A model generated the notes under the pieces. The model was not told where the DNA came from, ran no database searches, and worked only from the letters and a program-made list of their open reading frames with translations. A stretch of 64,000 bases of DNA from the NCBI RefSeq assembly GCF_021729015.1, contig NZ_JAJQQZ010000002.1, forward strand, positions 1 to 64,000. The letters are read 5' to 3'. Positions within the stretch are counted from its first letter, which is position 1. The number at the start of each line of letters is the position of its first letter. Below, in pieces: positions 1 to 64,000 of the stretch. This DNA comes from Halobacterium rubrum (GTDB taxonomy: Archaea > Halobacteriota > Halobacteria > Halobacteriales > Halobacteriaceae). A program made the translations under genes and the position numbers.

Positions 1-130
1 TCTTTCGAGAGATAAAACAACGAACTTCCTCGTTCTCAAACTGTTTCAGCCACGCCAAAGCAGAAACTGCCGAAGATTGGCTCAGATCGTTCAGCTTCGC
101 ATGGAATCAGCTTATCTGAACACTACCGGT
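1..130 (-). pseudogene. AT-rich left edge with a possible gene remnant
   Basis: The first ~130 bases are clearly less G+C rich than the rest of the window. On the minus strand a frame is open from about 106 to the window edge and would read ...KLNDLSQSSAVSALAWLKQF..., which looks like a coherent helical protein segment. A stop lies just upstream (107-109) and the frame has no ATG or GTG start, only an internal TTG. It could be a 5'-truncated gene or insertion-sequence remnant. I do not recognise the family, and the neighbouring plus-strand gene probably starts downstream at 206. Confidence 0.25.
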
Positions 131-205
131 GTGACGGGGAGGCAGGCGGCCGGGCCGCGAAGCGGAGCGCAAGCCACAAACCGGGCTCGGGCGTATGAGC
201 GGGCA

Positions 206-1117
206 ATGGACGCGCTGTCGCGGTACGAGCCGATTATCGAGGACTTCGAGGCGTTTCTGGCGGCCTGCGAGCGCCCGCTGCCGACGACGGTTCGCGTGAA
301 TCCGCTGGCCGTCGGCGTCGACCGCGCGGTCGAGGCGCTGGAGGCCGAGGACGTGGCGGTGGAGCGCCGGGACTGGAACGAGGGCGTACTGGAGGTCGAC
401 ACGGGAAAGCCGGGCAACACGTGGCCGTACGTGCACGGGTGGCTGCACGGCCAGGAGGAGGTGTCCTGTGTGCCGCCCCGGGTGCTCGACCCCGAGCCGA
501 GTGACGTGGTGTGGGACTCGTGTGCGGCTCCGGGCGGGAAGACGACCCAGCTCGCAGCCGAAATCGACGACGAGGGACTGGTGGTGGCCAACGACGACAA
601 CCTCGGGCGGCTGTCGGCGCTGCGCGGGAACTGCGACCGGCTGGGCGTGACGTCGGCGGCCGTGACGAACACCGACGCGCGCCGGGCGACCTTCGACGCG
701 TTCCCCGACGTCGAGGCGTTCGACGCGGCGCTCGTGGACGCGCCCTGCACCTGCGAGGGGACGATTCGGAAGAACCCCGACGCGCTGGACGGTGCGGGGC
801 ATTCGGCGAGCCGGAACCTCGGCCGGCTGCAGGCCGACATCCTGGAGCGCGCGGTCGAACTCACCCGGAACGGGGGCGAGGTCGTCTACTCCACGTGCAC
901 GTTCGCGCCCGAGGAGAACGAAGCCGTCGTCGACGAGGTGCTGGACCGGACGGACTGCCGGCTGGTCGAGTTCGACGTGGGCCTCGACTCCTCGCCCGGA
1001 CTCACGGAGTGGGACGGCGAGTCCTACGACGGCAGCCTCGACCGGACGCGCCGCTACTACCCCCACCAGAACGACACGGGCGGCTTCTTCGCCGCGAAGC
1101 TGGAGGTGACGGCATGA
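206..1117 (+). CDS. RsmB/NOP2/Sun-family RNA (cytosine-C5) methyltransferase
   Basis: SAM-dependent methyltransferase that places m5C on rRNA or tRNA; which RNA cannot be told from sequence. About 303 aa from the ATG at 206 (MDALSRYEP). The frame is open further upstream to a TTG at 77, but that stretch is low-complexity and does not resemble the family. Visible motifs in order are PTTVRVN near the N-terminus, the SAM-binding APGGKTTQ, DAPCTCEGT (motif IV, with Cys) and YSTCTFAPEENE (motif VI, with the catalytic Cys). The C-terminal RYYPHQNDTGGFF is typical of the family. Its stop overlaps the next start (ATGA), so the two genes are probably co-transcribed and may act on the same RNA. Confidence 0.9.
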   Translation: MDALSRYEPIIEDFEAFLAACERPLPTTVRVNPLAVGVDRAVEALEAEDVAVERRDWNEGVLEVDTGKPGNTWPYVHGWLHGQEEVSCVPPRVLDPEPSDVVWDSCAAPGGKTTQLAAEIDDEGLVVANDDNLGRLSALRGNCDRLGVTSAAVTNTDARRATFDAFPDVEAFDAALVDAPCTCEGTIRKNPDALDGAGHSASRNLGRLQADILERAVELTRNGGEVVYSTCTFAPEENEAVVDEVLDRTDCRLVEFDVGLDSSPGLTEWDGESYDGSLDRTRRYYPHQNDTGGFFAAKLEVTA

Positions 1118-1617
1118 GGGACAACGTGAGCCGGGAGTTCGACCGGTTGCCGGCGACCGGCGACGACCGCGAGGTCGAGGGGCGGCCGAGCCGGGAAGCC
1201 GTCGTCGACTGGTGGGTCGACCGGTTCGGCGTTCCCGAAGACACCTTCGCCGAGTACACGTTCTGGGAGAAGGGCGCGGGGAAGGTGTGGGCCCTCCCGT
1301 TCGACCCCGGGACGCCCGTCCCGGTGGAAGCGCTCGGCCTGAAGATTCTGCGCACCCGCCAGGAGCACTGGAAGCCGACGACCGTCGCCGCCCAGCGCTT
1401 CGGCCGCGAGGCCACGACGAACGTGGTCGAACTGGAGCGCGAGCAGGCCGAGACGTTCCTCGCGGGCGAGGACCTCGACCTCGACTGGGACGGCGACTGG
1501 GGGTACCTGATCGCCGCCCACGAGGTCGCCGGGCGAGTCGAACCTATCGGCGTCGGGCTGTTCACGTACGGCACTCTGCAGTCGATGGTGCCGAAGGGCC
1601 GCCGCCGGGAGTTCTAG
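1114..1617 (+). CDS. DUF7122-like small protein, probable PUA-type RNA-binding partner
   Basis: 167 aa protein overlapping the methyltransferase by ATGA. The N-terminal half (DWWVDRFGVPEDTFAEYTFWEKGAGKVW is split here only for reference to residues ~29-56) holds conserved aromatics. The middle reads LGLKILR and the C-terminal part, with GVGLFTYGTL near residue 150, resembles the PUA-like tail found fused to or beside NOP2/Sun methyltransferases. Context therefore suggests it helps the methylase bind RNA; this is inference. No catalytic residues are evident. Its last bases overlap the convergent Bax1-like gene by 4 nt. Confidence 0.7.
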   Translation: MRDNVSREFDRLPATGDDREVEGRPSREAVVDWWVDRFGVPEDTFAEYTFWEKGAGKVWALPFDPGTPVPVEALGLKILRTRQEHWKPTTVAAQRFGREATTNVVELEREQAETFLAGEDLDLDWDGDWGYLIAAHEVAGRVEPIGVGLFTYGTLQSMVPKGRRREF

Positions 1618-3134
1618 TCGCCGCGTTCGCGGAGCGTCCCGCCGCTGAGGCCGTCCCAGTCGACCCGGTAGCCGAGCCGGGAGAACACCGCGCTCGCGTC
1701 GTCGACGCCGTGGTCGGCAACGACCGCCTCGGCGTCGTCTTTCGACAGGTCCGCTTCGAGGTCGGCGTCGATTGCCTCCAGCAGTGCTGGCCGGACGAGC
1801 GTGCGACCGACGCGCTCGTGCTCGGGGAAGTCGACGGCCTCGATTGCCTGCTCGCTGACGCCGTGGCGGGCGGCGAGGTCGGCCAGCGTCACCGCGCCGT
1901 CGTCGGGGGCGAGTTCGACCGGGAGGCCGCTGGCCTGCTCGGCGACGAGGTCGGCCTCGAGGTCACGGAGCGCGTCCACGACGTCTTTCACACGGACGGA
2001 GCCGGTGTACTCGACGACCCGGTGGTCGCGGGCGGCGACCTCCTCGCCGACGCCCAGCGACTGGTCGACCGCCACGAGCAGCGTCTCCTCGGTCTCCGCG
2101 AGCTGGCCGAGCTTCTTCTCGACGTACTCGGGCGTCCAGAACCCCATGATCTCGAAGTACACTCTGGCGTCGCCGTGGACGTACTCGAAGGCGAAGTCCG
2201 GCACCATCAGGCGCTCGCCGGCCGCGAGCACGTCGGGCTCGCGGACGAGGTCCCAGTCGAGGTCGAGGCCGTCGAAGCGCTGTGCGAACTCGCGCTCGAC
2301 GGCGCTGTCGAACGACACCTCGGTCACGGGGTCGGCGTCCGGCACGGCGAGGTCGTCGTCGGTGAGGACGAGCTGGCGCTGTGTCCCGCGGTCGTCGACG
2401 GTGGCTTCGACCCGCCAGTCGGCGGTCTCCGCGACGCTCCGGAGTACGCGAGCGAACCGGGTGCCGTACCGGCGGGTGTGTCGGAAGACGGCGTCCGGGC
2501 CGGTTAGCACAACCTCGCGGCCGTCGTCGGTCGGGACGACCTCGTACAGCAGCCCGAGGCGCTTGACGGCCGAGACCAGCCGCCGGGGGTCCGAGCACCG
2601 GACCCGGACCTCGGTCGCGTCGAACAGCGCCGTCTGGGCCAGCGATAGGTTGTACTGGGCGACGAGGCTGCCGGGGGTCCAGCGTTCCGGCACGTCGACG
2701 AGCACCTCCCGGGTCTCCCGGTCGGCGTACAGCGCGCTGGCGAGGTCGGCCGGCGAGACGTCGCCGGGGAATCTGGCGGCCGCCTCTGCGAGCGCCGTCT
2801 CGCGCTCGTCCTCGTGAACGACCCCGCCGGCCACGTCCTCGGCGGCGTCGAAGGCCGCCCGGCGGGCGCGTTCGGGGTCGACCGGCGCCCGCACTTCGAA
2901 GCTGGCGTCGCGCTCGACGAGGTGCGCGAATCCCCTGACGAGCTTGAAGTCGTCGGCCTCCCCCTCGAGGTCGCGGAGGGCGTCCCGGAGCGCGCCGCGT
3001 TCCTCGCCGACGTGGCCCTGAAACACGCCAAGCGCGCGGCCCGCGAGCGCCTCGTCGTCGCCGTCCCGGTCGGCGAACTGCGGGTGGTAGCCGCCGCCCG
3101 CCCGCGACACCCGGAGGAGGTCCTTCGTGAGCAC
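1614..3134 (-). CDS. DUF790 family nuclease, Bax1-like XPB partner
   Basis: 506 aa with a GTG start (MLTKDLLRVSR), the usual N-terminus of the DUF790 family. Archaeal Bax1 binds the XPB helicase and is a structure-specific nuclease in repair. The likely nuclease core sits at residues ~270-350, with VPDFAFE followed by VYFEIMGFWTPEY, compatible with a PD-(D/E)xK-like fold. The C-terminal part (~430-500) is helical and carries HGV and GYRVDWDGL. The minus-strand upstream sequence has CCTTTTCAC about 25 nt before the start, a plausible TATA element for a leaderless transcript. XPB lies just beyond one small lipoprotein gene on the same strand, which supports the Bax1 call. Confidence 0.85.
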   Translation of the reverse strand: MLTKDLLRVSRAGGGYHPQFADRDGDDEALAGRALGVFQGHVGEERGALRDALRDLEGEADDFKLVRGFAHLVERDASFEVRAPVDPERARRAAFDAAEDVAGGVVHEDERETALAEAAARFPGDVSPADLASALYADRETREVLVDVPERWTPGSLVAQYNLSLAQTALFDATEVRVRCSDPRRLVSAVKRLGLLYEVVPTDDGREVVLTGPDAVFRHTRRYGTRFARVLRSVAETADWRVEATVDDRGTQRQLVLTDDDLAVPDADPVTEVSFDSAVEREFAQRFDGLDLDWDLVREPDVLAAGERLMVPDFAFEYVHGDARVYFEIMGFWTPEYVEKKLGQLAETEETLLVAVDQSLGVGEEVAARDHRVVEYTGSVRVKDVVDALRDLEADLVAEQASGLPVELAPDDGAVTLADLAARHGVSEQAIEAVDFPEHERVGRTLVRPALLEAIDADLEADLSKDDAEAVVADHGVDDASAVFSRLGYRVDWDGLSGGTLRERGD

Positions 3135-3205
3135 GCCCGCCGGTAGGCGGGGGAGCGTGAAAAGGATGGCAGAAGATACTTGCCACGCGGCCGGAATCTC
3201 CGCGT

Positions 3206-3571
3206 ATGAACCGGCGGACCCTCCTCGGGCGGGCGGCCGCGGCGGCTGGCGCGAGCCTCGCGCTCGCGGGCTGTCTGCGCGACGGCGAGGACGAAGACGT
3301 CCTGGAGGTCGCGGACTCGGAGTTCGGTGAGGACGACGAGGGCTACCTCCAGTACGTCGTGACCGTCTCGAACCCCAGTGACCGCGCCGCCTCCGGGACG
3401 CTGTACGTGAACAGCGAACTGGATGGGAACCCGATCACGAAGGTTCGGGAAGTGTCTCTGGACCCCCACTCGACGCAGCGCTTCGCGATCACCTACGACG
3501 TGAAGTTCGACGAGCTCTCGGGGAGTTTCAGTCCCGAGGTCGACCTGCAGGAGCACGACGACAGCGGCTAG
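3206..3571 (+). CDS. Tat-exported lipoprotein, function unknown
   Basis: 121 aa. It begins MNRRTLLGRAAAAAG, a twin-arginine signal, followed by LALAGC, a lipobox whose Cys at about residue 23 would be lipid-anchored outside the membrane. The mature part is short, acidic and beta-rich (LQYVVTVSN, GTLYVNSEL, QRFAITYDV), consistent with a single immunoglobulin-like or FxLYD-type domain. It lies on the opposite strand between the Bax1-like and XPB genes, and its stop overlaps the XPB stop by a few bases. There is no sign it takes part in repair. Start chosen at the ATG giving the RR motif at residues 3-4. Confidence 0.8.
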   Translation: MNRRTLLGRAAAAAGASLALAGCLRDGEDEDVLEVADSEFGEDDEGYLQYVVTVSNPSDRAASGTLYVNSELDGNPITKVREVSLDPHSTQRFAITYDVKFDELSGSFSPEVDLQEHDDSG

Positions 3572-4962
3572 CGCCGGCGGGCCGCGACGCGTTCCTCTGC
3601 GGTGTCCGCGCTCACGAGTTCGTACAGCAGCGCGCGGCCCCCGTCCGCTTTCGGCCGGAGGACCCGGCCGAGGCGCTGCGTAAACTCGCGTTCGCTGCCG
3701 CTGCCGGCGACGACGACGGCGACGTTCGCGTCCGGCACGTCGACGCCCTCGTCGAGGACGTTCGCCGTGACGACCCGCGAGTAGTCGCCGCGCCGGAACC
3801 GCTCGAGGATGGTGTCGCGCTCGCTGGCGGTCGTCTCGTGGGTGATGGCGGGGACGAGGAACCGCTCCGAGAGCTGGTAGACGAGGTCTGTGGAGGCCGT
3901 GAAGACGATGATGCGGTCGTCCCGGTGCGCGTCCAGAATCGACTCGAGTTCGTCGACTTTGGCGTCGCTCTCGCGGACGATGCGGCGGGCGCGCTGCTTC
4001 GCGAGCAGCGCCTCCCGCGCCCGGGGGTCGGTGCCGGAGCGCTTCACGAGCTCCTGGTAGTCGCTGCCCGACCGGAACTGGATGTTCGACTGCTGGAGGT
4101 AGTCCGTGAACGTCCCCTGGGCGGCCTCGTAGGCCTCGCGCTCCTCGTCAGTCAGCGGGACTTCGAGGCGTTTGACGTCGTAGTCGGCGAGGTGGTCGCC
4201 CGCGAGGTCGTCGACGTCGAGGTCGTAGGCCAGCGGACCGACCAGTTCCTCGATGACCTCGTGGGCGCCGTCGGGTCGCTCGAACGTCGCCGTGAGCCCG
4301 AGGCGGGCCGGCGCGGCGAGCAGCCGGGCGATGTCCCGGAACCCCTCGCCGCCGAGGTGGTGGACCTCGTCGAAGACGACCAGGCCGAAGCGGTCGCCCA
4401 GGTCCTCCGCACGCAGGTACGCCGAGTCGTAGGTCGCGACCGTCACGTCCCCGGCGACCTGCTCGCCGCCGCCGAGCTGCCCGATTTCGCAGTCGTCGAA
4501 CTCGGCGGCGAGTTCGCGGCGCCACTGCGTCAGGAGGTCGATGGTCGGCACGACGACGAGCGCCGACTCGCCGACCGCCTCGATGGCCTTCAGGCCGATG
4601 ACCGTCTTCCCAGAGCCGGTCGGCAGTTCGAGCACTCCCCGGCGGTCGTTCGCGCTCCAGGCGTCGAGCGCGTCCTGCTGGTAGCCCCGGAGCTCGTAGT
4701 CCGACGCCACGCTGAGGCGGTCGACGTGCAGGGCGTCGTCGTCGTCGTAGCTGAGGCCCGCTGCGTCCAGTGCCGCGACCACCTCGGCGTACCGCATCGC
4801 CGGCGCCCGCCCCGTATCCGTGCGCTCGTCGTACTCGACGCCCGGCAGCCGGGTCACGTCGTAGTCGTCGCCACGTTCGCCGGCGTGGTCGTCGTCCCCG
4901 TCGCTGTCGCTGGCTTCGACGCGCAGCGTCCCGTCCACGAACGACAGTTCGACCGTCGACAC
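3568..4962 (-). CDS. rad25: XPB/Rad25-family DNA repair helicase
   Basis: Superfamily 2 DNA helicase of about 464 aa. The start is the GTG at 4962 (VSTVELSFVDG); an upstream frame extension is arginine-rich and looks non-coding. Motifs run in order: YELRGYQQDAL, Walker A LPTGSGKT, DEVHH (motif II), GLTATF (motif III), IIVFTAST, TANVLDEGVDVP (motif V) and QRLGRVLRPK (motif VI). Archaeal XPB unwinds damaged DNA together with the Bax1 nuclease, whose gene is the next one downstream on this strand apart from an inserted lipoprotein gene. Repair role is from family knowledge; partnership is inferred from proximity. Confidence 0.93.
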   Translation of the reverse strand: MSTVELSFVDGTLRVEASDSDGDDDHAGERGDDYDVTRLPGVEYDERTDTGRAPAMRYAEVVAALDAAGLSYDDDDALHVDRLSVASDYELRGYQQDALDAWSANDRRGVLELPTGSGKTVIGLKAIEAVGESALVVVPTIDLLTQWRRELAAEFDDCEIGQLGGGEQVAGDVTVATYDSAYLRAEDLGDRFGLVVFDEVHHLGGEGFRDIARLLAAPARLGLTATFERPDGAHEVIEELVGPLAYDLDVDDLAGDHLADYDVKRLEVPLTDEEREAYEAAQGTFTDYLQQSNIQFRSGSDYQELVKRSGTDPRAREALLAKQRARRIVRESDAKVDELESILDAHRDDRIIVFTASTDLVYQLSERFLVPAITHETTASERDTILERFRRGDYSRVVTANVLDEGVDVPDANVAVVVAGSGSEREFTQRLGRVLRPKADGGRALLYELVSADTAEERVAARRR

Positions 4963-5066
4963 ACGAGGTGGTAGGCGGCGGCGCGCACTTAGTCGTCGCC
5001 CTCGCAGCCGGGCAGTTCTCGGGTCGTCCCGAAATCCGTAAACGGACGCGGCCCCCTCTCCCGGAC

Positions 5067-5729
5067 ATGAGCGAAGACGCCGAGCACGCCGCCGAGGCGG
5101 CGGAGACGGACGCCACGGTCGGTGCGGCTGGAGACGACGACCACGACGGGGAGGACGAGCAGGGGGCCGCAACCGGGGGGTCGCTCGCGGAGCGCGTGCG
5201 AGCCGAGGCCGGTGACGACGAGCTCGCCGCGGAGGTCGCAGCGCTGGAGGACCACGCAGCGGAGCTGGAAGCCGACCTCGCGGACGCCGAAGCGGAGGTC
5301 GCGGACCTGACCGAGCGCCTGCAGACCAAGCAGGCGGACTTCAAGAACTACAAGGAGCGCGCGAAGCGCAAGCAGGACGAGATCCGGGAGCGCGCCACGG
5401 AGGACCTCGTGGAGCGGCTGCTGGACGTCCGGGACAACCTCGACCGGGCGCTGGAGCAGGACGACGCGGACGGCGACGAAGAGGGCATCCGTGAGGGCGT
5501 CGAGCTCACCCGGAAGGAGTTCGACCGCGTGCTGGAGAGCGAGGACGTCACCGAGATCCGACCCGAGGCCGGCGACGAGGTCGACGCGACCCGGCACGAA
5601 GTGATGATGCGCGTGGACAGCGACCAGCCGGCAGGCACCGTCGAGGACGTCTACCGGCCCGGCTACGAGATGGCGGGGAAGGTGCTGCGCACCGCCCAGG
5701 TGACCGTCAGCGACGGCAGCGAGGAGTAG
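5067..5729 (+). CDS. grpE: GrpE, nucleotide exchange factor for DnaK
   Basis: 220 aa. GrpE releases ADP from DnaK during the chaperone cycle in the cytoplasm. Residues 1-45 are a very acidic, probably disordered extension. A long coiled coil follows (~50-120, EVAALEDHAAELEADLADAE and NYKERAKRKQ). The C-terminal head includes DLVERLLDVRDNLDRAL, and ends with HEVMMRV and VYRPGYEMAGKVLRTAQV, the family signature. The ATG at 5067 follows the divergent XPB gene by 104 nt. dnaK lies 180 nt downstream with its own promoter. Confidence 0.95.
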   Translation: MSEDAEHAAEAAETDATVGAAGDDDHDGEDEQGAATGGSLAERVRAEAGDDELAAEVAALEDHAAELEADLADAEAEVADLTERLQTKQADFKNYKERAKRKQDEIRERATEDLVERLLDVRDNLDRALEQDDADGDEEGIREGVELTRKEFDRVLESEDVTEIRPEAGDEVDATRHEVMMRVDSDQPAGTVEDVYRPGYEMAGKVLRTAQVTVSDGSEE

Positions 5730-5909
5730 CTGGTCGCCGCGCCGACGACTGCCGGAGTACGCGCCGGTCGTCTGCCGGTTCGACATAAATTCCTCGGCCC
5801 GCCAGCGCCCCGTTTCGGAGAACCGCAGGACGGCGACGGGTCGCCGTTTCGTGGTAGTCGGTCTCACTAGCAAGGCTTAAACGGAAAACGCCGCTTACAA
5901 TCGGGTAAC
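5730..5909 (+). promoter_or_regulatory. dnaK promoter region
   Basis: 180 nt gap between grpE and dnaK. A TATA-like GCTTAAAC at about 5875-5882 lies 28-35 nt before the dnaK ATG at 5910, with purine-rich AGCAAG just upstream as a possible BRE, so transcription probably starts a few bases before the ATG. A second AT-rich CATAAATTCC near 5784 could be an alternative promoter. Heat-shock control is likely for dnaK but no specific regulator site is recognisable. Confidence 0.55.
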
Positions 5910-7826
5910 ATGGCGAGCGAGAAGATTCTGGGAATCGACCTCGGCACCACGAACAGTGCGTTCGCGGTGATGGAGGGCGGCGACCCCGAAATCATCACGA
6001 ACGAAGAAGGCGACCGCACGACGCCGTCCGTCGTCGCGTACGACGACGGCGAACTGCTGGTCGGGAAACCCGCGAAGAACCAGGCGGTGCAGAACCCCGA
6101 GCAGACCGTCGCGTCCATCAAGCGCCACATGGGCGAGGAGGACTACACGGTCGAGCTCGGCGACGACGAGTACACGCCCGAGGAGATCTCGGCGCGCATC
6201 CTCCAGAAGATCAAGCGCGACGCCGAAGAGTATCTGGGCCACGACCTCGAGAAGGCCGTCATCACGGTCCCGGCGTACTTCAACGACCGCCAGCGGCAGG
6301 CGACCAAGGACGCTGGCGAGATCGCGGGCTTCGAGGTCGAGCGCATCGTGAACGAGCCGACCGCCGCGTCGATGGCGTACGGCCTCGACGAGGACCAGGA
6401 CCAGACCGTCCTCGTCTACGACCTCGGCGGCGGGACGTTCGACGTCTCCATCCTCGACCTCGGCGGCGGCGTCTACGAGGTCGTCGCGACGAACGGGGAC
6501 AACGACCTCGGTGGCGACGACTGGGACCACGCCATCATCGACCACCTCGCCGACACCTTCGAGGACGAGCACGGCATCGACCTGCGCGACGACCGCCAGG
6601 CGCTCCAGCGGCTCACGGAGGCCGCCGAGGAGGCCAAGATCGAGCTGTCCAGCCGGAAGGAGACGACGGTCAACCTCCCGTTCGTCACGGCGACGGACTC
6701 CGGCCCGGTCCACCTCGAGCAGGACATCACCCGGGCGACGTTCGAGAGCATCACCGAGGACCTCATCGAGCGCACCGTCGGTCCGACGGAGCAGGCCCTC
6801 GAAGACGCCGGCCTCTCGAAGAACGACATCGACGAAGTGATTCTGGTCGGTGGCTCCACGCGGATGCCCCAGGTCCAGGAGAAAGTCGAGGAGCTCGTCG
6901 GCCAGGAGCCCAAGAAGAACGTCAACCCCGACGAGGTCGTCGCACTCGGCGCGGCGGTCCAGGGCGGCGTGCTCAGCGGCGAGGTCGACGACATCGTGCT
7001 CGTGGACGTGACGCCGCTGAGCCTCGGTATCGAGGTGAAGGGTGGCCTCTTCGAGCGGCTCATCGAGAAGAACACCGCGATTCCGACGACGGCGTCGAAG
7101 GTGTTCACGACGGCCGCCGACAACCAGACGAGCGTCCAGATTCGCGTCTTCCAGGGCGAGCGCGAGATCGCGAACGAGAACGAGCTACTGGGTGACTTCC
7201 ACCTCACCGGCATCCCGCCCGCGCCCGCCGGCACGCCGCAGATCGAGGTGACGTTCGAGATCGACGCCGACGGCATCGTGAACGTCGAAGCCGAAGACCA
7301 GGGGTCGGGCAACGCCGAGTCCATCACCATCGAGGGTGGCGCCGGCCTCAGCGACGACCAGATCGAGGAGATGCAGGAGGAGGCCGAGGAGCACGCCGAG
7401 GAGGACGAGGAGCGCCGCCGTCGCATCGAGGCCCGCAACGAGGCCGAGACGGCGATCCAGCGCGCCGAGAACCTCCTCGACGAGAACGAGGAGCTCGTCG
7501 ACGACGAGCTCGAGGCTGAGGTGAACGACGCCGTCGAGGACGTGCAGTCGGTCCTCGACGAGGACGAACCCGAAGCCGACGACCTGGAGGAGGTCACCGA
7601 GGAGCTCAGCGAGACGCTCCAGGAGATCGGCAAGCAGGCCTACCAGCAGCAACAGGAGGCCCAGGCCGGCGCGGCCGGCGGTGCCGGTGCCGGCGGCATG
7701 GGTGGCATGGGCGGCGCTGCCGGCGGTCCCGGCGGCGCAGCCGGTGGTGCCGACGCTGGCGGCGACGACGAGGAGTACGTCGACGCCGACTTCGAAGACG
7801 TCGACGACAGCGACGACGACGAGTAA
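5910..7826 (+). CDS. dnaK: DnaK, Hsp70 molecular chaperone
   Basis: 638 aa ATP-dependent chaperone. The ATPase domain (~1-360) begins [13 protein letters not shown] and shows [37 protein letters not shown] and [10 protein letters not shown]. The substrate-binding domain (~360-510) contains [10 protein letters not shown] and VFQGERE. A helical lid follows. The C-terminus (~590-638) is a Gly/Met-rich linker and an acidic tail ending DDSDDDE. DnaJ and GrpE are encoded nearby, so the whole chaperone machine is in this region. The stop codon sits in the loop of a 12-bp hairpin, and the last codons plus stop are repeated 100 bp downstream. Confidence 0.97.
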
Positions 7827-7848
7827 CGCGAGTCGAGTCGCTGTCGTC
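7803..7848 (+). terminator. Hairpin spanning the dnaK stop codon
   Basis: GACGACAGCGAC (7803-7814) is a perfect 12-base inverted repeat of GTCGCTGTCGTC (7837-7848). The 22-nt loop contains the dnaK TAA at 7824-7826. It may act in termination or mRNA 3'-end stability; no long T-tract follows, so a terminator role is inference. Confidence 0.5.
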
Positions 7849-7933
7849 GGCTCGAGGGAGCGGAGCTCCCTCGGTGTCTCGAAACCCGAGCGCGGCGAGG
7901 GTTTCGAAGTTGACGACGACGAGTAACGCGAGT
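7812..7933 (+). repeat. Direct repeat of the dnaK tail with two further hairpins
   Basis: The 22-mer at 7812-7833, covering the last dnaK codons, the TAA stop and seven following bases, is repeated exactly at 7912-7933, an offset of 100 bp. Between the copies lie two perfect hairpins: CGAGGGAGC/GCTCCCTCG with loop GGA (7853-7873) and CGAAACCC/GGGTTTCG (7880-7906). A palindrome GCTCCGCGGAGC follows (near 7941). The remaining gap to 8051 holds the promoter of the next gene, with AAACTTTT near 8020. Confidence 0.8.
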
Positions 7934-8051
7934 TGGGTTGCTCCGCGGAGCGCAGACATCCCCGTCCCGTCCGTCGAGTGACGGGCCGCGGCCGCAGTGA
8001 CGGACGGCCGAGGACAGAAAACTTTTCCCCGAGAAGGTTGCCCTTCCGGGC

Positions 8052-10454
8052 ATGTCGGAAGTCGCCCTCGTCGCTCGCTGGCTCCTCTTCTACGCGGGGC
8101 TGACGCTGGCCGGGCTGCCGGTCGCGCGGCTGCTGTTCCCGTCGGCGCCCGACGACGGCGCGGGGTTCGCGCTGCCCGTCGCGACCGGCGTCGTCACGAT
8201 GGTCGCGTTCTACGTCGGACAGGTCTCGTTCGGCCCGTGGACGGCCCTCGTGAGCGTCGTCGCGCTCGTCGGTCTCGGCGGGCTCGCCCACGTCGCCGGC
8301 GAACGTCGCGGCCTCGACGGCTACGCGTGGCGCCGGGCAGCCGGCGCGTTCGGCGTGTTCGTCGCGGGGTTCCTGTTCGTACTGTCGTTCCGCGCGATGA
8401 ACCCGGTGATGAGCGGCTGGGGCGGGGAGAAGTTCCTCCACACCGGCCTCCTGAACGCCATGCTGCGCGCCGAAGCGCTCCCGCCGGAGGACATGTGGTA
8501 CGCCGGCGAGCCGGTGCGGTACTACTACGGGCTGCCGACGTTCAACGCCGTCGCCGCCCTGCTGACGGACACCTCCGTCGAGTACGTCCACAACCTCACC
8601 GTCGCCGGCTACTTCGGGACGCTCGTCGTCGCGGCGTACTCCCTGACCGGCTGGCTCACGCACGACCGCGGCTACTCGCGGCGTCTCGGCGGCGCGCTCG
8701 GCGTGTTCTTCGTCGCGCTCGCCGGCAACACCGTCACCGTCGTGCGGTTCGCGCTGAACCAGTTGCCCCGTGACCTCGCCGTCGAGTACGGCCGTGCCGC
8801 GTTCAACGTCAACCGGGCGGACTACCCGCAGGTGCTGTTCGAGCAGGGCCAGCCCGCGTCGTGGGGCTGGTGGGACACCCGGTACGTCGTCGAGGGCACG
8901 CTCCAGGAGTTCCCGCTGTACTCGTTCGTGAAAGCCGACATGCACGGCCACACCGTCACGACCGGGTTCCTCGTGCTGTCGGCGGCGCTGGCGTACGCCT
9001 ACGTGCAGACGCCAGCGCGCAGGCGAGGGCGGCGCCTCGGCCTGCTGTTCGGCGGGCTCGGTGCCGTCGCGGGCTACTTCGGCGTGACGAACACGTGGTC
9101 GATGCCCAGCGCCGTCGGGATGGCGTGGCTGGCCTGCGTCTACGCCGACCCGCACCCCGCGACGCTTCTGCCCGGGCGTCTCGGGACGCGGCTCCGCGAC
9201 CTCGGGCCCGAGCCCGACGGGTCGGTCGTCACCCGGGTCGTCGCCGAGGCGTGGCGGACCGTCCTCGCGGCCGTCGTCGCCGTCGGTGTCGGCGTCACGG
9301 GGTACGCGCTGGCGTCGCCGTTCCTGCTGGCGAGCGTGCCACCGAACGATGGCGTCGGGCTGTTCCCCCCGCGAACGACGGCGGTCGGCGTACTCCTGTT
9401 GTACGGCGCGCTGCTCGCGCTGTTCGTCACCTACCTCGTCACCCGGTACGCCGCCATCGAGGACGCCAGCCCGCGCGGCGTGGCGCTGGCCGTCGTCGGC
9501 CTCGGTGGTGCTGTCGCGGTCGCCTCACAGCTCGGCGACCTCGGCGGTATCGCCGTGCTCCTCCCGGTCGTCGCGGCCGCCTGGATAGCGATGCGCACCC
9601 GGGCATCGACCGGCTTCGAGACGACACTCGTCGTCGCCGGCGTCGGGCTCCTGCTGTCGATGGAGCTCGTCCACGCCAAGGTCCACCCCTTCGAGCTGGC
9701 TCGCTGGAACACCACGCTGAAAGTCGCCATCCAGGGGTGGGTGTTCGCCGGGCTCGCCGCCGGCCCAATCGCCGCCGTGCTGCTGCGCGACGTCTACGAC
9801 GCCGCCACCGGGCTCTCGCTCGACGCCGCCGGTGCGTCGGCCGGCACCGTGCTCTCGGTCGGCGCCGTCTCGGTCGTGCTGGCGTTCGTGCTCGTCGCGT
9901 CGTCGCTGTTCGCGCCGCTGGTCGTCGCCACCGACGTCGTCGAACCCCACGACGCCGGCGTCGAGCCGACCCTCGACGGCTACGCGGAGCACCGCGCGGA
10001 CCACCCCCAGCAGGTCGCCGCAATGGCGTGGTTCGAGGACGAAGTGGGGGAGACGCAGTCCGTCCTCTGGATGGAGCGAGAGACCGGCCACCCGACGTTC
10101 GTCGAGAAACCCGGGCTGAGCAGGGGCTGGCAGAACCCCGTCGCCACGCTCACCGGGCTGCCGACCGTCGCCGGCTGGTTCCACGAGACCGGCTACCGGG
10201 GCGACGAGCCCTACGAGCAGCGCGTCAGCGACGTCGCCGTCCTCTACGAGACGACCGACGACCGCTCCCGGGCGATACAGCTCCAGAAGTACGACGTCGA
10301 GTACGTCTGGGTCGGTCCGCTCGAACGCGAGCGCTACGACGTCGCAGACGTGGGCGCCGACCCCGGCATCGAGGCGGTCTACGAGAACGACGCCGTCACC
10401 ATCTACCGCGTGACAGGCGACGACCTCGCCGGCGCCACCGGCGACGCCTCGTAG
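8052..10454 (+). CDS. DUF2298 (YYY family) polytopic membrane protein
   Basis: 800 aa integral membrane protein with more than ten hydrophobic segments. The N-terminal two-thirds are membrane-embedded with short extracytoplasmic loops; the C-terminal ~180 aa (from about 620) form a soluble domain. The conserved triple tyrosine of the family is visible in VRYYYGLPTF. Other conserved pieces are MNPVMSGWGGEKF, ADMHGHTVTTGF and NTWSMPS. The fold is thought to be GT-C glycosyltransferase-like, so a role in surface glycosylation is possible but unproven. It lies between dnaK and dnaJ on the same strand; a TATA-like AAACTTTT is ~27 nt before the ATG. Confidence 0.88.
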   Translation: MSEVALVARWLLFYAGLTLAGLPVARLLFPSAPDDGAGFALPVATGVVTMVAFYVGQVSFGPWTALVSVVALVGLGGLAHVAGERRGLDGYAWRRAAGAFGVFVAGFLFVLSFRAMNPVMSGWGGEKFLHTGLLNAMLRAEALPPEDMWYAGEPVRYYYGLPTFNAVAALLTDTSVEYVHNLTVAGYFGTLVVAAYSLTGWLTHDRGYSRRLGGALGVFFVALAGNTVTVVRFALNQLPRDLAVEYGRAAFNVNRADYPQVLFEQGQPASWGWWDTRYVVEGTLQEFPLYSFVKADMHGHTVTTGFLVLSAALAYAYVQTPARRRGRRLGLLFGGLGAVAGYFGVTNTWSMPSAVGMAWLACVYADPHPATLLPGRLGTRLRDLGPEPDGSVVTRVVAEAWRTVLAAVVAVGVGVTGYALASPFLLASVPPNDGVGLFPPRTTAVGVLLLYGALLALFVTYLVTRYAAIEDASPRGVALAVVGLGGAVAVASQLGDLGGIAVLLPVVAAAWIAMRTRASTGFETTLVVAGVGLLLSMELVHAKVHPFELARWNTTLKVAIQGWVFAGLAAGPIAAVLLRDVYDAATGLSLDAAGASAGTVLSVGAVSVVLAFVLVASSLFAPLVVATDVVEPHDAGVEPTLDGYAEHRADHPQQVAAMAWFEDEVGETQSVLWMERETGHPTFVEKPGLSRGWQNPVATLTGLPTVAGWFHETGYRGDEPYEQRVSDVAVLYETTDDRSRAIQLQKYDVEYVWVGPLERERYDVADVGADPGIEAVYENDAVTIYRVTGDDLAGATGDAS

Positions 10455-10566
10455 CCGGTGCCGAACCGGGAACGCCCCCGTCCAGTCCCCCAGTTCGACG
10501 GCTCGAACGCGTAGCTCCCCCAAGCGGTCGTTTCAAGTGTCTCAACGGGATACGTATCGGCAACGA

Positions 10567-11745
10567 ATGAGTGAGGACTTCTACGACGTGCTCGGCGTGA
10601 GTCGGGACGCCACCGAGGACGAGATCATGGAGGCGTACCGCGAGAAGGTCTCCGAGTACCACCCCGACGTCAGCGACGAGCCCGACGCCGAGGAGACGTT
10701 CAAGAAGATACAGAAGGCCAAAGACGTCCTCACCGACGAGCAGCAGCGCCAGCAGTACGACCAGCTCGGTCACGACCGCTTCCAGGAGGCCGAGAAGCGT
10801 GGCGCCACCGGCGAGTCCGGCGGCATGGGCGGCATGGGCGGCGGCGCTGGCGGGCCGTTCGGCGGCGGCGGCGGCGGCGCCGGCGCGGGCGGCGGCATGG
10901 GCGACATCTTCGACCAGTTCTTCGGCGGCGGCGGCCGCGGCGGCGGCGGCGGACAGTCCCGGCCCCAGCAGGGCCGCGACCTCCGCACCGACCTCTCGGT
11001 CACGCTCGAAGAGGCCTACGAGGGCGTCTCCAAGCAGGTGACCGTCCGGCGGCCCGAGCGCTGCACCGACTGCAACGGCAAGGGCTACCCCGAGGACGCG
11101 AACGTCCGCACGTGCCCGCAGTGCGACGGCCAGGGCGTCGTCACGCAGGTCCGACAGACCCCGCTGGGCCGCGTCCAGCAACGTCAGGAGTGCTCGCGCT
11201 GTGGCGGCGACGGCGAACTCCACTCCGAGACGTGTTCGACGTGCGGCGGCCAGGGCCAGACCCGCGAGCGCGCAACCCTCACCGTCGACGTCCCCGAGGG
11301 CATCCGCTCCGGCCAGACGCTGCGCATGGACGGTGAGGGCGCCCCCGGCGACCGCGGCGCGCCGAACGGCGACCTCCTCGTCGACGTCACGGTCGAAGAC
11401 CACCCGGACTTCGAGCGCGAGGGCGACGACCTCCACCACCGCCACGCCGTCTCCTTCCCGCAGGCCGTCTTCGGCGCCGAAATCGAAGTTCCGACGCTCG
11501 ACGGCGCCGCCTCCTTCGACCTCGACGCCGGCACCCAGAGCGGCGAGACCTTCCGCCTCAAGGGGAAGGGCATGCCCCGACTGCGGCGCCGCGGCCACGG
11601 CGACCTCTACGTCACCGTCCAGGTCGTCACCCCCGAATCCCTCAACGACGAACAGCGCGAAGCCCTCGAACAGTTCGCGGAAGCCGGCGGCGAGGAGATC
11701 GACGTCGACCAGGGCTTCTTCGAGAAACTCAAGAACTCCTTCTAG
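10567..11745 (+). CDS. dnaJ: DnaJ, Hsp40 co-chaperone
   Basis: 392 aa type I J-protein that stimulates DnaK ATPase and delivers clients. The J domain (~1-70) has the HPD tripeptide in YHPDVSDE. A Gly-rich linker with repeated GGMGG and GGGG follows (~80-145). The zinc-binding domain (~150-220) has four CxxCxGxG motifs: CTDCNGKG, CPQCDGQG, CSRCGGDG and CSTCGGQG. The C-terminal client-binding domain ends SLNDEQREALEQF. The start is the ATG at 10567 (MSEDFYDVLG); an upstream in-frame TTG is not family-like. The stop is followed at once by a repeated intergenic element. Confidence 0.97.
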   Translation: MSEDFYDVLGVSRDATEDEIMEAYREKVSEYHPDVSDEPDAEETFKKIQKAKDVLTDEQQRQQYDQLGHDRFQEAEKRGATGESGGMGGMGGGAGGPFGGGGGGAGAGGGMGDIFDQFFGGGGRGGGGGQSRPQQGRDLRTDLSVTLEEAYEGVSKQVTVRRPERCTDCNGKGYPEDANVRTCPQCDGQGVVTQVRQTPLGRVQQRQECSRCGGDGELHSETCSTCGGQGQTRERATLTVDVPEGIRSGQTLRMDGEGAPGDRGAPNGDLLVDVTVEDHPDFEREGDDLHHRHAVSFPQAVFGAEIEVPTLDGAASFDLDAGTQSGETFRLKGKGMPRLRRRGHGDLYVTVQVVTPESLNDEQREALEQFAEAGGEEIDVDQGFFEKLKNSF

Positions 11746-12002
11746 ACGTACCGTTTGTACCTTTTGCTGGGGTCGCTCGCTTCGCTCGCTCCCTGGCAAA
11801 AGCTACGCTAAAAGCACTCCTCGCTCCCTCCGGTCGCTCGTCGGCCTGCACTCGCTTCGTCGCCGGCCTACGGCCGGCTTCAAGCGGGACCTTCGGTCCC
11901 GCCCTGCTCGCGCAGTGAACCGCGTCGCTCGGGTTCTCCGAACCGCTCGCTCGCGGATGCTCGGTGTCGGTTTCTCAGTCGGGGCTGTGACGCGTCAGTT
12001 GT
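11746..12002 (+). repeat. Oriented 3' repeat element downstream of dnaJ
   Basis: The gap to the next gene is 284 nt. GTACC occurs at 11748-11752 and again at 11757-11761. Then comes an inverted repeat CTTTTGC...GCAAAAG (11761-11802), AGCTACGCTAAAAGC (11801-11815), the hairpins GCCGGCC-TAC-GGCCGGC and GCGGGACC-TTC-GGTCCCGC (11864-11901), CCTGCTCGC (11903-11911), CAGTGAACCGC (11913-11923) and CGCTCGCGGATGCTCG (11948-11963). The same blocks in the same order recur after phoU and after the PAPS-reductase-like gene. TTGTAAGC near 12000 is a likely TATA element for the next gene. Confidence 0.75.
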
Positions 12003-12029
12003 AAGCCGGCGGCGGCCCCAGCTTCGGGC

Positions 12030-12737
12030 ATGGAGACAGTCGCCGACGTCGTCGCGGCACTGGACGACCCGGAGCGGCGGGCGGTCCGACACAAGCGGCC
12101 GGTGGACGCGCGGACGACCCGGGACCGGGTGTACAAGGCGGGGAACGCGCTCCGGCACCGGGGCGTCCGGCTGGACGCCGGCGTGGCGATTCTGGACGCG
12201 CCGACGCCGCAGGCGCTCCAGACGTTCCTCGGGGCGTCGCTGCTCGGAGCGACCGTGGAGTTCGGCCCGGACCCCGTCGTGGACGCTCGCGTGCTCGCGG
12301 GACCGACGGCCGAGCTCGGCGGCTACGACCTGCCGGCGGGCAGCCAGCGCGTCGCCTGGGGCGACCCGCCGGCGGACCCGTCGTGGATGTACTTCGAGCG
12401 CGACGTCTGGAGCGAGAACCCGGCGTTCCCCGAGCCCGAAATCGACGCGGACACGGCGCTGCTTCGGGCCGACGGCGCGACCCACGGCGAGGTCGTGGCA
12501 GCGGCCGAGCGCGTCGCCGACGAGCACTACGGCGAGAACGACGAGGTGGCGGTCCGGGCGCCGCTGGCAGACCCCGGCACCGTCGTCGCGGGCGTCGTCG
12601 CCCCACTGATTGCGGGGGCGACCATCGTGTTGCCGCCAGCGGGCGGCGAGGGGACAGTCGCCGTCGCCGCCCGCGAGGCGAGCGACGACGCCCCCGAATC
12701 CCGTGTGGTGTCGCCGGCCGACGCGACCCCCACGTGA
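12030..12737 (+). CDS. Haloarchaeal protein resembling a shortened AMP-dependent ligase
   Basis: 235 aa. It reads like parts of an acyl-CoA synthetase: an N-terminal segment with TRDRVYKAGNALRHRGV and GASLLGATVEFGP, then a later piece EVAVRAPLADPGTVVAGVVAPL and LIAGATIVLPP. The ATP-binding SSGTTGxPKG loop, the hinge and the catalytic-lysine C-terminal domain are all absent, so it is unlikely to be an active ligase. It may bind a cofactor or regulate a true synthetase, such as the one encoded at 15602-17581. I am not sure of the family. A TATA-like element sits about 27 nt before the ATG, so it is probably expressed. Confidence 0.55.
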   Translation: METVADVVAALDDPERRAVRHKRPVDARTTRDRVYKAGNALRHRGVRLDAGVAILDAPTPQALQTFLGASLLGATVEFGPDPVVDARVLAGPTAELGGYDLPAGSQRVAWGDPPADPSWMYFERDVWSENPAFPEPEIDADTALLRADGATHGEVVAAAERVADEHYGENDEVAVRAPLADPGTVVAGVVAPLIAGATIVLPPAGGEGTVAVAAREASDDAPESRVVSPADATPT

Positions 12738-12790
12738 GTGGGTCGCAGAGTCTCGGAACCACTATACGGGGAGACGTTGACCAACGAGTC

Positions 12791-13393
12791 ATGCCAGGTG
12801 CAGTGTTCCGGCGCGGCGACCGTGTCACCCTCCGCACGGTCGAGCGAGCAGACGCCGAGTTCGTCCAGCGGGGCCACAACCACCCCGCGGTCGGCGTCTC
12901 GCTCGGGCTCGACCGACCGGAGAACGAGTCGTCTGCTGCGGACCGCATCGACAGCGTCGAGGACGACCCGAACGTCGCGACGTTCGTCGTCTGCCTCGAA
13001 GACGGCACTGGCGGGGACGGCGACAGCGAGAGCGGCCCGACGCCCATCGGCAAAGTCACCGTCAAGAACCTCCACCACACGCGGCCCGAGCTCTCCTACT
13101 GGATTCACCCCGAGTACCAGGGCGAGGGCTACGGCACCGAGGCCACCGAGGTCGCCGTCGACTACGTCTTCTCGGCCCACGAGGTGCGGGGCCTGCAGGC
13201 GCAGGCGTTCGCGCCGAACGACGGCTCGGTTGGCGTGCTGGAGAACCTCGGGTTCACGCACGAGGGGACGCTGCGGGACGCCCGGTTCAGGGACGGCGAG
13301 TACGTCGACGTCGTCTGGTACGGGCTGCTCCGCGAGGAGTGGGAGGACGACGGCGACGACGGCGAGGCCGACGGTACGGGAGGTGGCCGGTGA
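12791..13393 (+). CDS. GNAT acetyltransferase, RimJ/RimL type (tandem copy 1)
   Basis: 200 aa. GNAT enzymes transfer acetyl from acetyl-CoA to amines, often protein N-termini or small molecules; the substrate here is unknown. It begins MPGAVFRRGDRVTLRTVER. The acetyl-CoA pyrophosphate loop is PEYQGEGYGTEA (~105-120), preceded by the beta-strand LSYWIH. A conserved NDGSVGVLENLGF follows, and it ends WYGLLREEW. An acidic linker EDGTGGDGDSES is inserted mid-domain. The ATG at 12791 is followed in tandem by three paralogues with almost no spacing, so the four form an operon. The extreme acidic tail (~183-195) is halophilic in character. Confidence 0.88.
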   Translation: MPGAVFRRGDRVTLRTVERADAEFVQRGHNHPAVGVSLGLDRPENESSAADRIDSVEDDPNVATFVVCLEDGTGGDGDSESGPTPIGKVTVKNLHHTRPELSYWIHPEYQGEGYGTEATEVAVDYVFSAHEVRGLQAQAFAPNDGSVGVLENLGFTHEGTLRDARFRDGEYVDVVWYGLLREEWEDDGDDGEADGTGGGR

Positions 13394-13980
13394 TGCCCGG
13401 GCCGATTCTCGAGGTCGGTGACGAGGCCGACGACCTCGTGTTGCGGACGGTCGAGCGCGAGGACGCGGCGTTCCTCCAGCGGCTGTTCGCGGACCCCTAC
13501 GGGCGGCAGGCGCTCCACGAGACCAGCCACAAGAGCGAGGCCGAGGTCGAGGAGTTCGTGGAGGAGCAGGTCGAAGACGACAGCAACGCGGCGTACTTCG
13601 CGTGCGTCGACGACGAGGACGCGCCGTTCGACCACCCCGACGAGGACGAGACCGAGGTGGTCGCGTTCGTGTACGCCAGCCACGTCGACCGCGACCGGCC
13701 GCGGCTCCTGCTGTGGGTGCCCGAGGAACACCGGGGTGACGGCCACGCCGTCCCCGCACTCGAACTCACCCTTCGAGGGCTGTTCCGGACGTACGACGCC
13801 CACACCGTCGGCGCCGAAGTCCTCGAGGGCGAGAGCTATGTGCGGAAGGCCTTCGAGGCCGCCGGCTTCACCGACGAGGGCCGCGGCCGCGAGGTCCGGT
13901 TCGCGGACGGCGGGTACCAGGACGCCGTCCAGTACGGCCTGCTGCGCGAGGAGTGGGACGAGCGAACGGGGGGTCTCTGA
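13393..13980 (+). CDS. GNAT acetyltransferase paralogue, degenerate CoA loop (tandem copy 2)
   Basis: 195 aa, starting inside the stop of copy 1 (TGATG). It shares MPGP, LRTVEREDAAFLQR and YGLLREEW with its neighbours. The CoA pyrophosphate-binding loop is altered to PEEHRGDGHAVPA, where the others have GEGYG(T/R)E, and the later Asn-x-(A/G)-S segment is replaced by LEGESYVRKAF. This copy may therefore have weak or different activity, or act as a partner subunit of the other copies. No frameshift or stop is seen, so it appears to be maintained. Function is otherwise as for the family. Confidence 0.85.
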   Translation: MPGPILEVGDEADDLVLRTVEREDAAFLQRLFADPYGRQALHETSHKSEAEVEEFVEEQVEDDSNAAYFACVDDEDAPFDHPDEDETEVVAFVYASHVDRDRPRLLLWVPEEHRGDGHAVPALELTLRGLFRTYDAHTVGAEVLEGESYVRKAFEAAGFTDEGRGREVRFADGGYQDAVQYGLLREEWDERTGGL

Positions 13981-13981
13981 G

Positions 13982-14587
13982 ATGCCGGGCCCGGTCGTGA
14001 CCGAGGGCGAGACCGTGGTGTTCCGCACCATCGAGCGCGACGAGGGGGACGCCGCGTTCCTCCAGCGGTCCTGCACGGACCCCCGCATCCGGTACTCGCT
14101 GGGGTCGATCCACCACCGGTCGCGCGGCGAGCAGGAGGAGGGCATCGAGCACTGGGCGGAGCGCGACGAGAACGCCACGTTCCTCGTCTGCGTCGACGAC
14201 GACGACGCGCCCCGCGGCCACCCCGACGAGGACGAGACGACGGTCGTCGGCAGCTTCAACGCCCGCCACGTCGACGGCGACCGGGCGTGGCTGTCGTACT
14301 GGCTGGTCCCGGAGCACCAGAGCGAGGGGTACGGCCGGGAGATGGCGGAGGTCGGCATCGACTACGTGTTCGAGCAGTACGGCGTCCACGGCGTGAGCGC
14401 GGGCGCCTACGAGTTCAACGACGCGTCCCGCGGCCTGCTGGAGGCGATGGGGTTCACGCAGGTGGCGCGCCGCCGCGAAGCCCGGTACATCGACGGCGAC
14501 TACTACGACGAAGTGCAGTACGACGTGCTCCGTCGCGAGTGGATGGGCGACGGCGACGACGACGGAGACGCCGGTAGCGAGCGCTGA
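13982..14587 (+). CDS. GNAT acetyltransferase (tandem copy 3)
   Basis: 201 aa; starts 1 nt after the stop of copy 2. It begins MPGPVVTEGETVVFRTIER. It has the intact CoA loop PEHQSEGYGREMAE (~105-118) and the C-terminal FNDASRGLLEAMGF followed by QYDVLRREW. The segment CVDDDDAPRGHPDEDET is nearly the same as in copy 2 and copy 4, showing recent duplication within the array. Predicted cytoplasmic, substrate unknown. The acidic tail GDGDDDGDAG is likely disordered. Confidence 0.88.
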   Translation: MPGPVVTEGETVVFRTIERDEGDAAFLQRSCTDPRIRYSLGSIHHRSRGEQEEGIEHWAERDENATFLVCVDDDDAPRGHPDEDETTVVGSFNARHVDGDRAWLSYWLVPEHQSEGYGREMAEVGIDYVFEQYGVHGVSAGAYEFNDASRGLLEAMGFTQVARRREARYIDGDYYDEVQYDVLRREWMGDGDDDGDAGSER

Positions 14588-14588
14588 G

Positions 14589-15158
14589 ATGCCGGGTCCA
14601 GTCGTCACTCGGGGCGAGCGCGTCACGTTCCGCACGGTCGAGCGCGAGGACGCGACGTTCCGCCAGCGGGCGGCAGCCGACCCCCGGGTTCGGCACCCGC
14701 TGGGGGTCGCCCAGCACCGCAACGAGCGCGAGGCCGAGGGGCTCGTGGAGGCGATGGACGAGGGCAGCGACCGGCTCGCGTTCGTCGTCTGCCTCGACGA
14801 CGCGGACGCCCCCCGCGGCAACCCCGGCGAAGACGACACCACGCCCATCGGGCTGGTGCACGCGTACGACGTCGACGGCGAGCGAGCGCACCTCGCGTAC
14901 TGGCTGACGCCCGAGCACCACGGGGAGGGCTACGGCCGGGAGGCCGCCGAACTGCTCGTCGACCGGACGTTCCGCGTGACGTCGGTCCACGGCGTCGGCG
15001 CCGGGGCGTTCGCGTTCAACGAGGCGTCCCGGCGCATCCTCGAGTCGCTGGGGTTCACCGAGGAGTACCGCCACCGGGAGGCCGAGTACGTGAACGGCGC
15101 CTACCGGGACTTCGTGCAGTACGGCCTGCTGCGTCGAGAGTGGGCGGCGGACCCGTAG
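14589..15158 (+). CDS. GNAT acetyltransferase (tandem copy 4)
   Basis: 189 aa; starts 1 nt after the stop of copy 3. It begins MPGPVVTRGERVTFRTVERED. It has the intact CoA loop PEHHGEGYGREAAE (~108-120) and FNEASRRILESLGF, and ends QYGLLRREWAADP. It is closest to copy 3 by eye (identical MPGPVVT start and very similar C-terminus). It lacks the long acidic tail of copies 1 and 3. As the last gene of the array it is followed by a separate promoter for the Nudix-like gene. Substrate unknown; tandem amplification suggests a family of related targets. Confidence 0.88.
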   Translation: MPGPVVTRGERVTFRTVEREDATFRQRAAADPRVRHPLGVAQHRNEREAEGLVEAMDEGSDRLAFVVCLDDADAPRGNPGEDDTTPIGLVHAYDVDGERAHLAYWLTPEHHGEGYGREAAELLVDRTFRVTSVHGVGAGAFAFNEASRRILESLGFTEEYRHREAEYVNGAYRDFVQYGLLRREWAADP

Positions 15159-15220
15159 CGCCGTCGGCGCCGGCAGCCCGAACAGTAATGTTTTTTTGCA
15201 CGGATTCGGTCGTGCCGGCA

Positions 15221-15601
15221 GTGACTGACACGCGCGCTGCCTGCCTCGTTCGCCGCGACGGAGAGTTCCTGGTGGTGGAGACGATTTCCCCGTCGGGCGG
15301 CCGTTCCTACCGGCCGCCGGGCCGCGACGTTGCCCCCGACGAGGACCCCGAGGACGCCGTCCGGACGACGTTCGAAGACGTGCTCGGCGTCGAACTGGAG
15401 TGGCTCGCGCCGATCGGGACGTTCGAGGACACCGTCGTCTTCGAGGCCGACCTCGGGACCGCGTGGCCCTACACGGAGGAGGGGTTCACGGTGTACGACC
15501 CCGAGGACGGCGAGACGACGCGGCTGGCGTGGCTCCACCGCGACGACTTCGAGAAGTACGGCGAGACCCTCGAACCCGAGGGGCTGCTGGACGAACTCTG
15601 A
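15221..15601 (+). CDS. Nudix-fold protein with a degenerate Nudix box
   Basis: About 126 aa from the GTG at 15221; a GTG at 15212 or the ATG at 15188 are alternatives, but the AT-rich AGTAATGTTTTTTT around 15184-15197 looks more like the promoter, giving a leaderless GTG start. The N-terminus AACLVRRDGEFLVVE is typical of Nudix hydrolases, which cleave nucleoside diphosphate derivatives. The expected GX5EX7REUXEEXGU box is degenerate: RPPGRDVAPDEDPEDAV then RTTFEDVLGV, lacking the REx2EE glutamates. Catalysis is therefore doubtful, and a binding or altered role is possible. The gene converges with the acyl-CoA synthetase. Confidence 0.65.
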   Translation: MTDTRAACLVRRDGEFLVVETISPSGGRSYRPPGRDVAPDEDPEDAVRTTFEDVLGVELEWLAPIGTFEDTVVFEADLGTAWPYTEEGFTVYDPEDGETTRLAWLHRDDFEKYGETLEPEGLLDEL

Positions 15602-17581
15602 CTAGCTGGCGTCCCGAAGCGCCTCGAGCGCGTCCGGGTTCTCGATGCTGGACATGTCACCGACGTCCTCGCCGGTGTATGCGCCCTCGATGGCGCGCCG
15701 GATGATCTTCCCCGACTGGGTCTTCGGGAACTCGTCGACGAACAGCACCTCGCGCGGCCGGAACGGCTTGCCGTGCTCGTCGCCGACGTGCTCGCGCAGG
15801 GCCTCCCGGAGCTCGTCGTTCGGCGGGAACGCCTCGTCGAGAATCACGTACGCGACGACGGCCTCCCCGGTGGTGTCGTCGGGGACGCCGACGGCCGCCG
15901 CCTGATTGACGGCGTCGTGGTCGATGAGCGCGCCCTCGACCTCGGCGGGGCCGACCTTCCGGCCCGCGACGTTGATGGCGTCGTCCGCGCGGCCGTGCAG
16001 GAACCAGAAGCCGTCCTCGTCCATCTGCGCCCAGTCGCCGTGGTTCCAGACGTCCTCGAAGCGCGACCAGTACTCGTCGAGGTAGCGGTCGTCGCCGCCC
16101 CAGAGGCTCTTCGTCATCGCCGGGTTCGAGGAGCGCGCGACGAGGTAGCCGCGCTCGTGGTCGTCCCGGATGGAGCGGCCGTCCTCGTCCACGATGTCGA
16201 TGTCCATCCCGAGGCCGGGGCCGCCGAGCGTGCACGGCTTCAGCGACTCCGTCGGCATCGGCATCAGGAAGCAGCCGAACACCTCGGTACCGCCCGAGAT
16301 GTTCACGATGGGCGTGTCGCCGCCGCCGACATGTTCGTAGAACCACTGCCAGGACTCGGGGTCCCAGGGTTCGCCCGTGGACCCGAGGACGCGCAGCGAC
16401 GACAGGTCGTGGGCGTCGACGTGCTCGTCGCCGTACTTGCGGAGCGCGCGGATGGCGGTCGGGGAGATGCCGAACTGGGTGACGCCGTGTTCCTCGATGA
16501 GGTCCCAGAAGCGGTCGGGCTCGGGGTGGTCGGGCGCCCCCTCGTACATGACGATTGTGCCGGCGAACGCGTGGTTCCCGATGAGCGTCCACGGCCCCAT
16601 CATCCAGCCGATGTCGCTCACCCAGAAGAACCGGTCGCCGGGTTTCTGGTCGAAGCCGAAGTGAATCTCCTTGGCGGGCTGGACGAGCGCGCCGGCGTGC
16701 GTGTGGACGATGCCCTTCGGCTTCCCCGTCGTCCCCGACGAGTACAGCAGCATGCAGGGGTCGCTGGCGTCCATCGAGCGCGTCTCGAAGGTCGCGGGCT
16801 GCTCGCCGACCGCCTCGTCCCACCACTCGTCGCGGCGCGTCCACGTCAGCGTCTCGTCGGCGCTGTCGGCGATACCGAGTCGCTCGTAGACGACGGTGTG
16901 TTCGACGTGGCCGGCCTGCTCGATGGCGTCGTCGAGGGTGTCCTTGAGCGTGACGCGGTCGCCCCGTCGCAGGAAGCCGTCGCCCGTGAACACCACCGAG
17001 CACTCCGAGTCCTCGATGCGGGTGGCGGTGGCCTCGACGCCGAACCCGGAGAAGATGGGGACGGCGACTGCGCCGACCTTGAAGATGCCGTAGAGGATGC
17101 TCTGGACCTCCGGCACCATCGGCATGTAGAGCCCGACCGTGTCGCCCTTCCCGATGCCGCGCTCGTCCAGCGCGTTCGCGACCCGGTTGGCCTGCCGGTG
17201 GAGGTCGTGGTAGGTCTGCTGGCGGACCTCGCCGTCCTCGCCCTCCCAGATGCAGGCGACGTGGTTCCGGCTGCCGTTCCCGGCCGCAGCGTGCCGGTCG
17301 ACGGTGTTGTGCGCGACGTTCAGCTCGGCGCCCGGGTACCAGTCGGTGAACTGGGGGCCGTCGGTCCTTTCGCGGACGGCGTCGTAGTCCTCGAAGAACT
17401 CCAGCCCGAGGTAGTCCGGGAGTTCGCCCCAGAACCAGTCGAGGTCCGCGGTGCTGCGCTCGCGGAGTTCGTCGACGCTGTCGACGCCGTACGCCTCCAT
17501 GAACTGGGCGACGTTCGTCGACTCGACGAACTCCCGGGTCGGCTCGTGGACGACTTCGTCCACCTCGTCGAGGGAATCCAT
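15602..17581 (-). CDS. Acetyl/propionyl-CoA synthetase-type acyl-CoA ligase
   Basis: 659 aa AMP-forming ligase that activates a short-chain acid (acetate, propionate or similar) to its CoA thioester. Start at ATG 17581 (MDSLDEVDEV). The N-terminal ACS domain has FWGELPDYLGLEFF. The ATP loop is YSSGTTGKPKGIVHTHAG (~265-283). Later come ISGGTEVFGCF, GDWAQMDEDGFWF, the hinge GRADDAINVAGRKVGP and the C-terminal FPKTQSGKIIRR with the adenylation lysine. Length matches acetyl-CoA synthetases. The nearby methylmalonyl-CoA mutase makes propionate a reasonable substrate, but this is inference. It is divergent from the LolA-like gene. Confidence 0.9.
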   Translation of the reverse strand: MDSLDEVDEVVHEPTREFVESTNVAQFMEAYGVDSVDELRERSTADLDWFWGELPDYLGLEFFEDYDAVRERTDGPQFTDWYPGAELNVAHNTVDRHAAAGNGSRNHVACIWEGEDGEVRQQTYHDLHRQANRVANALDERGIGKGDTVGLYMPMVPEVQSILYGIFKVGAVAVPIFSGFGVEATATRIEDSECSVVFTGDGFLRRGDRVTLKDTLDDAIEQAGHVEHTVVYERLGIADSADETLTWTRRDEWWDEAVGEQPATFETRSMDASDPCMLLYSSGTTGKPKGIVHTHAGALVQPAKEIHFGFDQKPGDRFFWVSDIGWMMGPWTLIGNHAFAGTIVMYEGAPDHPEPDRFWDLIEEHGVTQFGISPTAIRALRKYGDEHVDAHDLSSLRVLGSTGEPWDPESWQWFYEHVGGGDTPIVNISGGTEVFGCFLMPMPTESLKPCTLGGPGLGMDIDIVDEDGRSIRDDHERGYLVARSSNPAMTKSLWGGDDRYLDEYWSRFEDVWNHGDWAQMDEDGFWFLHGRADDAINVAGRKVGPAEVEGALIDHDAVNQAAAVGVPDDTTGEAVVAYVILDEAFPPNDELREALREHVGDEHGKPFRPREVLFVDEFPKTQSGKIIRRAIEGAYTGEDVGDMSSIENPDALEALRDAS

Positions 17582-17674
17582 ACGTGGCAACTCTTGCCTT
17601 CGGTGCAAAGTAGTTTCGCAGTCCCCGGGTCGCGGTTCACAACCACTAAGAGGGAGTCAGACCCACTCGTGGTC

Positions 17675-18856
17675 ATGTTACGGAGCCGACAGCGCTCCGG
17701 CCTCGCCACCGTCGCCCTCGTGGTCCTCGTCGTCGCCGTCGTCGCAGCCGCGCTCGTCGCGTTCGGCGGCCCGGCTTCCCCCGACGAGACGCCGGTCGGT
17801 ACCGAGGCCGGCGACGCGTACGAGGCCGTCGACGGCGTCGAGGCGACCCGGACGACGGTTGTCGAGCGCGGCGGCGAGGTCCACCGGACGGTCGCCGACG
17901 TCGCTCTCCGCCCCGGTACGGACCGCCGTCGCGTCGAGGTGCTCGAAGCGACCGACCGCCGGTACGACGTGGTCGTCGAGAACGACTCGACGGTGACGCT
18001 GTACGACCGCGACGAGAACGCCGCGACGCAGTTCTCGGCGTCGGGCACCGGTGCCGGGCCGACGTTCGGCGACCGCGTCGAGCGCCTGTTCGGCCGGCTG
18101 ACCGTCACCGACGCCGACGGCACGGAGACGGTCGAGGACGTCTCTCCGCTGCCAGTCGTTCCGGCGGGCGCCAACGGGCCCGCGGCCAGCACCGCCACCG
18201 ACACGGCCGCACTCCAGCTCTCCTACGAGGGGACCGAAGCCGTCGACGGGCGCGAGGCGTACGTCCTGCGGCTGGCGGCACCCGAAGACGCCGAGCGAGA
18301 CTTCGAGCAGACGCTGTGGGTCGACCGGTCGCACTTCTTCCCGCTGGCGCGCCAGGCGACGTGGACCGACGAGGACGGCCAGCGAGTGAGCGTCGAGACC
18401 ACGTACGAGGACGTCGACTTCGACCCCGGGCTGGACGCCGAGACGTTCAGATTCGACCCGCCGGCGAACGCCACCGTCGAGACGCTCGAGACGCCCGAGC
18501 GCACCGCCTACGCGTCGGTCGAGCGGCTGGCCGCCGAGACGAACGTCTCCGTCCCCGACCCCGAGGTGCCCGGGTCGCTGCGGCTGACTGCTGCCACCGA
18601 GACGACCGGCGAGGTCCACGGCGTCGGCCTCCAGTACGTCAACGAGACGGCGTCGGTGTCGGTCGCGAAGTACGACCGGACGTTCCCGCCGCGCGGCGAC
18701 CGTGAGACCGAGGTCGCCGGCAACGACGCCGCCGTCTCGCTGGGGTCGACCACGTCGGTCTCCTGGAACTGCGGCGATTACCGGTACACCGTCCGCGGCG
18801 AGGGCGTCTCCGTGGAGACGCTGCTCGCCGTCGCCGAGTCCGTCGCCTGCGAGTGA
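17675..18856 (+). CDS. LolA-like secreted or membrane-anchored protein
   Basis: 393 aa. A single N-terminal hydrophobic segment (~12-33, VALVVLVVAVVAAALVAFGG) serves as an anchor or signal. Residues ~45-250 form a beta-rich LolA/DUF4367-like domain with DGREAYVLRLAAPE, QTLWVDRSHFFPLARQATW and DPGLDAETFRFDPPANA. In bacteria the fold carries lipoproteins or lipids. A haloarchaeon has no outer membrane, so here it more likely binds lipid or protein at the cell surface. The C-terminal ~110 aa form a second module with two Cys (WNCGDY and the terminal VACE), which could form a disulfide. The ATG at 17675 gives the hydrophobic segment. Confidence 0.75.
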   Translation: MLRSRQRSGLATVALVVLVVAVVAAALVAFGGPASPDETPVGTEAGDAYEAVDGVEATRTTVVERGGEVHRTVADVALRPGTDRRRVEVLEATDRRYDVVVENDSTVTLYDRDENAATQFSASGTGAGPTFGDRVERLFGRLTVTDADGTETVEDVSPLPVVPAGANGPAASTATDTAALQLSYEGTEAVDGREAYVLRLAAPEDAERDFEQTLWVDRSHFFPLARQATWTDEDGQRVSVETTYEDVDFDPGLDAETFRFDPPANATVETLETPERTAYASVERLAAETNVSVPDPEVPGSLRLTAATETTGEVHGVGLQYVNETASVSVAKYDRTFPPRGDRETEVAGNDAAVSLGSTTSVSWNCGDYRYTVRGEGVSVETLLAVAESVACE

Positions 18857-18862
18857 CGGCGG

Positions 18863-19852
18863 TCAGCGCGCCTCGCGCTCGACGACCGAGAGGTCGCCGT
18901 CGACCACGACGCGCAACGTGTCGCCGCCGGCCGGCACGTCGACGGCGACCCGCCACGGGTCCCGTGACTGGACGGTCACGGCGTCGTCGGTCATCGCCCA
19001 CGGGAGCGACCACACCAGTTCGCTCGTGACGTCGACGCCGCGCTCCCAGCAGAACGACACCAGTCCCGGGTCGTACAGCAGCGCCTCGCCGACGCCGACG
19101 TACATCTGGCTGCCGCAGTGCCCGCAGGACTGGTGGACGACCACCTGGCGGTCCTGGTACTCAGCGAACGGCGACTCGTCGCCGTCTATGAGCGCGACGT
19201 CGAGGTCGTTGGCGCACACCGAACAGACGCCCCGCGAGAACGCCAGCCGGCGGTGGCGGGTGTACTGGTCGATGCGAGCGACGAGCGCCGGCTCGTCGGC
19301 GCCGTCGCTCTCGCCGGGTTCCAGCGTCCCCGGGGACACGAGCACGAGGTCGTACAGCGTCTCGCAGGCCCGGCACTGGACGGTGAACATGCTGTCGGCG
19401 TAGACGCCCTCTGCCGGCGTCCCGCAGTGGTGGCAGTCGAACCCGACGTCGACGGGGCCGAACGTCGTGCGCTCGGAGACGGTTCCGGCGCGCATCAGCC
19501 GGTAGAGCCGCGAGCCTTCCGGGCGGAGCCGGTAACCGTCCTCGGTCTGGTCGACGAAGTTGTCGACGAGCCGCTGGAGGTGGTAGTTGAACTGGCTGGA
19601 GACGACGTCGACGTCGACGGCGTCGTGCAGCTCGGAGAACGACAGTATCGGCCGGGCGCCCTCCTGGCCGCGCTCGTCGCCGAGCGTCTCCACGATGGCG
19701 GCGCGGATCTCGTTGCCGACGAGGGCGAACGCCGACTCGCCGCCGTCCGGCTGTTCGGCGGTCGCATCCCGGTCGGCCGACCAGCCGGGGAGAATCTGGT
19801 CGCCGGGGTCGTAGTCGGACGCCGGCGCCCGGTCGTCGGGGTCGTCGGTCAT
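18863..19852 (-). CDS. Winged-helix regulator with zinc-ribbon C-terminal region
   Basis: 329 aa, start at ATG 19852 (MTDDPDDRAP). Residues ~45-140 form an ArsR-type winged helix (FALVGNEIRAAIVETL, SFSELHDAV, SSQFNYHLQRLVD), a DNA-binding domain. Two Cys-pair clusters follow: CHHCG with CRAC (~150-180) and CSVC with CGHCG (~225-265). Each looks like a zinc ribbon. Such haloarchaeal proteins are presumed transcription regulators; the target and signal are unknown. It converges with the LolA-like gene (6 nt apart) and is divergent from the GNAT gene at 19942, sharing an 89-nt promoter region. Confidence 0.8.
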   Translation of the reverse strand: MTDDPDDRAPASDYDPGDQILPGWSADRDATAEQPDGGESAFALVGNEIRAAIVETLGDERGQEGARPILSFSELHDAVDVDVVSSQFNYHLQRLVDNFVDQTEDGYRLRPEGSRLYRLMRAGTVSERTTFGPVDVGFDCHHCGTPAEGVYADSMFTVQCRACETLYDLVLVSPGTLEPGESDGADEPALVARIDQYTRHRRLAFSRGVCSVCANDLDVALIDGDESPFAEYQDRQVVVHQSCGHCGSQMYVGVGEALLYDPGLVSFCWERGVDVTSELVWSLPWAMTDDAVTVQSRDPWRVAVDVPAGGDTLRVVVDGDLSVVEREAR

Positions 19853-19941
19853 CGTTCCGACAGACCGGAGCCGGCGAGTAAGGTGTTGCGCCGACCCGTC
19901 CCCCACAAACGCTTTTCCCCGGCGCCGTCCAAACGTCTGGC

Positions 19942-20535
19942 ATGTTCGCCCGGGACGCCGAGAACCACGAAGAGGTGTGGTTGCTCGACCGACTCGACGA
20001 GTACGGCTTCGAGGACCCTGCGTTCCGGTCGCGGGACTACGTGCTGGCCGTCGACGAGGACACGAACGAACGCGCTGGGTTCGCGCGCTTCCGCGTCCAC
20101 TCTGGTGACGCGACCGACGGCGACGACGAGGGACGGGTCTGTGAGTTCACGAACATCGGCGTGCTCGACGACTGGCGTGGACAGGGCGTGGGCGCCCACC
20201 TCCTCGAGTATCTCGTCGACGACGCCCGCGAGCAGGGTTTCGACGAGGCGTACGCGCTGACGGACGAGCCGGAGTACCTCGAACAGTTCGGCTTCCAGCG
20301 CGTCGACGAGGCCGACCTGCCGGCGCCGCTGGGCGACCGGCTCGCCGCCACCCGGGAGTACCAGCCCGACGCCGAACCGTTGCACGTGGCGTTCGGCGCC
20401 TTCGAGGTGCCCGAGCGCCTGCGTCGCCGCTTCGAGGACGACTACGGCGACGACGACGAAGACGACGAGGACACCGCCGAGGACTTCGGCATCGACTCCG
20501 AGTCCGCGACGTACAAGTACGACACCGGGGGGTGA
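19942..20535 (+). CDS. GNAT family N-acetyltransferase
   Basis: 197 aa, unrelated in detail to the four tandem GNAT genes. It has the strand-loop-helix CEFTNIGVLDDWRGQGVGAHLL around residues 70-90 (RGQGVG binds CoA pyrophosphate), followed by EYLEQFGFQRVDEADLP, the usual C-terminal motif of GNATs that read a Phe-Gly-Phe turn. The last ~45 residues are an acidic tail (DDYGDDDEDDEDTAED). Acceptor unknown. Divergently transcribed from the zinc-ribbon regulator, which might control it. A CGCTTTTCC tract about 30 nt before the start is a possible TATA region. Confidence 0.82.
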   Translation: MFARDAENHEEVWLLDRLDEYGFEDPAFRSRDYVLAVDEDTNERAGFARFRVHSGDATDGDDEGRVCEFTNIGVLDDWRGQGVGAHLLEYLVDDAREQGFDEAYALTDEPEYLEQFGFQRVDEADLPAPLGDRLAATREYQPDAEPLHVAFGAFEVPERLRRRFEDDYGDDDEDDEDTAEDFGIDSESATYKYDTGG

Positions 20536-20611
20536 CGGTCCCCCAGTGCCGGATGCCACTCGGCTGCACACTGACTGAACGCTTTTGACACCGGACAGTC
20601 CGCGACAGTGT

Positions 20612-21670
20612 ATGCCCCGTGAGTTCGTCACGCCGCCCGCGATGGAGCCCGGCGACCGTGTCGCCGTCGTCGCGCCGTCTTCGGGTGGCGCACGCGACGC
20701 CCCGCACCTCCTCGAACTGGCGCTCGACCGCCTCCGCGACGTCTTCGACCTGGAGCCCGTGGTCTACCCGACCGCCCGGCAGCGCGACGGCTTCCTGCGC
20801 GACCACCCCGAAGCCCGGGCCGCCGACCTCCATCGGGCGTTCCGTGACCCCGACATCCGGGGCGTCTTCGCGACCATCGGCGGCGACGACCAGTTGCGCG
20901 TGCTGAAACACCTCGACGCCGAAGTGCTCCGCGAGCACCCGACGCGGTTCTACGGGATGAGCGACAACACGAACCTCGGGCTGTTCCTCTGGCGCGAGGG
21001 CGTCGTCTCCTTCAACGGCGCCCAGCTGCTGAACGAGATTGCGACCCCGGGCAGCGTCCCCGAGTACACGGAGCGGTACTGCCGGCGGATGTTCTTCGAG
21101 GACCCCGCCGGCGAACTCGAAGCCAGCGACGAGTGGACGGACGAGCCGACCCACTGGTGGACGGACCCGAGCCTGCTCGGCGAGCGCCCCGAGTACGAGC
21201 CGAACCCGGGCTGGCGGTGGGCCGGCGGTGACGAGACCGCGACGGGCCGGCTGTGGGGTGGCTCGCGGTCCATCCTGGACTGGCACCTCGCGAGCGACCG
21301 CTACCTCCCCGACCCCGGGCGGCTGGACGGGGCGGTACTCTGTATCGAGACCGCCGAGCACGTCCCGTTCCCCTGGGACGTCGCGGGGAGCCTCATGGCG
21401 ATGGGCGAACGCGGACTGCTGGAGCGGTTCGACGCCGTGCTCGTCGGCCGGCCACCGACCCGGAGCTACGCCAGCGACACGCCAGGCGGCGACCGCGACG
21501 CCTACCGCGAAGACGTATACGACGCGGTCGCCGAGCAAGTCGGCCGCTACAACCCCGACGCGCCCGTCGTGCTGGGGCTGGACTGGGGGCACACGAACCC
21601 CGTCGCGCCGATGCCGGTGGGGCGGGAGGTCACTGTCGACCCCAGCGAACGGCGGGTCGTCGTCCGGTAG
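20612..21670 (+). CDS. S66 family peptidase (LD-carboxypeptidase/MccF-like)
   Basis: 352 aa, start at ATG 20612 (MPREFVTPPAM). S66 enzymes cleave L,D-peptide bonds in bacterial murein or inactivate microcin C-type acyl-sulfamate nucleotides. Expected pieces are present: DRVAVVAPSSG near the N-terminus, the nucleophile elbow YGMSDNTNL (Ser), CIETAEH (catalytic Glu) and GLDWGHTNP (catalytic His). The large insert PTHWWTDPS around residues 175-185 is typical of the MccF branch. The cell wall of haloarchaea lacks murein, so a MccF-like detoxifying or peptide-salvage role is more likely. No signal peptide, so cytoplasmic. Confidence 0.88.
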   Translation: MPREFVTPPAMEPGDRVAVVAPSSGGARDAPHLLELALDRLRDVFDLEPVVYPTARQRDGFLRDHPEARAADLHRAFRDPDIRGVFATIGGDDQLRVLKHLDAEVLREHPTRFYGMSDNTNLGLFLWREGVVSFNGAQLLNEIATPGSVPEYTERYCRRMFFEDPAGELEASDEWTDEPTHWWTDPSLLGERPEYEPNPGWRWAGGDETATGRLWGGSRSILDWHLASDRYLPDPGRLDGAVLCIETAEHVPFPWDVAGSLMAMGERGLLERFDAVLVGRPPTRSYASDTPGGDRDAYREDVYDAVAEQVGRYNPDAPVVLGLDWGHTNPVAPMPVGREVTVDPSERRVVVR

Positions 21671-21712
21671 GAACGTACAAGGATTAAGGCGGCGTCCGCC
21701 GTCCGTCCGGGT

Positions 21713-23398
<1,686 letters not shown>

Positions 23399-23485
23399 TA
23401 GGCCGGTCGCCCGTCGGCGACGCGTGTCCCGGCACGGCTGGCCGCGGCACCCCGAGTTTTCCCGCTGGCCGTCCAGTGGTCAGCC

Positions 23486-24451
23486 ATGAGTGACGACGCC
23501 AACTGGACGGCGGCCGACGTGCCGGACCAGTCCGGCCGGACGGTCGTGGTGACGGGCGCGAACAGCGGCATCGGGTTCGAGGCGACGAAGGCGTTCGCCC
23601 GGGCGGGCGCCCACGTCGTCATGGCGTGCCGGAGCACCGAGCGCGGCGAGGACGCCCGCGACGACGTCGCTGCAGAGTACCCGGGCGCGTCGCTGACGGT
23701 GCGGGAACTGGACCTCGCCGACCTCGACTCGGTGACGGCGTTCGCCGACTGGTTCCGGACCGAGTACGACGCGCTGCACGTGCTCGCAAACAACGCCGGC
23801 GTGATGGCGATTCCCCGCTCGGAGACTGCCGACGGCTTCGAGACCCAGTTCGGCGTCAACCACCTCGGGCACTTCGCGCTCACCGCCGAGCTGCTGGGCG
23901 TGCTCCGGCGGACCAGCGGCGAGACCCGTGTCGTCACGCAGTCCTCCGGCGCCCACGAGACCGGCGAGATCGACTTCGAGGACCTCCAGCACACCGACGA
24001 CTACGGCAAGTGGTCGGCGTACGGGCAGTCGAAGCTGGCGAACGTCCTGTTCACGTACGAACTGGACCGCCGGCTCCGGGCGGCATCGGCGAGCGTGACG
24101 AGCGTCGCCTGCCACCCGGGGTACGCCGCCACGAACCTCCAGCTGCGCGGCCCCGAGGCCGAGGGGTCGCGGCTGCGGCTGCTCGCCATGAAGGCGGCGA
24201 ACGCGCTCGTCGGCCAGAGCGCCGAGCGGGGCGCGTGGCCCCTGCTGTACGCCGCGACCGACCCGAGCGTCGACGGCGGCGAGTACGTCGGGCCGGGCGG
24301 CTTCCTGAACATGCGCGGCCACCCCGAGCGCCAGCAGTCCAGCGAGCGGTCGCGCGACGAGGACACGGCGCGCCGACTCTGGACTGTCTCCGAGGAGCTC
24401 ACCGGCGTCGAGTTCGGCCTCCCCGAGCCAGCGCACGAGCCGGAGGCGTAG
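23486..24451 (+). CDS. Short-chain dehydrogenase/reductase, retinol-dehydrogenase-like
   Basis: 321 aa NAD(P)-dependent oxidoreductase. The Rossmann motif is TGANSGIGFEAT (~22-33), with MACRST after beta-2 favouring NADP. LANNAGVMAIP, TQSSGAHETG (catalytic Ser) and YGQSKLANVLF (Tyr-x3-Lys) follow. The C-terminal part, with PGYAATNLQ and VDGGEYVGPGGFLNMRGHP, matches the retinol dehydrogenase/WW-domain oxidoreductase-like group. Substrate unknown. It stands between the methylmalonyl-CoA mutase and epimerase genes on the same strand, though nothing in the sequence links it to that pathway. Confidence 0.9.
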   Translation: MSDDANWTAADVPDQSGRTVVVTGANSGIGFEATKAFARAGAHVVMACRSTERGEDARDDVAAEYPGASLTVRELDLADLDSVTAFADWFRTEYDALHVLANNAGVMAIPRSETADGFETQFGVNHLGHFALTAELLGVLRRTSGETRVVTQSSGAHETGEIDFEDLQHTDDYGKWSAYGQSKLANVLFTYELDRRLRAASASVTSVACHPGYAATNLQLRGPEAEGSRLRLLAMKAANALVGQSAERGAWPLLYAATDPSVDGGEYVGPGGFLNMRGHPERQQSSERSRDEDTARRLWTVSEELTGVEFGLPEPAHEPEA

Positions 24452-24499
24452 GCCCCGTCGGTCGGTGGCTTGATAGACGCCCGCGAGCCACCTGCGAGT

Positions 24500-24889
24500 A
24501 TGCACGTGGACCACGTCGGCGTCGCCACCGAGGACGCCGAGAGTCTCGCCGGCCTCTACACCGAACTGCTGGACGCACCGGTTGCCCACGAGGAGGCCTT
24601 CGACGGCCTCCGGGTCGTCTTCCTCGACCTCGGCGGCGACGGCTACGTCGAACTGCTCGAACCGGTCGAGGACGGCACGACCATCGGGAGCTACCTCGAG
24701 AAGCAGGGCGGCGGCATCCACCACGTCGCGTTCGCCACCGACGACATCGAGGCCGCGCTCCAGACCGCCCGTGACGCCGGCGTCGCGCTCATCGACGACG
24801 AACCCCGGGACGGCGCGTGGGGCCACGACGTCGCGTTTCTGCACCCGAGAGACACGGGCGGCGCGCTAATCGAGTTCGTCGAGCACTGA
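24500..24889 (+). CDS. mce: Methylmalonyl-CoA epimerase
   Basis: 129 aa member of the glyoxalase/VOC fold that interconverts (S)- and (R)-methylmalonyl-CoA, the step before the mutase. Start at ATG 24500 (MHVDHVGVATED). Metal ligands of the family can be placed: His in DHVGVA, Glu in YVELLEP, His in GGIHHVAFAT and Glu in ALIEFVEH. EKQGGGIHHVAF and DAGVALIDDEPRDGAWGH are close to the family signature. The mutase gene is ~1.1 kb upstream, in keeping with the role. An in-frame TTG upstream at 24470 is less likely. Confidence 0.92.
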   Translation: MHVDHVGVATEDAESLAGLYTELLDAPVAHEEAFDGLRVVFLDLGGDGYVELLEPVEDGTTIGSYLEKQGGGIHHVAFATDDIEAALQTARDAGVALIDDEPRDGAWGHDVAFLHPRDTGGALIEFVEH

Positions 24890-24893
24890 CCGG

Positions 24894-25475
24894 TCAGGTT
24901 TCGCTCACTGGGTCCCGCTCCGGGACGTCGGGGTCGGTGACGAACCCGGCGGTGTTCTCCGGTGGGTTCTCGAACCACTCGACCGCGAGAATCTCCTCGT
25001 CGGCGTCGTCGTCCCACCGTTCCGGGTAGCGGCCGGCGTCGCCACCGACGTACTCCGCCGTGAAGAACACCGACAGCAGGTAGCCGCGGCGTTCGGGGTC
25101 CTCCCGGTGGACGAACCGGCGGCGCTTCGCTTGCCAGACCCCCGTCAGTTCGCACTCGACGCCCGTCTCCTCCCAGACCTCCCGGACAGCCGTCTCCGCG
25201 AACGATTCGCCGGGCTCGTGGCCGCCGGCCGGAAGCGTCCACGTCTCCGGCGCTCGCGGGTGGCGAATCAGGAGCAGGCGGCCGTCGTCGTCGGTGACTC
25301 GGGCGCCGGCGCCGCCGCGCCCGCCGGCGTCGAAGAACGTCTGGCCGTGTGCGAACAGCGCCGGGTCGTTCTCGACAGTCTCCGTGTGGCACGGGAACGG
25401 CGCGTGAGCCTCGCGGAGTTCGTCGAGTCGCTGGTCGATAGCGCGTCGCGAGCGGACGCTGATTGGTGCCGACAC
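24894..25475 (-). CDS. Nudix hydrolase
   Basis: 193 aa from a GTG at 25475 (VSAPISVRSRRAID); upstream sequence in the frame is the antisense of the neighbouring gene's end and unlikely to be coding. A ~70-residue N-terminal helical segment with DQRLDELREAHAPFPCHTE precedes the Nudix domain. The Nudix box is perfect: GGHEPGESFAETAVREVWEETGV (~115-137, quoted as its pattern GX5EX7REVXEEXGV). It should hydrolyse a nucleotide diphosphate derivative with Mg2+; the substrate is unknown. Converges with the epimerase gene, 4 nt apart. The flavin reductase gene is just upstream on the same strand. Confidence 0.88.
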   Translation of the reverse strand: MSAPISVRSRRAIDQRLDELREAHAPFPCHTETVENDPALFAHGQTFFDAGGRGGAGARVTDDDGRLLLIRHPRAPETWTLPAGGHEPGESFAETAVREVWEETGVECELTGVWQAKRRRFVHREDPERRGYLLSVFFTAEYVGGDAGRYPERWDDDADEEILAVEWFENPPENTAGFVTDPDVPERDPVSET

Positions 25476-25491
25476 GAAGGTGACCTCGGAG

Positions 25492-26136
25492 TCAGGGTGC
25501 GGGACCGAAGCTCTCGACTTTCGCGGCGTCGGTGTCGAATCCCTCGGCCTCCAGCGCGTCGGTGGCGGCGCCGCAGAACGCCGAGAAGCCGTAGACGAAC
25601 GCGGCCTGGTCGGAGGCGTCGGCGAGCGTCGCGACCGCGTCCTCGAACGCGTCGCTGACGACGAGCACGGACGCGCCCGCTTCGGAGAGCGCGGCGAGCC
25701 GGGGTTCGTGGACGGGCTGGTCGTCCTCGTAGGCGAGAGCGACCTCGGCGCCCGCCTCCACGGCGCGCTCGGCGATTGCCACGGCCGGGCCGACGCCCGG
25801 GCCACCCGCGAGCACGAGCACCGACGGCTCGCCCTGATAGTACTCGTCGCCGAACGGCCCCTCGACGGTGACCTCGTCGCCGGGCTCGCGGCTCGCCAGC
25901 CACGGCCCCAGCGTCCCCTCGGGGTCCACGCCGACGGTCACTTCGAAGGTCTCCGCCACGGTCGGCGACGACAGCGTGTAGTACCGGCCCTCCGACTCAC
26001 CGTCCTCGAACTCGCGGACGACGCGCACGAACTGCCCGGGTTCGGCCGCGAACCCCTCCGGTGTCTCGAAGGTCACGGCGACCGTCTCCGGGCCCACGTC
26101 CTCGACCGCCCGCACCGTCACCGGTGTCTCGTCCAT
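25492..26136 (-). CDS. FAD/NAD(P)-binding ferredoxin reductase-like oxidoreductase
   Basis: 214 aa, start at ATG 26136 (MDETPVTVRAV). The N-terminal beta-barrel FAD domain has GQFVRVV and RYYTLSSP (the RxYS/T-type FAD motif). The C-terminal NAD(P) domain has LVLAGGPGVGPAVAIAE and ends YGFSAFCGAATDALEAEGF, resembling the CGP turn. There is no fused ferredoxin domain, so it needs an external electron partner. Likely an electron-transfer flavoprotein between NAD(P)H and a ferredoxin or oxygenase; partner unknown. It is divergent from korA, a ferredoxin-reducing enzyme, which hints at ferredoxin as partner. The Nudix gene follows 16 nt later. Confidence 0.85.
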   Translation of the reverse strand: MDETPVTVRAVEDVGPETVAVTFETPEGFAAEPGQFVRVVREFEDGESEGRYYTLSSPTVAETFEVTVGVDPEGTLGPWLASREPGDEVTVEGPFGDEYYQGEPSVLVLAGGPGVGPAVAIAERAVEAGAEVALAYEDDQPVHEPRLAALSEAGASVLVVSDAFEDAVATLADASDQAAFVYGFSAFCGAATDALEAEGFDTDAAKVESFGPAP

Positions 26137-26392
26137 ACCGCCGTCTGGTGAGCCACGCACCTAATCCGTTCGTTTCACCGCGACCGCGGCACCGGTCCAC
26201 CCCACGATTTAGTTCGAATCTAACTTCCGGGGTTCACGGTTCCCGGACACTCCCACGGTGGACGTGCAGGGCTATCGGCCGGGAGCCGACGCGCGTCCAG
26301 TTTCGTCGTCTCGGCCGAGCGTTCCGTTCGATTCTTGCCGGGGTACGCCTTCAGAAGCCTTTTTGCTGGCGGCGCGGGTAGCCGGTAACCAC

Positions 26393-28138
26393 ATGCACGA
26401 CGACCTGAACTGGGCCATCGGCGGCGAAGCCGGCGATGGAATCGCGTCCACCGGCAAGATCTTCGCACAGGCGCTGTCGCGCGCCGGCCGGCACGTGTTC
26501 ACCTCGAAGGACTTCGCATCACGAATCCGGGGTGGCTACACTGCCTACAAGGTCCGCACGTCGGTCGACCAGGTACAGAGTGTGGTCGACCGCCTCGACA
26601 TCCTCATCGCGCTCACCGAGCGCACCGTCGACGAGAACCTCGACGAGCTCCACGAGAACTCCGTCGTCATCTACGACGGCGACCGCACGGAGTTCTCGGA
26701 CTTCGAGGCGCCCGGCGAGGTGACGGGCCTCGACGTCCCGCTGAAGGACCTCGCGGAGGACGCCGGCGGCGCCATCATGCGCAACATCGTCGCGCTCGGC
26801 GCCGTCTGCGCCGTCGCGGACTTCCCCATCGAGAACCTCGACGAGTCCCTCGAGAAGCGCTTCGGCGGGAAGGGCGAGAGCATCGTCGAGAACAACAAGC
26901 AGGCGGCTCGGCTCGGCGCCGAGTACGTCGAGGAAGAGTACGCCGACGAGGGCCCGCGGTACTCCCTCGAGACCACCGACGAGGACTACGTCCTGCTGAA
27001 CGGCGACGAAGCCATCGGCATGGGCGCCATCGCCGCCGGCTGCCGGTTCTACGCCGGCTACCCCATCACGCCCGCGACGGACGTCATGGAGTACCTCACC
27101 GGCCGCATCGAGCAGTTCGGTGGCCACGTGGTTCAGGCGGAGGACGAACTCGCCGCCATCAACATGGCGCTCGGCGCCGCGCGCGCCGGCGCCCGGTCGA
27201 TGACTGCGACCAGCGGTCCGGGCATCGACCTGATGAGTGAGACGTTCGGCCTCGTCGCCACCAGCGAGACGCCGCTGGTCGTCGCGAACGTCATGCGGTC
27301 GGGCCCTTCCACGGGGATGCCGACCAAACAGGAGCAGGGCGACCTGAACATGATGCTGAAGGGCGGCCACGGCGAGATTCCCCGGTTCGTCCTCGCACCG
27401 ACGTCGGTCGCGGAGTGCTTCCACAAGACCGTCGAGGCGTTCAACCTCGCGGAGAAGTACCAGATTCCGGTCTACCTCACCGCCGACCTCTCGATGGCGG
27501 TCACCGAGCGCACGTACGCGCCCGACGAGTTCGACATGGACGAGGTCGAGATCGACCGCGGGAAGCTCGTCGACGAGGACGAGATTTCGGCGTGGCAGAA
27601 CGAGAACGACCAGTTCAAGCCCCACGCCGTCACCGCCGACGGCGTCAGCCCGCGCGCCGTGCCGGGCACCGAGGGCGGCGTCCACATGTCCACCGGCCTC
27701 GAGCACGACGAGCTCGGCCGCCGGACCGAGGACACTGACGTCCGCGTCGAACAGGTCGACAAGCGCTACCAGAAGGTCGACACGGCCCGCGAGCGCGAGG
27801 ACTTCGACTACCGCGAGTTCGGTGACGGCGACGCCGACAACCTCGTCATCTCGTGGGGCTCCAACGAGGGCACCATCGTCGAGGCGCTCGACTACCTCGG
27901 CGAGGACGACCCGGACGTCCGCGTCGTCTCGGTGCCGTACATCTACCCGCGGCCCGACCTCACTGACGAGGTACAGGCCGCAGACCAGGTCGTCGTCGTG
28001 GAAGCCAACGCCACCGGCCAGTTCGCCGACATCGTCGAACACGACGTGCTCGAACGGGTCGGCCGAATCAACAAGTACGACGGCGTCGACTTCAAGGCAG
28101 ACGAACTCGCCGACGAAATCACGGAGACCCTAGCATGA
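26393..28138 (+). CDS. korA: 2-oxoacid:ferredoxin oxidoreductase, fused gamma-alpha subunit
   Basis: 581 aa. Together with KorB it oxidises a 2-oxoacid (probably 2-oxoglutarate) to acyl-CoA and reduces ferredoxin, replacing NAD-linked dehydrogenases in haloarchaea. The N-terminal gamma domain (~1-185) has AIGGEAGDGIASTGKIF and SRIRGGYTAYKVR. The alpha domain (~200-581) has FYAGYPITPATDVMEYL, with the YPITP motif, and TATSGPGIDLMSETFGL. Start at ATG 26393 (MHDDLNWAIGG). CTTTTTGC about 30 nt before the ATG is the likely TATA element. Overlaps korB by ATGA. Confidence 0.92.
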   Translation: MHDDLNWAIGGEAGDGIASTGKIFAQALSRAGRHVFTSKDFASRIRGGYTAYKVRTSVDQVQSVVDRLDILIALTERTVDENLDELHENSVVIYDGDRTEFSDFEAPGEVTGLDVPLKDLAEDAGGAIMRNIVALGAVCAVADFPIENLDESLEKRFGGKGESIVENNKQAARLGAEYVEEEYADEGPRYSLETTDEDYVLLNGDEAIGMGAIAAGCRFYAGYPITPATDVMEYLTGRIEQFGGHVVQAEDELAAINMALGAARAGARSMTATSGPGIDLMSETFGLVATSETPLVVANVMRSGPSTGMPTKQEQGDLNMMLKGGHGEIPRFVLAPTSVAECFHKTVEAFNLAEKYQIPVYLTADLSMAVTERTYAPDEFDMDEVEIDRGKLVDEDEISAWQNENDQFKPHAVTADGVSPRAVPGTEGGVHMSTGLEHDELGRRTEDTDVRVEQVDKRYQKVDTAREREDFDYREFGDGDADNLVISWGSNEGTIVEALDYLGEDDPDVRVVSVPYIYPRPDLTDEVQAADQVVVVEANATGQFADIVEHDVLERVGRINKYDGVDFKADELADEITETLA

Positions 28139-29004
28139 GCTCAGAGAACGTCCGCTTCACCGACTTCAAGTCCGACAAGCAGCCCACGTGGTGTCCGGGC
28201 TGTGGTGACTTCGGCACGATGAACGGCATGATGAAGGCCCTCGCCGAGACCGGCAACAGCCCCGACGACACGTTCGTCGTCGCCGGCATCGGTTGTTCGG
28301 GGAAGATCGGCACGTACATGCGGTCGTACGCGCTGCACGGCGTGCACGGTCGCGCGCTCCCCGTCGGCACCGGCGCCAAGCTCGCGAACCCGAACCTCGA
28401 AGTGATGGTCGCGGGCGGCGACGGCGACGGCTACTCCATCGGCGCCGGCCACTTCATCCACGCTGTCCGCCGGAACGTCGACATCACGTACGTCGTGATG
28501 GACAACCGCATCTACGGGCTGACGAAGGGGCAGGCGTCCCCGACCAGCCGGCCGGACTTCGAGACGTCGACGTCCCCGGACGGCCCGAAGCAGCCGCCGG
28601 TGAACCCGCTCGCGCTCGCGATGGCTGCCGGCGGGAGCTTCATCGCGCAGAGCTTCTCCTCGGACGCGCTTCGCCACCAGGAGATCGTCGAGGAGGCCAT
28701 CGAGCACGACGGCTTCAGCCTCGTCAACACGTTCTCGCCGTGTGTCACGTTCAACGACGTCGACACGTACGACTACTTCCGCGACAGTCTCGTGGACCTC
28801 AGCGAGGACGACGACTACGACCGCCACGACTACGACCAGGCCAAGGACGCCATCCTCGACGCCGACAAGGAGTACATGGGCGTCCTCTACCAGGACGAGG
28901 ACTCCACGCCGTACCACGAAGCCCACGGCGTCACCGAGAACATGGCCGAGATTCCGGACGGCGCCCCCGACGGCGCCACCGACCTCGTCCGCGAGTTCTA
29001 CTAG
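28135..29004 (+). CDS. korB: 2-oxoacid:ferredoxin oxidoreductase, beta subunit
   Basis: 289 aa thiamine-diphosphate subunit. It shows QPTWCPGCGDFGT, GIGCSGKIGTYM and AGGDGDGYSIGAGHF (the GDG...N ThDP/Mg site, with MDNRIYGLTKGQASPTS). Cys of the CPGC and GCSG motifs are probable [4Fe-4S] ligands, and SPCVTFN supplies another. The last ~70 residues are acidic. It forms a heterodimer with the product of the overlapping upstream gene. The short length and the form of the gamma domain in its partner favour 2-oxoglutarate over pyruvate; this is a judgement from remembered family features. Confidence 0.92.
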   Translation: MSSENVRFTDFKSDKQPTWCPGCGDFGTMNGMMKALAETGNSPDDTFVVAGIGCSGKIGTYMRSYALHGVHGRALPVGTGAKLANPNLEVMVAGGDGDGYSIGAGHFIHAVRRNVDITYVVMDNRIYGLTKGQASPTSRPDFETSTSPDGPKQPPVNPLALAMAAGGSFIAQSFSSDALRHQEIVEEAIEHDGFSLVNTFSPCVTFNDVDTYDYFRDSLVDLSEDDDYDRHDYDQAKDAILDADKEYMGVLYQDEDSTPYHEAHGVTENMAEIPDGAPDGATDLVREFY

Positions 29005-29097
29005 GTCGCGTCGCCGACGCGCCCGTTTCTCTCTCCCCGGTCTCCGTTCGCAGTGCCTCGAGACGCCGCGTTACCGCTCGGGCAGACCGTGCTGTGG

Positions 29098-29520
29098 TCA
29101 GTACGGTGGCCGCTGTGCGCGCAGGACCTCCGCGACGTGCTGTTCTTCGTCGGCGAGCAGTTCCGTGAGGTCGTCGATGGTGATGATGCCGGCGAGGTCG
29201 CCGTCGCCGTCGATGACCGGGAGCCGGCGGACGCCGTGGTCGCTCATCGTCTCGGCGGCCTCGAAGAAGCCGGCGTTGTCGTCGACGACGTGGAGGTCGT
29301 CGGACATCACGTCCTCGGCGGTGAGCGAGGTTGGGTCGCCTGCGTCCGGGAGCACGCGCACGGTGAGGTCGCGGTCCGTGACGATGCCGACGGGCTGGCC
29401 GCTGGACGTGACGAGGACGCTGCCGACGTCGGCTCGGGCCATCGTCGATGCGATTTCGGTGACGGGGGTGGACGGGTCGACGGTGACGACGTCGTCCCGC
29501 GCGAGGTCGGATACAGGCAT
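29098..29520 (-). CDS. Two-CBS-domain protein
   Basis: 140 aa made of two CBS repeats (~1-58 and ~65-125). Visible pieces are VTVDPSTPVTEIASTM, GIVTDRDLTVRVL, VMSDDLHVVDDNAGFFEAAE and RRLPVIDGDGDLAGIITIDDL. CBS pairs bind adenosine nucleotides and usually regulate a partner protein by energy state or ionic strength. No partner domain is fused, so the target is unknown. A TATA-like ATTAAG lies on the minus strand ~27 nt before the ATG at 29520. It converges with korB. Confidence 0.9.
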   Translation of the reverse strand: MPVSDLARDDVVTVDPSTPVTEIASTMARADVGSVLVTSSGQPVGIVTDRDLTVRVLPDAGDPTSLTAEDVMSDDLHVVDDNAGFFEAAETMSDHGVRRLPVIDGDGDLAGIITIDDLTELLADEEQHVAEVLRAQRPPY

Positions 29521-29671
29521 TGCGTCCGAAAATTAGTATCCGTGACACTTAATCGTAGTTTCCGGTTCCCGTCACCGGAGAACCGTCGGCCCAGTGAGGG
29601 CGCTGGCTGCCGTACAGGCGGTCTGCTGACGGCTCACGTGTGGTGGTCGCTCCGGGACTGCTGGGGCGCGT

Positions 29672-29944
29672 TCAGAGGAACTTCCGGACCTGCCAGTACA
29701 GCCCCTGGAGCGCGTTCCTCACCCCGCGGACGGGGTCGATGCCCGCGTCGGGGTCGGTCGCAGGCTCGAAGCAGTCTTCGAGGTCGCCGCGTGGGACGCG
29801 TTCGAGGTGACCGGTGCTGGCGCGGCGACCGTCGGCGTCCGTCACCCGGAGGAGCGCTGCAGGGTCTGGCGTACCGACGACCCGGTAGACGCCCGGCGGG
29901 TAGTCGTCCGTCGTCGGCCGGTAGTGTTCGTGAATCACGGCCAC
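29672..29944 (-). CDS. Small conserved haloarchaeal protein of unknown function
   Basis: About 90 aa from a GTG at 29944 (or 84-88 aa from a later GTG). It begins VIHEHYRPTTDDYPPGVYRVVGTPDPAALLRV in outline: a beta-rich start with YPPGVYRVVG, then ADGRRASTGHLERVP, and ends RNALQGLYWQVRKFL, an amphipathic helix. No cysteines apart from one, no membrane segment. I do not recognise a function. A TATA-like CTATCTGG lies ~25 nt upstream. It is divergent from the DUF2178-like/XRE operon. Confidence 0.6.
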   Translation of the reverse strand: MAVIHEHYRPTTDDYPPGVYRVVGTPDPAALLRVTDADGRRASTGHLERVPRGDLEDCFEPATDPDAGIDPVRGVRNALQGLYWQVRKFL

Positions 29945-30011
29945 AGTGGTGTCTGGAGGGCCAGCCAGATAGCAGTGGTGTCGGAGAGTGGAAACCTACA
30001 AGCGGCCCGGG

Positions 30012-30029
30012 CGTAAAGCTCGTTTTACG
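30012..30029 (+). promoter_or_regulatory. Palindromic operator before the DUF2178-like/XRE operon
   Basis: CGTAAAGC-TC-GTTTTACG is an 18-nt inverted repeat with one mismatch, ending 9 nt before the ATG at 30039. It lies just downstream of a TATA-like CCTACA (29995-30000), so it should cover the transcription start, a repressor position. An almost identical site recurs at 30727-30744. The XRE protein encoded in this operon is the obvious candidate to bind it. Confidence 0.65.
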
Positions 30030-30038
30030 ATTGTGTCA

Positions 30039-30455
30039 ATGAGCGACCACGGATCGACCGGGGGAAGTCGAGTGGCGACGATTCGACGCTACCGCCGGCT
30101 GATGTACGGGAGCATCGCTGCCGGTGTCGCCGGGTTCCTCGTCGCGGTGGAGCTCGACTACCCGTTCGTCGGGCTCGTGGTGTACTGGACCGGCATCCTC
30201 GCGTTCCTCGGCGTCTGGAAGGGCACGTCCGTCACGTTGTACGACGAGCGTGACCTGGAACTGGAGCGCCGTGCGAGTCTCCGCACGCTCCAGATCGCTG
30301 GAGGCGTCGGCCTCGTGGCGATGACCGGGCTCGTCGTCGCCGACCAGCTGCCGTCAGTGGCGGTGCCCGAACAGGCCGTCGGGGGTTTTTACACCATCTC
30401 GGCGCTGTTCGTCGTCTACGGCGCCGTCTACACTGCCGTCCGCTACCGACGATGA
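30039..30455 (+). CDS. DUF2178-like four-helix membrane protein
   Basis: 138 aa, start at ATG 30039 (MSDHGSTGGSRV). Four hydrophobic segments lie at roughly 22-40 (LMYGSIAAGVAGFLVAVEL), 43-60, 88-105 (GGVGLVAMTGLVVA) and 115-132. A charged loop DERDLELERRASLRT between helices 2 and 3 is typical of the DUF2178 group. Function unknown. It overlaps the XRE regulator gene by ATGA; pairing of such a membrane protein with a small XRE regulator is common in prokaryotes, suggesting a sensing or immunity module. The promoter carries a palindromic operator. Confidence 0.75.
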   Translation: MSDHGSTGGSRVATIRRYRRLMYGSIAAGVAGFLVAVELDYPFVGLVVYWTGILAFLGVWKGTSVTLYDERDLELERRASLRTLQIAGGVGLVAMTGLVVADQLPSVAVPEQAVGGFYTISALFVVYGAVYTAVRYRR

Positions 30456-30652
30456 AAAACGAGGTGCGCGAACACCGCGACGAGGCCGACCTGAGCCAGG
30501 CAGACCTCGCGGCCGCCGTCGGCGTCACCCGCCAGACCATCAACGCCATCGAACGCGACCGCTACGACCCCAGTATCGAGTTGGCATTCAAGCTCGCGGA
30601 GTTCTTCGACTGCCGAGTCGAGGACCTGTTCGACCCCGAGTTCGGCGACTAG
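30452..30652 (+). CDS. Small XRE-family transcription regulator
   Basis: 66 aa, essentially only a helix-turn-helix domain: LSQADLAAAVGVTRQTINAIERDRYDPS, followed by ELAFKLAEFFDCRVEDLF. This compact type (YgzD/YozG-like) usually acts as a dimeric repressor with no ligand domain. Its start overlaps the stop of the DUF2178-like gene. Near-identical palindromes lie before its own operon and before the next gene at 30764, which predicts autoregulation and control of the downstream gene; this is inferred from sequence. Confidence 0.9.
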   Translation: MKNEVREHRDEADLSQADLAAAVGVTRQTINAIERDRYDPSIELAFKLAEFFDCRVEDLFDPEFGD

Positions 30653-30709
30653 CTGGCCGAGCCTCCACTCGGCGCGTCCGTTCGACCCACCGATAGGTTT
30701 AGGTAGGAG

Positions 30710-30744
30710 TGTAAAACATGCTTTACTGTAAAGCTCGCTTTACA
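30710..30744 (+). promoter_or_regulatory. Two tandem palindromic operators before the small membrane protein gene
   Basis: Site A, TGTAAAAC-AT-GCTTTACT (30710-30727), abuts site B, TGTAAAGC-TC-GCTTTACA (30727-30744), a perfect 8+2+8 inverted repeat. Their centres are 17 bp apart. A TATA-like GGTTTAGG at 30697-30704 lies just upstream, so both sites should cover the transcription start. Consensus across all three sites in this region is GTAAA(A/G)C-N2-G(C/T)TTTAC. Confidence 0.7.
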
Positions 30745-30763
30745 CGGCGAGCCGGTTCCAGCC

Positions 30764-31072
30764 ATGACCCCACAACACCCCCGACAGCACGACACGGAAA
30801 AGCGGACAGCCGACGACCCCGGTGCCGACAGCACGACGACTGACTGCGCCGGCGGCGCCGGCAACCCGGTCGACGCGCGACTGAAGGAACGACTGGACGC
30901 CGTCTCGCGCTGGCACGCCCTCCTCGTCGGCGCGCTCACTGTCGTCCTCGCGAACGAGGTCACTGAGTTGCTCCCCCTCGGCGACACCGCGAGCGTGCTG
31001 GCGCTGTTCCCCGTGACGCTGGCAGTACTGTACGGTCTGTTGACTCTCGTCGCCCGTCTGGAGAAACAGTAA
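30764..31072 (+). CDS. Small two-helix membrane protein, under the XRE operators
   Basis: 102 aa. The N-terminal ~40 residues are hydrophilic and probably cytoplasmic (HDTEKRTADDPGADSTTTD). Then LKERLDAVSRWHALLVGALTVVL leads into a hydrophobic helix (~52-66), and a second helix (~75-96) contains VLALFPVTLAVLYGLLTLV. It ends ARLEKQ. No known family recognised. The promoter carries two adjacent operators matching the one before the XRE operon, so it is predicted to be co-regulated. The reading frame that follows its stop holds a decayed membrane-protein gene. Confidence 0.65.
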   Translation: MTPQHPRQHDTEKRTADDPGADSTTTDCAGGAGNPVDARLKERLDAVSRWHALLVGALTVVLANEVTELLPLGDTASVLALFPVTLAVLYGLLTLVARLEKQ

Positions 31073-31084
31073 CGTCAGGAAGCC

Positions 31085-31408
31085 ACGCCGACGAGCCGAC
31101 GAAACACTACGGCCACGGCCGACCGTCGACGGCGTCGACTTCCGCGCGCCGTCCCGCCCGGTAAAGTCGCGTACGGTGCATTCTCTGCCGCACTCACCGC
31201 GACGGTCGTTGCGGCCGCTGCCGTCCACAGCGACTTCGCCGGCGAGGTGGTGGCTGTGCCGGCCTCGCACGCACTCCCGTTCGGCTGAAGTATCGACGCG
31301 AGCGGAGTCGTGGCGGCCGCCTGAGCCGTCCTGATTGCGGTCGCCGTCGCGCTCCCGGCCGCCTACCGAGTGGCAGTGACCCAGCTTCGGGCGTACCGAC
31401 TGTCCTGA
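31085..31408 (+). pseudogene. Decayed small membrane-protein gene with two in-frame TGA codons
   Basis: The frame from ACG 31085 reads PTSRRNTTATAD..., then VPPGKVAYGAFSAAL, TATVVAAAAVH and ASHALPFG, a TGA at 31286-31288, SIDASGVVAAA, a TGA at 31322-31324, AVLIAVAVALPAAYRVAV and a final TGA at 31406. Both internal stops fall where a Trp (TGG) would fit hydrophobic helices, and the start looks like ATG changed to ACG. Haloarchaea do not recode TGA, so this looks like a pseudogene of a ~107 aa membrane protein, formerly the next gene after 30764-31072. Confidence 0.5.
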
Positions 31409-31621
31409 CTGGGTGGCGTGAACCACTCTCCGGCAGATTCCGCCCCTTCGCGGGCGTCAGGAACGTTCCCGCGTGTTTTTAGTCCCCGGCGCGGTTCCAG
31501 ACGAATAACTGCACTCGCGCGGGTCGCCGCCGGCCACGGAGGTGCAGCCGGCGGCAGGCTGTCGCGGTCGGTCGCGCTCCACAGCGGCCGACCCGCGTCG
31601 ACTACGAGACCGAAGATATCC
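31409..31621 (+). promoter_or_regulatory. Promoter and possible structured leader of the geranylgeranyl reductase gene
   Basis: 213 nt with no convincing gene. GTTTTTAGT at about 31474-31482 is the best TATA element, which would give a 5' leader of ~115 nt, long for haloarchaea. Within it, GCCGCCGG and CCGGCGGC (about 31529-31558) can form an 8-bp hairpin, and GGTCGGTCGCG can pair with GCGGCCGACC nearby. A weak alternative TATA lies just before the ATG at 31622. Whether the leader is regulatory is open. Confidence 0.35.
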
Positions 31622-32854
31622 ATGTCCGACCACTACGACGTCGTCGTCGCCGGCGCCGGCCCGGCAGGAGCACAGTGCGCGCGGGACCTCGCCCAGCGAG
31701 GCTACGACGTGGTTGTCCTCGAAGCCGAACCCGAGGACGAGTTCCCTCGCCAGTCGAACAAGTCCACTGCGGGCACGTTCGCGTCGCTGATGGGCGCGTT
31801 CGGCGTGCCCGACGACGTCGTCATGCAGTACACCGACGACGTCGTCCTCGAGTCGCCCAGCGAGTACTTCGTCCAGGACCAGCCCGGAGCAGTCCTGGAG
31901 TTCGCGGAGTTCAAGCAGTGGCTCGTCGCCGAAGGGCGCAAACACGGTGCCGACTACCGGTTCGAGGCGCGCGTGAACAACCCCATCACGGAGGCCGGGG
32001 AGATTGTCGGCGTGAAGTACGCCGGCGACGAGGAGGTCTACGGCGACATCGTCGTCGACGCCACCGGTCCCGCAGCGCCGCTGGCGAAGAAGCTCGGCGT
32101 CACGGACCTCCGGCGCAGCAACCAGGCCATCGGCATCGAGTGGGAGATGGAGAACGTCCACGTGGACCACGACGGCTACGCCGACCTCCACGACGCGATG
32201 ATGCTGCGCCTCGACCACGACCTCGCGCCCGGCGGCTACTCGTGGATCTTCCACACGGGCGGGGACACCGCGAAGGTCGGCATCTGTTACATCCAGAACG
32301 AGAGCTACCAGCGCTTCGGAGACGGCTCCAAGAGCATCGACGACTACCTCGACTACTGGATGGAGACCGACCCGCGGCTCGCCGACGCGAAGAAACTCGC
32401 CGGCAAACAGCACCGCGGCTCGGCCCACATCCAGATGCCGGCGAGCCTCTCGACGGACAACTTCATGGCTATCGGCGACACCGTCCCGACCATCGACCCG
32501 CTGTGGGGCGAGGGCATCCACAAGTGCATGGAGTCCGCTCGCGCGGCCGCCGTCACCGCCGACCGCTGCTTCATGGCGTCCGACCCCGACACGTCCGCCG
32601 AAGCGCTGTCCATCTACGACGACCTCTGGCACAATCGCGTCGCCCCGAACGCCCGCACCCGGCTGACGATGACCCAGCTGCTGTATCTGGCGTCGAACGA
32701 CCGCTACGACCGACTGATGCGGGACCTCGAGTCGGCGGACATCGAGACGCTGTCCGGTGCCAACGAGGGTGGCTGGCGGTCGCTGCTGCAGTTCGTGCAC
32801 ACCAGCGACATCCCGCTGCTCGCGCGGTTCGCGCGAGACCGCCTCGAGGAGTAA
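31622..32854 (+). CDS. Geranylgeranyl reductase family FAD-dependent oxidoreductase
   Basis: 410 aa, start at ATG 31622 (MSDHYDVVVAGAGPAG). The family saturates the isoprenoid chains of archaeal lipids or of menaquinone. The dinucleotide fold is VVVAGAGPAGAQCARDL (~6-22) with LEAEPE at beta-2. The middle has VDATGPAAPLAKKLG, and the FAD-binding IGDTVPTIDPLWGEGIHKCMESAR (~280-303) resembles the GDAA...GGI motif, but with TVPT in place of the usual AA. The C-terminal ~90 aa are helical. A second paralogue lies at 56127-57497. Preceded by a possible 115-nt leader. Confidence 0.85.
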   Translation: MSDHYDVVVAGAGPAGAQCARDLAQRGYDVVVLEAEPEDEFPRQSNKSTAGTFASLMGAFGVPDDVVMQYTDDVVLESPSEYFVQDQPGAVLEFAEFKQWLVAEGRKHGADYRFEARVNNPITEAGEIVGVKYAGDEEVYGDIVVDATGPAAPLAKKLGVTDLRRSNQAIGIEWEMENVHVDHDGYADLHDAMMLRLDHDLAPGGYSWIFHTGGDTAKVGICYIQNESYQRFGDGSKSIDDYLDYWMETDPRLADAKKLAGKQHRGSAHIQMPASLSTDNFMAIGDTVPTIDPLWGEGIHKCMESARAAAVTADRCFMASDPDTSAEALSIYDDLWHNRVAPNARTRLTMTQLLYLASNDRYDRLMRDLESADIETLSGANEGGWRSLLQFVHTSDIPLLARFARDRLEE

Positions 32855-32917
32855 TCGCCGACCGGGTGGTTCGCCGGAGCCCCAACCCCTAACCGCGCGC
32901 CGGGTCTTGCGTGTTGT

Positions 32918-33745
32918 ATGTCACAGGACGCGCAGCAGCGCGCACCGCTCGCGAACGAGATGCCCGTACTCGGGCTCGGCACCTGGCAGAACGAGGACCC
33001 CGAGGCGTGTGCGAACAGCGTGCAGACGGCCCTCGAGATGGGGTATCGGCACGTCGACACCGCCCAGATCTACGGGAACGAGGACGCCGTCGGCGACGGC
33101 ATCGCGGCCGCCGACGTCGACCGCGAGGACGTCTTCCTCGCGACGAAGGTGTGGACGAGCGAACTCGGCGCCGACGACGTCGTGGCGTCGACCGAGGAGA
33201 GCCTCGAGAAGCTCGGCGTCGACGCCGTCGACCTCCTGTACGTGCACTGGCCGGCCAACGAGTACGACGCCGAGGAGACGCTGTCGGCGTTCGCCGACCT
33301 GCAGGCCGACGGCGTGACCGACCGCATCGGCGTGAGCAACTTCGAACCCCGGCACCTCGACGAGGCGCGGGACGTGCTCGGCGAGCTGCCGTTCGCCAAC
33401 CAGGTGGAGTTCCACCCGCTCCTCCAGCAGGACGAGCTACGGGAGTACGCCGACGGCGAGGACATCGAGCTAGTGGCGTACTCGCCGCTGGCCCGCGGCG
33501 AGGTCTTCGACGTGCCCGAGATTCAGGACGTCGCGGAGAAGCACGGCGTCAGCGAGGCGCAGGTGAGTCTGGCGTGGGTCCGCGAGAAGGGCGTCACGGC
33601 CATCCCGAAGGCGACCGGCGAGGACCACATCGCCGACAACTGGGCGAGCCTCGACCTCGAACTCGACGACGAGGACGTGGCGAAGGTCGACGGCATCGAC
33701 CGTCGCGACCGGCAGGTCGACCCCGACTTCGGCCCCTGGAACTGA
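32918..33745 (+). CDS. Aldo/keto reductase
   Basis: 275 aa NADPH-dependent reductase with a TIM-barrel fold. The catalytic tetrad is visible: Asp in YRHVDTAQIYGNE with its Tyr, Lys in LATKVW and His in LLYVHWPAN. NADPH contacts include IGVSNFEPRHL, NQVEFHPLLQQ, YSPLARGEV and IPKATGEDHIADN. Length and motifs match the 2,5-diketo-D-gluconate reductase-like branch. Substrate unknown; glyoxal-type aldehydes are common for this group. A CTAACC element ~27 nt before the ATG is a weak TATA. Confidence 0.93.
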   Translation: MSQDAQQRAPLANEMPVLGLGTWQNEDPEACANSVQTALEMGYRHVDTAQIYGNEDAVGDGIAAADVDREDVFLATKVWTSELGADDVVASTEESLEKLGVDAVDLLYVHWPANEYDAEETLSAFADLQADGVTDRIGVSNFEPRHLDEARDVLGELPFANQVEFHPLLQQDELREYADGEDIELVAYSPLARGEVFDVPEIQDVAEKHGVSEAQVSLAWVREKGVTAIPKATGEDHIADNWASLDLELDDEDVAKVDGIDRRDRQVDPDFGPWN

Positions 33746-33876
33746 ACCGGAAGTAGCGAGCAAGCGACCGCCCGACGACAATTTTTCGCCGGAGGAGTAC
33801 GGCTACGAGTGTCGACTGTGGCGGCACCCTGCGGTGAGAGCGACGTGACTGCCGGCAGCACCACGACTGCCACCAA

Positions 33877-33916
33877 ACTTTGCGTCGCAAAGTCAATTTG
33901 TGCTGCAAACTTATTT
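33877..33916 (+). promoter_or_regulatory. Palindromic operator and TATA box of the ABC exporter operon
   Basis: ACTTTGCG-T-CGCAAAGT (33877-33893) is a perfect 17-nt palindrome. A related half-palindrome TTTGT-GCT-GCAAA (33897-33909) runs into the TATA element CTTATTTG (33910-33917), which is ~27-32 nt before the ATG at 33942. The shared TTTGNG...CNCAAA pattern suggests two binding sites covering the BRE/TATA. The winged-helix protein at 36295-36579, last gene of the operon, is the likely binder. Confidence 0.65.
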
Positions 33917-33941
33917 GTGGGCGGGTGCCGGTGGGTGTGGT

Positions 33942-34793
33942 ATGAGCATCGAGACGCGCGGCCTCCCCCCTGTAGGCCGCCTCACCGAACAGACCACGGC
34001 GTTCGCCGTGCGAACCCTCCAGACGCTCCGCCGCAACGGCGCCGTCCTCTTCTGGGCGGTGGCGTTTCCCGCCGGATTCTACCTGCTGTCGGTGTACCTC
34101 TTCATCGACACCAGCGGCATGCCCGAGGGTGTGGCCAGCGTCGTGAAGGCTACGAACGCCGTCTCCTACGGGACGTTCGCGGCGCTGACCGTCTTCCTGA
34201 ACACGTTCTCGCAGTCGCTGGTCGCCGACGTCGAGGACGGCCGGTACGCCCAGTTCCGGGCGCTCCCGGTGGTCCCCGCCGCCGACTTCCTCGGGCGGTT
34301 CGCCGCCGCTTACCTGTTCGCCGTCGCCGCCGTCCTCGCCGTGCTCGGCGTCGGCGCCGCCACCGGTGCCGAGTACGCGCTCCGGTCGGCGCTCTCCGTG
34401 CCGATTGCGCTGCTGGGCCTACTGGCGCTCGGGCTGTTCGCCGCGAGCGTCGCCGTCGTCCTCGTCGCCGCCGTCCCGGACGCGAAGTTCGCGAGCATCG
34501 TCGCGGTCAGCGTCGTCATGCTCGCGTTCTTCCTCACCGGCTACAACGGCGTCCAGCCCGGGATGCTCGCCGGCGCAGCCGACTTCGTCAACGTCGTGCC
34601 GAACGCGCTGGCGACCCGGCTGGCTGTCCACCACGTCGTCCCCGTCGGGGACTGGACGCGCGCTGGCCTCGCAGCGCCCGGAGCGCCGACCGGCACTGGC
34701 CACCTCGCATTGCTCGCCGGCTACGCCGTCGCCGGCCTCGGACTGGCGGTCGTCGCCACGCGCCGCTCGCTCTACCGGGGTGAGGTCCAGTGA
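33942..34793 (+). CDS. ABC-2 type transporter permease
   Basis: 283 aa, start at ATG 33942 (MSIETRGLPPVG). Six hydrophobic segments are seen, the first at ~37-57 (FWAVAFPAGFYLLSVYLF) and the last near the C-terminus (LAGYAVAGLGLAVVA). The segment ALTVFLNTFSQSLVADVEDGRYAQFRALPV is the typical loop of ABC-2 permeases that contacts the ATPase. It works with the overlapping ATPase gene (GTGA) as an exporter of unknown substrate, possibly a peptide, drug or heme-like compound. The promoter palindrome and the linked regulator suggest induction by a ligand. Confidence 0.88.
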   Translation: MSIETRGLPPVGRLTEQTTAFAVRTLQTLRRNGAVLFWAVAFPAGFYLLSVYLFIDTSGMPEGVASVVKATNAVSYGTFAALTVFLNTFSQSLVADVEDGRYAQFRALPVVPAADFLGRFAAAYLFAVAAVLAVLGVGAATGAEYALRSALSVPIALLGLLALGLFAASVAVVLVAAVPDAKFASIVAVSVVMLAFFLTGYNGVQPGMLAGAADFVNVVPNALATRLAVHHVVPVGDWTRAGLAAPGAPTGTGHLALLAGYAVAGLGLAVVATRRSLYRGEVQ

Positions 34794-35680
34794 GCGCCGA
34801 CCAGCCCGTCCTCGAGGCCCGGAACGTCCGCAAGGAGTTCGGAGACGACGGCGTCCTCGACGGCGTCGACCTCACCGTCTCGAAGAACGAAGTGCTGTTG
34901 CTGATGGGGCCCAACGGCACCGGGAAGACGGTGTTGCTGTCGTGTCTCGCCGGCGCGATCGAACCGACCGACGGCTCCATCTCCGTGTTCGGGACGCCGG
35001 TCGCCGAGGACGGCGGCCACAGCCTCTCGTTGCTGTTGCAGGGCGGCGCCAGCGTGGACACCCTCTCCGGCAGCGAGACCGCCGCGTTCTACGCCCGCCT
35101 CCACCCCGAGTTCACGGACCGCTGGCGGGAGTACGTCGACGACCTCGGGCTCGCCGGCGACCTCGACAAGCGCACCAAGCACTACTCGGAGGGCATGAAG
35201 CGCAAGCTCGAGCTCTCGCTGGCGCTGTCCGTCGACGCGCCGCTGTACCTCCTCGACGAGCCGACCGCCGGCGTCGACCTCTCGATGGTGCAGTCGTTCC
35301 ACCGGGTCGTCCGCGACCGAGTCGACGACGGAGCGACTGTCGTCGCCACGAGCCACCGGCCCGTCGACGCCGACCTCGCCGACCGCGTCGCGTTCGTGGA
35401 CGGCGGCGGCGTGCTCGCGGTCGACACCCCCGACGCACTGCTCGACGGTGTCCCGACCGTCGTCCGTGTCGTCGGTGGCGCGGCCGCCAGCGACGCGCTC
35501 GACCCCCACGTCGTCAGCGAGCCGTTCTACCACGGCGACGAACGCCGCGGGTTCCTCCGCGCGGACGCTACGGTCGACGACGTCCGGGCGGCCGCCGGCG
35601 ACGCGACCGTCGAGACGGTCGAACCGAGTTACACCGACGCGTTCAACTACTACGTCCACGCAGCCCCCGACGATGAGTGA
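34790..35680 (+). CDS. ABC transporter ATP-binding protein
   Basis: 296 aa, GTG start overlapping the permease stop. Walker A is GPNGTGKTVLL (~38-48), the Q-loop SLLLQGGAS, the signature YSEGMKRKLELS (variant of LSGGQ, ~130-141), Walker B LYLLDEPTAGVD and the switch His in ATSHRPVD. The C-terminal ~90 aa (TVVRVVGGAAASD onward) form a regulatory extension common in ABC-2 exporters. It energises the adjacent permease. Overlaps the next gene by 8 nt, so the operon is tightly packed. Confidence 0.92.
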   Translation: MSADQPVLEARNVRKEFGDDGVLDGVDLTVSKNEVLLLMGPNGTGKTVLLSCLAGAIEPTDGSISVFGTPVAEDGGHSLSLLLQGGASVDTLSGSETAAFYARLHPEFTDRWREYVDDLGLAGDLDKRTKHYSEGMKRKLELSLALSVDAPLYLLDEPTAGVDLSMVQSFHRVVRDRVDDGATVVATSHRPVDADLADRVAFVDGGGVLAVDTPDALLDGVPTVVRVVGGAAASDALDPHVVSEPFYHGDERRGFLRADATVDDVRAAAGDATVETVEPSYTDAFNYYVHAAPDDE

Positions 35681-36293
35681 GGAAGACGTCGACCCCCGAC
35701 GCCTCCAGCAGGACCTCGACCGCATCAAGGACGCGATGGGCATCGCCGAGCGCTACGAGGGTGCCCCCGAGCAGTGGCTGCTGTTCGGCGCCCTGGTCGC
35801 CGTCGGGAGCGCAATCTCGCAGGTGCTGTTGTTCGAGCGTGCCGCGGGCTTCTGGTATCCCGTGGTGTGGCTCGGGCTGTTCGGCGCGAGCGGCGTCGTG
35901 CTCTCGCGGCGCTACGACTACTCCTACGGCCCGGGCGCGAACGAACCGAACGTCGGCTTCCAGATTCTCGTCGTCTACTTCGGGTCGTTCGCCACGCAGT
36001 TCGTCGCACGGCCGTTCCTCGCCGAACTGGGCTACCTCGCCGAGAACGCGTTCGTGCTCGGCCTCGTCGCGGTGATGCTCGGGCTGGGCTACCTCGTCGC
36101 CGGCGAGACGCTGAAGGCCTACCGCATCCGCGCCCGGGACCGGTACGCGCTGCACGCAGGCGGCGTCGTCCTGCTCGTCGTCGGTGTCGCCATCCCGAAC
36201 GTCGACGTCCTGCACACGTGGGGCTACGCCGCCTTCGGCGCATCGTACGTGGTTTACGCCGCAGCCTCCTACTGGGTGTTGACTCGACCGTAG
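35673..36293 (+). CDS. Membrane protein of the ABC exporter operon, function unknown
   Basis: 206 aa, start at ATG 35673. A charged N-terminus (EEDVDPRRLQQDLDRIKDAMGIAERYEGAPEQ, residues ~2-33) precedes about five to six hydrophobic segments: WLLFGALVAVGSAISQVLL, WYPVVWLGLFGASGVVL, GFQILVVYFGSFATQFVA, a helix with FVLGLVAVMLGLGYLVAG, and two near the C-terminus. I do not recognise a family with confidence. Overlap with the ATPase gene and 1-nt spacing to the regulator indicate one transcript. It may be a transporter accessory subunit or a membrane sensor for the regulator. Confidence 0.75.
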   Translation: MSEEDVDPRRLQQDLDRIKDAMGIAERYEGAPEQWLLFGALVAVGSAISQVLLFERAAGFWYPVVWLGLFGASGVVLSRRYDYSYGPGANEPNVGFQILVVYFGSFATQFVARPFLAELGYLAENAFVLGLVAVMLGLGYLVAGETLKAYRIRARDRYALHAGGVVLLVVGVAIPNVDVLHTWGYAAFGASYVVYAAASYWVLTRP

Positions 36294-36294
36294 G

Positions 36295-36579
36295 ATGGAC
36301 CTCGACAAGCTCGTCCACCAGCCGACCCGGCTCGAACTGTTCGCGTACCTCTACCGGCACGGCGAGTCCAGTTTCGGCGACCTCACTGACGACCTGGACC
36401 TCACCGAGGGGAACCTCTCCAGTCACCTCCAGCGCATGGAGGACGCCGGCGCCGTCGAGGTCCGCAAGGAGTTCGTGGACAAGCGCCCGCACACGACGGC
36501 GGTGCTCACCGAGGACGGCGAATCGATGTTCGAAGAACACGTCCAGACGCTCCAGGGACTCATCGACGACCTGGAGTGA
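36295..36579 (+). CDS. Winged-helix regulator of the ABC exporter operon
   Basis: 94 aa of a single winged helix in the MarR/ArsR (HTH_34-like) group: LVHQPTRLELFAYLYRHGESSFGDL, then LDLTEGNLSSHLQRMEDAGAVEVRKEF with recognition helix NLSSHLQRM, and the wing RPHTTAVLTEDGESMFEEH. Proteins of this type are dimeric repressors next to ABC exporters and respond through direct ligand or partner contact. It starts 1 nt after the membrane protein gene. The perfect palindrome before the operon (33877-33893) is the predicted operator, so negative autoregulation is likely. Confidence 0.88.
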   Translation: MDLDKLVHQPTRLELFAYLYRHGESSFGDLTDDLDLTEGNLSSHLQRMEDAGAVEVRKEFVDKRPHTTAVLTEDGESMFEEHVQTLQGLIDDLE

Positions 36580-36615
36580 GAAAAACCGGGTCGGTCGGCG
36601 GGTCGTTCGACCGGT

Positions 36616-37926
36616 CTACGGTTCGAGGCGGTCGGGGTCCCGCGGGAAGAGGATGGCTTCCTTGATGTTGTCGAGGCCGGCGAGCTGCTGGACGAGGCGG
36701 TCGATGCCCAGCCCGTAGCCGCCGTGGGGCGGGACGCCGTAGCGGAACGCGTCCAGGTAGAACTCGAAGTTCTCCGGCTCGACGCCCTGCTCGCGCATCA
36801 CCGCCTTCAGGCGCTCGATGTCGTGCTCACGCTGGCCGCCGGAGGACAGTTCCTGACCGCGGTACAGGAGGTCGAACTTCCGGGAGGCGATGTCGTCGCC
36901 CTCGACGTCCTGTCGGTAGTAGAACTTCTCGTCCGGGTAGCCGACGACGAAGACTGCGGGGTGCCCCTGTTCCTCGAAGTACTCGCCGAGCAGGCGCTCG
37001 CCCTTCGTGTCGAGGTCGTTGTCGTCCTCCGGCACGTGGTCGTACTCGTCGGCGAGGATGTCGCGGGCCTCCTCGAACGTGATTCGCGGGAAGTCCTCCT
37101 CGGGGACGTCGAGGTCGACGCCCAGCTCCTCGAGTTCGCGCTGGGCGTTCTCGGCGACGTGCCGGATGGTGTGTCGCAGGGACTCCTCCTGGACGTCCAT
37201 CACGTCGTTGTGGTCTTCGATGTAGCCGAGCTCCACGTCGAACATCGCGATCTCGGAGACGTGGCGGGAGGTCCCGAAGTCCTCGGCGCGGAACGCGTGC
37301 CCGACCTCGAACAGCCGGTCGAAGCCCGAGGCGACGAGAATCTGCTTGTAGAGCTGGGGGCTCTGGGAGAGGTACGCCTCCTTGTCGTAGTAGACGACCG
37401 GGAAGAGGTCGGCGCCGCCCTCGGCGCCAGCGGTCGACAGTTCGGGGGTGTCGACTTCCTCGAAGCGGTTGTCGTAGAACCAGTCGGTCATCGCCTGCAT
37501 CGCCTTCGAGCGCAGCGAGAAGACCGCCTTCGTCGACGGCTTCCGCACGTCGAGGTGGCGCTCGTCGAGGCGCGTCGAGAGGTCGGCCTCGACGTCCTTC
37601 GAGATCTCGATCGAGGGGACGTCCGTCGCCTCACTGACGACGGTGAGCTCGGTGGGCGCGAGTTCGACGCCGCCGGGCGCCTGGTCGCTGGCCTCCAGCG
37701 TACCCGTGACCTGAATCACGTCCTCGCTGTCGAGGTTCTCCGCCGTCTCGAAGAGCTCGGGGGTGTCGTCCTCCTTGGCGACGACCTGCAGGCGGCCGGT
37801 GCCGTCCCGCACGATGACGAACAGGATGCCGCCGAGGTCGCGCAGTTCGTGGACGTGGCCGGCGATAGTCGTCTCTTCGCCGTCGTCCTCGGGCGATACG
37901 TCTTCGATGTAGGTTCGTTCGAGCAT
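36616..37926 (-). CDS. aspS: Aspartyl-tRNA synthetase, archaeal type
   Basis: 436 aa class IIb synthetase that charges tRNA-Asp (and in some archaea tRNA-Asn). The N-terminal OB fold (~1-105) has [24 protein letters not shown] in outline ([12 protein letters not shown]). Motif 2 is [15 protein letters not shown], preceded by [10 protein letters not shown], and motif 3 is [15 protein letters not shown]. The compact length without bacterial GAD insert is archaeal/eukaryal. The ATG at 37926 is preceded by a 426-nt gap to the PAPS-reductase-like gene on the same strand. Confidence 0.96.
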
Positions 37927-38180
37927 TGGTGTAGTGTCCAGCGGGTGGTGGTTGTCGGCGCGTCGCGACGGCGAGTCCGGTCAGTCGTCGGTAGAATGTC
38001 TGGTGGCCTGCTCACGCAGGCGCATTACTGCCGGCGACACCCCGACCACGACCACAGCGACACCGCGGCTGGCGTCGCGCGATTCGACCGGTGTGTGTCG
38101 CCGTCATCGTCGCTACTGCCGAGTCGTTCGTCCACGTACGTATGATTTGCGAACCTGCGTAGCCGGGAGAAACCGTCACA
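37927..38180. other. Gap upstream of aspS, no gene recognised
   Basis: 254 nt that should include the aspS promoter. Short frames on both strands exist but have no recognisable protein character. No tRNA cloverleaf or RNase P/SRP signature is apparent. CGTATGATTTGCG near 38139 is the only AT-leaning patch. A structured RNA cannot be excluded. Confidence 0.4.
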
Positions 38181-38352
38181 GAGGGAGCATCGACGCGCGA
38201 ACGTAGTGAGCGCGTCGTTCACCGAGCGCTTCGCGCTCGGGCCGACGAACCATCGAGGCCGCGCTGTGCGCGGCCGAGGTGGTGAGGAGGCTTTTTAGCG
38301 TAGCTTTTTGCCAGGGAGCGCGCCGAAGGCGCGCGACCGCAGCAAAAAGGTA
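38181..38352 (-). repeat. Oriented 3' repeat element after the PAPS-reductase-like gene
   Basis: Read on the minus strand from the stop codon: TAGTACC, CTTTTTGC...GCAAAAAGCTACGCTAAAAAGC (38290-38349), then hairpins GGCCGCGC-ACA-GCGCGGCC and CCGAGCGC-GAA-GCGCTCGG, and GTGAACGACGCG...GATGCTCC. A further hairpin GCGCGCC-TTC-GGCGCGC lies inside the first block (38317-38334). This is the same order of blocks as after dnaJ and phoU, and in the same orientation relative to the upstream gene. Confidence 0.75.
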
Positions 38353-39324
38353 CTACATGTAGCCGAGGTCGCGCAGGCGCTCCATCAGGTCTTCTTTGTC
38401 CTGGGCGCGGCCGGCGCGCTCGGTCGTGTTCTCGAGGTCCTGCAGCCATGCGGGTTCTTCGGCGGCCTTGTCCGTGGAGACCTCACTCCCGAGCGAGCGG
38501 AAGCCCTTGAAGTACTTCGGGGAGACGGGGATATCGTCGTGGGTGAGGTCGTTCGGGAGGTCGTCGAAGTCCTGGGGGACGTAGCCGTCGTCCGGGAAGT
38601 CCTCGACGGTCTCGGGGACGACGTAGTACCAGAAGGCGTCCCAGACGGCGGCCTCGTCGAACTGGAGAATCGGCTGGATGCGGTCGTGGGGCGGGTAGAC
38701 GTCGGGGTCGTGGCGCGGGCTGAAGAACGTCTCGTCGGCGCGGGCGTCCTGTTCGTCCCAGCGGATGCCCGACAGGATGCCGTCGACGTCGTGCTCCTCG
38801 AGGGCGTTGTTGAGCGCGACGGTCTTGAGGAGGTGGTTGCCGACGTAGGTGTCCAGCAGGAACGGGAAGGAGTCCTCCTCGTACTCGAGGAGGTTCTCGA
38901 TGTGGTGCTGGTTCTGGTCGTTCAGCTCGCTGATGGGGATGTCGTCGCCGGGTTCGAGGTCGTTGGCGTCGACGTAGTCGCCGACGTCCTCGTTGCGGGC
39001 GTAGACGACCTCGAGGTCCCACTCGTCGGCCCAGCGGTCGACGAAGTCGTGGAGTTCGTCGAAGTGCTGGAAGTGGTCGATGAAGATGGTCTTCGGGACT
39101 TCGAGGTCGAACTTCTCGGCGACCTCCTTCACGAAGTACAGCGTCAGCGTGGAGTCCTTGCCGCCGGTCCACATGATGGCGGGGTTGTCGTACTCTTCGA
39201 GGCCCTCACGCGTGACTTCGATGGCCTTCTCGATTTTCGCTTCGAGCGTCGGGTAGTCGGCGGGGCTCTCGCCCTCACCGTCGCTGTAGTCGACGTCGAG
39301 GTAATCGGGGAAGTCCTCGCTCAT
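38353..39324 (-). CDS. PAPS reductase / ATP-sulfurylase-small-subunit family protein
   Basis: 323 aa, start at ATG 39324 (MSEDFPDYLDVDY). The adenine nucleotide alpha-hydrolase fold has the PP-loop-like IMWTGGKDSTLTLYFVKEV (~50-68), then FIDHFQHFDELHDFV and LSGIRWDEQDARADETFFSPRHD, and the C-terminal DAFWYYV. The family (CysH/CysD-like) activates or reduces sulfate; the catalytic ECGLH Cys motif of true PAPS reductases is not seen, so the exact reaction is uncertain and thiolation chemistry is also possible. A perfect GTGGATATCCAC palindrome lies just upstream of its TATA box. Confidence 0.82.
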   Translation of the reverse strand: MSEDFPDYLDVDYSDGEGESPADYPTLEAKIEKAIEVTREGLEEYDNPAIMWTGGKDSTLTLYFVKEVAEKFDLEVPKTIFIDHFQHFDELHDFVDRWADEWDLEVVYARNEDVGDYVDANDLEPGDDIPISELNDQNQHHIENLLEYEEDSFPFLLDTYVGNHLLKTVALNNALEEHDVDGILSGIRWDEQDARADETFFSPRHDPDVYPPHDRIQPILQFDEAAVWDAFWYYVVPETVEDFPDDGYVPQDFDDLPNDLTHDDIPVSPKYFKGFRSLGSEVSTDKAAEEPAWLQDLENTTERAGRAQDKEDLMERLRDLGYM

Positions 39325-39346
39325 GGCTCGGGCGTCGCTCCGGGAG

Positions 39347-39369
39347 GTTATAGGTTTGTGGATATCCAC
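39347..39369 (-). promoter_or_regulatory. TATA box and perfect 12-bp palindrome before the PAPS-reductase-like gene
   Basis: On the minus strand GTGGATATCCAC (39358-39369) is directly followed by AAACCTATAACC, whose CTATAA (about 39348-39354) is ~25-30 nt before the ATG at 39324. The palindrome thus occupies the BRE-proximal side, where either an activator or a repressor could bind. Confidence 0.55.
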
Positions 39370-39407
39370 CGCCAGCGCGTGTGAGACGGCAACACGCCAC
39401 TTGTCCG

Positions 39408-40412
39408 CTACGGGCTGGGAGTGGGGGCGGCCTTCTGGAGAGCGGTCTCGGCGATGTTGCCGCCGTAGTCCGCGCTCCGGGACAGCGAGTCGACGACGAG
39501 CCCGAGGTGCTGGGCGTGGTGGGCGTCGAGGTCGTGGAGGAGGTCGTCGATCTGGCGGGTCTGGTCGTCGATGTCGCGGACGTCGGCCCGCGCCTGATTG
39601 GCGAGTCGCGTGGCTTCGTCGGGGTCGTCGGCGAACAGGGCGTCCATCGCGGTCTGGATGATGTCGGCGGCGTCGGCCTGCAGCGTCTTCAGGGCGGCGA
39701 CGACCTCCTCGGGGACGTCGTCGTCGAGGTCCTGAGCGGTGGCCGAGATCTTGGCGGCGTGGTCCGCGACGCGTTCGAGCTGGCGGGCGCTGGAGTGGTA
39801 GTCGAACGCGACCTCGCGAGAGACCCCGATCTCCTGGGCGACCGTGGGGGATCGGAGCGCGCCGCGGAAGATGCGGGAGACGACGTACCAGAGGCGGTCG
39901 ACGTCGTCGTCGCGGCTCATCACGTCGCTGGCGGCGTCGGAGTCGCGTGCGGCGAGCGCGTCGACGGCGTCTCCGAGCATGGAGACGGAGATGAGGTGCA
40001 TGCGGCGGACGGCGTTGTGGACGGAGAGCTCCGAGCTGTCCAGCAGGTCCTGGATGACGACGCGCTCGTTGGTCTCTTCGAGGACTTCGAGGCCGACGAG
40101 GCTCTGGGTGGCGTCCCGGATGACACGGCGCTGGTCGGGGTTTATCTGGTCGGCTTCGAGCGCGAGCACGTCGAAGCCGCTGACGTACATCGTCATGACC
40201 GCGCGCATGAGCTCGTCGCCGGTCATGTCGGCAATGTCGAGGGTACCCTCGTCGGTGTCGGCGCCGTCGACGGGCGTCAACAGCAGCGACCCGCTGTCCG
40301 GGTGGAAGCCGACCTCGTCGCCGGCTTCGACGTCGTGGTCGCGCGCCCAGTCTTTCGGGATCGAGACGGTGAACGTAGAGCCACCGGTCACCTGGACCTT
40401 CCGTCGTTCCAT
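39408..40412 (-). CDS. AbrB/SpoVT-PhoU fusion, phosphate-linked regulator
   Basis: 334 aa, start at ATG 40412 (MERRKVQVTGGST). Residues 1-45 form a SpoVT/AbrB swapped-hairpin DNA-binding domain (FTVSIPKDWARDHDVEAGDEV). Residues ~110-325 form two PhoU-like three-helix repeats (LISVSMLGDAVDALAARD, YHSSARQLERVADHAAKISATA, DYGGNIAETAL). Such fusions are common next to archaeal pst operons and are presumed to repress or tune phosphate genes. It is divergent from pstS across a 227-nt region with TATA-like ACATAAAC (plus strand 40434-40441) 22-29 nt before its start. Confidence 0.88.
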   Translation of the reverse strand: MERRKVQVTGGSTFTVSIPKDWARDHDVEAGDEVGFHPDSGSLLLTPVDGADTDEGTLDIADMTGDELMRAVMTMYVSGFDVLALEADQINPDQRRVIRDATQSLVGLEVLEETNERVVIQDLLDSSELSVHNAVRRMHLISVSMLGDAVDALAARDSDAASDVMSRDDDVDRLWYVVSRIFRGALRSPTVAQEIGVSREVAFDYHSSARQLERVADHAAKISATAQDLDDDVPEEVVAALKTLQADAADIIQTAMDALFADDPDEATRLANQARADVRDIDDQTRQIDDLLHDLDAHHAQHLGLVVDSLSRSADYGGNIAETALQKAAPTPSP

Positions 40413-40639
40413 ACGCCACCTATCGCCCCACACAACATAAACCCCACACACTATACATAGGTAGCCGAACGCCAGCCCCAAAAGGTACTTTCAGACCTTC
40501 TTGACCGTCAAAAAGAGACTATATCCGCTCGACTGAGGCGCGTTTTGTGTGCCACTACGAGGATGTGAACGTCTGTATGGGTACGGATATATAGATATAA
40601 TAGCAGGGTATTTATTCGACTCGCGTCGAAGATACGGTG
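40413..40639. promoter_or_regulatory. Divergent promoter region between the AbrB-PhoU gene and pstS
   Basis: 227 nt. For pstS, GTATTTATTC (40608-40617) is the TATA element ~27 nt before the ATG at 40640. An AT-rich block GGATATATAGATATAATAGC (40585-40604) sits directly upstream where a phosphate-response box would lie, and GACTATATCC (about 40517-40526) is a further AT patch. TATA for the minus-strand gene is near 40434. Phosphate control is expected from the genes; the exact box is inference. Confidence 0.55.
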
Positions 40640-41644
40640 ATGTCAAGAGACGACGTCGAACGCGACACTCGCACGCGCCGCCAGGTTCTCGCTGGAGTCG
40701 GGGCCGCAGGGGCAGCGGCGCTGGCGGGCTGTCAGAGTACGGGGGACGGCGAGGGGTCCGGAGACGAGCTCTCGGGCACGATCGACATCGCTGGTAGTTC
40801 CACGGTGTTCCCACTGGCGACCGCGATGTCCGAGGAGTTCAAATCGGAGCACGGCGAGGTCGAGTTCAACATCCAGTCGACGGGGAGTGGCGGCGGTTTC
40901 GCGAACCACTTCTGTCCCGGTAACACGGACTTCAACAACGCCTCCCGAGCCATCCGGGAGCAGGAAGAACAGCAGTGCGCCGACAACGACGTCGAACCCG
41001 TCGAGCTCACGGTCGCGACCGACGCGCTGACCGTCATCGTCAACAACGACCTCGACATCGACTCCATCACGGTCGGCGAACTCCGCCAGATCTGGGCGGC
41101 GGAAGTCGAGACCGAGACGTGGTCGGACGTCAACTCGGATTGGCCGGACGAGCCCCTCGAGCTGTACGGCCCCTCGGACGCGTCCGGCACGTACGACTAC
41201 TTCATCGAGTCCATCCTGCACGCCGGCGACGAGGAGTACAGCCACCTCAGCGGTTACTCCGGCACCGAACAGGACCGCACCATCATCCAGGGCGTCGAGG
41301 GCTCCGAGAACGCCATGGGCTACCTCGGGTACGCGTACTACTCGACGAACAAGGACCGCGTGAAGGCGCTGGCTATCGACGACGGCGACGGCGAACCCGT
41401 CGAGCCGAGCCTCGAGACCGCGCGGAGCGGCGAGTACACCCCGCTCTCGCGGCCACTGTTCACGTACCCCGCGAAGTCATCGCTGACCGAGGAGCACGTC
41501 GCGGAGTTCGCGCGGTTCTGGCTCGAGAACGCCACCAGCGAGGAGCTCGTCGCGGAGAGCGTCGGGTACGTCCCGCTCGGCGAGGACGACCAGCAGGAGC
41601 AACTGGACGCGCTGGAGGCCGCCATCGAGGATGCCGGTAACTAG
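40640..41644 (+). CDS. pstS: Phosphate-binding protein PstS, Tat lipoprotein
   Basis: 334 aa. It begins with a twin-arginine signal (TRTRRQVLAGVG) and a lipobox ALAGC, so it is exported folded and lipid-anchored outside the membrane. Phosphate-binding segments are IDIAGSSTVFPLATAM, STGSGGGFANHFC, FNNASRAI and DASGTYDYF. It captures phosphate for the PstCAB permease. Two in-body Cys (NHFCPGN and QQCADND) may form a disulfide. Start at ATG 40640; a GTG 3 nt earlier is possible. Confidence 0.95.
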   Translation: MSRDDVERDTRTRRQVLAGVGAAGAAALAGCQSTGDGEGSGDELSGTIDIAGSSTVFPLATAMSEEFKSEHGEVEFNIQSTGSGGGFANHFCPGNTDFNNASRAIREQEEQQCADNDVEPVELTVATDALTVIVNNDLDIDSITVGELRQIWAAEVETETWSDVNSDWPDEPLELYGPSDASGTYDYFIESILHAGDEEYSHLSGYSGTEQDRTIIQGVEGSENAMGYLGYAYYSTNKDRVKALAIDDGDGEPVEPSLETARSGEYTPLSRPLFTYPAKSSLTEEHVAEFARFWLENATSEELVAESVGYVPLGEDDQQEQLDALEAAIEDAGN

Positions 41645-41697
41645 CCGCGAACAGCCCAACAAAGAACTTATACGCCCACTGTGACCGAATCAAACCA

Positions 41698-42657
41698 ATG
41701 AGCGGAGACAGTCTCGAGGAGGCGCTGACCACACGCACAGCCAACGCGCCCCCCGAGTTGCTCTCCCGGTCGTTCTTCTTCGTGTGTGCTGCGCTCTCGA
41801 TTGCGACGACCATCGGCCTCATCGTCCTGCTGACGACTGAGGCGGCGAAGTTCTTCTCGTTCTCCGCCCCGCTGGTCGGCGTGACTGGAGAGACAGCGAG
41901 CGTCGTCGAGTTCCTCACCGGGACGAACTGGGGGCCGACCGAGGGGAACTTCGGTGTGCTCTCGCTCGTGTCGGCGACGCTCATGATCATGATCGGGTCG
42001 TCGCTGCTCGCCCTGCCGCTGGGCGTCGGCACGGCCATCTACCTCAGCGAGTACGCCAGCCCGCGCCTGCGCGGCGTTCTGAAGCCCGGGCTCGAGATCC
42101 TCGCCGGCATCCCGACGGTCGTCTACGGCTTCTTCGCCATCATCTACATCACGCCCGCGCTCCAGCCGTTCGTGCCGGGGCTCGGGACGTTCAACATCCT
42201 GTCGGCGTGCATCGTCGTCGGCATCATGATCATCCCGATGGTCGCGTCCATCAGCGAGGACGCGATGTCCGCCGTCCCCGAGTCGCTCCGGCAGGCCGGC
42301 TACGGCATGGGCGCGACGAAGTTCGAGGTGTCGACGGGTATCGTGGTCCCGGCGTCGCTGTCGGGAATCTTCTCGTCGTTCATCCTCGCGCTCTCGCGAG
42401 CCATCGGGGAGACGATGGCCGTCACCATCGCCGCCGGGTCGACCGCCCAGTTCCTGAACGTCCTCAACCCCGCGGCGTACACCGAGCGAGCGCTCCCGAT
42501 GACCGCCGCGATGGTCAAACTCGTCGGCGGCGACGTGACCGGCGGTGGCGTCGCGTACCGGAGCGTGTTCGCAATCGGCATCACCCTCTTCGTCATCACA
42601 CTCGCCATGAACGTCATCAGCGACCTCGTCGCACAGCACTACAGGGAGGAGTACTGA
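41698..42657 (+). CDS. pstC: Phosphate ABC transporter permease PstC
   Basis: 319 aa membrane protein with about six hydrophobic helices. The first (~25-47) contains FVCAALSIATTIGLIVLL; a ~50-residue outside loop follows. The ABC permease EAA motif is GYGMGATKFEVSTGIVVPASLSG (~200-222, centred on GATKFE). LPLGVGTAIYLSEYASPRLRG and IPTVVYGFFAI are typical of PstC. It pairs with PstA to form the channel. Separated from pstS by 53 nt and from pstA by 1 nt. Confidence 0.93.
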   Translation: MSGDSLEEALTTRTANAPPELLSRSFFFVCAALSIATTIGLIVLLTTEAAKFFSFSAPLVGVTGETASVVEFLTGTNWGPTEGNFGVLSLVSATLMIMIGSSLLALPLGVGTAIYLSEYASPRLRGVLKPGLEILAGIPTVVYGFFAIIYITPALQPFVPGLGTFNILSACIVVGIMIIPMVASISEDAMSAVPESLRQAGYGMGATKFEVSTGIVVPASLSGIFSSFILALSRAIGETMAVTIAAGSTAQFLNVLNPAAYTERALPMTAAMVKLVGGDVTGGGVAYRSVFAIGITLFVITLAMNVISDLVAQHYREEY

Positions 42658-42658
42658 G

Positions 42659-44314
42659 ATGGCAACCGACACCACGACCGAGGTCGCGGGCGGGTTCGGA
42701 CAGGTCAGCCGGACGGTCGGCCAGTTGTTCCGCTATCTCCTGCTCGCCGCGACCCTCTTCGGACTCGTCTTCGTCACGATTCTGCTCGTCTACGTCGCCA
42801 ACGACGCCATCCAGCCCCTGACGGCAGACCCCGGCTGGCACCTCACGTTCTTCCTCGCGCTCGTCGTCCCGACGCTGGCGGCGGGCGCATACGTCTACCG
42901 CCGCGACGGCGAGGCGTTCCAGACGGGCGCACTCGCTATCGGCCTCGCCGTCGTATCGCTGATGTTCAGCGGCGGGGCGGCGATGATCTTCGCGGACATC
43001 GTCGAGCCACTGACGTTCCTGGCGTTCCTCGTCGCGGTGGCGGTGCCAGGCGTCGTCACGCTCGCAGTCGTCGCCTACGACGACCGGATTCCGTTCCTCG
43101 GCCAGTTCGCCGTCACCGTGGCGGCGTTCTACCTCTCGCTGTTCGGCGTCCCCGGGCCGCTCGGCGCCGCTGCCGGCATCTCGTCCGTCGTGCCGGGGGT
43201 CTTCGGCCTGCTCGCGGGCGTCCCGCTGGCGCCTGCACCGTGGCTGCTCGCGGTGCTGTCAGTTGGTCTGCCACTGGCTGCCGTCGGCGGCAGTCTGGTC
43301 GCCCGCGACCGCGGTCGTCGCGCACGACTCTTCGCCGGTGCGGGAATCCTCGCCGTCCCACTCGCCGGCGGCATCGTCGGTCCGTTCGTCGGTGTCGACC
43401 CGCTTCCGGCGACCGTCGTCGCGTCCGTAGGCTTCGTCCCACCGATTGTCTACGCCGCGAACGTCGCCATCAACGTCCCCCGCGAGCGCGTGGCCCTCCT
43501 GATTCCGGTGACCATCATCGTCGGCGCACTCGTCGGCGCGTTCGCCGTCGACCTCGCCGGGTTCGCCGGCCCGCAGTCGTGGGTCGACTGGGCGTTCCTC
43601 ACGGCATCGCACAGTAACACCGCCGAGGACGCTGGGTTCTACCCCGCCATCGGTGGCTCCATTCTCCTGATGGTGACCGTCGCCGTCTTCGCGTTCCCCG
43701 TCGGCGTCGGCGCCGCCGTCTACCTCGAAGAGTACGCGCCGGACAACCGGTTCACGCGCGTGGTGGACGTCAACATCTCGAACCTCGCTGGCGTCCCCTC
43801 CGTCGTCTACGGCCTTCTGGGCTTCGGGCTGTTCGTGACGTACCTCGGGCAGCCCGACGGCACGGTGTTGCTCGGTGGCCTCACGCTCGGACTTCTCATC
43901 CTCCCCATCGTCATCATCTCCGCCCGGGAAGCGATCCGGTCCGTACCCGAAGAGCAGCGCGCCGCCTCCTACGGGATGGGCGCGACCAAGTGGCAGACCG
44001 TGAAGAACGTCGTACTGCCGCGCTCGTTCTCCGGTATCCTCACCGGAACGATTCTCGCGCTCGGGCGCGCCATCGGTGAGACGGCGCCGCTCATCATGAT
44101 CGGCGCACCAAACGTGACGTACTCGCTCCCGACCAGCTTCTCTGAGGCCGCGAGCGCGATGCCCCTCCAGGTGTACGCGTGGTCGAGCCTCTACGCCGGC
44201 CCGAACTTCTACAACAAGGTAGTGCCGGCCGGCGTCGTGGTGCTGGTCGCGGTGCTGCTCGCGATGAACTCCATCGCCATCGTCCTCAGAAACAAGTACC
44301 AGGTCGGAGACTAG
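42659..44314 (+). CDS. pstA: Phosphate ABC transporter permease PstA with long N-terminal membrane extension
   Basis: 551 aa, nearly twice the ~280-300 aa of bacterial PstA. Residues 1-~300 hold eight or so additional hydrophobic segments with no catalytic motif. The permease domain occupies ~320-545, with [36 protein letters not shown] and the EAA loop [22 protein letters not shown] (centred on GATKWQ). Long PstA proteins of this kind occur in haloarchaea. The extension may hold an extra subunit-like module. Follows pstC by 1 nt and precedes pstB by 7 nt. Confidence 0.9.
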
Positions 44315-44321
44315 CGACACA

Positions 44322-45203
44322 ATGACAGAGAACACCTCAGAGACGAGAGCCGAATCGGACGGCGGGACGACCGCCGACCCCACGAACGACGAGATGGTCA
44401 TCGAGACAGACGTCGCGGGCGCGACCGACGACCGGGACTCGACAGCTACCCCGGACCCCATCATCCGGTCGCGTGACCTCGACGTCTTCTACGGTGAAGA
44501 GCGGGCCCTCGACAGTATCGACATCGACATCCCGGAGAACCGCGTGACAGCCATCATCGGACCGTCGGGCTGCGGGAAGTCCACCTTCCTCCGGTGTGTC
44601 AACCGGATGAACGACCGCATCGACTCCTGCCGCGTGACGGGTGAACTCTCCCTGCGCGGGAAGAACGTCTACGACGACGACGTCGACCCCGTCGCGCTCC
44701 GGCGGCGCGTCGGCATGGTGTTCCAGGAACCAAACCCGTTCCCGAAGAGCATCTACGACAACGTCGCCTACGGCCTCGACATCCAGGACGTCGAGGGCGA
44801 CCACGACGAGATCGTCGAGGAGTCCCTGAAGCGAGCCGCCCTCTGGGACGAGGTGAACCACCAGCTCGACAGCTCCGGGCTAGAGCTGTCCGGCGGCCAG
44901 CAGCAGCGCCTCTGCATCGCACGCGCCATCGCCCCCGACCCCGAGGTCCTCCTGATGGACGAGCCCGCCAGCGCCCTCGACCCTGTGGCGACTAGTCAGG
45001 TCGAGGACCTCATCGAGGAGCTCGCCGAAGACTACACCGTCATCATCGTCACGCACAACATGCAGCAGGCCGCCCGCATCAGCGACAAGACCGCCGTCTT
45101 CCTCACGGGCGGTGAACTCGTCGAGTTCGGGGACACCGAGCAGATCTTCGAGAACCCCGAGCACCAGCGCGTCGAAGATTACATTACGGGCAAGTTCGGG
45201 TGA
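44322..45203 (+). CDS. pstB: Phosphate ABC transporter ATPase PstB
   Basis: 293 aa. An acidic ~45-residue N-terminal tail precedes the ATPase domain. Walker A is [13 protein letters not shown], then the PstB-specific [16 protein letters not shown]-loop [17 protein letters not shown], signature [16 protein letters not shown], Walker [14 protein letters not shown] and the switch [10 protein letters not shown]. It drives phosphate import by PstCA. phoU follows after 5 nt. Confidence 0.96.
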
Positions 45204-45208
45204 CGAAT

Positions 45209-45889
45209 ATGGCACGAGACAGCTACCAGGAGAAACTCGAGACGCTGCAGAGCGACGTCCTCTACATGAGCGAGGTTGTCACCGACCGCCTCCGCATGGC
45301 GCTGGAGGCGATGGCACAGAAGGACGACGACACCGCCTGGGACGTCATCGACGGCGACGACGAGATCAACCAGCTCTATCTGGACCTCGAGGACGACTGC
45401 ATCGACCTGCTCGCGCTCCAGCAGCCGGTCGCCGGCGACCTCCGGCTCATCGCGTCCTCGTTCAAGATCATCACCGACCTCGAACGCATCGGCGACCTCG
45501 CCACGAACCTCGCCGAGTACACGCTGGACGCCGAGCGCGACATGTTCCCCGAGGTCGACATCCAGGCCATCGGCGACACCACCACCGAGATGGTCGAGGA
45601 CGCCATGCTCGCGTACGCCGAGGAAGACGTCGACGCCTGCTACGACATCGCGGGCAGCGACGACGACCTCGACGAGCGCTGCCGGCGCGCGTCCGAGACG
45701 GTCATGCGCGACCTCATCGAGACCGAGATCGACGACGCCACCGCCGAAGACGAGGTCGAACCGCTCATGCAGGAGGTCTCCCGGCTGCTGCTCACCGTCC
45801 GCGACCTCGAACGCATCGGCGACCACGCCGTCAACATCTCCGCCCGGACCGTCTACATGGTGGAGAACGACGACGAGCTCATCTACTAG
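45209..45889 (+). CDS. phoU: PhoU, phosphate transport regulator
   Basis: 226 aa all-helical protein of two PhoU repeats (~10-105 and ~115-215). Metal-binding signature residues appear as SSFKIITDLERIGDLATNLAEY and LLTVRDLERIGDHAVNISART (E/D-x3-D pairs in each). PhoU couples Pst activity to phosphate signalling; with no PhoR/PhoB here its main effect is probably on the transporter and on c-level phosphate genes. Start at ATG 45209; a GTG at 45200 overlaps the pstB stop and is an alternative. A repeated 3' element begins 4 nt after its stop. Confidence 0.94.
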   Translation: MARDSYQEKLETLQSDVLYMSEVVTDRLRMALEAMAQKDDDTAWDVIDGDDEINQLYLDLEDDCIDLLALQQPVAGDLRLIASSFKIITDLERIGDLATNLAEYTLDAERDMFPEVDIQAIGDTTTEMVEDAMLAYAEEDVDACYDIAGSDDDLDERCRRASETVMRDLIETEIDDATAEDEVEPLMQEVSRLLLTVRDLERIGDHAVNISARTVYMVENDDELIY

Positions 45890-46022
45890 GACGTACCCCT
45901 GTCCCGTTTTTCTCGTCGAGTGCGGTCGCTACGCTCGCCAAGACGTTAAAAACCCTGCTCGCTCACTGCGTTCGCTCACAGTGAACCGCTTGCGCCGCCG
46001 GCGCTCGCGGATGCTCGACCGC
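45890..46022 (+). repeat. Oriented 3' repeat element after phoU
   Basis: GTACC at 45893-45897, a T-rich CCCGTTTTTC, GGTCGCTACGCTCGCC and ACGTTAAAAACC, then CCTGCTCGC (45954-45962), hairpin TCACTG...CAGTGA, CAGTGAACCGC (45979-45989), hairpin GCGCC-GCC-GGCGC, and CGCTCGCGGATGCTCG (46002-46017). The last 16 nt and CAGTGAACCGC are identical to blocks after dnaJ, in the same order and orientation. Confidence 0.75.
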
Positions 46023-46030
46023 GACAGCAC

Positions 46031-46090
46031 TGCATAGCACGGCACCGCTCTGCACAGCACGGCACCGCTCCGCACAGCGACGCACCGCTC
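46031..46090. repeat. Three tandem 20-bp repeats between phoU and the glutaredoxin gene
   Basis: Units at 46031-46050, 46051-46070 and 46071-46090 follow (T/C)GCA(T/C)AGC(A/G)(C/A)(G/C)GCACCGCTC with one to four differences and no spacers. The array ends 7 nt before the stop codon of the convergent glutaredoxin gene. Confidence 0.85.
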
Positions 46091-46097
46091 CGGAGAC

Positions 46098-46508
46098 TCA
46101 GAACGGGGCGTCGATGTCGGCGTCGAGGTCGTCGCTGTCGTCGACTGCGTCGGGGTCGACGTCGTCGGCGTTCAGTTCGTCGGCGAGGTCACCGTTCTCC
46201 TCGAGTTCTGCGAGGATGTCGCTGCCGCCGACGAACTCGCCCTCGACGAACGCCTGCGGCGTGGTCTCCCAGCCGCTGTGTCGTTCGAGCGCGGTCCGGA
46301 ACTCCTCGGTGCTCTGGAGGACGTCGACGGTGTGGACGTCCGGCCGGTAGTCCGAAATCAGGCGGATGGCGCGCTCGGAGAACCCACACTGGGGAGCGGC
46401 GGGCGTGCCCTTCATGAACAGCACGACGTCGTTGTTCTCGATGGCGGCGTCGACGATGTCGTCGACGGCCTCCTGGTCCATCGAGGAGTCGAGCGGGTCG
46501 AAAGCCAT
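46098..46508 (-). CDS. Monothiol glutaredoxin (CGFS type)
   Basis: 136 aa. The glutaredoxin fold has VVLFMKGTPAAPQCGFSERAI (~27-47, quoted here around PQCGFS), with the single active Cys of CGFS-type proteins, then WETTPQAFVEGEFVGGSDIL where TTPQ replaces the usual cis-Pro TYPQ/TVPQ. Family members bind a glutathione- or thiol-ligated [2Fe-2S] cluster and act in Fe-S delivery. Haloarchaea use gamma-glutamylcysteine rather than glutathione. The last ~25 residues are acidic. Converges with phoU across repeats; the gfcR gene lies upstream on the same strand. Confidence 0.9.
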   Translation of the reverse strand: MAFDPLDSSMDQEAVDDIVDAAIENNDVVLFMKGTPAAPQCGFSERAIRLISDYRPDVHTVDVLQSTEEFRTALERHSGWETTPQAFVEGEFVGGSDILAELEENGDLADELNADDVDPDAVDDSDDLDADIDAPF

Positions 46509-46548
46509 ACCCGGACTTCGGGGGTCGGCGAGGAAAGGCCTTGCTCTG

Positions 46549-47223
46549 TCAGTTGCTGTCGCCGCCGCTGCCGTTGCTGCCGACGCGGATGACCTGCAGC
46601 AGGGCCTCCATGGGGACGCCGTCGACGGCGCCGAGCCCCTGCTTGTCCGCGAGCACGCCGCAGGCGACCGGCGAGCCGTCGGCCTCCCGGACGGCGTCGA
46701 CGGCCTCCGTCATCGTCGTGCCGGAGGTGACGGTGTCGTCGACGACGAAGCACTCGCGGCCCTCGACCTGCGCGAAGTTCCGGGAGAAACTCCCGCCGAG
46801 GTCCGCCATGTCGCCTTCCTCCCACTGGTGCTTGCGGGGCGTGTACGTCGCCAGGTCGGTCTTCAGCTCGTTCGAGACGGCCGTGGCCAGCGGGACGCCG
46901 GCCTTCTCGATACCGACGACGAGGTCGACGTCGTGGCTGTGGTCGCGCAGCGCGTCCGCGAGTGCGACGCCGATGGCCGACAGCCGGGCGCCCGCCTCCC
47001 CGATGTTGCTCCAGTCGACGTGGACGTCCTGCGGCCCGTCGTCCGCAGTGGCGTCGCCGGCTCCCCCAGACGTGGCCTGAGAGCCGGCGCTGGTGTCCGC
47101 GCGCTCCACGAGCCACGCCGCGGTCTCGCGGGAGACGTTGAGTTCGTCGGCGATCTCGCCGCGGGCGAGCCCGCGGGCGGCGAGCTCCGCTGCGTCGTCG
47201 ATGAGGTCGTCCACGTTCTTCAT
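46549..47223 (-). CDS. gfcR: GfcR, sugar-metabolism regulator of the PRTase fold
   Basis: 224 aa. The N-terminal HTH (~1-45) has GLARGEIADELNVSRETAAWLVER in outline (EIADELNVSRETAAW). The rest is an orotate phosphoribosyltransferase-like domain with VDLVVGIEKAGVPLAT and the PRPP loop FVVDDTVTSGTTMTEAV. In haloarchaea GfcR (PyrE-like) is known as a regulator of glucose/fructose catabolic genes. Its start overlaps the gdh stop by ATGA, so the regulator is co-transcribed with glucose dehydrogenase, and a shared promoter motif before gdh, kdgA and gad is a fair candidate for its site. Confidence 0.88.
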   Translation of the reverse strand: MKNVDDLIDDAAELAARGLARGEIADELNVSRETAAWLVERADTSAGSQATSGGAGDATADDGPQDVHVDWSNIGEAGARLSAIGVALADALRDHSHDVDLVVGIEKAGVPLATAVSNELKTDLATYTPRKHQWEEGDMADLGGSFSRNFAQVEGRECFVVDDTVTSGTTMTEAVDAVREADGSPVACGVLADKQGLGAVDGVPMEALLQVIRVGSNGSGGDSN

Positions 47224-48290
47224 CGAGTGTCGAATTGCACCGCCGTCTTGATGGTCGTTTCGTCGTCGCGGAACGCTGCCCGGAAGTCCTCGAGGCCGTG
47301 GACGCCGGTCACCACGTCGTCGAGCAGCCAGTCCGGGAGGCCGGCGAGCGCGTCGATGGCGGCGGCGAAGTGGCCGGCGTTGGAGTTGACGCTGCCGACC
47401 AGCGCCTTGTTCTGGAGGACGAGCTGCCGGTGGATTTCGCTGCCGGGGACGTCGAACTCCCAGTCGCCCGCGGGGACGCCGAGCAGCGCGCCGACGCCGT
47501 TCGGCGCGAGCGCCTCGACCGTCTCGAAGGCGTGTCTCGCGTGCCCGGTCGCCTCGTAGACGAGGTCCACGGGCTCGTGGGCGTCGGGCAGGTCGCTCAC
47601 GGGCGTCTCCCGGGAGTCGACGTAGGTCGCGCCGAGTTCCTCGATGACGTCGATGGTGGGGTCGGGGCGGTCGCGGCGCCCGAGACAGTACAGCGACTCG
47701 AACGCCGCACGCCGGTCGAGCATCCCGAGCGTGAGCAGACCCAGCGAGCCGTTCCCGAGCACGAGGGCGGATTCGGGTTGCCAGTCGAACGACGACCGCG
47801 AGGCGAACGCCACGTCGAGGGCTTTCTCCGTGATAGAGATGGGTTCGACGAGGAACGCGAGGTCGGCGAGGTGCTCGGGGACGGGGACGAGGCAGTCCGC
47901 GGGACTGGTGAAGTACTCGGCCATGAAGCCGTCGGCGCCCTCGATGCCGCGCTCGACGTACGCCCCGGGTTCGGCCATGTCCGGTTCGCCGCGCTGGAAG
48001 TGTGGGGAGGGTTCGCCGTGGGGCCGGCGGACAGTCGGCACGACGACCTGCCCCTCGGAGAGCGCGGTGTCGTTCGCGTCGGCGACGACGCCGACCGCCT
48101 CGTGGCCGAGCACGAGTTCGGTGGCGCCGTCGGGGAAGCCGCCGTGGTCGCCGGCGACGACCTCGTGGTCGGTGCCGTCGACGCCGACGCGGAGCGTGCG
48201 CACGAGCGCCTCACCGGGGGCGGGGGTCGGCCGCGGTCGGTCGACGACCCGCGGCTCTCGGTCGTCTCGCGACACGACGATTGCGTCCAT
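47220..48290 (-). CDS. gdh: Glucose 1-dehydrogenase (medium-chain, zinc)
   Basis: 356 aa, start at ATG 48290 (MDAIVVSRDDREP). First step of the semi-phosphorylative Entner-Doudoroff pathway: glucose to gluconolactone with NADP or NAD. The zinc site is built from VGVDGTDHEVV and ELVLGHEAVGVV. The haloarchaeal family hallmark FMAEYFTSPADCLVPVPEHL is present (quoted in part as AEYFTSPADCLV), followed by the Rossmann motif LVLGNGSLGLLTLGM and the C-terminal LVGSVNSNAGHF. Upstream and divergent to it is a HAD hydrolase gene; kdgA and gad are downstream on the other strand. Confidence 0.92.
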   Translation of the reverse strand: MDAIVVSRDDREPRVVDRPRPTPAPGEALVRTLRVGVDGTDHEVVAGDHGGFPDGATELVLGHEAVGVVADANDTALSEGQVVVPTVRRPHGEPSPHFQRGEPDMAEPGAYVERGIEGADGFMAEYFTSPADCLVPVPEHLADLAFLVEPISITEKALDVAFASRSSFDWQPESALVLGNGSLGLLTLGMLDRRAAFESLYCLGRRDRPDPTIDVIEELGATYVDSRETPVSDLPDAHEPVDLVYEATGHARHAFETVEALAPNGVGALLGVPAGDWEFDVPGSEIHRQLVLQNKALVGSVNSNAGHFAAAIDALAGLPDWLLDDVVTGVHGLEDFRAAFRDDETTIKTAVQFDTR

Positions 48291-48315
48291 GTACGGGACT
48301 CCACGCCCCACGTAC

Positions 48316-48341
48316 AAAATTTATTCTACTCCGAGTAATTT
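48316..48341 (-). promoter_or_regulatory. gdh promoter with a TTACTCGG motif
   Basis: On the minus strand TTACTCGGAGTAGAATAAATTTT (48316-48338, cited by its parts) has AATAAATTT as TATA, 26-35 nt before the ATG at 48290. Directly upstream is TTACTCGG, within the palindrome TACTC-C/G-GAGTA (48327-48337). Near-identical half-sites occur before kdgA and gad. Confidence 0.6.
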
Positions 48342-48388
48342 TCTTGCGAGGCTGTGGGGTTGAAGTGCGTGCCGGCCAACACTGTGGT

Positions 48389-49597
48389 ATGCAGCGCCAC
48401 GAGCGGCTGTACGCCCTCTACGACGAGTTCGACGCGGAGGGGCTGCGCGCCCACCAGGACTTCGTTGACCTGTTCCCGCCGGTCGACTCCCGGGTGGCAC
48501 TGGAGTACTGGGAGTCGGCAAGCGAGGAGCTCGCCGACCGGAAAGACGAGATCCGGGCGGCGTTCCCCGACGACGGCGCGTTCGCGGCGGTGGCCGCGCG
48601 CGCCAGCCGCGACCAGGCGTTCACCGCGCTGGACCTCCTCGGGAAGTACGACCGGGCCGTCAACGTCCTCGTCCTCGACGTCGACGAGACGCTGCGTTCT
48701 GCGGGGAGCACGGACAACGAGATTCCGCGCGCGACGCTCCACCTGCTCACGGAGTTCCACGAGGCCGGCGTCCCCATCGTCATCTGCACGGGCCAGACTC
48801 TGGAGAACGTCAAGGGTTTCCTGAGTCAGGGCCTCGGCAACGAACTCGTCCACTCCGGCAGCCTGTCGGTGGTCTACGAGGCGGGCACGGGCGTCTTCAC
48901 GCCCGGCCACGGCCCGGACACCAAACAGCTGCTCTACGAGGACCTCGACGAGTCCGTCCGGGGCGTCTTCGACGAAGTCCGGTCCCGCGTGCTGCCGTCG
49001 GCGCCGGACGACGTCCGCCGGGGCTGCCACCTCCAGGGCAACGAGTTCAACGTCACGCTCAAGCCGAACTACGAGACCGGCAGCGAGCGCGCGCGAAGGC
49101 TCATCGACGACGCGCTCGTCCACCTGCTGGACCTGCTCGCGAACTGTCTGGACGCCGACCCCGAAGTAGTCCGGGCGTTCTACGCCGACGCCGACCCCGA
49201 GATCGCGGGCGTGCTGGACGCCGAGGGCGCACAGGTGAGCGACCGCGAAGCCGTCCCCGAGGAGTTGCGGGAGACGCTGGAGCGCGTCGACGTCGCGTAC
49301 TACGAGGCCGACGCCGCGGAAATCGCGTCCCGCGAGCTCAACAAGGTCGTCGGCGTCGAGGCGGCGCTCGACGTGCTGGACGTCGACGACCCGTTCGCGC
49401 TCGTGATGGGGGACTCGAAGAGCGACCTGCGCGTGATGGAGTACGTCGACGAGCGCGACGCCGGCATCGCCGCCGCGCCCGAGCACGCCTCAGAGCGCGT
49501 GCTGGCGCACGTGGAGTCGACGGACGAACTGGTCTTCGACGAGGGCGCCGCCGACGAGATTCTCAGAACGGTGTGGGCGCTGGACCGACTCAGTTAG
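48389..49597 (+). CDS. HAD-superfamily hydrolase with N-terminal helical region
   Basis: 402 aa, start at ATG 48389 (MQRHERLYALYDEF). Residues ~1-80 are helical and unassigned. The HAD core has motif I VLVLDVDETLR (DxDxT), motif II VIVICTGQTLENVKGF, a Lys region (LNKVVGVEAAL) and motif IV LVMGDSKSDLRVMEY. The cap between ~150 and 300 fits the Cof/sucrose-phosphatase-like group. Predicted phosphatase for a sugar phosphate or similar; substrate unknown. It is divergent from gdh and next to kdgA, which suggests a role in sugar metabolism. Confidence 0.8.
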   Translation: MQRHERLYALYDEFDAEGLRAHQDFVDLFPPVDSRVALEYWESASEELADRKDEIRAAFPDDGAFAAVAARASRDQAFTALDLLGKYDRAVNVLVLDVDETLRSAGSTDNEIPRATLHLLTEFHEAGVPIVICTGQTLENVKGFLSQGLGNELVHSGSLSVVYEAGTGVFTPGHGPDTKQLLYEDLDESVRGVFDEVRSRVLPSAPDDVRRGCHLQGNEFNVTLKPNYETGSERARRLIDDALVHLLDLLANCLDADPEVVRAFYADADPEIAGVLDAEGAQVSDREAVPEELRETLERVDVAYYEADAAEIASRELNKVVGVEAALDVLDVDDPFALVMGDSKSDLRVMEYVDERDAGIAAAPEHASERVLAHVESTDELVFDEGAADEILRTVWALDRLS

Positions 49598-49860
49598 GCG
49601 AGCTGGAAGCGCACGGTGTCGCCGTCGTGGACGGTGCTGCCGGCGGACAGCGGCTCGCCGTCCGGGGACTCGCGGACGACGACTGTGTCCGTGCGCAGCC
49701 GGGACCCCTCGAGGACTCCCGACCGGACCTGCGGGCCGAACTGTTCGGCGAGCGCGTCCACGACGTCCGCGACGGTTGCCTCCGGGCCGACGCCGACCCG
49801 GGCGCGGTGCGTGCCCGTACGGGCGGCGAGCGTGCCGGTGAGCTTCACGTCCACGTCCAT
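49594..49860 (-). CDS. MoaD/ThiS-like ubiquitin-fold protein without terminal GG
   Basis: 88 aa from ATG 49860 (MDVDVKLTGTLAA); an ATG at 49881 is possible, but TAAACTTTT at 49885-49893 fits a TATA box 25-33 nt before 49860. The beta-grasp pattern is VDVKLTGTLAARTGTH, TVADVVDALAEQFGPQ and GSTVHDGDTVRFQLA. MoaD, ThiS and SAMP proteins end in Gly-Gly to be thiocarboxylated or conjugated; this one ends QLA, so it cannot act that way. It may be a non-conjugating paralogue or a binding partner. Its promoter overlaps that of kdgA. Confidence 0.72.
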   Translation of the reverse strand: MDVDVKLTGTLAARTGTHRARVGVGPEATVADVVDALAEQFGPQVRSGVLEGSRLRTDTVVVRESPDGEPLSAGSTVHDGDTVRFQLA

Positions 49861-49884
49861 GTCCACACGCAACGACCCCATCGA

Positions 49885-49936
49885 CTAAAAGTTTACTCGG
49901 GACCGAACAAGTTATCGTAGAATCCCGGCGTTTATG
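49885..49936. promoter_or_regulatory. Divergent promoter of kdgA and the MoaD-like gene with a TTTACTCGG site
   Basis: GTTTACTCGG-GA-CCGAACAAGT (49891-49912) is an imperfect inverted repeat. It overlaps the minus-strand TATA TAAACTTTT (49885-49893) of the MoaD-like gene and lies ~19 nt upstream of the kdgA TATA TTTATG (49931-49936). The left arm matches the gdh and gad promoter motifs. Confidence 0.6.
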
Positions 49937-49960
49937 CTGGCGGCGGGCGACCCACCAGCC

Positions 49961-50875
49961 ATGCCCACGCACGCGCCAGCCCCGGGGAGCGACGACCCAC
50001 TCGACCTGCACGGTGTCGTCCCGCCGACGGTGACGGCCTTCGACCGAGACGAGTCGCTGGACGTCGAGACCACCGCCGAACACGCCCGCTTCGTCGTCGA
50101 CGCCGGCGCGCACGGCGTCTTCCCGCTCGGGACGAACGGCGAGTTCCCGCTGCTGACGCCCGGCGAGCGCGACCGCGTCGTCGAGGCGGTCGTCGACGAG
50201 GTCGGCGGCGACGTCCCGGTCATCGCCGGCGTCGGCGCGCCGTCGACCCGCCAGACCGTCGCACACGCCGAGCACGCCGAGTCGGTCGGCGCGGACGGCG
50301 TCGTCGTCGTGACGCCGTTCTACTACCCCCTCGACGGCGAGGCCGCCGTCGAGCACTACCGGGAGGTCGCGGCCGCCGTCGACTGCCCGGTGTACGTCTA
50401 CCACATCCCGTCGAAGACCGGCAACGAGCTCTCGCTCGAGACCCTCGACGAGCTCGCTGCCATCGACAACCTCGCCGGCCTCAAGGACTCCTCGAAGGAC
50501 GTGCCGTGGCTCGGGCAGGCCGTCGACGGCCACCCCGAGCTGACGTTCCTCGCGGGCTCGGACTCCCTGCTCGCGCCGGGGCTGGACCTCGGCTGTTCCG
50601 GGATGGTGTCGGCCGTCGCCAACGCCTTCCCCGAACTCGTCGTGGACCTCTACGAGGCCTACGACGACGGCGACGTGGCTCGCGCGAAGGACCTCCAGAG
50701 CACTGTCTACGACGTCCGGTCGGCGCTCAAGCGCGGCCCCTACATGGCGGGCGTGAAGACCGCGCTGGACCTCCAGGGGTTCTACGCAGGGCCGCTGCGG
50801 TCGCCGCTGCGCGGGATGGACGCCGAGGACCGCGCCGCCCTCGAGGCCGACCTCGCGGCCCTCGACCTGCTGTGA
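49961..50875 (+). CDS. kdgA: 2-keto-3-deoxy-(phospho)gluconate aldolase
   Basis: 304 aa, start at ATG 49961 (MPTHAPAPGSDD), chosen because TTTATG 25-30 nt upstream fits a TATA box. It belongs to the dihydrodipicolinate synthase/N-acetylneuraminate lyase family of class I aldolases. GTNGEFPLLTPGER, VVTPFYYPLDGEA, YHIPSKTGNELS and the Schiff-base lysine in LAGLKDSSKDV are visible. It cleaves KDG or KDPG to pyruvate and glyceraldehyde (3-phosphate), the last step of the pathway whose other genes, gdh and gad, flank it. Confidence 0.9.
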   Translation: MPTHAPAPGSDDPLDLHGVVPPTVTAFDRDESLDVETTAEHARFVVDAGAHGVFPLGTNGEFPLLTPGERDRVVEAVVDEVGGDVPVIAGVGAPSTRQTVAHAEHAESVGADGVVVVTPFYYPLDGEAAVEHYREVAAAVDCPVYVYHIPSKTGNELSLETLDELAAIDNLAGLKDSSKDVPWLGQAVDGHPELTFLAGSDSLLAPGLDLGCSGMVSAVANAFPELVVDLYEAYDDGDVARAKDLQSTVYDVRSALKRGPYMAGVKTALDLQGFYAGPLRSPLRGMDAEDRAALEADLAALDLL

Positions 50876-50882
50876 ACAGTAG

Positions 50883-50904
50883 GTTTACACGGACCCGAGT
50901 GAAC
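50883..50904 (+). promoter_or_regulatory. gad promoter palindrome overlapping the TATA box
   Basis: GTTTACACGG-AC-CCGAGTGAAC (50883-50904) is an inverted repeat with two mismatches, 8 nt before the ATG at 50913. TTTACA (50884-50889) is also the best TATA element, 24-29 nt upstream, so a bound regulator would block TBP. Half-sites match those at gdh and kdgA. Confidence 0.65.
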
Positions 50905-50912
50905 ATTCATCC

Positions 50913-52151
50913 ATGACGAAGGACTACACGGACCTCCACGACCCGAACGCGGAGTACACCATGCGGGAGCTGTCCGCCGAGACGATGGGCGCGGACGACG
51001 CCCGGCCGGCGCCCCGCGACCTCGAAATCACGGACATTCAGACCACGATGGTCGACGGGAACTTCCCGTGGACGCTCGTCCGCGTCTACACCGACGCGGG
51101 CGTCGTCGGCACCGGCGAAGCCTACTGGGGCGCCGGCGTCCCCGAGCTCATCGAGCGCATGAAGCCGTTCGTCGTCGGCGAGAACCCCCTCGACATCGAC
51201 CGGCTGTTCGAGCACCTCGTCCAGAAGATGAGCGGCGAGGGCTCCGTCGAGGGCGTCACCGTCACTGCCATCTCCGGCATCGAGCTCGCGCTACACGACC
51301 TCGCCGGGAAGGTGCTGGGCGTCCCCGCCTACCAGCTGCTCGGCGGGAAGTACCGCGACGAGGTGCGGGTGTACTGTGACTGCCACACCGAGGCGGAGGC
51401 CGACCCCGAGGCCTGTGCCGACGAGGCCGAGCGCGTCGTCGAGGAACTGGGCTACGACGCCCTCAAGTTCGACCTCGACGTCCCCAGCGGGCTGGAGAAG
51501 GACCGCGCGAACCGTCACCTGCGCCCGGGCGAGATCCGGCACAAGGTCGACATCGTGGAGGCGGTCACGGAGCGCGTGAAAGACCGCGCGGACGTCGCCT
51601 TCGACTGCCACTGGACGTTCTCCGGCGGCTCCGCGAAGCGCCTCGCGTCGGAGCTGGAGGAGTACGACGTCTGGTGGCTCGAGGACCCCGTGCCGCCGGA
51701 GAACCTCGAGGTCCAGGAGGAAGTCACGAAGTCCACGACGACGCCCATCGCGGTCGGCGAGAACCGCTACCGGGTGACCGAGGAGCGCCGGCTCGTCGAG
51801 AACCAGGCCGTGGACATCGTCGCGCCCGACCTGCCGAAGGTCGGCGGGATGCGGGAGACCCGGAAGGTCGCGGACGTCGCGAACCAGTACTACGTCCCGG
51901 TGGCGATGCACAACGTCTCCTCGCCGGTGGCGACGATGGCGAGCGCGCACGTCGGCGCCGCCATCCCGAACTCGCTGGCCGTCGAGTACCACTCCTACGA
52001 ACTCGACTGGTGGTCGGACCTCGTCGAGGAGGACGTCATCGAGGACGGCTACATCGAGATTCCCGAGCAGCCGGGGCTGGGCCTGACGCTGGACATGGAC
52101 GCCGTCGAGGCGCACATGGTCGACGGCGAGACCCTCTTCGACCCGGCGTAG
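50913..52151 (+). CDS. gad: D-gluconate dehydratase, enolase superfamily
   Basis: 412 aa. It dehydrates gluconate to 2-keto-3-deoxygluconate. Enolase-superfamily pieces are FPWTLVRVYTDAGVVGTGEAYWG at the capping domain (cited by GTGEAYWG), LKFDLDVPSG with the catalytic Lys, metal ligands in FDCHWTFS, WLEDPVPPENLE and AVGENRY, and the general acid/base His in AMHNVSSPV. The C-terminus is LFDPA. Its stop codon is the loop of a 9-bp perfect hairpin. Shares a promoter palindrome with gdh and kdgA, forming the glucose oxidation set. Confidence 0.92.
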   Translation: MTKDYTDLHDPNAEYTMRELSAETMGADDARPAPRDLEITDIQTTMVDGNFPWTLVRVYTDAGVVGTGEAYWGAGVPELIERMKPFVVGENPLDIDRLFEHLVQKMSGEGSVEGVTVTAISGIELALHDLAGKVLGVPAYQLLGGKYRDEVRVYCDCHTEAEADPEACADEAERVVEELGYDALKFDLDVPSGLEKDRANRHLRPGEIRHKVDIVEAVTERVKDRADVAFDCHWTFSGGSAKRLASELEEYDVWWLEDPVPPENLEVQEEVTKSTTTPIAVGENRYRVTEERRLVENQAVDIVAPDLPKVGGMRETRKVADVANQYYVPVAMHNVSSPVATMASAHVGAAIPNSLAVEYHSYELDWWSDLVEEDVIEDGYIEIPEQPGLGLTLDMDAVEAHMVDGETLFDPA

Positions 52152-52159
52152 CCGGGTCG
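52139..52159 (+). terminator. Perfect hairpin on the gad stop codon
   Basis: CGACCCGGC-GTA-GCCGGGTCG is a 9-bp perfect stem with a 3-nt loop, and the TAG stop (52149-52151) lies at the loop. Downstream, GTTCGACGAGGAGTGAGCGA (about 52191) is echoed by GTTCGACGAGGCGTAGCGA (about 52224). A role in termination or RNA stability is possible. Confidence 0.55.
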
Positions 52160-52305
52160 AGCTCGACAGGCGAGCGCAGTGGTTCTGTCGGCGTTCGACG
52201 AGGAGTGAGCGACCGTCTCACCACGTTCGACGAGGCGTAGCGAAGCGGCCACCCGATTCCATCCGGGTGCGGCTTTATGTCGGCCGTCGTGATAGTGTTC
52301 GGTGT

Positions 52306-53262
52306 ATGTCACCAGACGTCAGTCCGGACTACGAGCTGAGCGACGACGACGCGAACGTCCACCACGCGTGGGACAACTCCCTCGACCCGGTGCTGACCGT
52401 CGAGCCCGGCGAGGTGGTGCGCTTCGAGTGCCGGGACGCCGTCGACGGCCAGGTCGGGATGGAGGCTACGGCCGAGGAGTTCGGCGAGGTGAGCTTCGAC
52501 CCCGTCCACCCGCTCACGGGGCCGGTGTACGTCGAGGGCGCCGAGCCCGGCGACGTGCTGGCGGTCGAACTGCTCGACTTCGAGCACAAGGGCTGGGGGT
52601 ACACGGGATTCATGCCGGGCGACATGGGTCTCGGGCTGCTGCCGGAGGACTTCGAGGACCCCGGCTACCACGCGTGGGAGCTCGACGGCGACGTCGGCCA
52701 CTTCGTCGACGGCATCGAGGTGCCGCTGGACCCGTTCCCGGGCACCATCGGGAACGCGCCCGGCGAGGCCGGCGAGCACGACACGCTCCCGCCCCGGGAC
52801 GTCGGCGGGAACATGGACGTGAAACACCTCACTGAGGGGTCGACGGTCTACCTCCCGGTGGAGAACGAGGGCGCCCTGTTCTCGACGGGGGACTGCCACG
52901 CCGCGCAGGGCGACGGCGAGGTGTGTGTCACCGGCATCGAGGCGCCGATGTTCGTCACGGCGCGCTTCGACGTCCTGAAAGACAGGGACATCGAGCAGCC
53001 CGAGTTCGAGTCCGACCACCCCTACACCGCGACGGGCGAGGACGAGCCGATGTACGGCACGACCGGCATCGCACCGGACCTGATGGACGCCACGAAGGAG
53101 GCCGTCCGGCACATGATTACGCACCTCCACGAGGAGCGCGGGCTCTCCCGGGCCGAGGCGTACATCCTCTGCTCGGCCGCCGTCGACCTCAAGGTCAGCG
53201 AGGTCGTCGACGCGCCGAACTGGACGGTCTCGGCGTACCTCCCGGAGAGCATCTTCCCGTAG
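52306..53262 (+). CDS. Acetamidase/formamidase family protein
   Basis: 318 aa, start at ATG 52306 (MSPDVSPDYELSDDD) with CTTTATGT ~27 nt upstream as TATA. The FmdA/AmdA family hydrolyses short amides to ammonia and acid. Conserved pieces are HHAWDNSLDPVL, GPVYVEGAEPGDVLAVELLD (cited by VEGAEPGDVL), PGTIGNAPG, GGNMDVKHL, STGDCHAAQGDGEVCVTGIE (cited by GDCHAAQGDGEV) and the C-terminal CSAAVDLKVSEVVD. The GDCHAxQGDGE motif holds the metal/catalytic residues. Substrate unknown. No signal peptide. Confidence 0.9.
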   Translation: MSPDVSPDYELSDDDANVHHAWDNSLDPVLTVEPGEVVRFECRDAVDGQVGMEATAEEFGEVSFDPVHPLTGPVYVEGAEPGDVLAVELLDFEHKGWGYTGFMPGDMGLGLLPEDFEDPGYHAWELDGDVGHFVDGIEVPLDPFPGTIGNAPGEAGEHDTLPPRDVGGNMDVKHLTEGSTVYLPVENEGALFSTGDCHAAQGDGEVCVTGIEAPMFVTARFDVLKDRDIEQPEFESDHPYTATGEDEPMYGTTGIAPDLMDATKEAVRHMITHLHEERGLSRAEAYILCSAAVDLKVSEVVDAPNWTVSAYLPESIFP

Positions 53263-53422
53263 CCGGTCCGTCAGTCGAGGCGCCGGCAGAGTCCACCGTC
53301 GAACGACGCCGGAATGTCGGCTCGAAGACGCCGGCGAGTGTGCCGGCGGCGCCGCTGCTGGCGACTGCGAGGAGGGCGCGTCACTTCACGCGGAGACGAT
53401 TCGCTCACTGCCGAGAAATGTC

Positions 53423-53776
53423 TTAGGGCCGGCTGTGACGGTCGATAGCGACCGCGAGCCCGGCGCCGAGAGCGGCCAGCCAGACGGCGACTGCCGCGAC
53501 GGGGTAGTCGTCGAGCTGGACGCCGAAGCCGTACTGGGCGGCAAGCGTCACGAGGAAGTCCGCGAGCAGCGTCACGCCGCCGAACCACCAGACGTCGTCG
53601 CTCTCGTGGCCGGGGCCGTACGCGACGAGCGCGACGGCAAGCACCGTCAGCGAGGCGAGCCCGGCGGTCCAGGCGGCCGAGAAGCCGACGCTCGTGCCGG
53701 CGACCATCGTCCACAGCGGGCTGACGGCGAGCCCGAGCGCGAACCACCGGTCGGCGACGCGACGAAACGAGGGCAC
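53423..53776 (-). CDS. Small four-helix membrane protein
   Basis: About 117 aa from GTG 53776 (VPSFRRVADRWF); a TTG at 53818 would add 14 residues and overlaps the ferritin-like gene's stop. Four hydrophobic segments: FALGLAVSPLWTMVAGT, AAWTAGLASLTVLAVALVAY, WWFGGVTLLADFLVTLAA and AVAAVAVWLAALGAGLAVAI. Between helices 2 and 3 is a charged GPGHESDDV. Family not recognised. It follows the ferritin-like gene on the same strand. The 160 nt downstream (53263-53422) hold no convincing gene. Confidence 0.65.
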   Translation of the reverse strand: MPSFRRVADRWFALGLAVSPLWTMVAGTSVGFSAAWTAGLASLTVLAVALVAYGPGHESDDVWWFGGVTLLADFLVTLAAQYGFGVQLDDYPVAAVAVWLAALGAGLAVAIDRHSRP

Positions 53777-53814
53777 ACCAGTCTCTGGGCCCCCGCGAGG
53801 GAAGTCGTTGCGGG

Positions 53815-54444
53815 TCAACAGACCGACTTCGCGTCGACGCCCAGTTCGTTCAGGGCAGCTACGTACTCCTCGTAGGCGGCGTCGACGGCGGCTTCTGCGG
53901 CTTCGGCGGCTCGCCCCCAGTCGTCGTCGCCCTCGCAGACCGACGCGAGCAGGGCGACCGCCTCGTCGGTGTCGTCGTCTGTGTCACGCCGGAGGTCCCG
54001 GAAGCGGTCGGCCAGAGTCTCGTCGGCGTCGTTGACGAAGAAGCCGACGAACTGCGCGAGCGTCCGGTCGGCGACGAGGCCGCGGCCGACCACCGTGCCG
54101 GCCCGGGTCACGTCGTCCGTCTGCTCGCGGAGCACGTCGTGGACCGCTCCCGGTTCGGCCGCCACGTCCCCGTCGTCGAGGTCGGCCGTGACGCGCTCGT
54201 AGTGCTCGCGCTCCGTCGCGGCGAACGACTCGAAGGTCTCGACGGCGGCCGGGTCGTCGCTGGCGGCGGCGAGCACGTCGAACGTCTCGGCCGCCGCGGC
54301 CTCGCTGGCGGCCGCGCGCTCGAGGACGGTCTCCGTCGAGAGGTCGGCGCCGGTCACGGCCACGAGGCGCTTCGAGGAGCCGAGACGGTCGAGTTCGGTC
54401 TGCGTTCGCGCCTCGACCGCGTCCCGGAAGCTGTCGGCGTCCAT
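53815..54444 (-). CDS. Ferritin-like (rubrerythrin-type) helical protein
   Basis: 209 aa, start at ATG 54444 (MDADSFRDAVEART). Long helices carry conserved acids: AAASEAAAAETFDVLA, FESFAATEREHYERVTADL (an ExxH-like ferritin motif, EREHYE), and later GFFVNDADETLADRF and AAVDAAYEEYVAALN. This suits a ferritin-like four-helix bundle seen in haloarchaeal rubrerythrin-family proteins, although the second ExxH is not obvious, so a di-iron site is uncertain. Possible peroxide or iron handling role. It is divergent from the rhodanese-MBL gene over 60 nt. Confidence 0.65.
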   Translation of the reverse strand: MDADSFRDAVEARTQTELDRLGSSKRLVAVTGADLSTETVLERAAASEAAAAETFDVLAAASDDPAAVETFESFAATEREHYERVTADLDDGDVAAEPGAVHDVLREQTDDVTRAGTVVGRGLVADRTLAQFVGFFVNDADETLADRFRDLRRDTDDDTDEAVALLASVCEGDDDWGRAAEAAEAAVDAAYEEYVAALNELGVDAKSVC

Positions 54445-54504
54445 GTCCCCGTCTTGGTCGCCGGCTGACGTGAGCTTTTGCCCCCAGCGAGCGTAGGCTT
54501 CCCC

Positions 54505-55635
54505 ATGAGCGCGCCCGCAATCTCGGCCCGCGACCTCTACGACCGGCTCCGCGGCGACGAACCCGTGAGCGTCCTCGACGTCCGGGACCGCGACGAGTTC
54601 GACGCCTGGCACGTCGACGGTCCCGACGTCACCGCCCGCCACGTCCCCTACATGGAGTTCGTCGCCGCCGGTGTCAGTGGCGACCCGGCGAACCTCGTGC
54701 CCGAGGACTTCGGCGAGCCGGTCGTCGCCGTCTGCGCCGTGGGCGAGGCCAGCGCGGAGGTCGCCACGGACCTCCGCAGCGAGGGCGTCGACGCCGTGAA
54801 CCTCGCCGGCGGCATGGAGGCGTGGGCCGACCTCGTGGTGGCCCACGACCTCGGGGCTAGTGTCGTGCAGTTCGAGCGTCCCTCCTCGGGCTGTCTCTCG
54901 TACCTCGTGGCCGACGGCGGCGAGGCGGCGGTCGTCGACCCGCTGGCCGCCGCCGTCGAGGAGTACGTCGACGCAGCACGGGAACGCGACCTGACTGTCG
55001 AGTACGCCGTCGACACGCACGTCCACGCCGACCACGTCTCCGGGGTCCGGGCGCTGGCCGACGCCACGGACGCGGAGCCAGTGCTTCCCGCTGGTGCGAC
55101 CGAGCGCGGCCTCGACGACGACGCCACGCTCGCCGGCGACGGCGACGAAATTCCGGTCGGGGAGCGCGCGCTCGGCGTGGAGCACGCGCCCGGCCACACC
55201 TCCGAACAGGTCGTGTTCGCGTGGACCGAGAACCTGCTGACGGCCGACTGCCTGTTCCTCGACAGCGTCGGCCGCCCCGACCTCGAGGACGAGGACGCCG
55301 CCCGTGAACTGGCCGGCCAGCAGTACGACACGCTCCAGCGAGTGTTCGACAGAGACCACGAGGTCCGGGTGCTCCCGGGTCACGTCGAGCCGTCAACGGA
55401 GCGCGACGGGCCCGACGCCGGGTTCGCGCGCCCGCTCGGCGACGTCCGGGCGGGCCTGTCACTACTGGACCTGGACAGACCGGCGTTCGTGGACCGCGTC
55501 ACCACCGACCTGCCGCCCCGGCCGGCGAACTACGAGGAGATCGTGGGCGTGAACCTCGGCCGGGAAGAGGTAGACGAGGACGCGCTGGAACTGGAACGCG
55601 GGCCGAACAACTGCGCGGTGTCCTCGGTGGAGTAG
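54505..55635 (+). CDS. Rhodanese-metallo-beta-lactamase fusion, probable persulfide dioxygenase-like enzyme
   Basis: 376 aa, start at ATG 54505 (MSAPAISARDLYDRL). Residues ~1-115 form a rhodanese domain (SVLDVRDRDEFDAWHVDG), with the active-site loop VAVCAVGEASAEVA carrying Cys. Residues ~125-340 form an MBL domain with THVHADHVSG, the AP-GHTSEQV segment, LTADCLFLDSVGRPDL and LPGHVEPS. Proteins with an MBL of the ETHE1 group oxidise glutathione-type persulfides; the rhodanese would pass sulfane sulfur. The fusion order rhodanese-MBL is the reverse of many bacterial ones. Sulfide detoxification is the likely role. Confidence 0.85.
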   Translation: MSAPAISARDLYDRLRGDEPVSVLDVRDRDEFDAWHVDGPDVTARHVPYMEFVAAGVSGDPANLVPEDFGEPVVAVCAVGEASAEVATDLRSEGVDAVNLAGGMEAWADLVVAHDLGASVVQFERPSSGCLSYLVADGGEAAVVDPLAAAVEEYVDAARERDLTVEYAVDTHVHADHVSGVRALADATDAEPVLPAGATERGLDDDATLAGDGDEIPVGERALGVEHAPGHTSEQVVFAWTENLLTADCLFLDSVGRPDLEDEDAARELAGQQYDTLQRVFDRDHEVRVLPGHVEPSTERDGPDAGFARPLGDVRAGLSLLDLDRPAFVDRVTTDLPPRPANYEEIVGVNLGREEVDEDALELERGPNNCAVSSVE

Positions 55636-55671
55636 GATTGCGAGGTCGGGGAGAAGGCGGCTGGGCGTCGG

Positions 55672-56001
55672 TCAGTCGTCGTCCGCTGCGGCCTGGTCCG
55701 CGGCTGCGGCCCCGTTTTCGATGCTGTCGGGGTACTTCCCGCGGTCGAGCACGAGGTCGCTCTGCGGGCGCGCCATGCACGTCAGCGCGTACTCCTCGGC
55801 TTCCTCGTCGGTGAGGCCGCGGGCGGCAGGCTGCGTGACGTCGCCCTCCTCGATCTTCGCGGAGCACGCGAGACACATCCCGACGCGACAGGAGTACTCC
55901 TGGGCGATGCCCTCCCGCAGGCACGCCTTCAGGACGGTCTCCGTGTCCGACACCTCGATGGTCTCGCCGGTGCCGGCGAACTCCACGGTGTACTCGGTCA
56001 T
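55672..56001 (-). CDS. [2Fe-2S] ferredoxin, plant type
   Basis: 109 aa, start at ATG 56001 (MTEYTVEFAGTGE). The cluster motif is SCRVGMCLACSAKI (Cx4Cx2C) with the fourth Cys in YALTCMARPQ. It has a short alanine/aspartate tail rather than the long acidic N-terminal insert of the main haloarchaeal ferredoxin, so it is a secondary ferredoxin. It could serve KorAB or the flavin reductase at 25492-26136; partner is inference. Divergent from the second geranylgeranyl reductase gene, with a shared region of 125 nt. Confidence 0.93.
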   Translation of the reverse strand: MTEYTVEFAGTGETIEVSDTETVLKACLREGIAQEYSCRVGMCLACSAKIEEGDVTQPAARGLTDEEAEEYALTCMARPQSDLVLDRGKYPDSIENGAAAADQAAADDD

Positions 56002-56126
56002 GCCAGCGGCTTGCACGAGCGCCGACAAAACGCTTTCCACCCCCGTGTCCCCGCGGCGGCGACGCATTCCCGGCGAGCCGGACGGTCGTCATAAAGAGTT
56101 TTCCTCGCGGGCAGCAACTCGGGGGT

Positions 56127-57497
56127 ATGCCCACCCACGAGTACGACGTCGTCGTCGTCGGGGCCGGGACGTCCGGCTGCTACACTGCGGCGACGGTCGC
56201 CGACGCGGGGTACGACGTCGCCATCGTCGAGCGGAAGTCCGAGGAGGAAGCCGGCCACATCGCGTGCGGTGACGCGCTCAAGGGTGCCGACAACTTCCCC
56301 GAGGTCATCCCGAAGTCCCAGCTCGAGCCGGCGTTCACGAACACCGGCGTCGACCACGGCCGTTTCGAGATTCCCCGGGAGAACACCGTCCTCGATATTC
56401 CGGTGCCGGGCGAGCTGGCGGTCATCGACCGCTGGGAGTACGGCCGGTGTGTCATCGACGGCGCCGAGCGGACGGGCGTCGACTTCTTCTACGACGTCGT
56501 CGTCCAGCAGGTCGAACAGGACGGCGGCGGGCGAGTGACCGGCGTGAAAGGCAAGCGCGACGGCCGCGTCCACGAGTTCACCGGGGACGTCGTCGTGGAC
56601 GCCGCCGGGTCGCTGTCCGTCCTCCAGGACAAGGTCGACGTGTCGAACGCCACTTTCGACACGAACGTCTCCTACTCGCAGTTCTGCTCGGCGTACCGGG
56701 AGATCGTCGAGGTGCCGGAGCCGGTCGACTGGGACGACGCCCTGGTCTTCAAGCCGACCGACCGCGCGGCCGGCTACCTCTGGTACTTCCCGCGGACGGA
56801 CACCGAGATCAACGCCGGGCTGGGCTTCCAGATGAACGAGGAGCCGATGCAGCTCGTCGACGACCTCAAAGCCGACCTCCAGCAGCGCCCCGAGTTCGAG
56901 GGCGCCGAGGTCAAGGACAAGCTCGGCGCCGCGCTGCCGACCCGGCGGCCCTACGACTCCGCGACTGCCCCCGGGTTCGTCGCCGTCGGTGACGCCGCCG
57001 GCCACGTCAATCCGACGACCGGGGGCGGCATCGCCGGCGCCGCATACGCCGGGAAGTACGCCGGCGAGCGCGCGATTCGTGCCGTCGAGACCGGCGACGC
57101 CTCCGAGTCGATGCTCTGGGAGTACAACGAGAACGTCATGGACCACTTCGGCGCCCGGTACGCCGCGCTGGACGTCTACAACATCATGTCGACGGCCATC
57201 GACGTCGACGACCTGATGGGGCTGCTCGCTGCGCTCCCCGGCCAGAAGCTCGCCGAAGCCCTCTACGACGGGAGCACCCAGTTCGGCCTCAAGCTCAAGC
57301 TCGTGACGGCGCTGAAGTCCTTCGGCTACTGGACGGAGATCGCGGACTTCTACCGCGCGAAACAGCAGGCCGACCGCCTGCTGGACCACTACCAGGACTA
57401 CCCGAGTTCGCCGGACGGACTCGCCGACTGGCAGGCCCGCCGGGACGACATCATGACCGACGTCTACGAGGTCACCGGCGCCGACCCGAAGTACTAG
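56127..57497 (+). CDS. Geranylgeranyl reductase family protein (second copy)
   Basis: 456 aa FAD enzyme, starting MPTHEYDVVVVGAGTSGCYTA. The dinucleotide fold VVVVGAGTSGCYTAA (~8-22) is followed by AIVERKSEEEAGHIACGDALKG, with the Cys-Gly region of lipid reductases. VDAAGSLSVLQDKV and the FAD motif FVAVGDAAGHVNPTTGGGIAGAAYAG (~287-312) are textbook for the family, in contrast to the altered motif in the copy at 31622-32854. It probably saturates the geranylgeranyl chains of the archaeal core lipids. The halocyanin gene converges with it. Confidence 0.9.
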   Translation: MPTHEYDVVVVGAGTSGCYTAATVADAGYDVAIVERKSEEEAGHIACGDALKGADNFPEVIPKSQLEPAFTNTGVDHGRFEIPRENTVLDIPVPGELAVIDRWEYGRCVIDGAERTGVDFFYDVVVQQVEQDGGGRVTGVKGKRDGRVHEFTGDVVVDAAGSLSVLQDKVDVSNATFDTNVSYSQFCSAYREIVEVPEPVDWDDALVFKPTDRAAGYLWYFPRTDTEINAGLGFQMNEEPMQLVDDLKADLQQRPEFEGAEVKDKLGAALPTRRPYDSATAPGFVAVGDAAGHVNPTTGGGIAGAAYAGKYAGERAIRAVETGDASESMLWEYNENVMDHFGARYAALDVYNIMSTAIDVDDLMGLLAALPGQKLAEALYDGSTQFGLKLKLVTALKSFGYWTEIADFYRAKQQADRLLDHYQDYPSSPDGLADWQARRDDIMTDVYEVTGADPKY

Positions 57498-58087
57498 ACG
57501 CCACCACCGCCGCCACCGCCCTCTTCTCCGGCTTCGTAGTCCCCGCCGAACTTCATGAAGAACCACGTGAGCCCGAGGACCGCCGTCAGCCCGGCGACCA
57601 GCCAGACGGCGAGTGTCTGTGCGCTGTTCGGGACGATGGTCTCGTAGCCCGTGTCCTCGGGCGGCGGGTCCTCCGTGACGACGACCTCACCGACCATCCC
57701 CACCGACTCGTGGGGGATGCAGAAGTACTCGTGCGTGCCGGTCGTCTCGAACGTGTGACTGTAGCTCTCCCCGCCCGGCACGTCGCCCTGACTGGGGTAG
57801 GCGCCGCGCGCGGACGACTCGTCGTCGAAGCCGCCGGACGCCCAGTAGTCGGCGCCCTCCGGGATGCCGTCCTCGTAGGCGGTGACGGAGTGGCCGACCG
57901 ACCCGACGTTCTCCCACACCACCTCGGTGCCGACCTGCACGGTGACCTCCTCGGGGTCGAAGACGAGGCTGTCGGTCATGTCGACGGTGGTCGTCTGCTC
58001 CTGGCCAGCCGCCGTGCCCGCCGCTGCGACCCCGCCGGCGCCCGCGACGCCGGCGAGGAAGCCGCGGCGGGTGGTCGCGTCGCTCAT
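57494..58087 (-). CDS. Halocyanin-type blue copper protein with C-terminal membrane anchor
   Basis: 197 aa, start at ATG 58087 (MSDATTRRGFLAG). It has a Tat signal (TTRRGFLAG) and AxA-like cleavage region, then a plastocyanin/halocyanin domain (~40-150) with copper ligands His in VGHSVTAYE and Cys-His-Met in YFCIPHESVGM. A proline/glutamate linker (TEDPPPEDTG) leads to a C-terminal hydrophobic helix (VWLVAGLTAVLGLTWFFM) and a glycine-rich end GGGGGGG. The anchor, rather than a lipobox, is less usual for halocyanins. It carries electrons at the outer face of the membrane. Confidence 0.92.
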   Translation of the reverse strand: MSDATTRRGFLAGVAGAGGVAAAGTAAGQEQTTTVDMTDSLVFDPEEVTVQVGTEVVWENVGSVGHSVTAYEDGIPEGADYWASGGFDDESSARGAYPSQGDVPGGESYSHTFETTGTHEYFCIPHESVGMVGEVVVTEDPPPEDTGYETIVPNSAQTLAVWLVAGLTAVLGLTWFFMKFGGDYEAGEEGGGGGGGV

Positions 58088-58148
58088 ACGTAACTGTTCT
58101 CTTCGAGACCACAAGAAGCTACTCCCGGCCGCCCTCAGACGACCCAGC

Positions 58149-59429
58149 TCAGGGCTGTTCGGACGCGACGCGCCGGACGGCGTCCGTCAGTGTGTCGATG
58201 CCGACGGCCAGCGACCGCTCGTCGACGTCGAACGTCGGCGTGTGGTGGCCGCCGGGGTGGTCGGTGCCGACGCAGACGTAACACGCCTGCCCGCCGGTCT
58301 CCTGCACGCGCTGCATCAGGTAGGTGGCGTCCTCGCTGCCGCCGAGGGCGTCCCGCTCGACCAGCGAGTCCACGCCGCCGTGCTCGCCGGCGACCGCCGA
58401 GAACACGTCGACCAGCGACTGGTCGCTCTCCGCGCTCGGCGCCTCGCCCTCGGTGTGCGTCTCGACCGTGCACTCGTGCATCTCCGCCGCCGACCGGACG
58501 ACCCGGTCGGCCTTCTCCTTCATGTACTCCATCAGCTCCGTCGTCTCCCCGCGGACCTCGCCCTCCACGAACGCCTCCTCGGGGATGATGTTGGTCGCGG
58601 TGCCGCCGCCCGCACGCCCGGCGTTCACGCGCGTCGCACCCTCGTCGTGGCGCGGAATCGCGTAGAGGTTCTGGACGGCCGTCGCCATCGCCTGCACGGC
58701 GTTGCGTCCCTGCTCGGGGTGCGCGCCGGCGTGCGCGCCGGCGCCCTCGAACTCCGCCAGCAGGTGGCTGACGGCGAGGAAGCCGCCGACGCCCGCGACC
58801 ACTTCGCCGGTCGGGTGGTCGAGGCCGAGGTGGACGGCGTAGAGGGAGTCGACGTCGTCGAGGTGGCCGCTCTGCGCGACCGCTTTTCCGCCGCCGACGC
58901 GCTCCTCGGCCGGCTGGAACACCACCTTCAGCGTGCCCTCGAAGTCGCTCTCGGCGACCGCCGCGAGGACGCCCACGCCGATGGTTGCGTGGCCGTCGTG
59001 GCCGCAGGCGTGCATGCAGCCCTCGTGCTCGGACCGGAACCCCTCGCTCGCGGGGTGGTGGTCGTCGGCCTCGCTCTCGGTGATGTGCAGCGCGTCGATG
59101 TCCACGCGCAGCCCCACCGTCGGCCCTTCCCCGCGCTCGAGGACGGCGACGGCGCCCGTGAAGCCGCCCGCCATCTCGTCGAGGAGCACCTCGTCGACGC
59201 CCGCCGCGCTGGCGCGGTCCCGCCACTTCGAGAGCTCGGCGTCCTCGGGCACCGCCATCCGGGCGTCGGCGTCTACCACGTCCCGGCCGACGTGCAGGTC
59301 GTCCACGCCGATCGCCCGGCACGCCTCGACGATCCGCGCGGTCGTCTGGAACTCGCACCACGCCGGCTCCGGTACCCGGTGTAGCTCGCGCCGCAGCCCC
59401 ACCAGCGTCTCGCGGTCCGTGTAGTCCAT
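58149..59429 (-). CDS. M20-family amidohydrolase (AbgA/AbgB-like)
   Basis: 426 aa, start at ATG 59429 (MDYTDRETLVGLR), with TTTATA on the minus strand ~26 nt upstream as TATA. A di-metal M20 amidohydrolase that removes acyl or aminobenzoyl groups from amino acids. Metal-site motifs are GLRVDIDALHI, CMHACGHDGHATIGVG and FQPAEERVGGGKA; the dimerisation domain has GAGAHAGAHPEQGRNA, and HHTPTFDVDERSL gives the last His. The N-terminal PEPAWCEFQTTA matches the aminobenzoyl-glutamate hydrolase group. Divergent from nhaC over 96 nt. Confidence 0.9.
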   Translation of the reverse strand: MDYTDRETLVGLRRELHRVPEPAWCEFQTTARIVEACRAIGVDDLHVGRDVVDADARMAVPEDAELSKWRDRASAAGVDEVLLDEMAGGFTGAVAVLERGEGPTVGLRVDIDALHITESEADDHHPASEGFRSEHEGCMHACGHDGHATIGVGVLAAVAESDFEGTLKVVFQPAEERVGGGKAVAQSGHLDDVDSLYAVHLGLDHPTGEVVAGVGGFLAVSHLLAEFEGAGAHAGAHPEQGRNAVQAMATAVQNLYAIPRHDEGATRVNAGRAGGGTATNIIPEEAFVEGEVRGETTELMEYMKEKADRVVRSAAEMHECTVETHTEGEAPSAESDQSLVDVFSAVAGEHGGVDSLVERDALGGSEDATYLMQRVQETGGQACYVCVGTDHPGGHHTPTFDVDERSLAVGIDTLTDAVRRVASEQP

Positions 59430-59525
59430 GCCGTACCGCGGGAGCGGCGCCGGTATAAATGTGGGAGTACCAGCGAGACCCGGAAACATATTTCACCCTC
59501 CCCGAAAATTGCCAACCGTAGCATA

Positions 59526-61076
59526 ATGAGCACCGACCAGACTGACGGGTTCGGCGACGACGACCTCGCGGACGACGGCGAACCCGACATCGAGTTCTAC
59601 GGCGGCAAACTGGCGAGCGCGTTCCCGCTCGTCTTCTTCGTCGTGTGGGCAATCGTACAGAGTGGCATCCTCCGCATCGGGGACACGACCGGCCTCGTCG
59701 CGGGGATGCTCGTCGCGCTCATCCTCGGCCTCTTCCTCGTAAAAGGGTCGTGGACGGGGTACGCGAACACCATCTTCGAGGGCATGACCCGCCGGGTCGC
59801 CGCGACCGCAGTCGTCGCGTGGCTCTGGGCGGGCATGTTCGCGGAGACGATCCAGACCGGCGAGTTCGTCTCCGGACTCGTCTGGGCGGCCGACGCAGTC
59901 GGCGTCGGCGCCTCGATGTTCCCGGCCGTGACGTTCATCCTCGCCGGCCTGCTCGCGACCGGTATCGGCACCGGCTACGGCACCACGGTCGCGTTCAGCG
60001 CGCTGTTCTTCCCGGCGGGCGTGCTGCTCGGCGCGAACCCCGCCTTGCTGTTCGGGTCGATTCTCTCGGGCGCCGTCTTCGGTGACAACCTCGCGCCCGT
60101 CAGCGACACCACCATCGTGAGCGCGGTCACGCAGGACGCCGACATCGGCGGCGTGGTCGCCTCCCGGTTCAAGTACGCCATCGTCGCGGCCGTCCTGGCG
60201 TTCAGCGCCTACCTCGTGGCGGGCGCCTCGATGTCCGGGCTCGACATCGCCGGCGACGCCCGCGAGATTCTCGTGTCGAGCGCCGAACCGCTCGGCCTGC
60301 TCCACCTCGGCTCGATGGCGGCCGTCATCGGCACCGCGGTCGCCGGCCGCCACATCGTCGAAGCCATCTCGTGGGGCATCGTCGTCGCGTTCGTGTTCAA
60401 CCTCGTGTTCGGGCTGGCGGACTTCTCGGAGATGCTCGTCTTCCGCGCGAGCGAAGACATCGGCATCGCCCAGGAGCTCGCGTTCCTGCCGTTCGTCGAG
60501 CTCGTGGAGGCCGGCGAGACGAGCGTCGGCGGGAGCCTCTACGCCGGCGCGCAGGGCTTCTTCCCGCTGATCGTCCTCGTGTTGCTCATCGTCGCCGGCG
60601 CCCAGATCATGATCCGGGGCGGCGGCTTCCGCGCCATCCAGGAGTGGCTGCTGAACTCGGTCGCCACCACCGTCCGCCGCGCCGAGCTGACGATGGTGCT
60701 GGGCACCGCGTTCGTCAACTCCATGATCACCATCAACACCGCGGCCGAGATCGCCATCGCGCCGTACATCGCGCGGCTCGGCGAGCGCTTCAACATCAAC
60801 GGCTACCGGCGCGCGAACATCCTCGACGCGAACACGAGCGCGCTCGGCTACATCTTCCCGTGGTCGGGCGGCGTGCTCGTCGGCTACGCCACCCTCCAGG
60901 GGCTGCCCGACGAGTACGCGTGGTTCGAGCAGTCGATGGTCGTCAACCCCATCGAGGTCGTACCGTTCGTCTTCCACGGCTGGCTGCTCGTCTCGGTGTT
61001 CATCGTCGCCGCGTTCACCGGCTTCGGGCTGGAGTACATCAGTGACCGCGAGAGCGAGGAGGTGGCTCGCGCATGA
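59526..61076 (+). CDS. nhaC: NhaC-family Na+/H+ antiporter
   Basis: 516 aa secondary transporter with about 11-12 hydrophobic helices. Residues 1-30 are acidic and cytoplasmic. LGANPALLFGSILSGAVFGDNLAPVSDTTIVSA (residues ~159-191; core GDNLAPVSDTT) is the NhaC-family signature with acidic ion-binding residues. TMVLGTAFVNSMITINTAAEIAI and NTSALGYIFPWSGG are in the second half. It exports Na+ (or swaps an organic solute) using the proton gradient; exact substrate is uncertain. CATATTTC ~38 nt before the ATG is a probable TATA. The next gene overlaps by ATGA. Confidence 0.85.
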   Translation: MSTDQTDGFGDDDLADDGEPDIEFYGGKLASAFPLVFFVVWAIVQSGILRIGDTTGLVAGMLVALILGLFLVKGSWTGYANTIFEGMTRRVAATAVVAWLWAGMFAETIQTGEFVSGLVWAADAVGVGASMFPAVTFILAGLLATGIGTGYGTTVAFSALFFPAGVLLGANPALLFGSILSGAVFGDNLAPVSDTTIVSAVTQDADIGGVVASRFKYAIVAAVLAFSAYLVAGASMSGLDIAGDAREILVSSAEPLGLLHLGSMAAVIGTAVAGRHIVEAISWGIVVAFVFNLVFGLADFSEMLVFRASEDIGIAQELAFLPFVELVEAGETSVGGSLYAGAQGFFPLIVLVLLIVAGAQIMIRGGGFRAIQEWLLNSVATTVRRAELTMVLGTAFVNSMITINTAAEIAIAPYIARLGERFNINGYRRANILDANTSALGYIFPWSGGVLVGYATLQGLPDEYAWFEQSMVVNPIEVVPFVFHGWLLVSVFIVAAFTGFGLEYISDRESEEVARA

Positions 61077-61342
61077 GCATCCTCGAGAAGTACCTCGCGG
61101 GCTGGTCGTTCCGCACGAACAAACCCAGCTTCGACGTCGGTGACGAGGTCGAGCTGTTCGTCACCGGCCGCGAGAACGGCGCGCAGATCGCTCGCGTCGG
61201 CGACTCCAAACTCCGGCTAGACGACGACGCGCCGGACGGCCTGCTGGACAAGCGCGTCCGCCTGAAGGTGACGAGCTTCGACGACAGCGAGCACGTCGGC
61301 GAGGCAGAGTACGTCGAGACCGTCGGCGAGAGCGCGTTCTAG
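61073..61342 (+). CDS. Small TRAM-like OB-fold protein, function unknown
   Basis: 89 aa overlapping nhaC by ATGA. It reads MSILEKYLAGWSFRTNKPSF then VGDEVELFVTGRENGAQIARVGDSKLRL (cited by GRENGAQIARVGD), DKRVRLKVTSFDDS and GEAEYVET. The pattern of a G-x-GxxIARV loop between strands is like TRAM or other OB folds that bind RNA. It is probably a haloarchaeal-specific family; the link to the antiporter may be only transcriptional. No cysteines, no membrane segment. Confidence 0.6.
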   Translation: MSILEKYLAGWSFRTNKPSFDVGDEVELFVTGRENGAQIARVGDSKLRLDDDAPDGLLDKRVRLKVTSFDDSEHVGEAEYVETVGESAF

Positions 61343-61473
61343 CCGGCCGACGGCAGCGGTATTCTCTTCGCGAATCGCCTCGTCCGTGCCGAGCGCTTCG
61401 ACGCGCTGCCCCGAACGACACCAGCGCCGCTGCTGGCGGGTCGGGACGACACTGAGAACTGCGACGGAGACCC

Positions 61474-61809
61474 TCAGACGGAGGAACCGAGCGGCTCGAT
61501 GCGCTCGACTTCGGCCTCGACGTGCACGCTCGACGGGAAGTCCCGCTCCATGATCTCGCGAGCGAGGTCGTCGTGGCCGTGCAGCGCCACGCGGCGCCGG
61601 TAGACGGTGTAGTGCCAGTCGTTTGTCTTCTCCTCCGGGTCGCCGCCGAGTCGGGCGTACAGCGGTACCCGAATCTCGGCGGGAGCGTCGGAGTGCGGAC
61701 CCTTGAGCTGGGCGCCCTTCCGCCGGCACGTCTCCTTGATGTCGGAGACGACGGCGTCCAGGGCCGTCCGGTCCCCACTCTCGAGGGATAGTTTAGTTAC
61801 GAAGGTCAT
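61474..61809 (-). CDS. Ribosomal protein uS10-like paralogue
   Basis: 111 aa. It starts MTFVTKLSLESGDRTALDAVVSDIKETC, then KGAQLKGPHSDAPAEIRVPLYARLGG and DWHYTVYRRRVALHGHDDLAREIMERDFPSSVHVEAEVERI. The pattern (strand, helix, GxxxxGPxxxP, R...H.R...H, then V.VE.E) is that of ribosomal uS10. It differs from the canonical archaeal uS10, and its neighbours are not ribosomal genes, so it is a paralogue. A TTTAAC element on the minus strand ~36 nt upstream is a possible TATA. Function outside the ribosome, or as an alternative subunit, is unknown. Confidence 0.8.
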   Translation of the reverse strand: MTFVTKLSLESGDRTALDAVVSDIKETCRRKGAQLKGPHSDAPAEIRVPLYARLGGDPEEKTNDWHYTVYRRRVALHGHDDLAREIMERDFPSSVHVEAEVERIEPLGSSV

Positions 61810-61932
61810 AGCTGGGGGTGCTACCGACGAGTGACGTGGCCCACCCTGTTAAACCGTGTGCTTGGCGGACCACGCGTGCGACCGACCCCCACTCCGACAT
61901 TCACTTAACTGGCGCACCACTATCTGCGGGCA

Positions 61933-62361
61933 ATGACGGTCGAAGCGACTAGCGCCGGTGCGATTCTGTTCCGCAATACGCGGGACCGGCGCGAGTACCT
62001 CCTCCTGAAGAGCCGGCCCGGGGACTGGGAGTTCCCGAAGGGCGGCGTGGAGGGGGACGAGGAGCTCCAGCAGACGGCGATTCGAGAGGTACAGGAAGAA
62101 GCCGGCATCGAGGACTTTCGCCTCGTTGACGGGTTCAGAGACGAGTACGACTACGTGTTCGAGGCGAACGGCGACCGCATCCACAAGACGGTCCACCTGT
62201 TCATCGCGAAGTCCTTCGAGGCGAGTGCCGAGCTGTCCAGCGAGCACTCAGACCTCCAGTGGCGGGACTACGAGCAGGCGGTCAACACCATCACGCAGGA
62301 CGGCCCCCGGGAGATTCTCGAGGACGCCCACAAGTTCATCGACGAGAAGGCGGAGATCTGA
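61933..62361 (+). CDS. Nudix hydrolase, diadenosine-polyphosphatase-like
   Basis: 142 aa. It begins MTVEATSAGAILFRNTRDRREYLLLKS, typical of Ap4A hydrolases. The Nudix box GGVEGDEELQQTAIREVQEEAGI is complete (GX5EX7REVXEEXGI), preceded by WEFPKG. The C-terminal half has KTVHLFIAKSFEA and LQWRDYEQAVNTI. It likely cleaves Ap4A or another dinucleotide polyphosphate to protect the cell. CTTAAC ~27 nt before the ATG (about 61904-61909) is a good TATA for a leaderless start. Confidence 0.92.
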   Translation: MTVEATSAGAILFRNTRDRREYLLLKSRPGDWEFPKGGVEGDEELQQTAIREVQEEAGIEDFRLVDGFRDEYDYVFEANGDRIHKTVHLFIAKSFEASAELSSEHSDLQWRDYEQAVNTITQDGPREILEDAHKFIDEKAEI

Positions 62362-62488
62362 CCGGCGCCCCGCCGGTCAGCCTCGCTGGCGGCAGTAGCA
62401 GCAGCGGCTGTGCTGGCTTCTCCGTACAGGCAGTCGATGCCGGTGGTGCGCCGAAAGAGGTAGGTGGGTCGACGGCCCCAGTCCGGCC

Positions 62489-63547
62489 GTGAGCGTCGGC
62501 CACGAGTTCGGGTTCGAGCTCCGGGTGTGCGCGTGGGTCGAGCAGTGCTGGCGTCCCGGGAGCGACGGCGACGACGTCTCCCGGCTCGTCGCCCGCCAGC
62601 TCGGCACGAAGCGGCGGCGCTGGGACACGGTGGTCCTGGAAGTCGACCCGGCGGGCCTGCGACAGCGCGCGAAGTTCGGCGCGCAGCGGCTGGACTCGGA
62701 CCTCCTGCACGTCGTCCGGCACGCGCCCCCGGAGTGGGCGTTCTACCGGGACGCGCTCCCGCACCCGGGCTACCCGTGGCGGTACGTCCGGGAGGCGATC
62801 CACCGGGCGAGCGACCGCGGCATCGTAGAGACCCGGCGTGACGGCAACAGAATCGAGCTCCGGCGGAGGTGGGAGTACCCGGCGGACTGGGTGCAGCGGG
62901 TCGTCGCAATCGAGAACAAGCCCGACCTCGACGCGTCGGCGGCGGACGCGCTCGCGGACCAGCTCCAGCGGGACGTGGCGCTCGGGCTCGCCGACGAGGT
63001 GTGGCTCGCGACGGCCGCCGACGAGGAAGGGGGCGTGGAGCGCGCGCTGCTCGCCGAACTCCCGGTCGAGGCCGGGATTCTGGCCTTCGACAGCAGCGGC
63101 GGCAACGACGAGTGGACGGCCTCCGTCGAGTGGCTGCCGCGGACGCTGGCCGCCGACGCGACTGGCACCAGAATCACCGACCGGCCCTCGGGGAGCGCGT
63201 TCGACCAGTCGGCCGCCGAGTTCGAGTACGTCGACGCCGACTGGAAGACCGAGAAACGCCTCGAAATCGCCGAGCGCGCGTTCGAGCGCGGCTGGCGGTC
63301 GTACGTCGACACGATGCGGCCGGACTGCCGGCACTTCCGGCTGACGCGCGCCGACCACGGCTACGTACCGGTCTGCGCGGCCAAACAGCGAGAACAGTCG
63401 GCGGCAGAGTGCTCGGGGTCGTGTCCGGAGTACGAGCCCGAGCCGCCGGCGTGGCGCCAGCGCGGGTGGCCCATCGAGGGCGGTCCCGGCAGTGCGATTC
63501 GGGACGTGCTCGCGGAACGACGGCAGCGACAGCGCGACGGCGGGTGA
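62489..63547 (+). CDS. DUF5787 family protein, possible PD-(D/E)xK nuclease with a Cys cluster
   Basis: 352 aa from GTG 62489 (MSVGHEFGFELRVC). The N-terminal part has two Cys (CAWVEQC, residues 14 and 20) and WDTVVLEVD (Asp46). Residues ~82-127 look like a winged helix (REAIHRASDRGIVETRRDG). Then VVAIENKPDL gives an E-x-K (Glu142, Lys144) followed by ALADQLQRDVALGLADEVWLAT, a common sequel to the catalytic Lys in restriction-like nucleases. The C-terminal ~75 aa contain four Cys spaced x15, x11 and x3. The nuclease and metal-cluster idea is mine, from motif reading; the family itself has no known function. Confidence 0.65.
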   Translation: MSVGHEFGFELRVCAWVEQCWRPGSDGDDVSRLVARQLGTKRRRWDTVVLEVDPAGLRQRAKFGAQRLDSDLLHVVRHAPPEWAFYRDALPHPGYPWRYVREAIHRASDRGIVETRRDGNRIELRRRWEYPADWVQRVVAIENKPDLDASAADALADQLQRDVALGLADEVWLATAADEEGGVERALLAELPVEAGILAFDSSGGNDEWTASVEWLPRTLAADATGTRITDRPSGSAFDQSAAEFEYVDADWKTEKRLEIAERAFERGWRSYVDTMRPDCRHFRLTRADHGYVPVCAAKQREQSAAECSGSCPEYEPEPPAWRQRGWPIEGGPGSAIRDVLAERRQRQRDGG

Positions 63548-63557
63548 GACGGCGCCG

Positions 63558-64000
63558 TCAGTCGTCGGCGACGGTGACGTCGTCGCGGGGGACGGCGAGC
63601 CGGTAGGTCGGCACGGTTCGGTTCTCGACTGCGACGATGCCCTTGCGCTTGAGCGTCTGGAGCGCGCGCCGCACGTCCCCGGACTCGAGGGCGGCGTCGT
63701 CGCCGCCGTACTCGTCGCGGACGGCGTGCAGGACGGAGACGACGCTCTCGGAACGCTCGTCGGGGCCGGCGATGACCGCGAAGACCCTCCGTTCGGTGTC
63801 GGACATGTGAACGGCGGGCGCCTCGCCGTCCTCGTCGACGTCGCCGACGAGTTCGGACGCTTCGGCGGTCGCGCGAATCATCGAGTCCTCGTCGCGGTAG
63901 TAGTAGTCGCGGAGGTGGTCCTCGAGGTACTGGTGGACGTCGCTCCCGGAGTCCAGGCCCCAGCGGTCCTGGAGTTCGCTGTTCTTGGTCGGCTGGAGGG
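63558..64000 (-). CDS. DUF5797-like protein, 5' part beyond the window
   Basis: At least 146 aa. The frame is open through the right edge: residues encoded beyond the internal ATG at 63881 read LQPTKNSELQDRWGL, SDVHQYLEDHL and DYYYRDEDSM, clearly continuous with MIRATAEASELVGDV, so the true start lies outside. The C-terminal half (TERRVFAVIAG, DVRRALQTLKRKGIVAVENR, YRLAVPRDDV) looks like a winged helix, suggesting a DNA-binding regulator. The family occurs widely in haloarchaea with unknown role. It converges with the DUF5787 gene, 10 nt apart. Confidence 0.75.
   Translation of the reverse strand, partial: LQPTKNSELQDRWGLDSGSDVHQYLEDHLRDYYYRDEDSMIRATAEASELVGDVDEDGEAPAVHMSDTERRVFAVIAGPDERSESVVSVLHAVRDEYGGDDAALESGDVRRALQTLKRKGIVAVENRTVPTYRLAVPRDDVTVADD

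Follow-up and report, generated by a model that had tools for sequence, protein, structure and literature searches.

Oriented multi-hairpin elements at gene ends of Halobacteria: candidate portable transcription terminators

The window analysed here, the whole stretch of 64,000 nucleotides at the start of contig NZ_JAJQQZ010000002.1 of Halobacterium rubrum, contains three members of a family of gene-end elements of the Halobacteria. The elements stand directly behind genes, on the strand of the gene upstream, with a multi-hairpin structure maintained by co-variation and at sites that are partly shared between species and families. The reading that fits best, to which we give about an even chance, is that they are portable transcription terminator cassettes, a function suggested by their position and structure. 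Archaeal termination is thought to need little beyond a U run, and a conserved, co-varying module of fixed orientation, found after dnaJ, phoU and a number of tRNA genes, suggests either a structured class of terminator or a repeat living off gene ends. Neither the motif letters nor an apparent earlier description was found in the literature available without subscription, and the element has apparently not been described before.

From 5' to 3', the stop codon is followed by the leader GTACC, a run of four or five T, hairpin 1, a run of four or five A (A run 1), a spacer of approximately 8 nt, a second run of four or five A (A run 2), the hairpin or hairpins 2, the motif GTGAA, hairpin 3 and a 3' sign ATGC, often extended to ATGCTC. 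The base of hairpin 1 is formed by the T run, which pairs with A run 1, and by the leader, which pairs with the spacer that follows A run 1 (GTAcC / GcTAC), while one or two further hairpins are located between A run 2 and GTGAA. Among the copies from Halobacteriaceae and Halococcus that have all parts, the length of the element ranges from 118 to 336 nt, with a median of 170. Of 155 copies, 145 have a T run and two A runs of one common length (112 of type 5/5/5 and 33 of type 4/4/4), and the phoU copy of a sister species (L137) is 6/6/6 despite a hairpin inserted in its spacer. The equal length of the T run and A run 1 is base pairing.

The three loci reported in the first-pass annotation are real and lie where it had placed them, each directly 3' of the stop codon of dnaJ, phoU or a PAPS-reductase-domain gene; dnaJ (DnaJ, DnaJ_C and DnaJ_CXXCXGXG domains) and the PAPS-reductase-domain gene were identified by Pfam. 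The pattern GCTACGCTAAAA, with at most one mismatch, has two matches in the window versus 0.04 expected from dinucleotide shuffles. The copy behind dnaJ (copy A, 11748-11962, plus strand) is of the T4/A4/A4 type; the TAG stop codon of dnaJ (11743-11745, plus strand) ends 2 nt before the first GTACC of a tandem leader GTACC-GTTT-GTACC-TTTT (11748-11765), whose T run occupies positions 11762-11765. Its hairpin 1 (GTAcCTTTTGC...GCAAAAGcTAC, 11757-11806) has z = -3.66, with none of 200 shuffles folding as well, the core AAAAGCTACGCTAAAA (11798-11813) comprises A run 1, the 8-nt spacer and A run 2, and GTGAA, hairpin 3 (CCGC...GCGG) and ATGCTC complete the element at 11915-11962. The copy behind the PAPS-reductase-like gene (copy C, 38185-38353, minus strand) is of the T5/A5/A5 type, the G of its GTACC (38353) being the last base of the TAG stop codon (38355-38353). 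Hairpin 1 of this copy, up to A run 1 (38304-38353), has z = -4.69, again with no shuffle out of 200 as good, and is followed by the core AAAAAGCTACGCTAAAAA (38292-38309) and by GTGAA, hairpin 3 (CGACGCGC...GCGCGTCG) and ATGCTC (38185-38222). The copy behind phoU (copy B, 45893-46016, plus strand) belongs to the family in a degenerate form: it has GTACC (45893-45897), T5 (45907-45911), a single A5 tract (45948-45952), GTGAA (45981-45985), hairpin 3 (CCGC...GCGG) and ATGCTC (46011-46016), its hairpin 1 folds weakly (z = -1.09), and the GCTACGC spacer is missing.

These coordinates modify the earlier description in several respects. The T-rich inverted-repeat arm is indeed a hairpin, and more precisely a single long one in which leader GTACC and T run face A run and spacer GCTAC, with the A run repeated once more downstream. 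As to the terminal block, ATGCTC is common to the minus-strand copy, which ends in ...GTCGATGCTC, while GGATGCTC is absent there. The elements end at approximately 11962, 46016 and 38185, so that the end at 12002 given for the dnaJ copy was too far downstream.

Some copies carry additional palindromes. An extra double hairpin (CGGGAGAGC...GCTCTCCCGAGCCCTG, a hairpin, then CAGGACG) is located between CTACGC and A run 2 in one copy of the own genome (C2:190394, minus strand), in L137 and in L193, and the length of A run 2 is kept in two of these three copies. Two nested palindromic modules, in which sequence blocks alternate with hairpins, recur within hairpin 1 of L011, L014, L019, L140, L045 and L123: TCTGCTCACGG, hairpin, CCGTTCGCACGGCCAGC, hairpin, GCTCGGCTGGC; and GTTCGAAAG, hairpin, CTTTCGTGATGACGAAAG, hairpin, CTTTCGAACCAC.

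The hairpin sequences vary freely from copy to copy, with pairing maintained. Among 55 copies from the first set, the closing pair of hairpin 3, which extends between GTGAA and ATGC, is C-G in 38, T-A in 9, A-T in 5 and T-G in 3; among 18 copies from a second set ('TCTACGCT'), A-T occurs 13 times and C-G five times. Taken by itself, the fold energy of hairpin 3 is not unusual. In related species, leader and spacer change together, both at orthologous sites and elsewhere, as in GTACC/GCTACGCT, CGACC/GCTCGGCC, GAACC/GCTTCACC, CGCAC/CTTGCGG, CCCAC/CTTGGGG and TGGAC/CCTCCACT. Over 18 spacer types, leader and spacer form 3.06 pairs on average versus 2.06 after shuffling, a value reached by none of 5000 shuffles, and the inner four pairs of the hairpin 1 stem give 2.51 versus 1.96 (shuffle maximum 2.27); in these tests each spacer type was represented by a single example or each distinct sequence pair was counted once, which lessens but does not remove the effect of kinship among related species.

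The own genome (3.07 Mb in 7 contigs), whose nearest matches among the records are those of Halobacterium, with DNA identity of up to 90%, was searched for further copies. AARNTACGCTAAAA, with at most one mismatch, gave 19 matches versus one in the backward control; 13 of these were exact AAGCTACGCTAAAA, which had no exact backward match, and the other six carried one mismatch. Seven of the eight matches of GTACCTTTTT (none backward) fall inside elements. Approximately ten members, including three decayed or deleted ones, were present in 464 kb read directly, a sample chosen partly for known copies, and our guess for the whole genome is some 25-30 copies. All copy numbers are lower bounds, as exact-core searches miss sub-types. 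Exact AAAAGCTACGCTAAAA was found in 25 of 292 genomes of the class; most species of the own genus have 11-14 copies, and several Halococcus genomes have 8-10. Of 392 genomes from the order, 66 contain exact AAAAATCTACGCTAAAAAG, chiefly in two families assigned to Haloarculaceae and Natrialbaceae through record matches. Neither pattern had a backward match. Chance similarity is ruled out by these controls, which were zero in all exact searches, together with the 0.04 matches expected in the shuffled window. Related elements occur in Halobacteriaceae, Halococcus, Haloarculaceae and Natrialbaceae, with carriers including Halobacterium sp. CBA1126 and KA-4, Halococcus thailandensis and H. morrhuae, Halorientalis, Salinibaculum, Halomicrococcus and Halospeciosus, and on plasmids of Natrinema, Natronococcus and Halovenus. 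Neither exact search (AAAAGCTACGCTAAAA, AAAAATCTACGCTAAAAAG) matched any genome of one family (f4), probably the Haloferacaceae. The element thus appears to be missing on the Haloferax side, which would account for its not having shown up in the published maps of Haloferax 3' ends. Viral and phage records contained no credible copy, three matches proving on reading not to be the element, and a virus or phage origin is left without support.

In the first searches, 58 of 83 distinct copies start between -1 and +15 nt after the stop of a sense open frame, gene calls here coming from a codon-usage script and not from curated annotation. In 31 of the 58, the G of a TAG stop is at the same time the first base of the leader (TA-G-TACC). 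Only five of the 58 follow TGA, even though this is the stop used most often in the own genome (219 of 435 genes). Seven copies start at +9 to +15; a leader-like G(T/C)A(C/G)C adjoins the stop in these, followed by a mostly short or degenerate T tract, and we therefore interpret them, copy A of the window included, as tandem leaders. Twelve loci carry the element immediately after a tRNA gene or after a duplicated tRNA 3' end. Of the 83 copies, 46 have a convergent and 37 a co-directional gene downstream, so that a simple bidirectional terminator for convergent genes is not needed. A second set of 50 copies from other families (pattern AAAAATCTACGCTAAAAAG) has 42 sense and 4 antisense upstream genes; 26 copies lie no more than 20 nt from a sense stop, and no copy lies that close to an antisense gene end. 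The proposal of the first-pass annotation that this is a dispersed element tied to transcription ends is therefore strongly supported: further copies exist genome-wide, and their strand and position are far from random in an independent set as well. In Natrialbaceae, many copies are located 130-250 nt behind the stop codon, or away from stops.

At 12 sites of the own genome compared with two sister species, the corresponding gene often carries the element as well, with hairpin 1 hardly more similar there (median identity 0.60) than among unrelated copies (0.56), while the flanking coding DNA is 83-96% identical in nearly all of these comparisons. Presence differs between the sister species at many sites, and where the element is missing the stop is often TGA and the surroundings are changed. 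Two sites of exact-core copies, behind an '...RMFQ*' gene and an '...AFQ*' gene, are common to Halobacteriaceae and Halococcus; the phoU site is shared between these two groups as well, and the tRNA-Arg(TCT) site by three families. One Halococcus genome has an identical hairpin 1 (identity 1.0) at two different genes (L100/L101), which indicates that copying or gene conversion between copies occurs.

Of the three meanings first offered for the element (terminator, 3' processing signal or mobile sequence), the first fits best and is about as likely as not. The terminator reading rests on the T run behind the gene, a known haloarchaeal signal (T stretch or T5C; aCPSF1/FttA) that is otherwise uncommon here: T runs of at least four within 25 nt of the stop were found for only 17 of 192 own-genome genes followed by a gap of at least 60 nt, and a good part of these 17 are copies of the element. 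T5C terminates 95% of transcripts in Haloferax (PMC7237163), and aCPSF1 binds U4 tracts, best when there are two or more (PMC8716108). With GTACC and T4-5 directly behind a stop codon or tRNA 3' end, the nascent RNA would end in a U tract a few nucleotides past the gene. The T run also forms the 5' side of a long hairpin, behind which stand two others; these hairpins would hinder read-through or protect the 3' end, and on the opposite strand the A runs, which read U(4-5)-N8-U(4-5), could stop transcription arriving from the other side. Conservation of the site at the same genes with rapid replacement of the hairpin sequence would be expected if the T run, the A runs and the fold matter and the hairpin sequence does not. 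The majority of genes in the own genome have no copy behind them, which counts against the terminator reading. Moreover, since archaeal terminators need only a U tract, hairpins 3' of that tract, the GTGAA and ATGC signs and the match in length between A run 2 and the T run are left without an explanation. A speculative and somewhat improbable extension is that the element is a dedicated, transferable haloarchaeal 3'-end module, in which the T tract and the two equal-length A tracts form a defined multi-strand fold: the T run may pair with either A run, or one of the two DNA strands may form a triple strand. Such a fold would time termination or block both sides and make the element a terminator class unlike bare U tracts.

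The main rival, possible though in our view doubtful, is a non-autonomous mobile repeat (REP- or MITE-like) that is copied in trans and lands or survives harmlessly at gene 3' ends, its effect as terminator being incidental. Dispersal over many genomes and plasmids, variable presence between sister species and the identical hairpins of L100/L101 are what such a repeat would leave behind, the tandem leaders suggest that one copy was replaced by another, and the Natrialbaceae copies remote from stops fit a mobile repeat better than a terminator. Natrialbaceae plasmids also contain a variant of approximately 160 bp (L240-L254) with common edges, from ACTAC...TGC to CGCCTCCGCCTGTA, in non-homologous flanks; these relatives are mostly away from stop codons and are the best place to look for actual mobility. 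Placement and strand relative to stop codons are nevertheless far too regular for this rival, sites are common to different families, 11 own loci compared with two sisters revealed no precise empty site and no target duplication, and no longer copy with an internal gene was seen. No terminal inverted repeat typical of MITEs was seen in the Halobacterium copies, which begin with GTACC and end with ATGC(TC), and the edges TACAG...CTGTA of the Natrialbaceae variant are at most suggestive of one. A more specific version, a PATE or REP element derived from IS200/605 and mobilised by a Y1 (TnpA/RAYT) transposase, is very improbable: near-terminal palindromes and the lack of a visible target duplication recall the PATEs of Haloquadratum (PMC3119063), but the Y1 transposase domain PF01797 was not found in five carriers (G000, G126, G093, G245 and G038) and is present in G018, which has no exact copy. 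Mobilisation by IS200/605 or RAYT was rejected for now on the ground of the five carriers. The terminator and mobile-repeat readings are compatible, as a repeat of mobile origin could be kept where it serves as terminator.

We consider it unlikely that transcripts run through the element and that the folded RNA, as a structured 3' untranslated region acting in stability, processing or regulation, is its functional part. Co-varying stems, nearly invariant single-stranded GTGAA and ATGC and the orientation on one strand agree with such an RNA, but with four or five T at its very beginning, most transcripts would be expected to stop before the remainder is made, the element follows tRNA genes as well as mRNAs, and Rfam 15 gave no match in the window at gathering score and nothing credible at related loci.

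Several other repeats adjoin the element. An insert of approximately 70-130 nt separates tRNA genes from the element at L003, L036, L044, L050, L051, L084 and L095; it carries an inverted copy of the T arm (GGGATTCGAA...TTCGAATCCC) and terminates in a directly repeated tRNA 3' end, behind which the element stands. This insert resembles a mini-element of its own that targets tRNA genes. At L012, L015, L024, L045, L094, L109, L111-L113 and L115, the element is closely followed by another dispersed block (CGTAGGTTCAAGTA...GCGGGACCA.CCCGG.GCGTGACCTGA) that contains a TATA-like sequence; it may represent a family of small RNA genes, and Rfam gave no credible match for it. At the Halococcus loci L053, L055, L083, L084 and L096-L104, the element is followed by a conserved block (ACAGCACCGCCGAAGCCCTCG, hairpin, CTCGCCCTTCATCCGCCAGGA), which the tail of copy B (46017-46090, with ACAGCACGGCACCGC repeats) resembles.

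Like the U-tract (T-stretch) terminators of archaea, the element has a T4/T5 run on the coding strand right behind the gene end. Known T-stretch terminators are bare T runs without a conserved sequence family, whereas the T run of the element forms one side of the first hairpin, its 5' arm, in a conserved module of several hairpins that also has a fixed leader, two equal-length A runs and the GTGAA and ATGC signs. Bacterial REP/BIME repeats are imperfect palindromes present in many copies behind genes, and so is the element, which differs from them in being archaeal, strictly oriented with the upstream gene and furnished with T and A runs at its base, in carriers of which five lack Y1/RAYT. 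The PATEs, MITEs and SMRs of Haloquadratum are likewise short, non-coding, palindromic, multi-copy haloarchaeal repeats, of which the PATEs and SMRs make no target duplication, and they form strain-specific insertions, often into other mobile elements (PMC3119063). In contrast to PATEs, the gene-end element occurs in five genomes without Y1 transposase, and, unlike all three groups, it is locked sense-wise to stop codons and tRNA ends, at sites that are partly shared across families.
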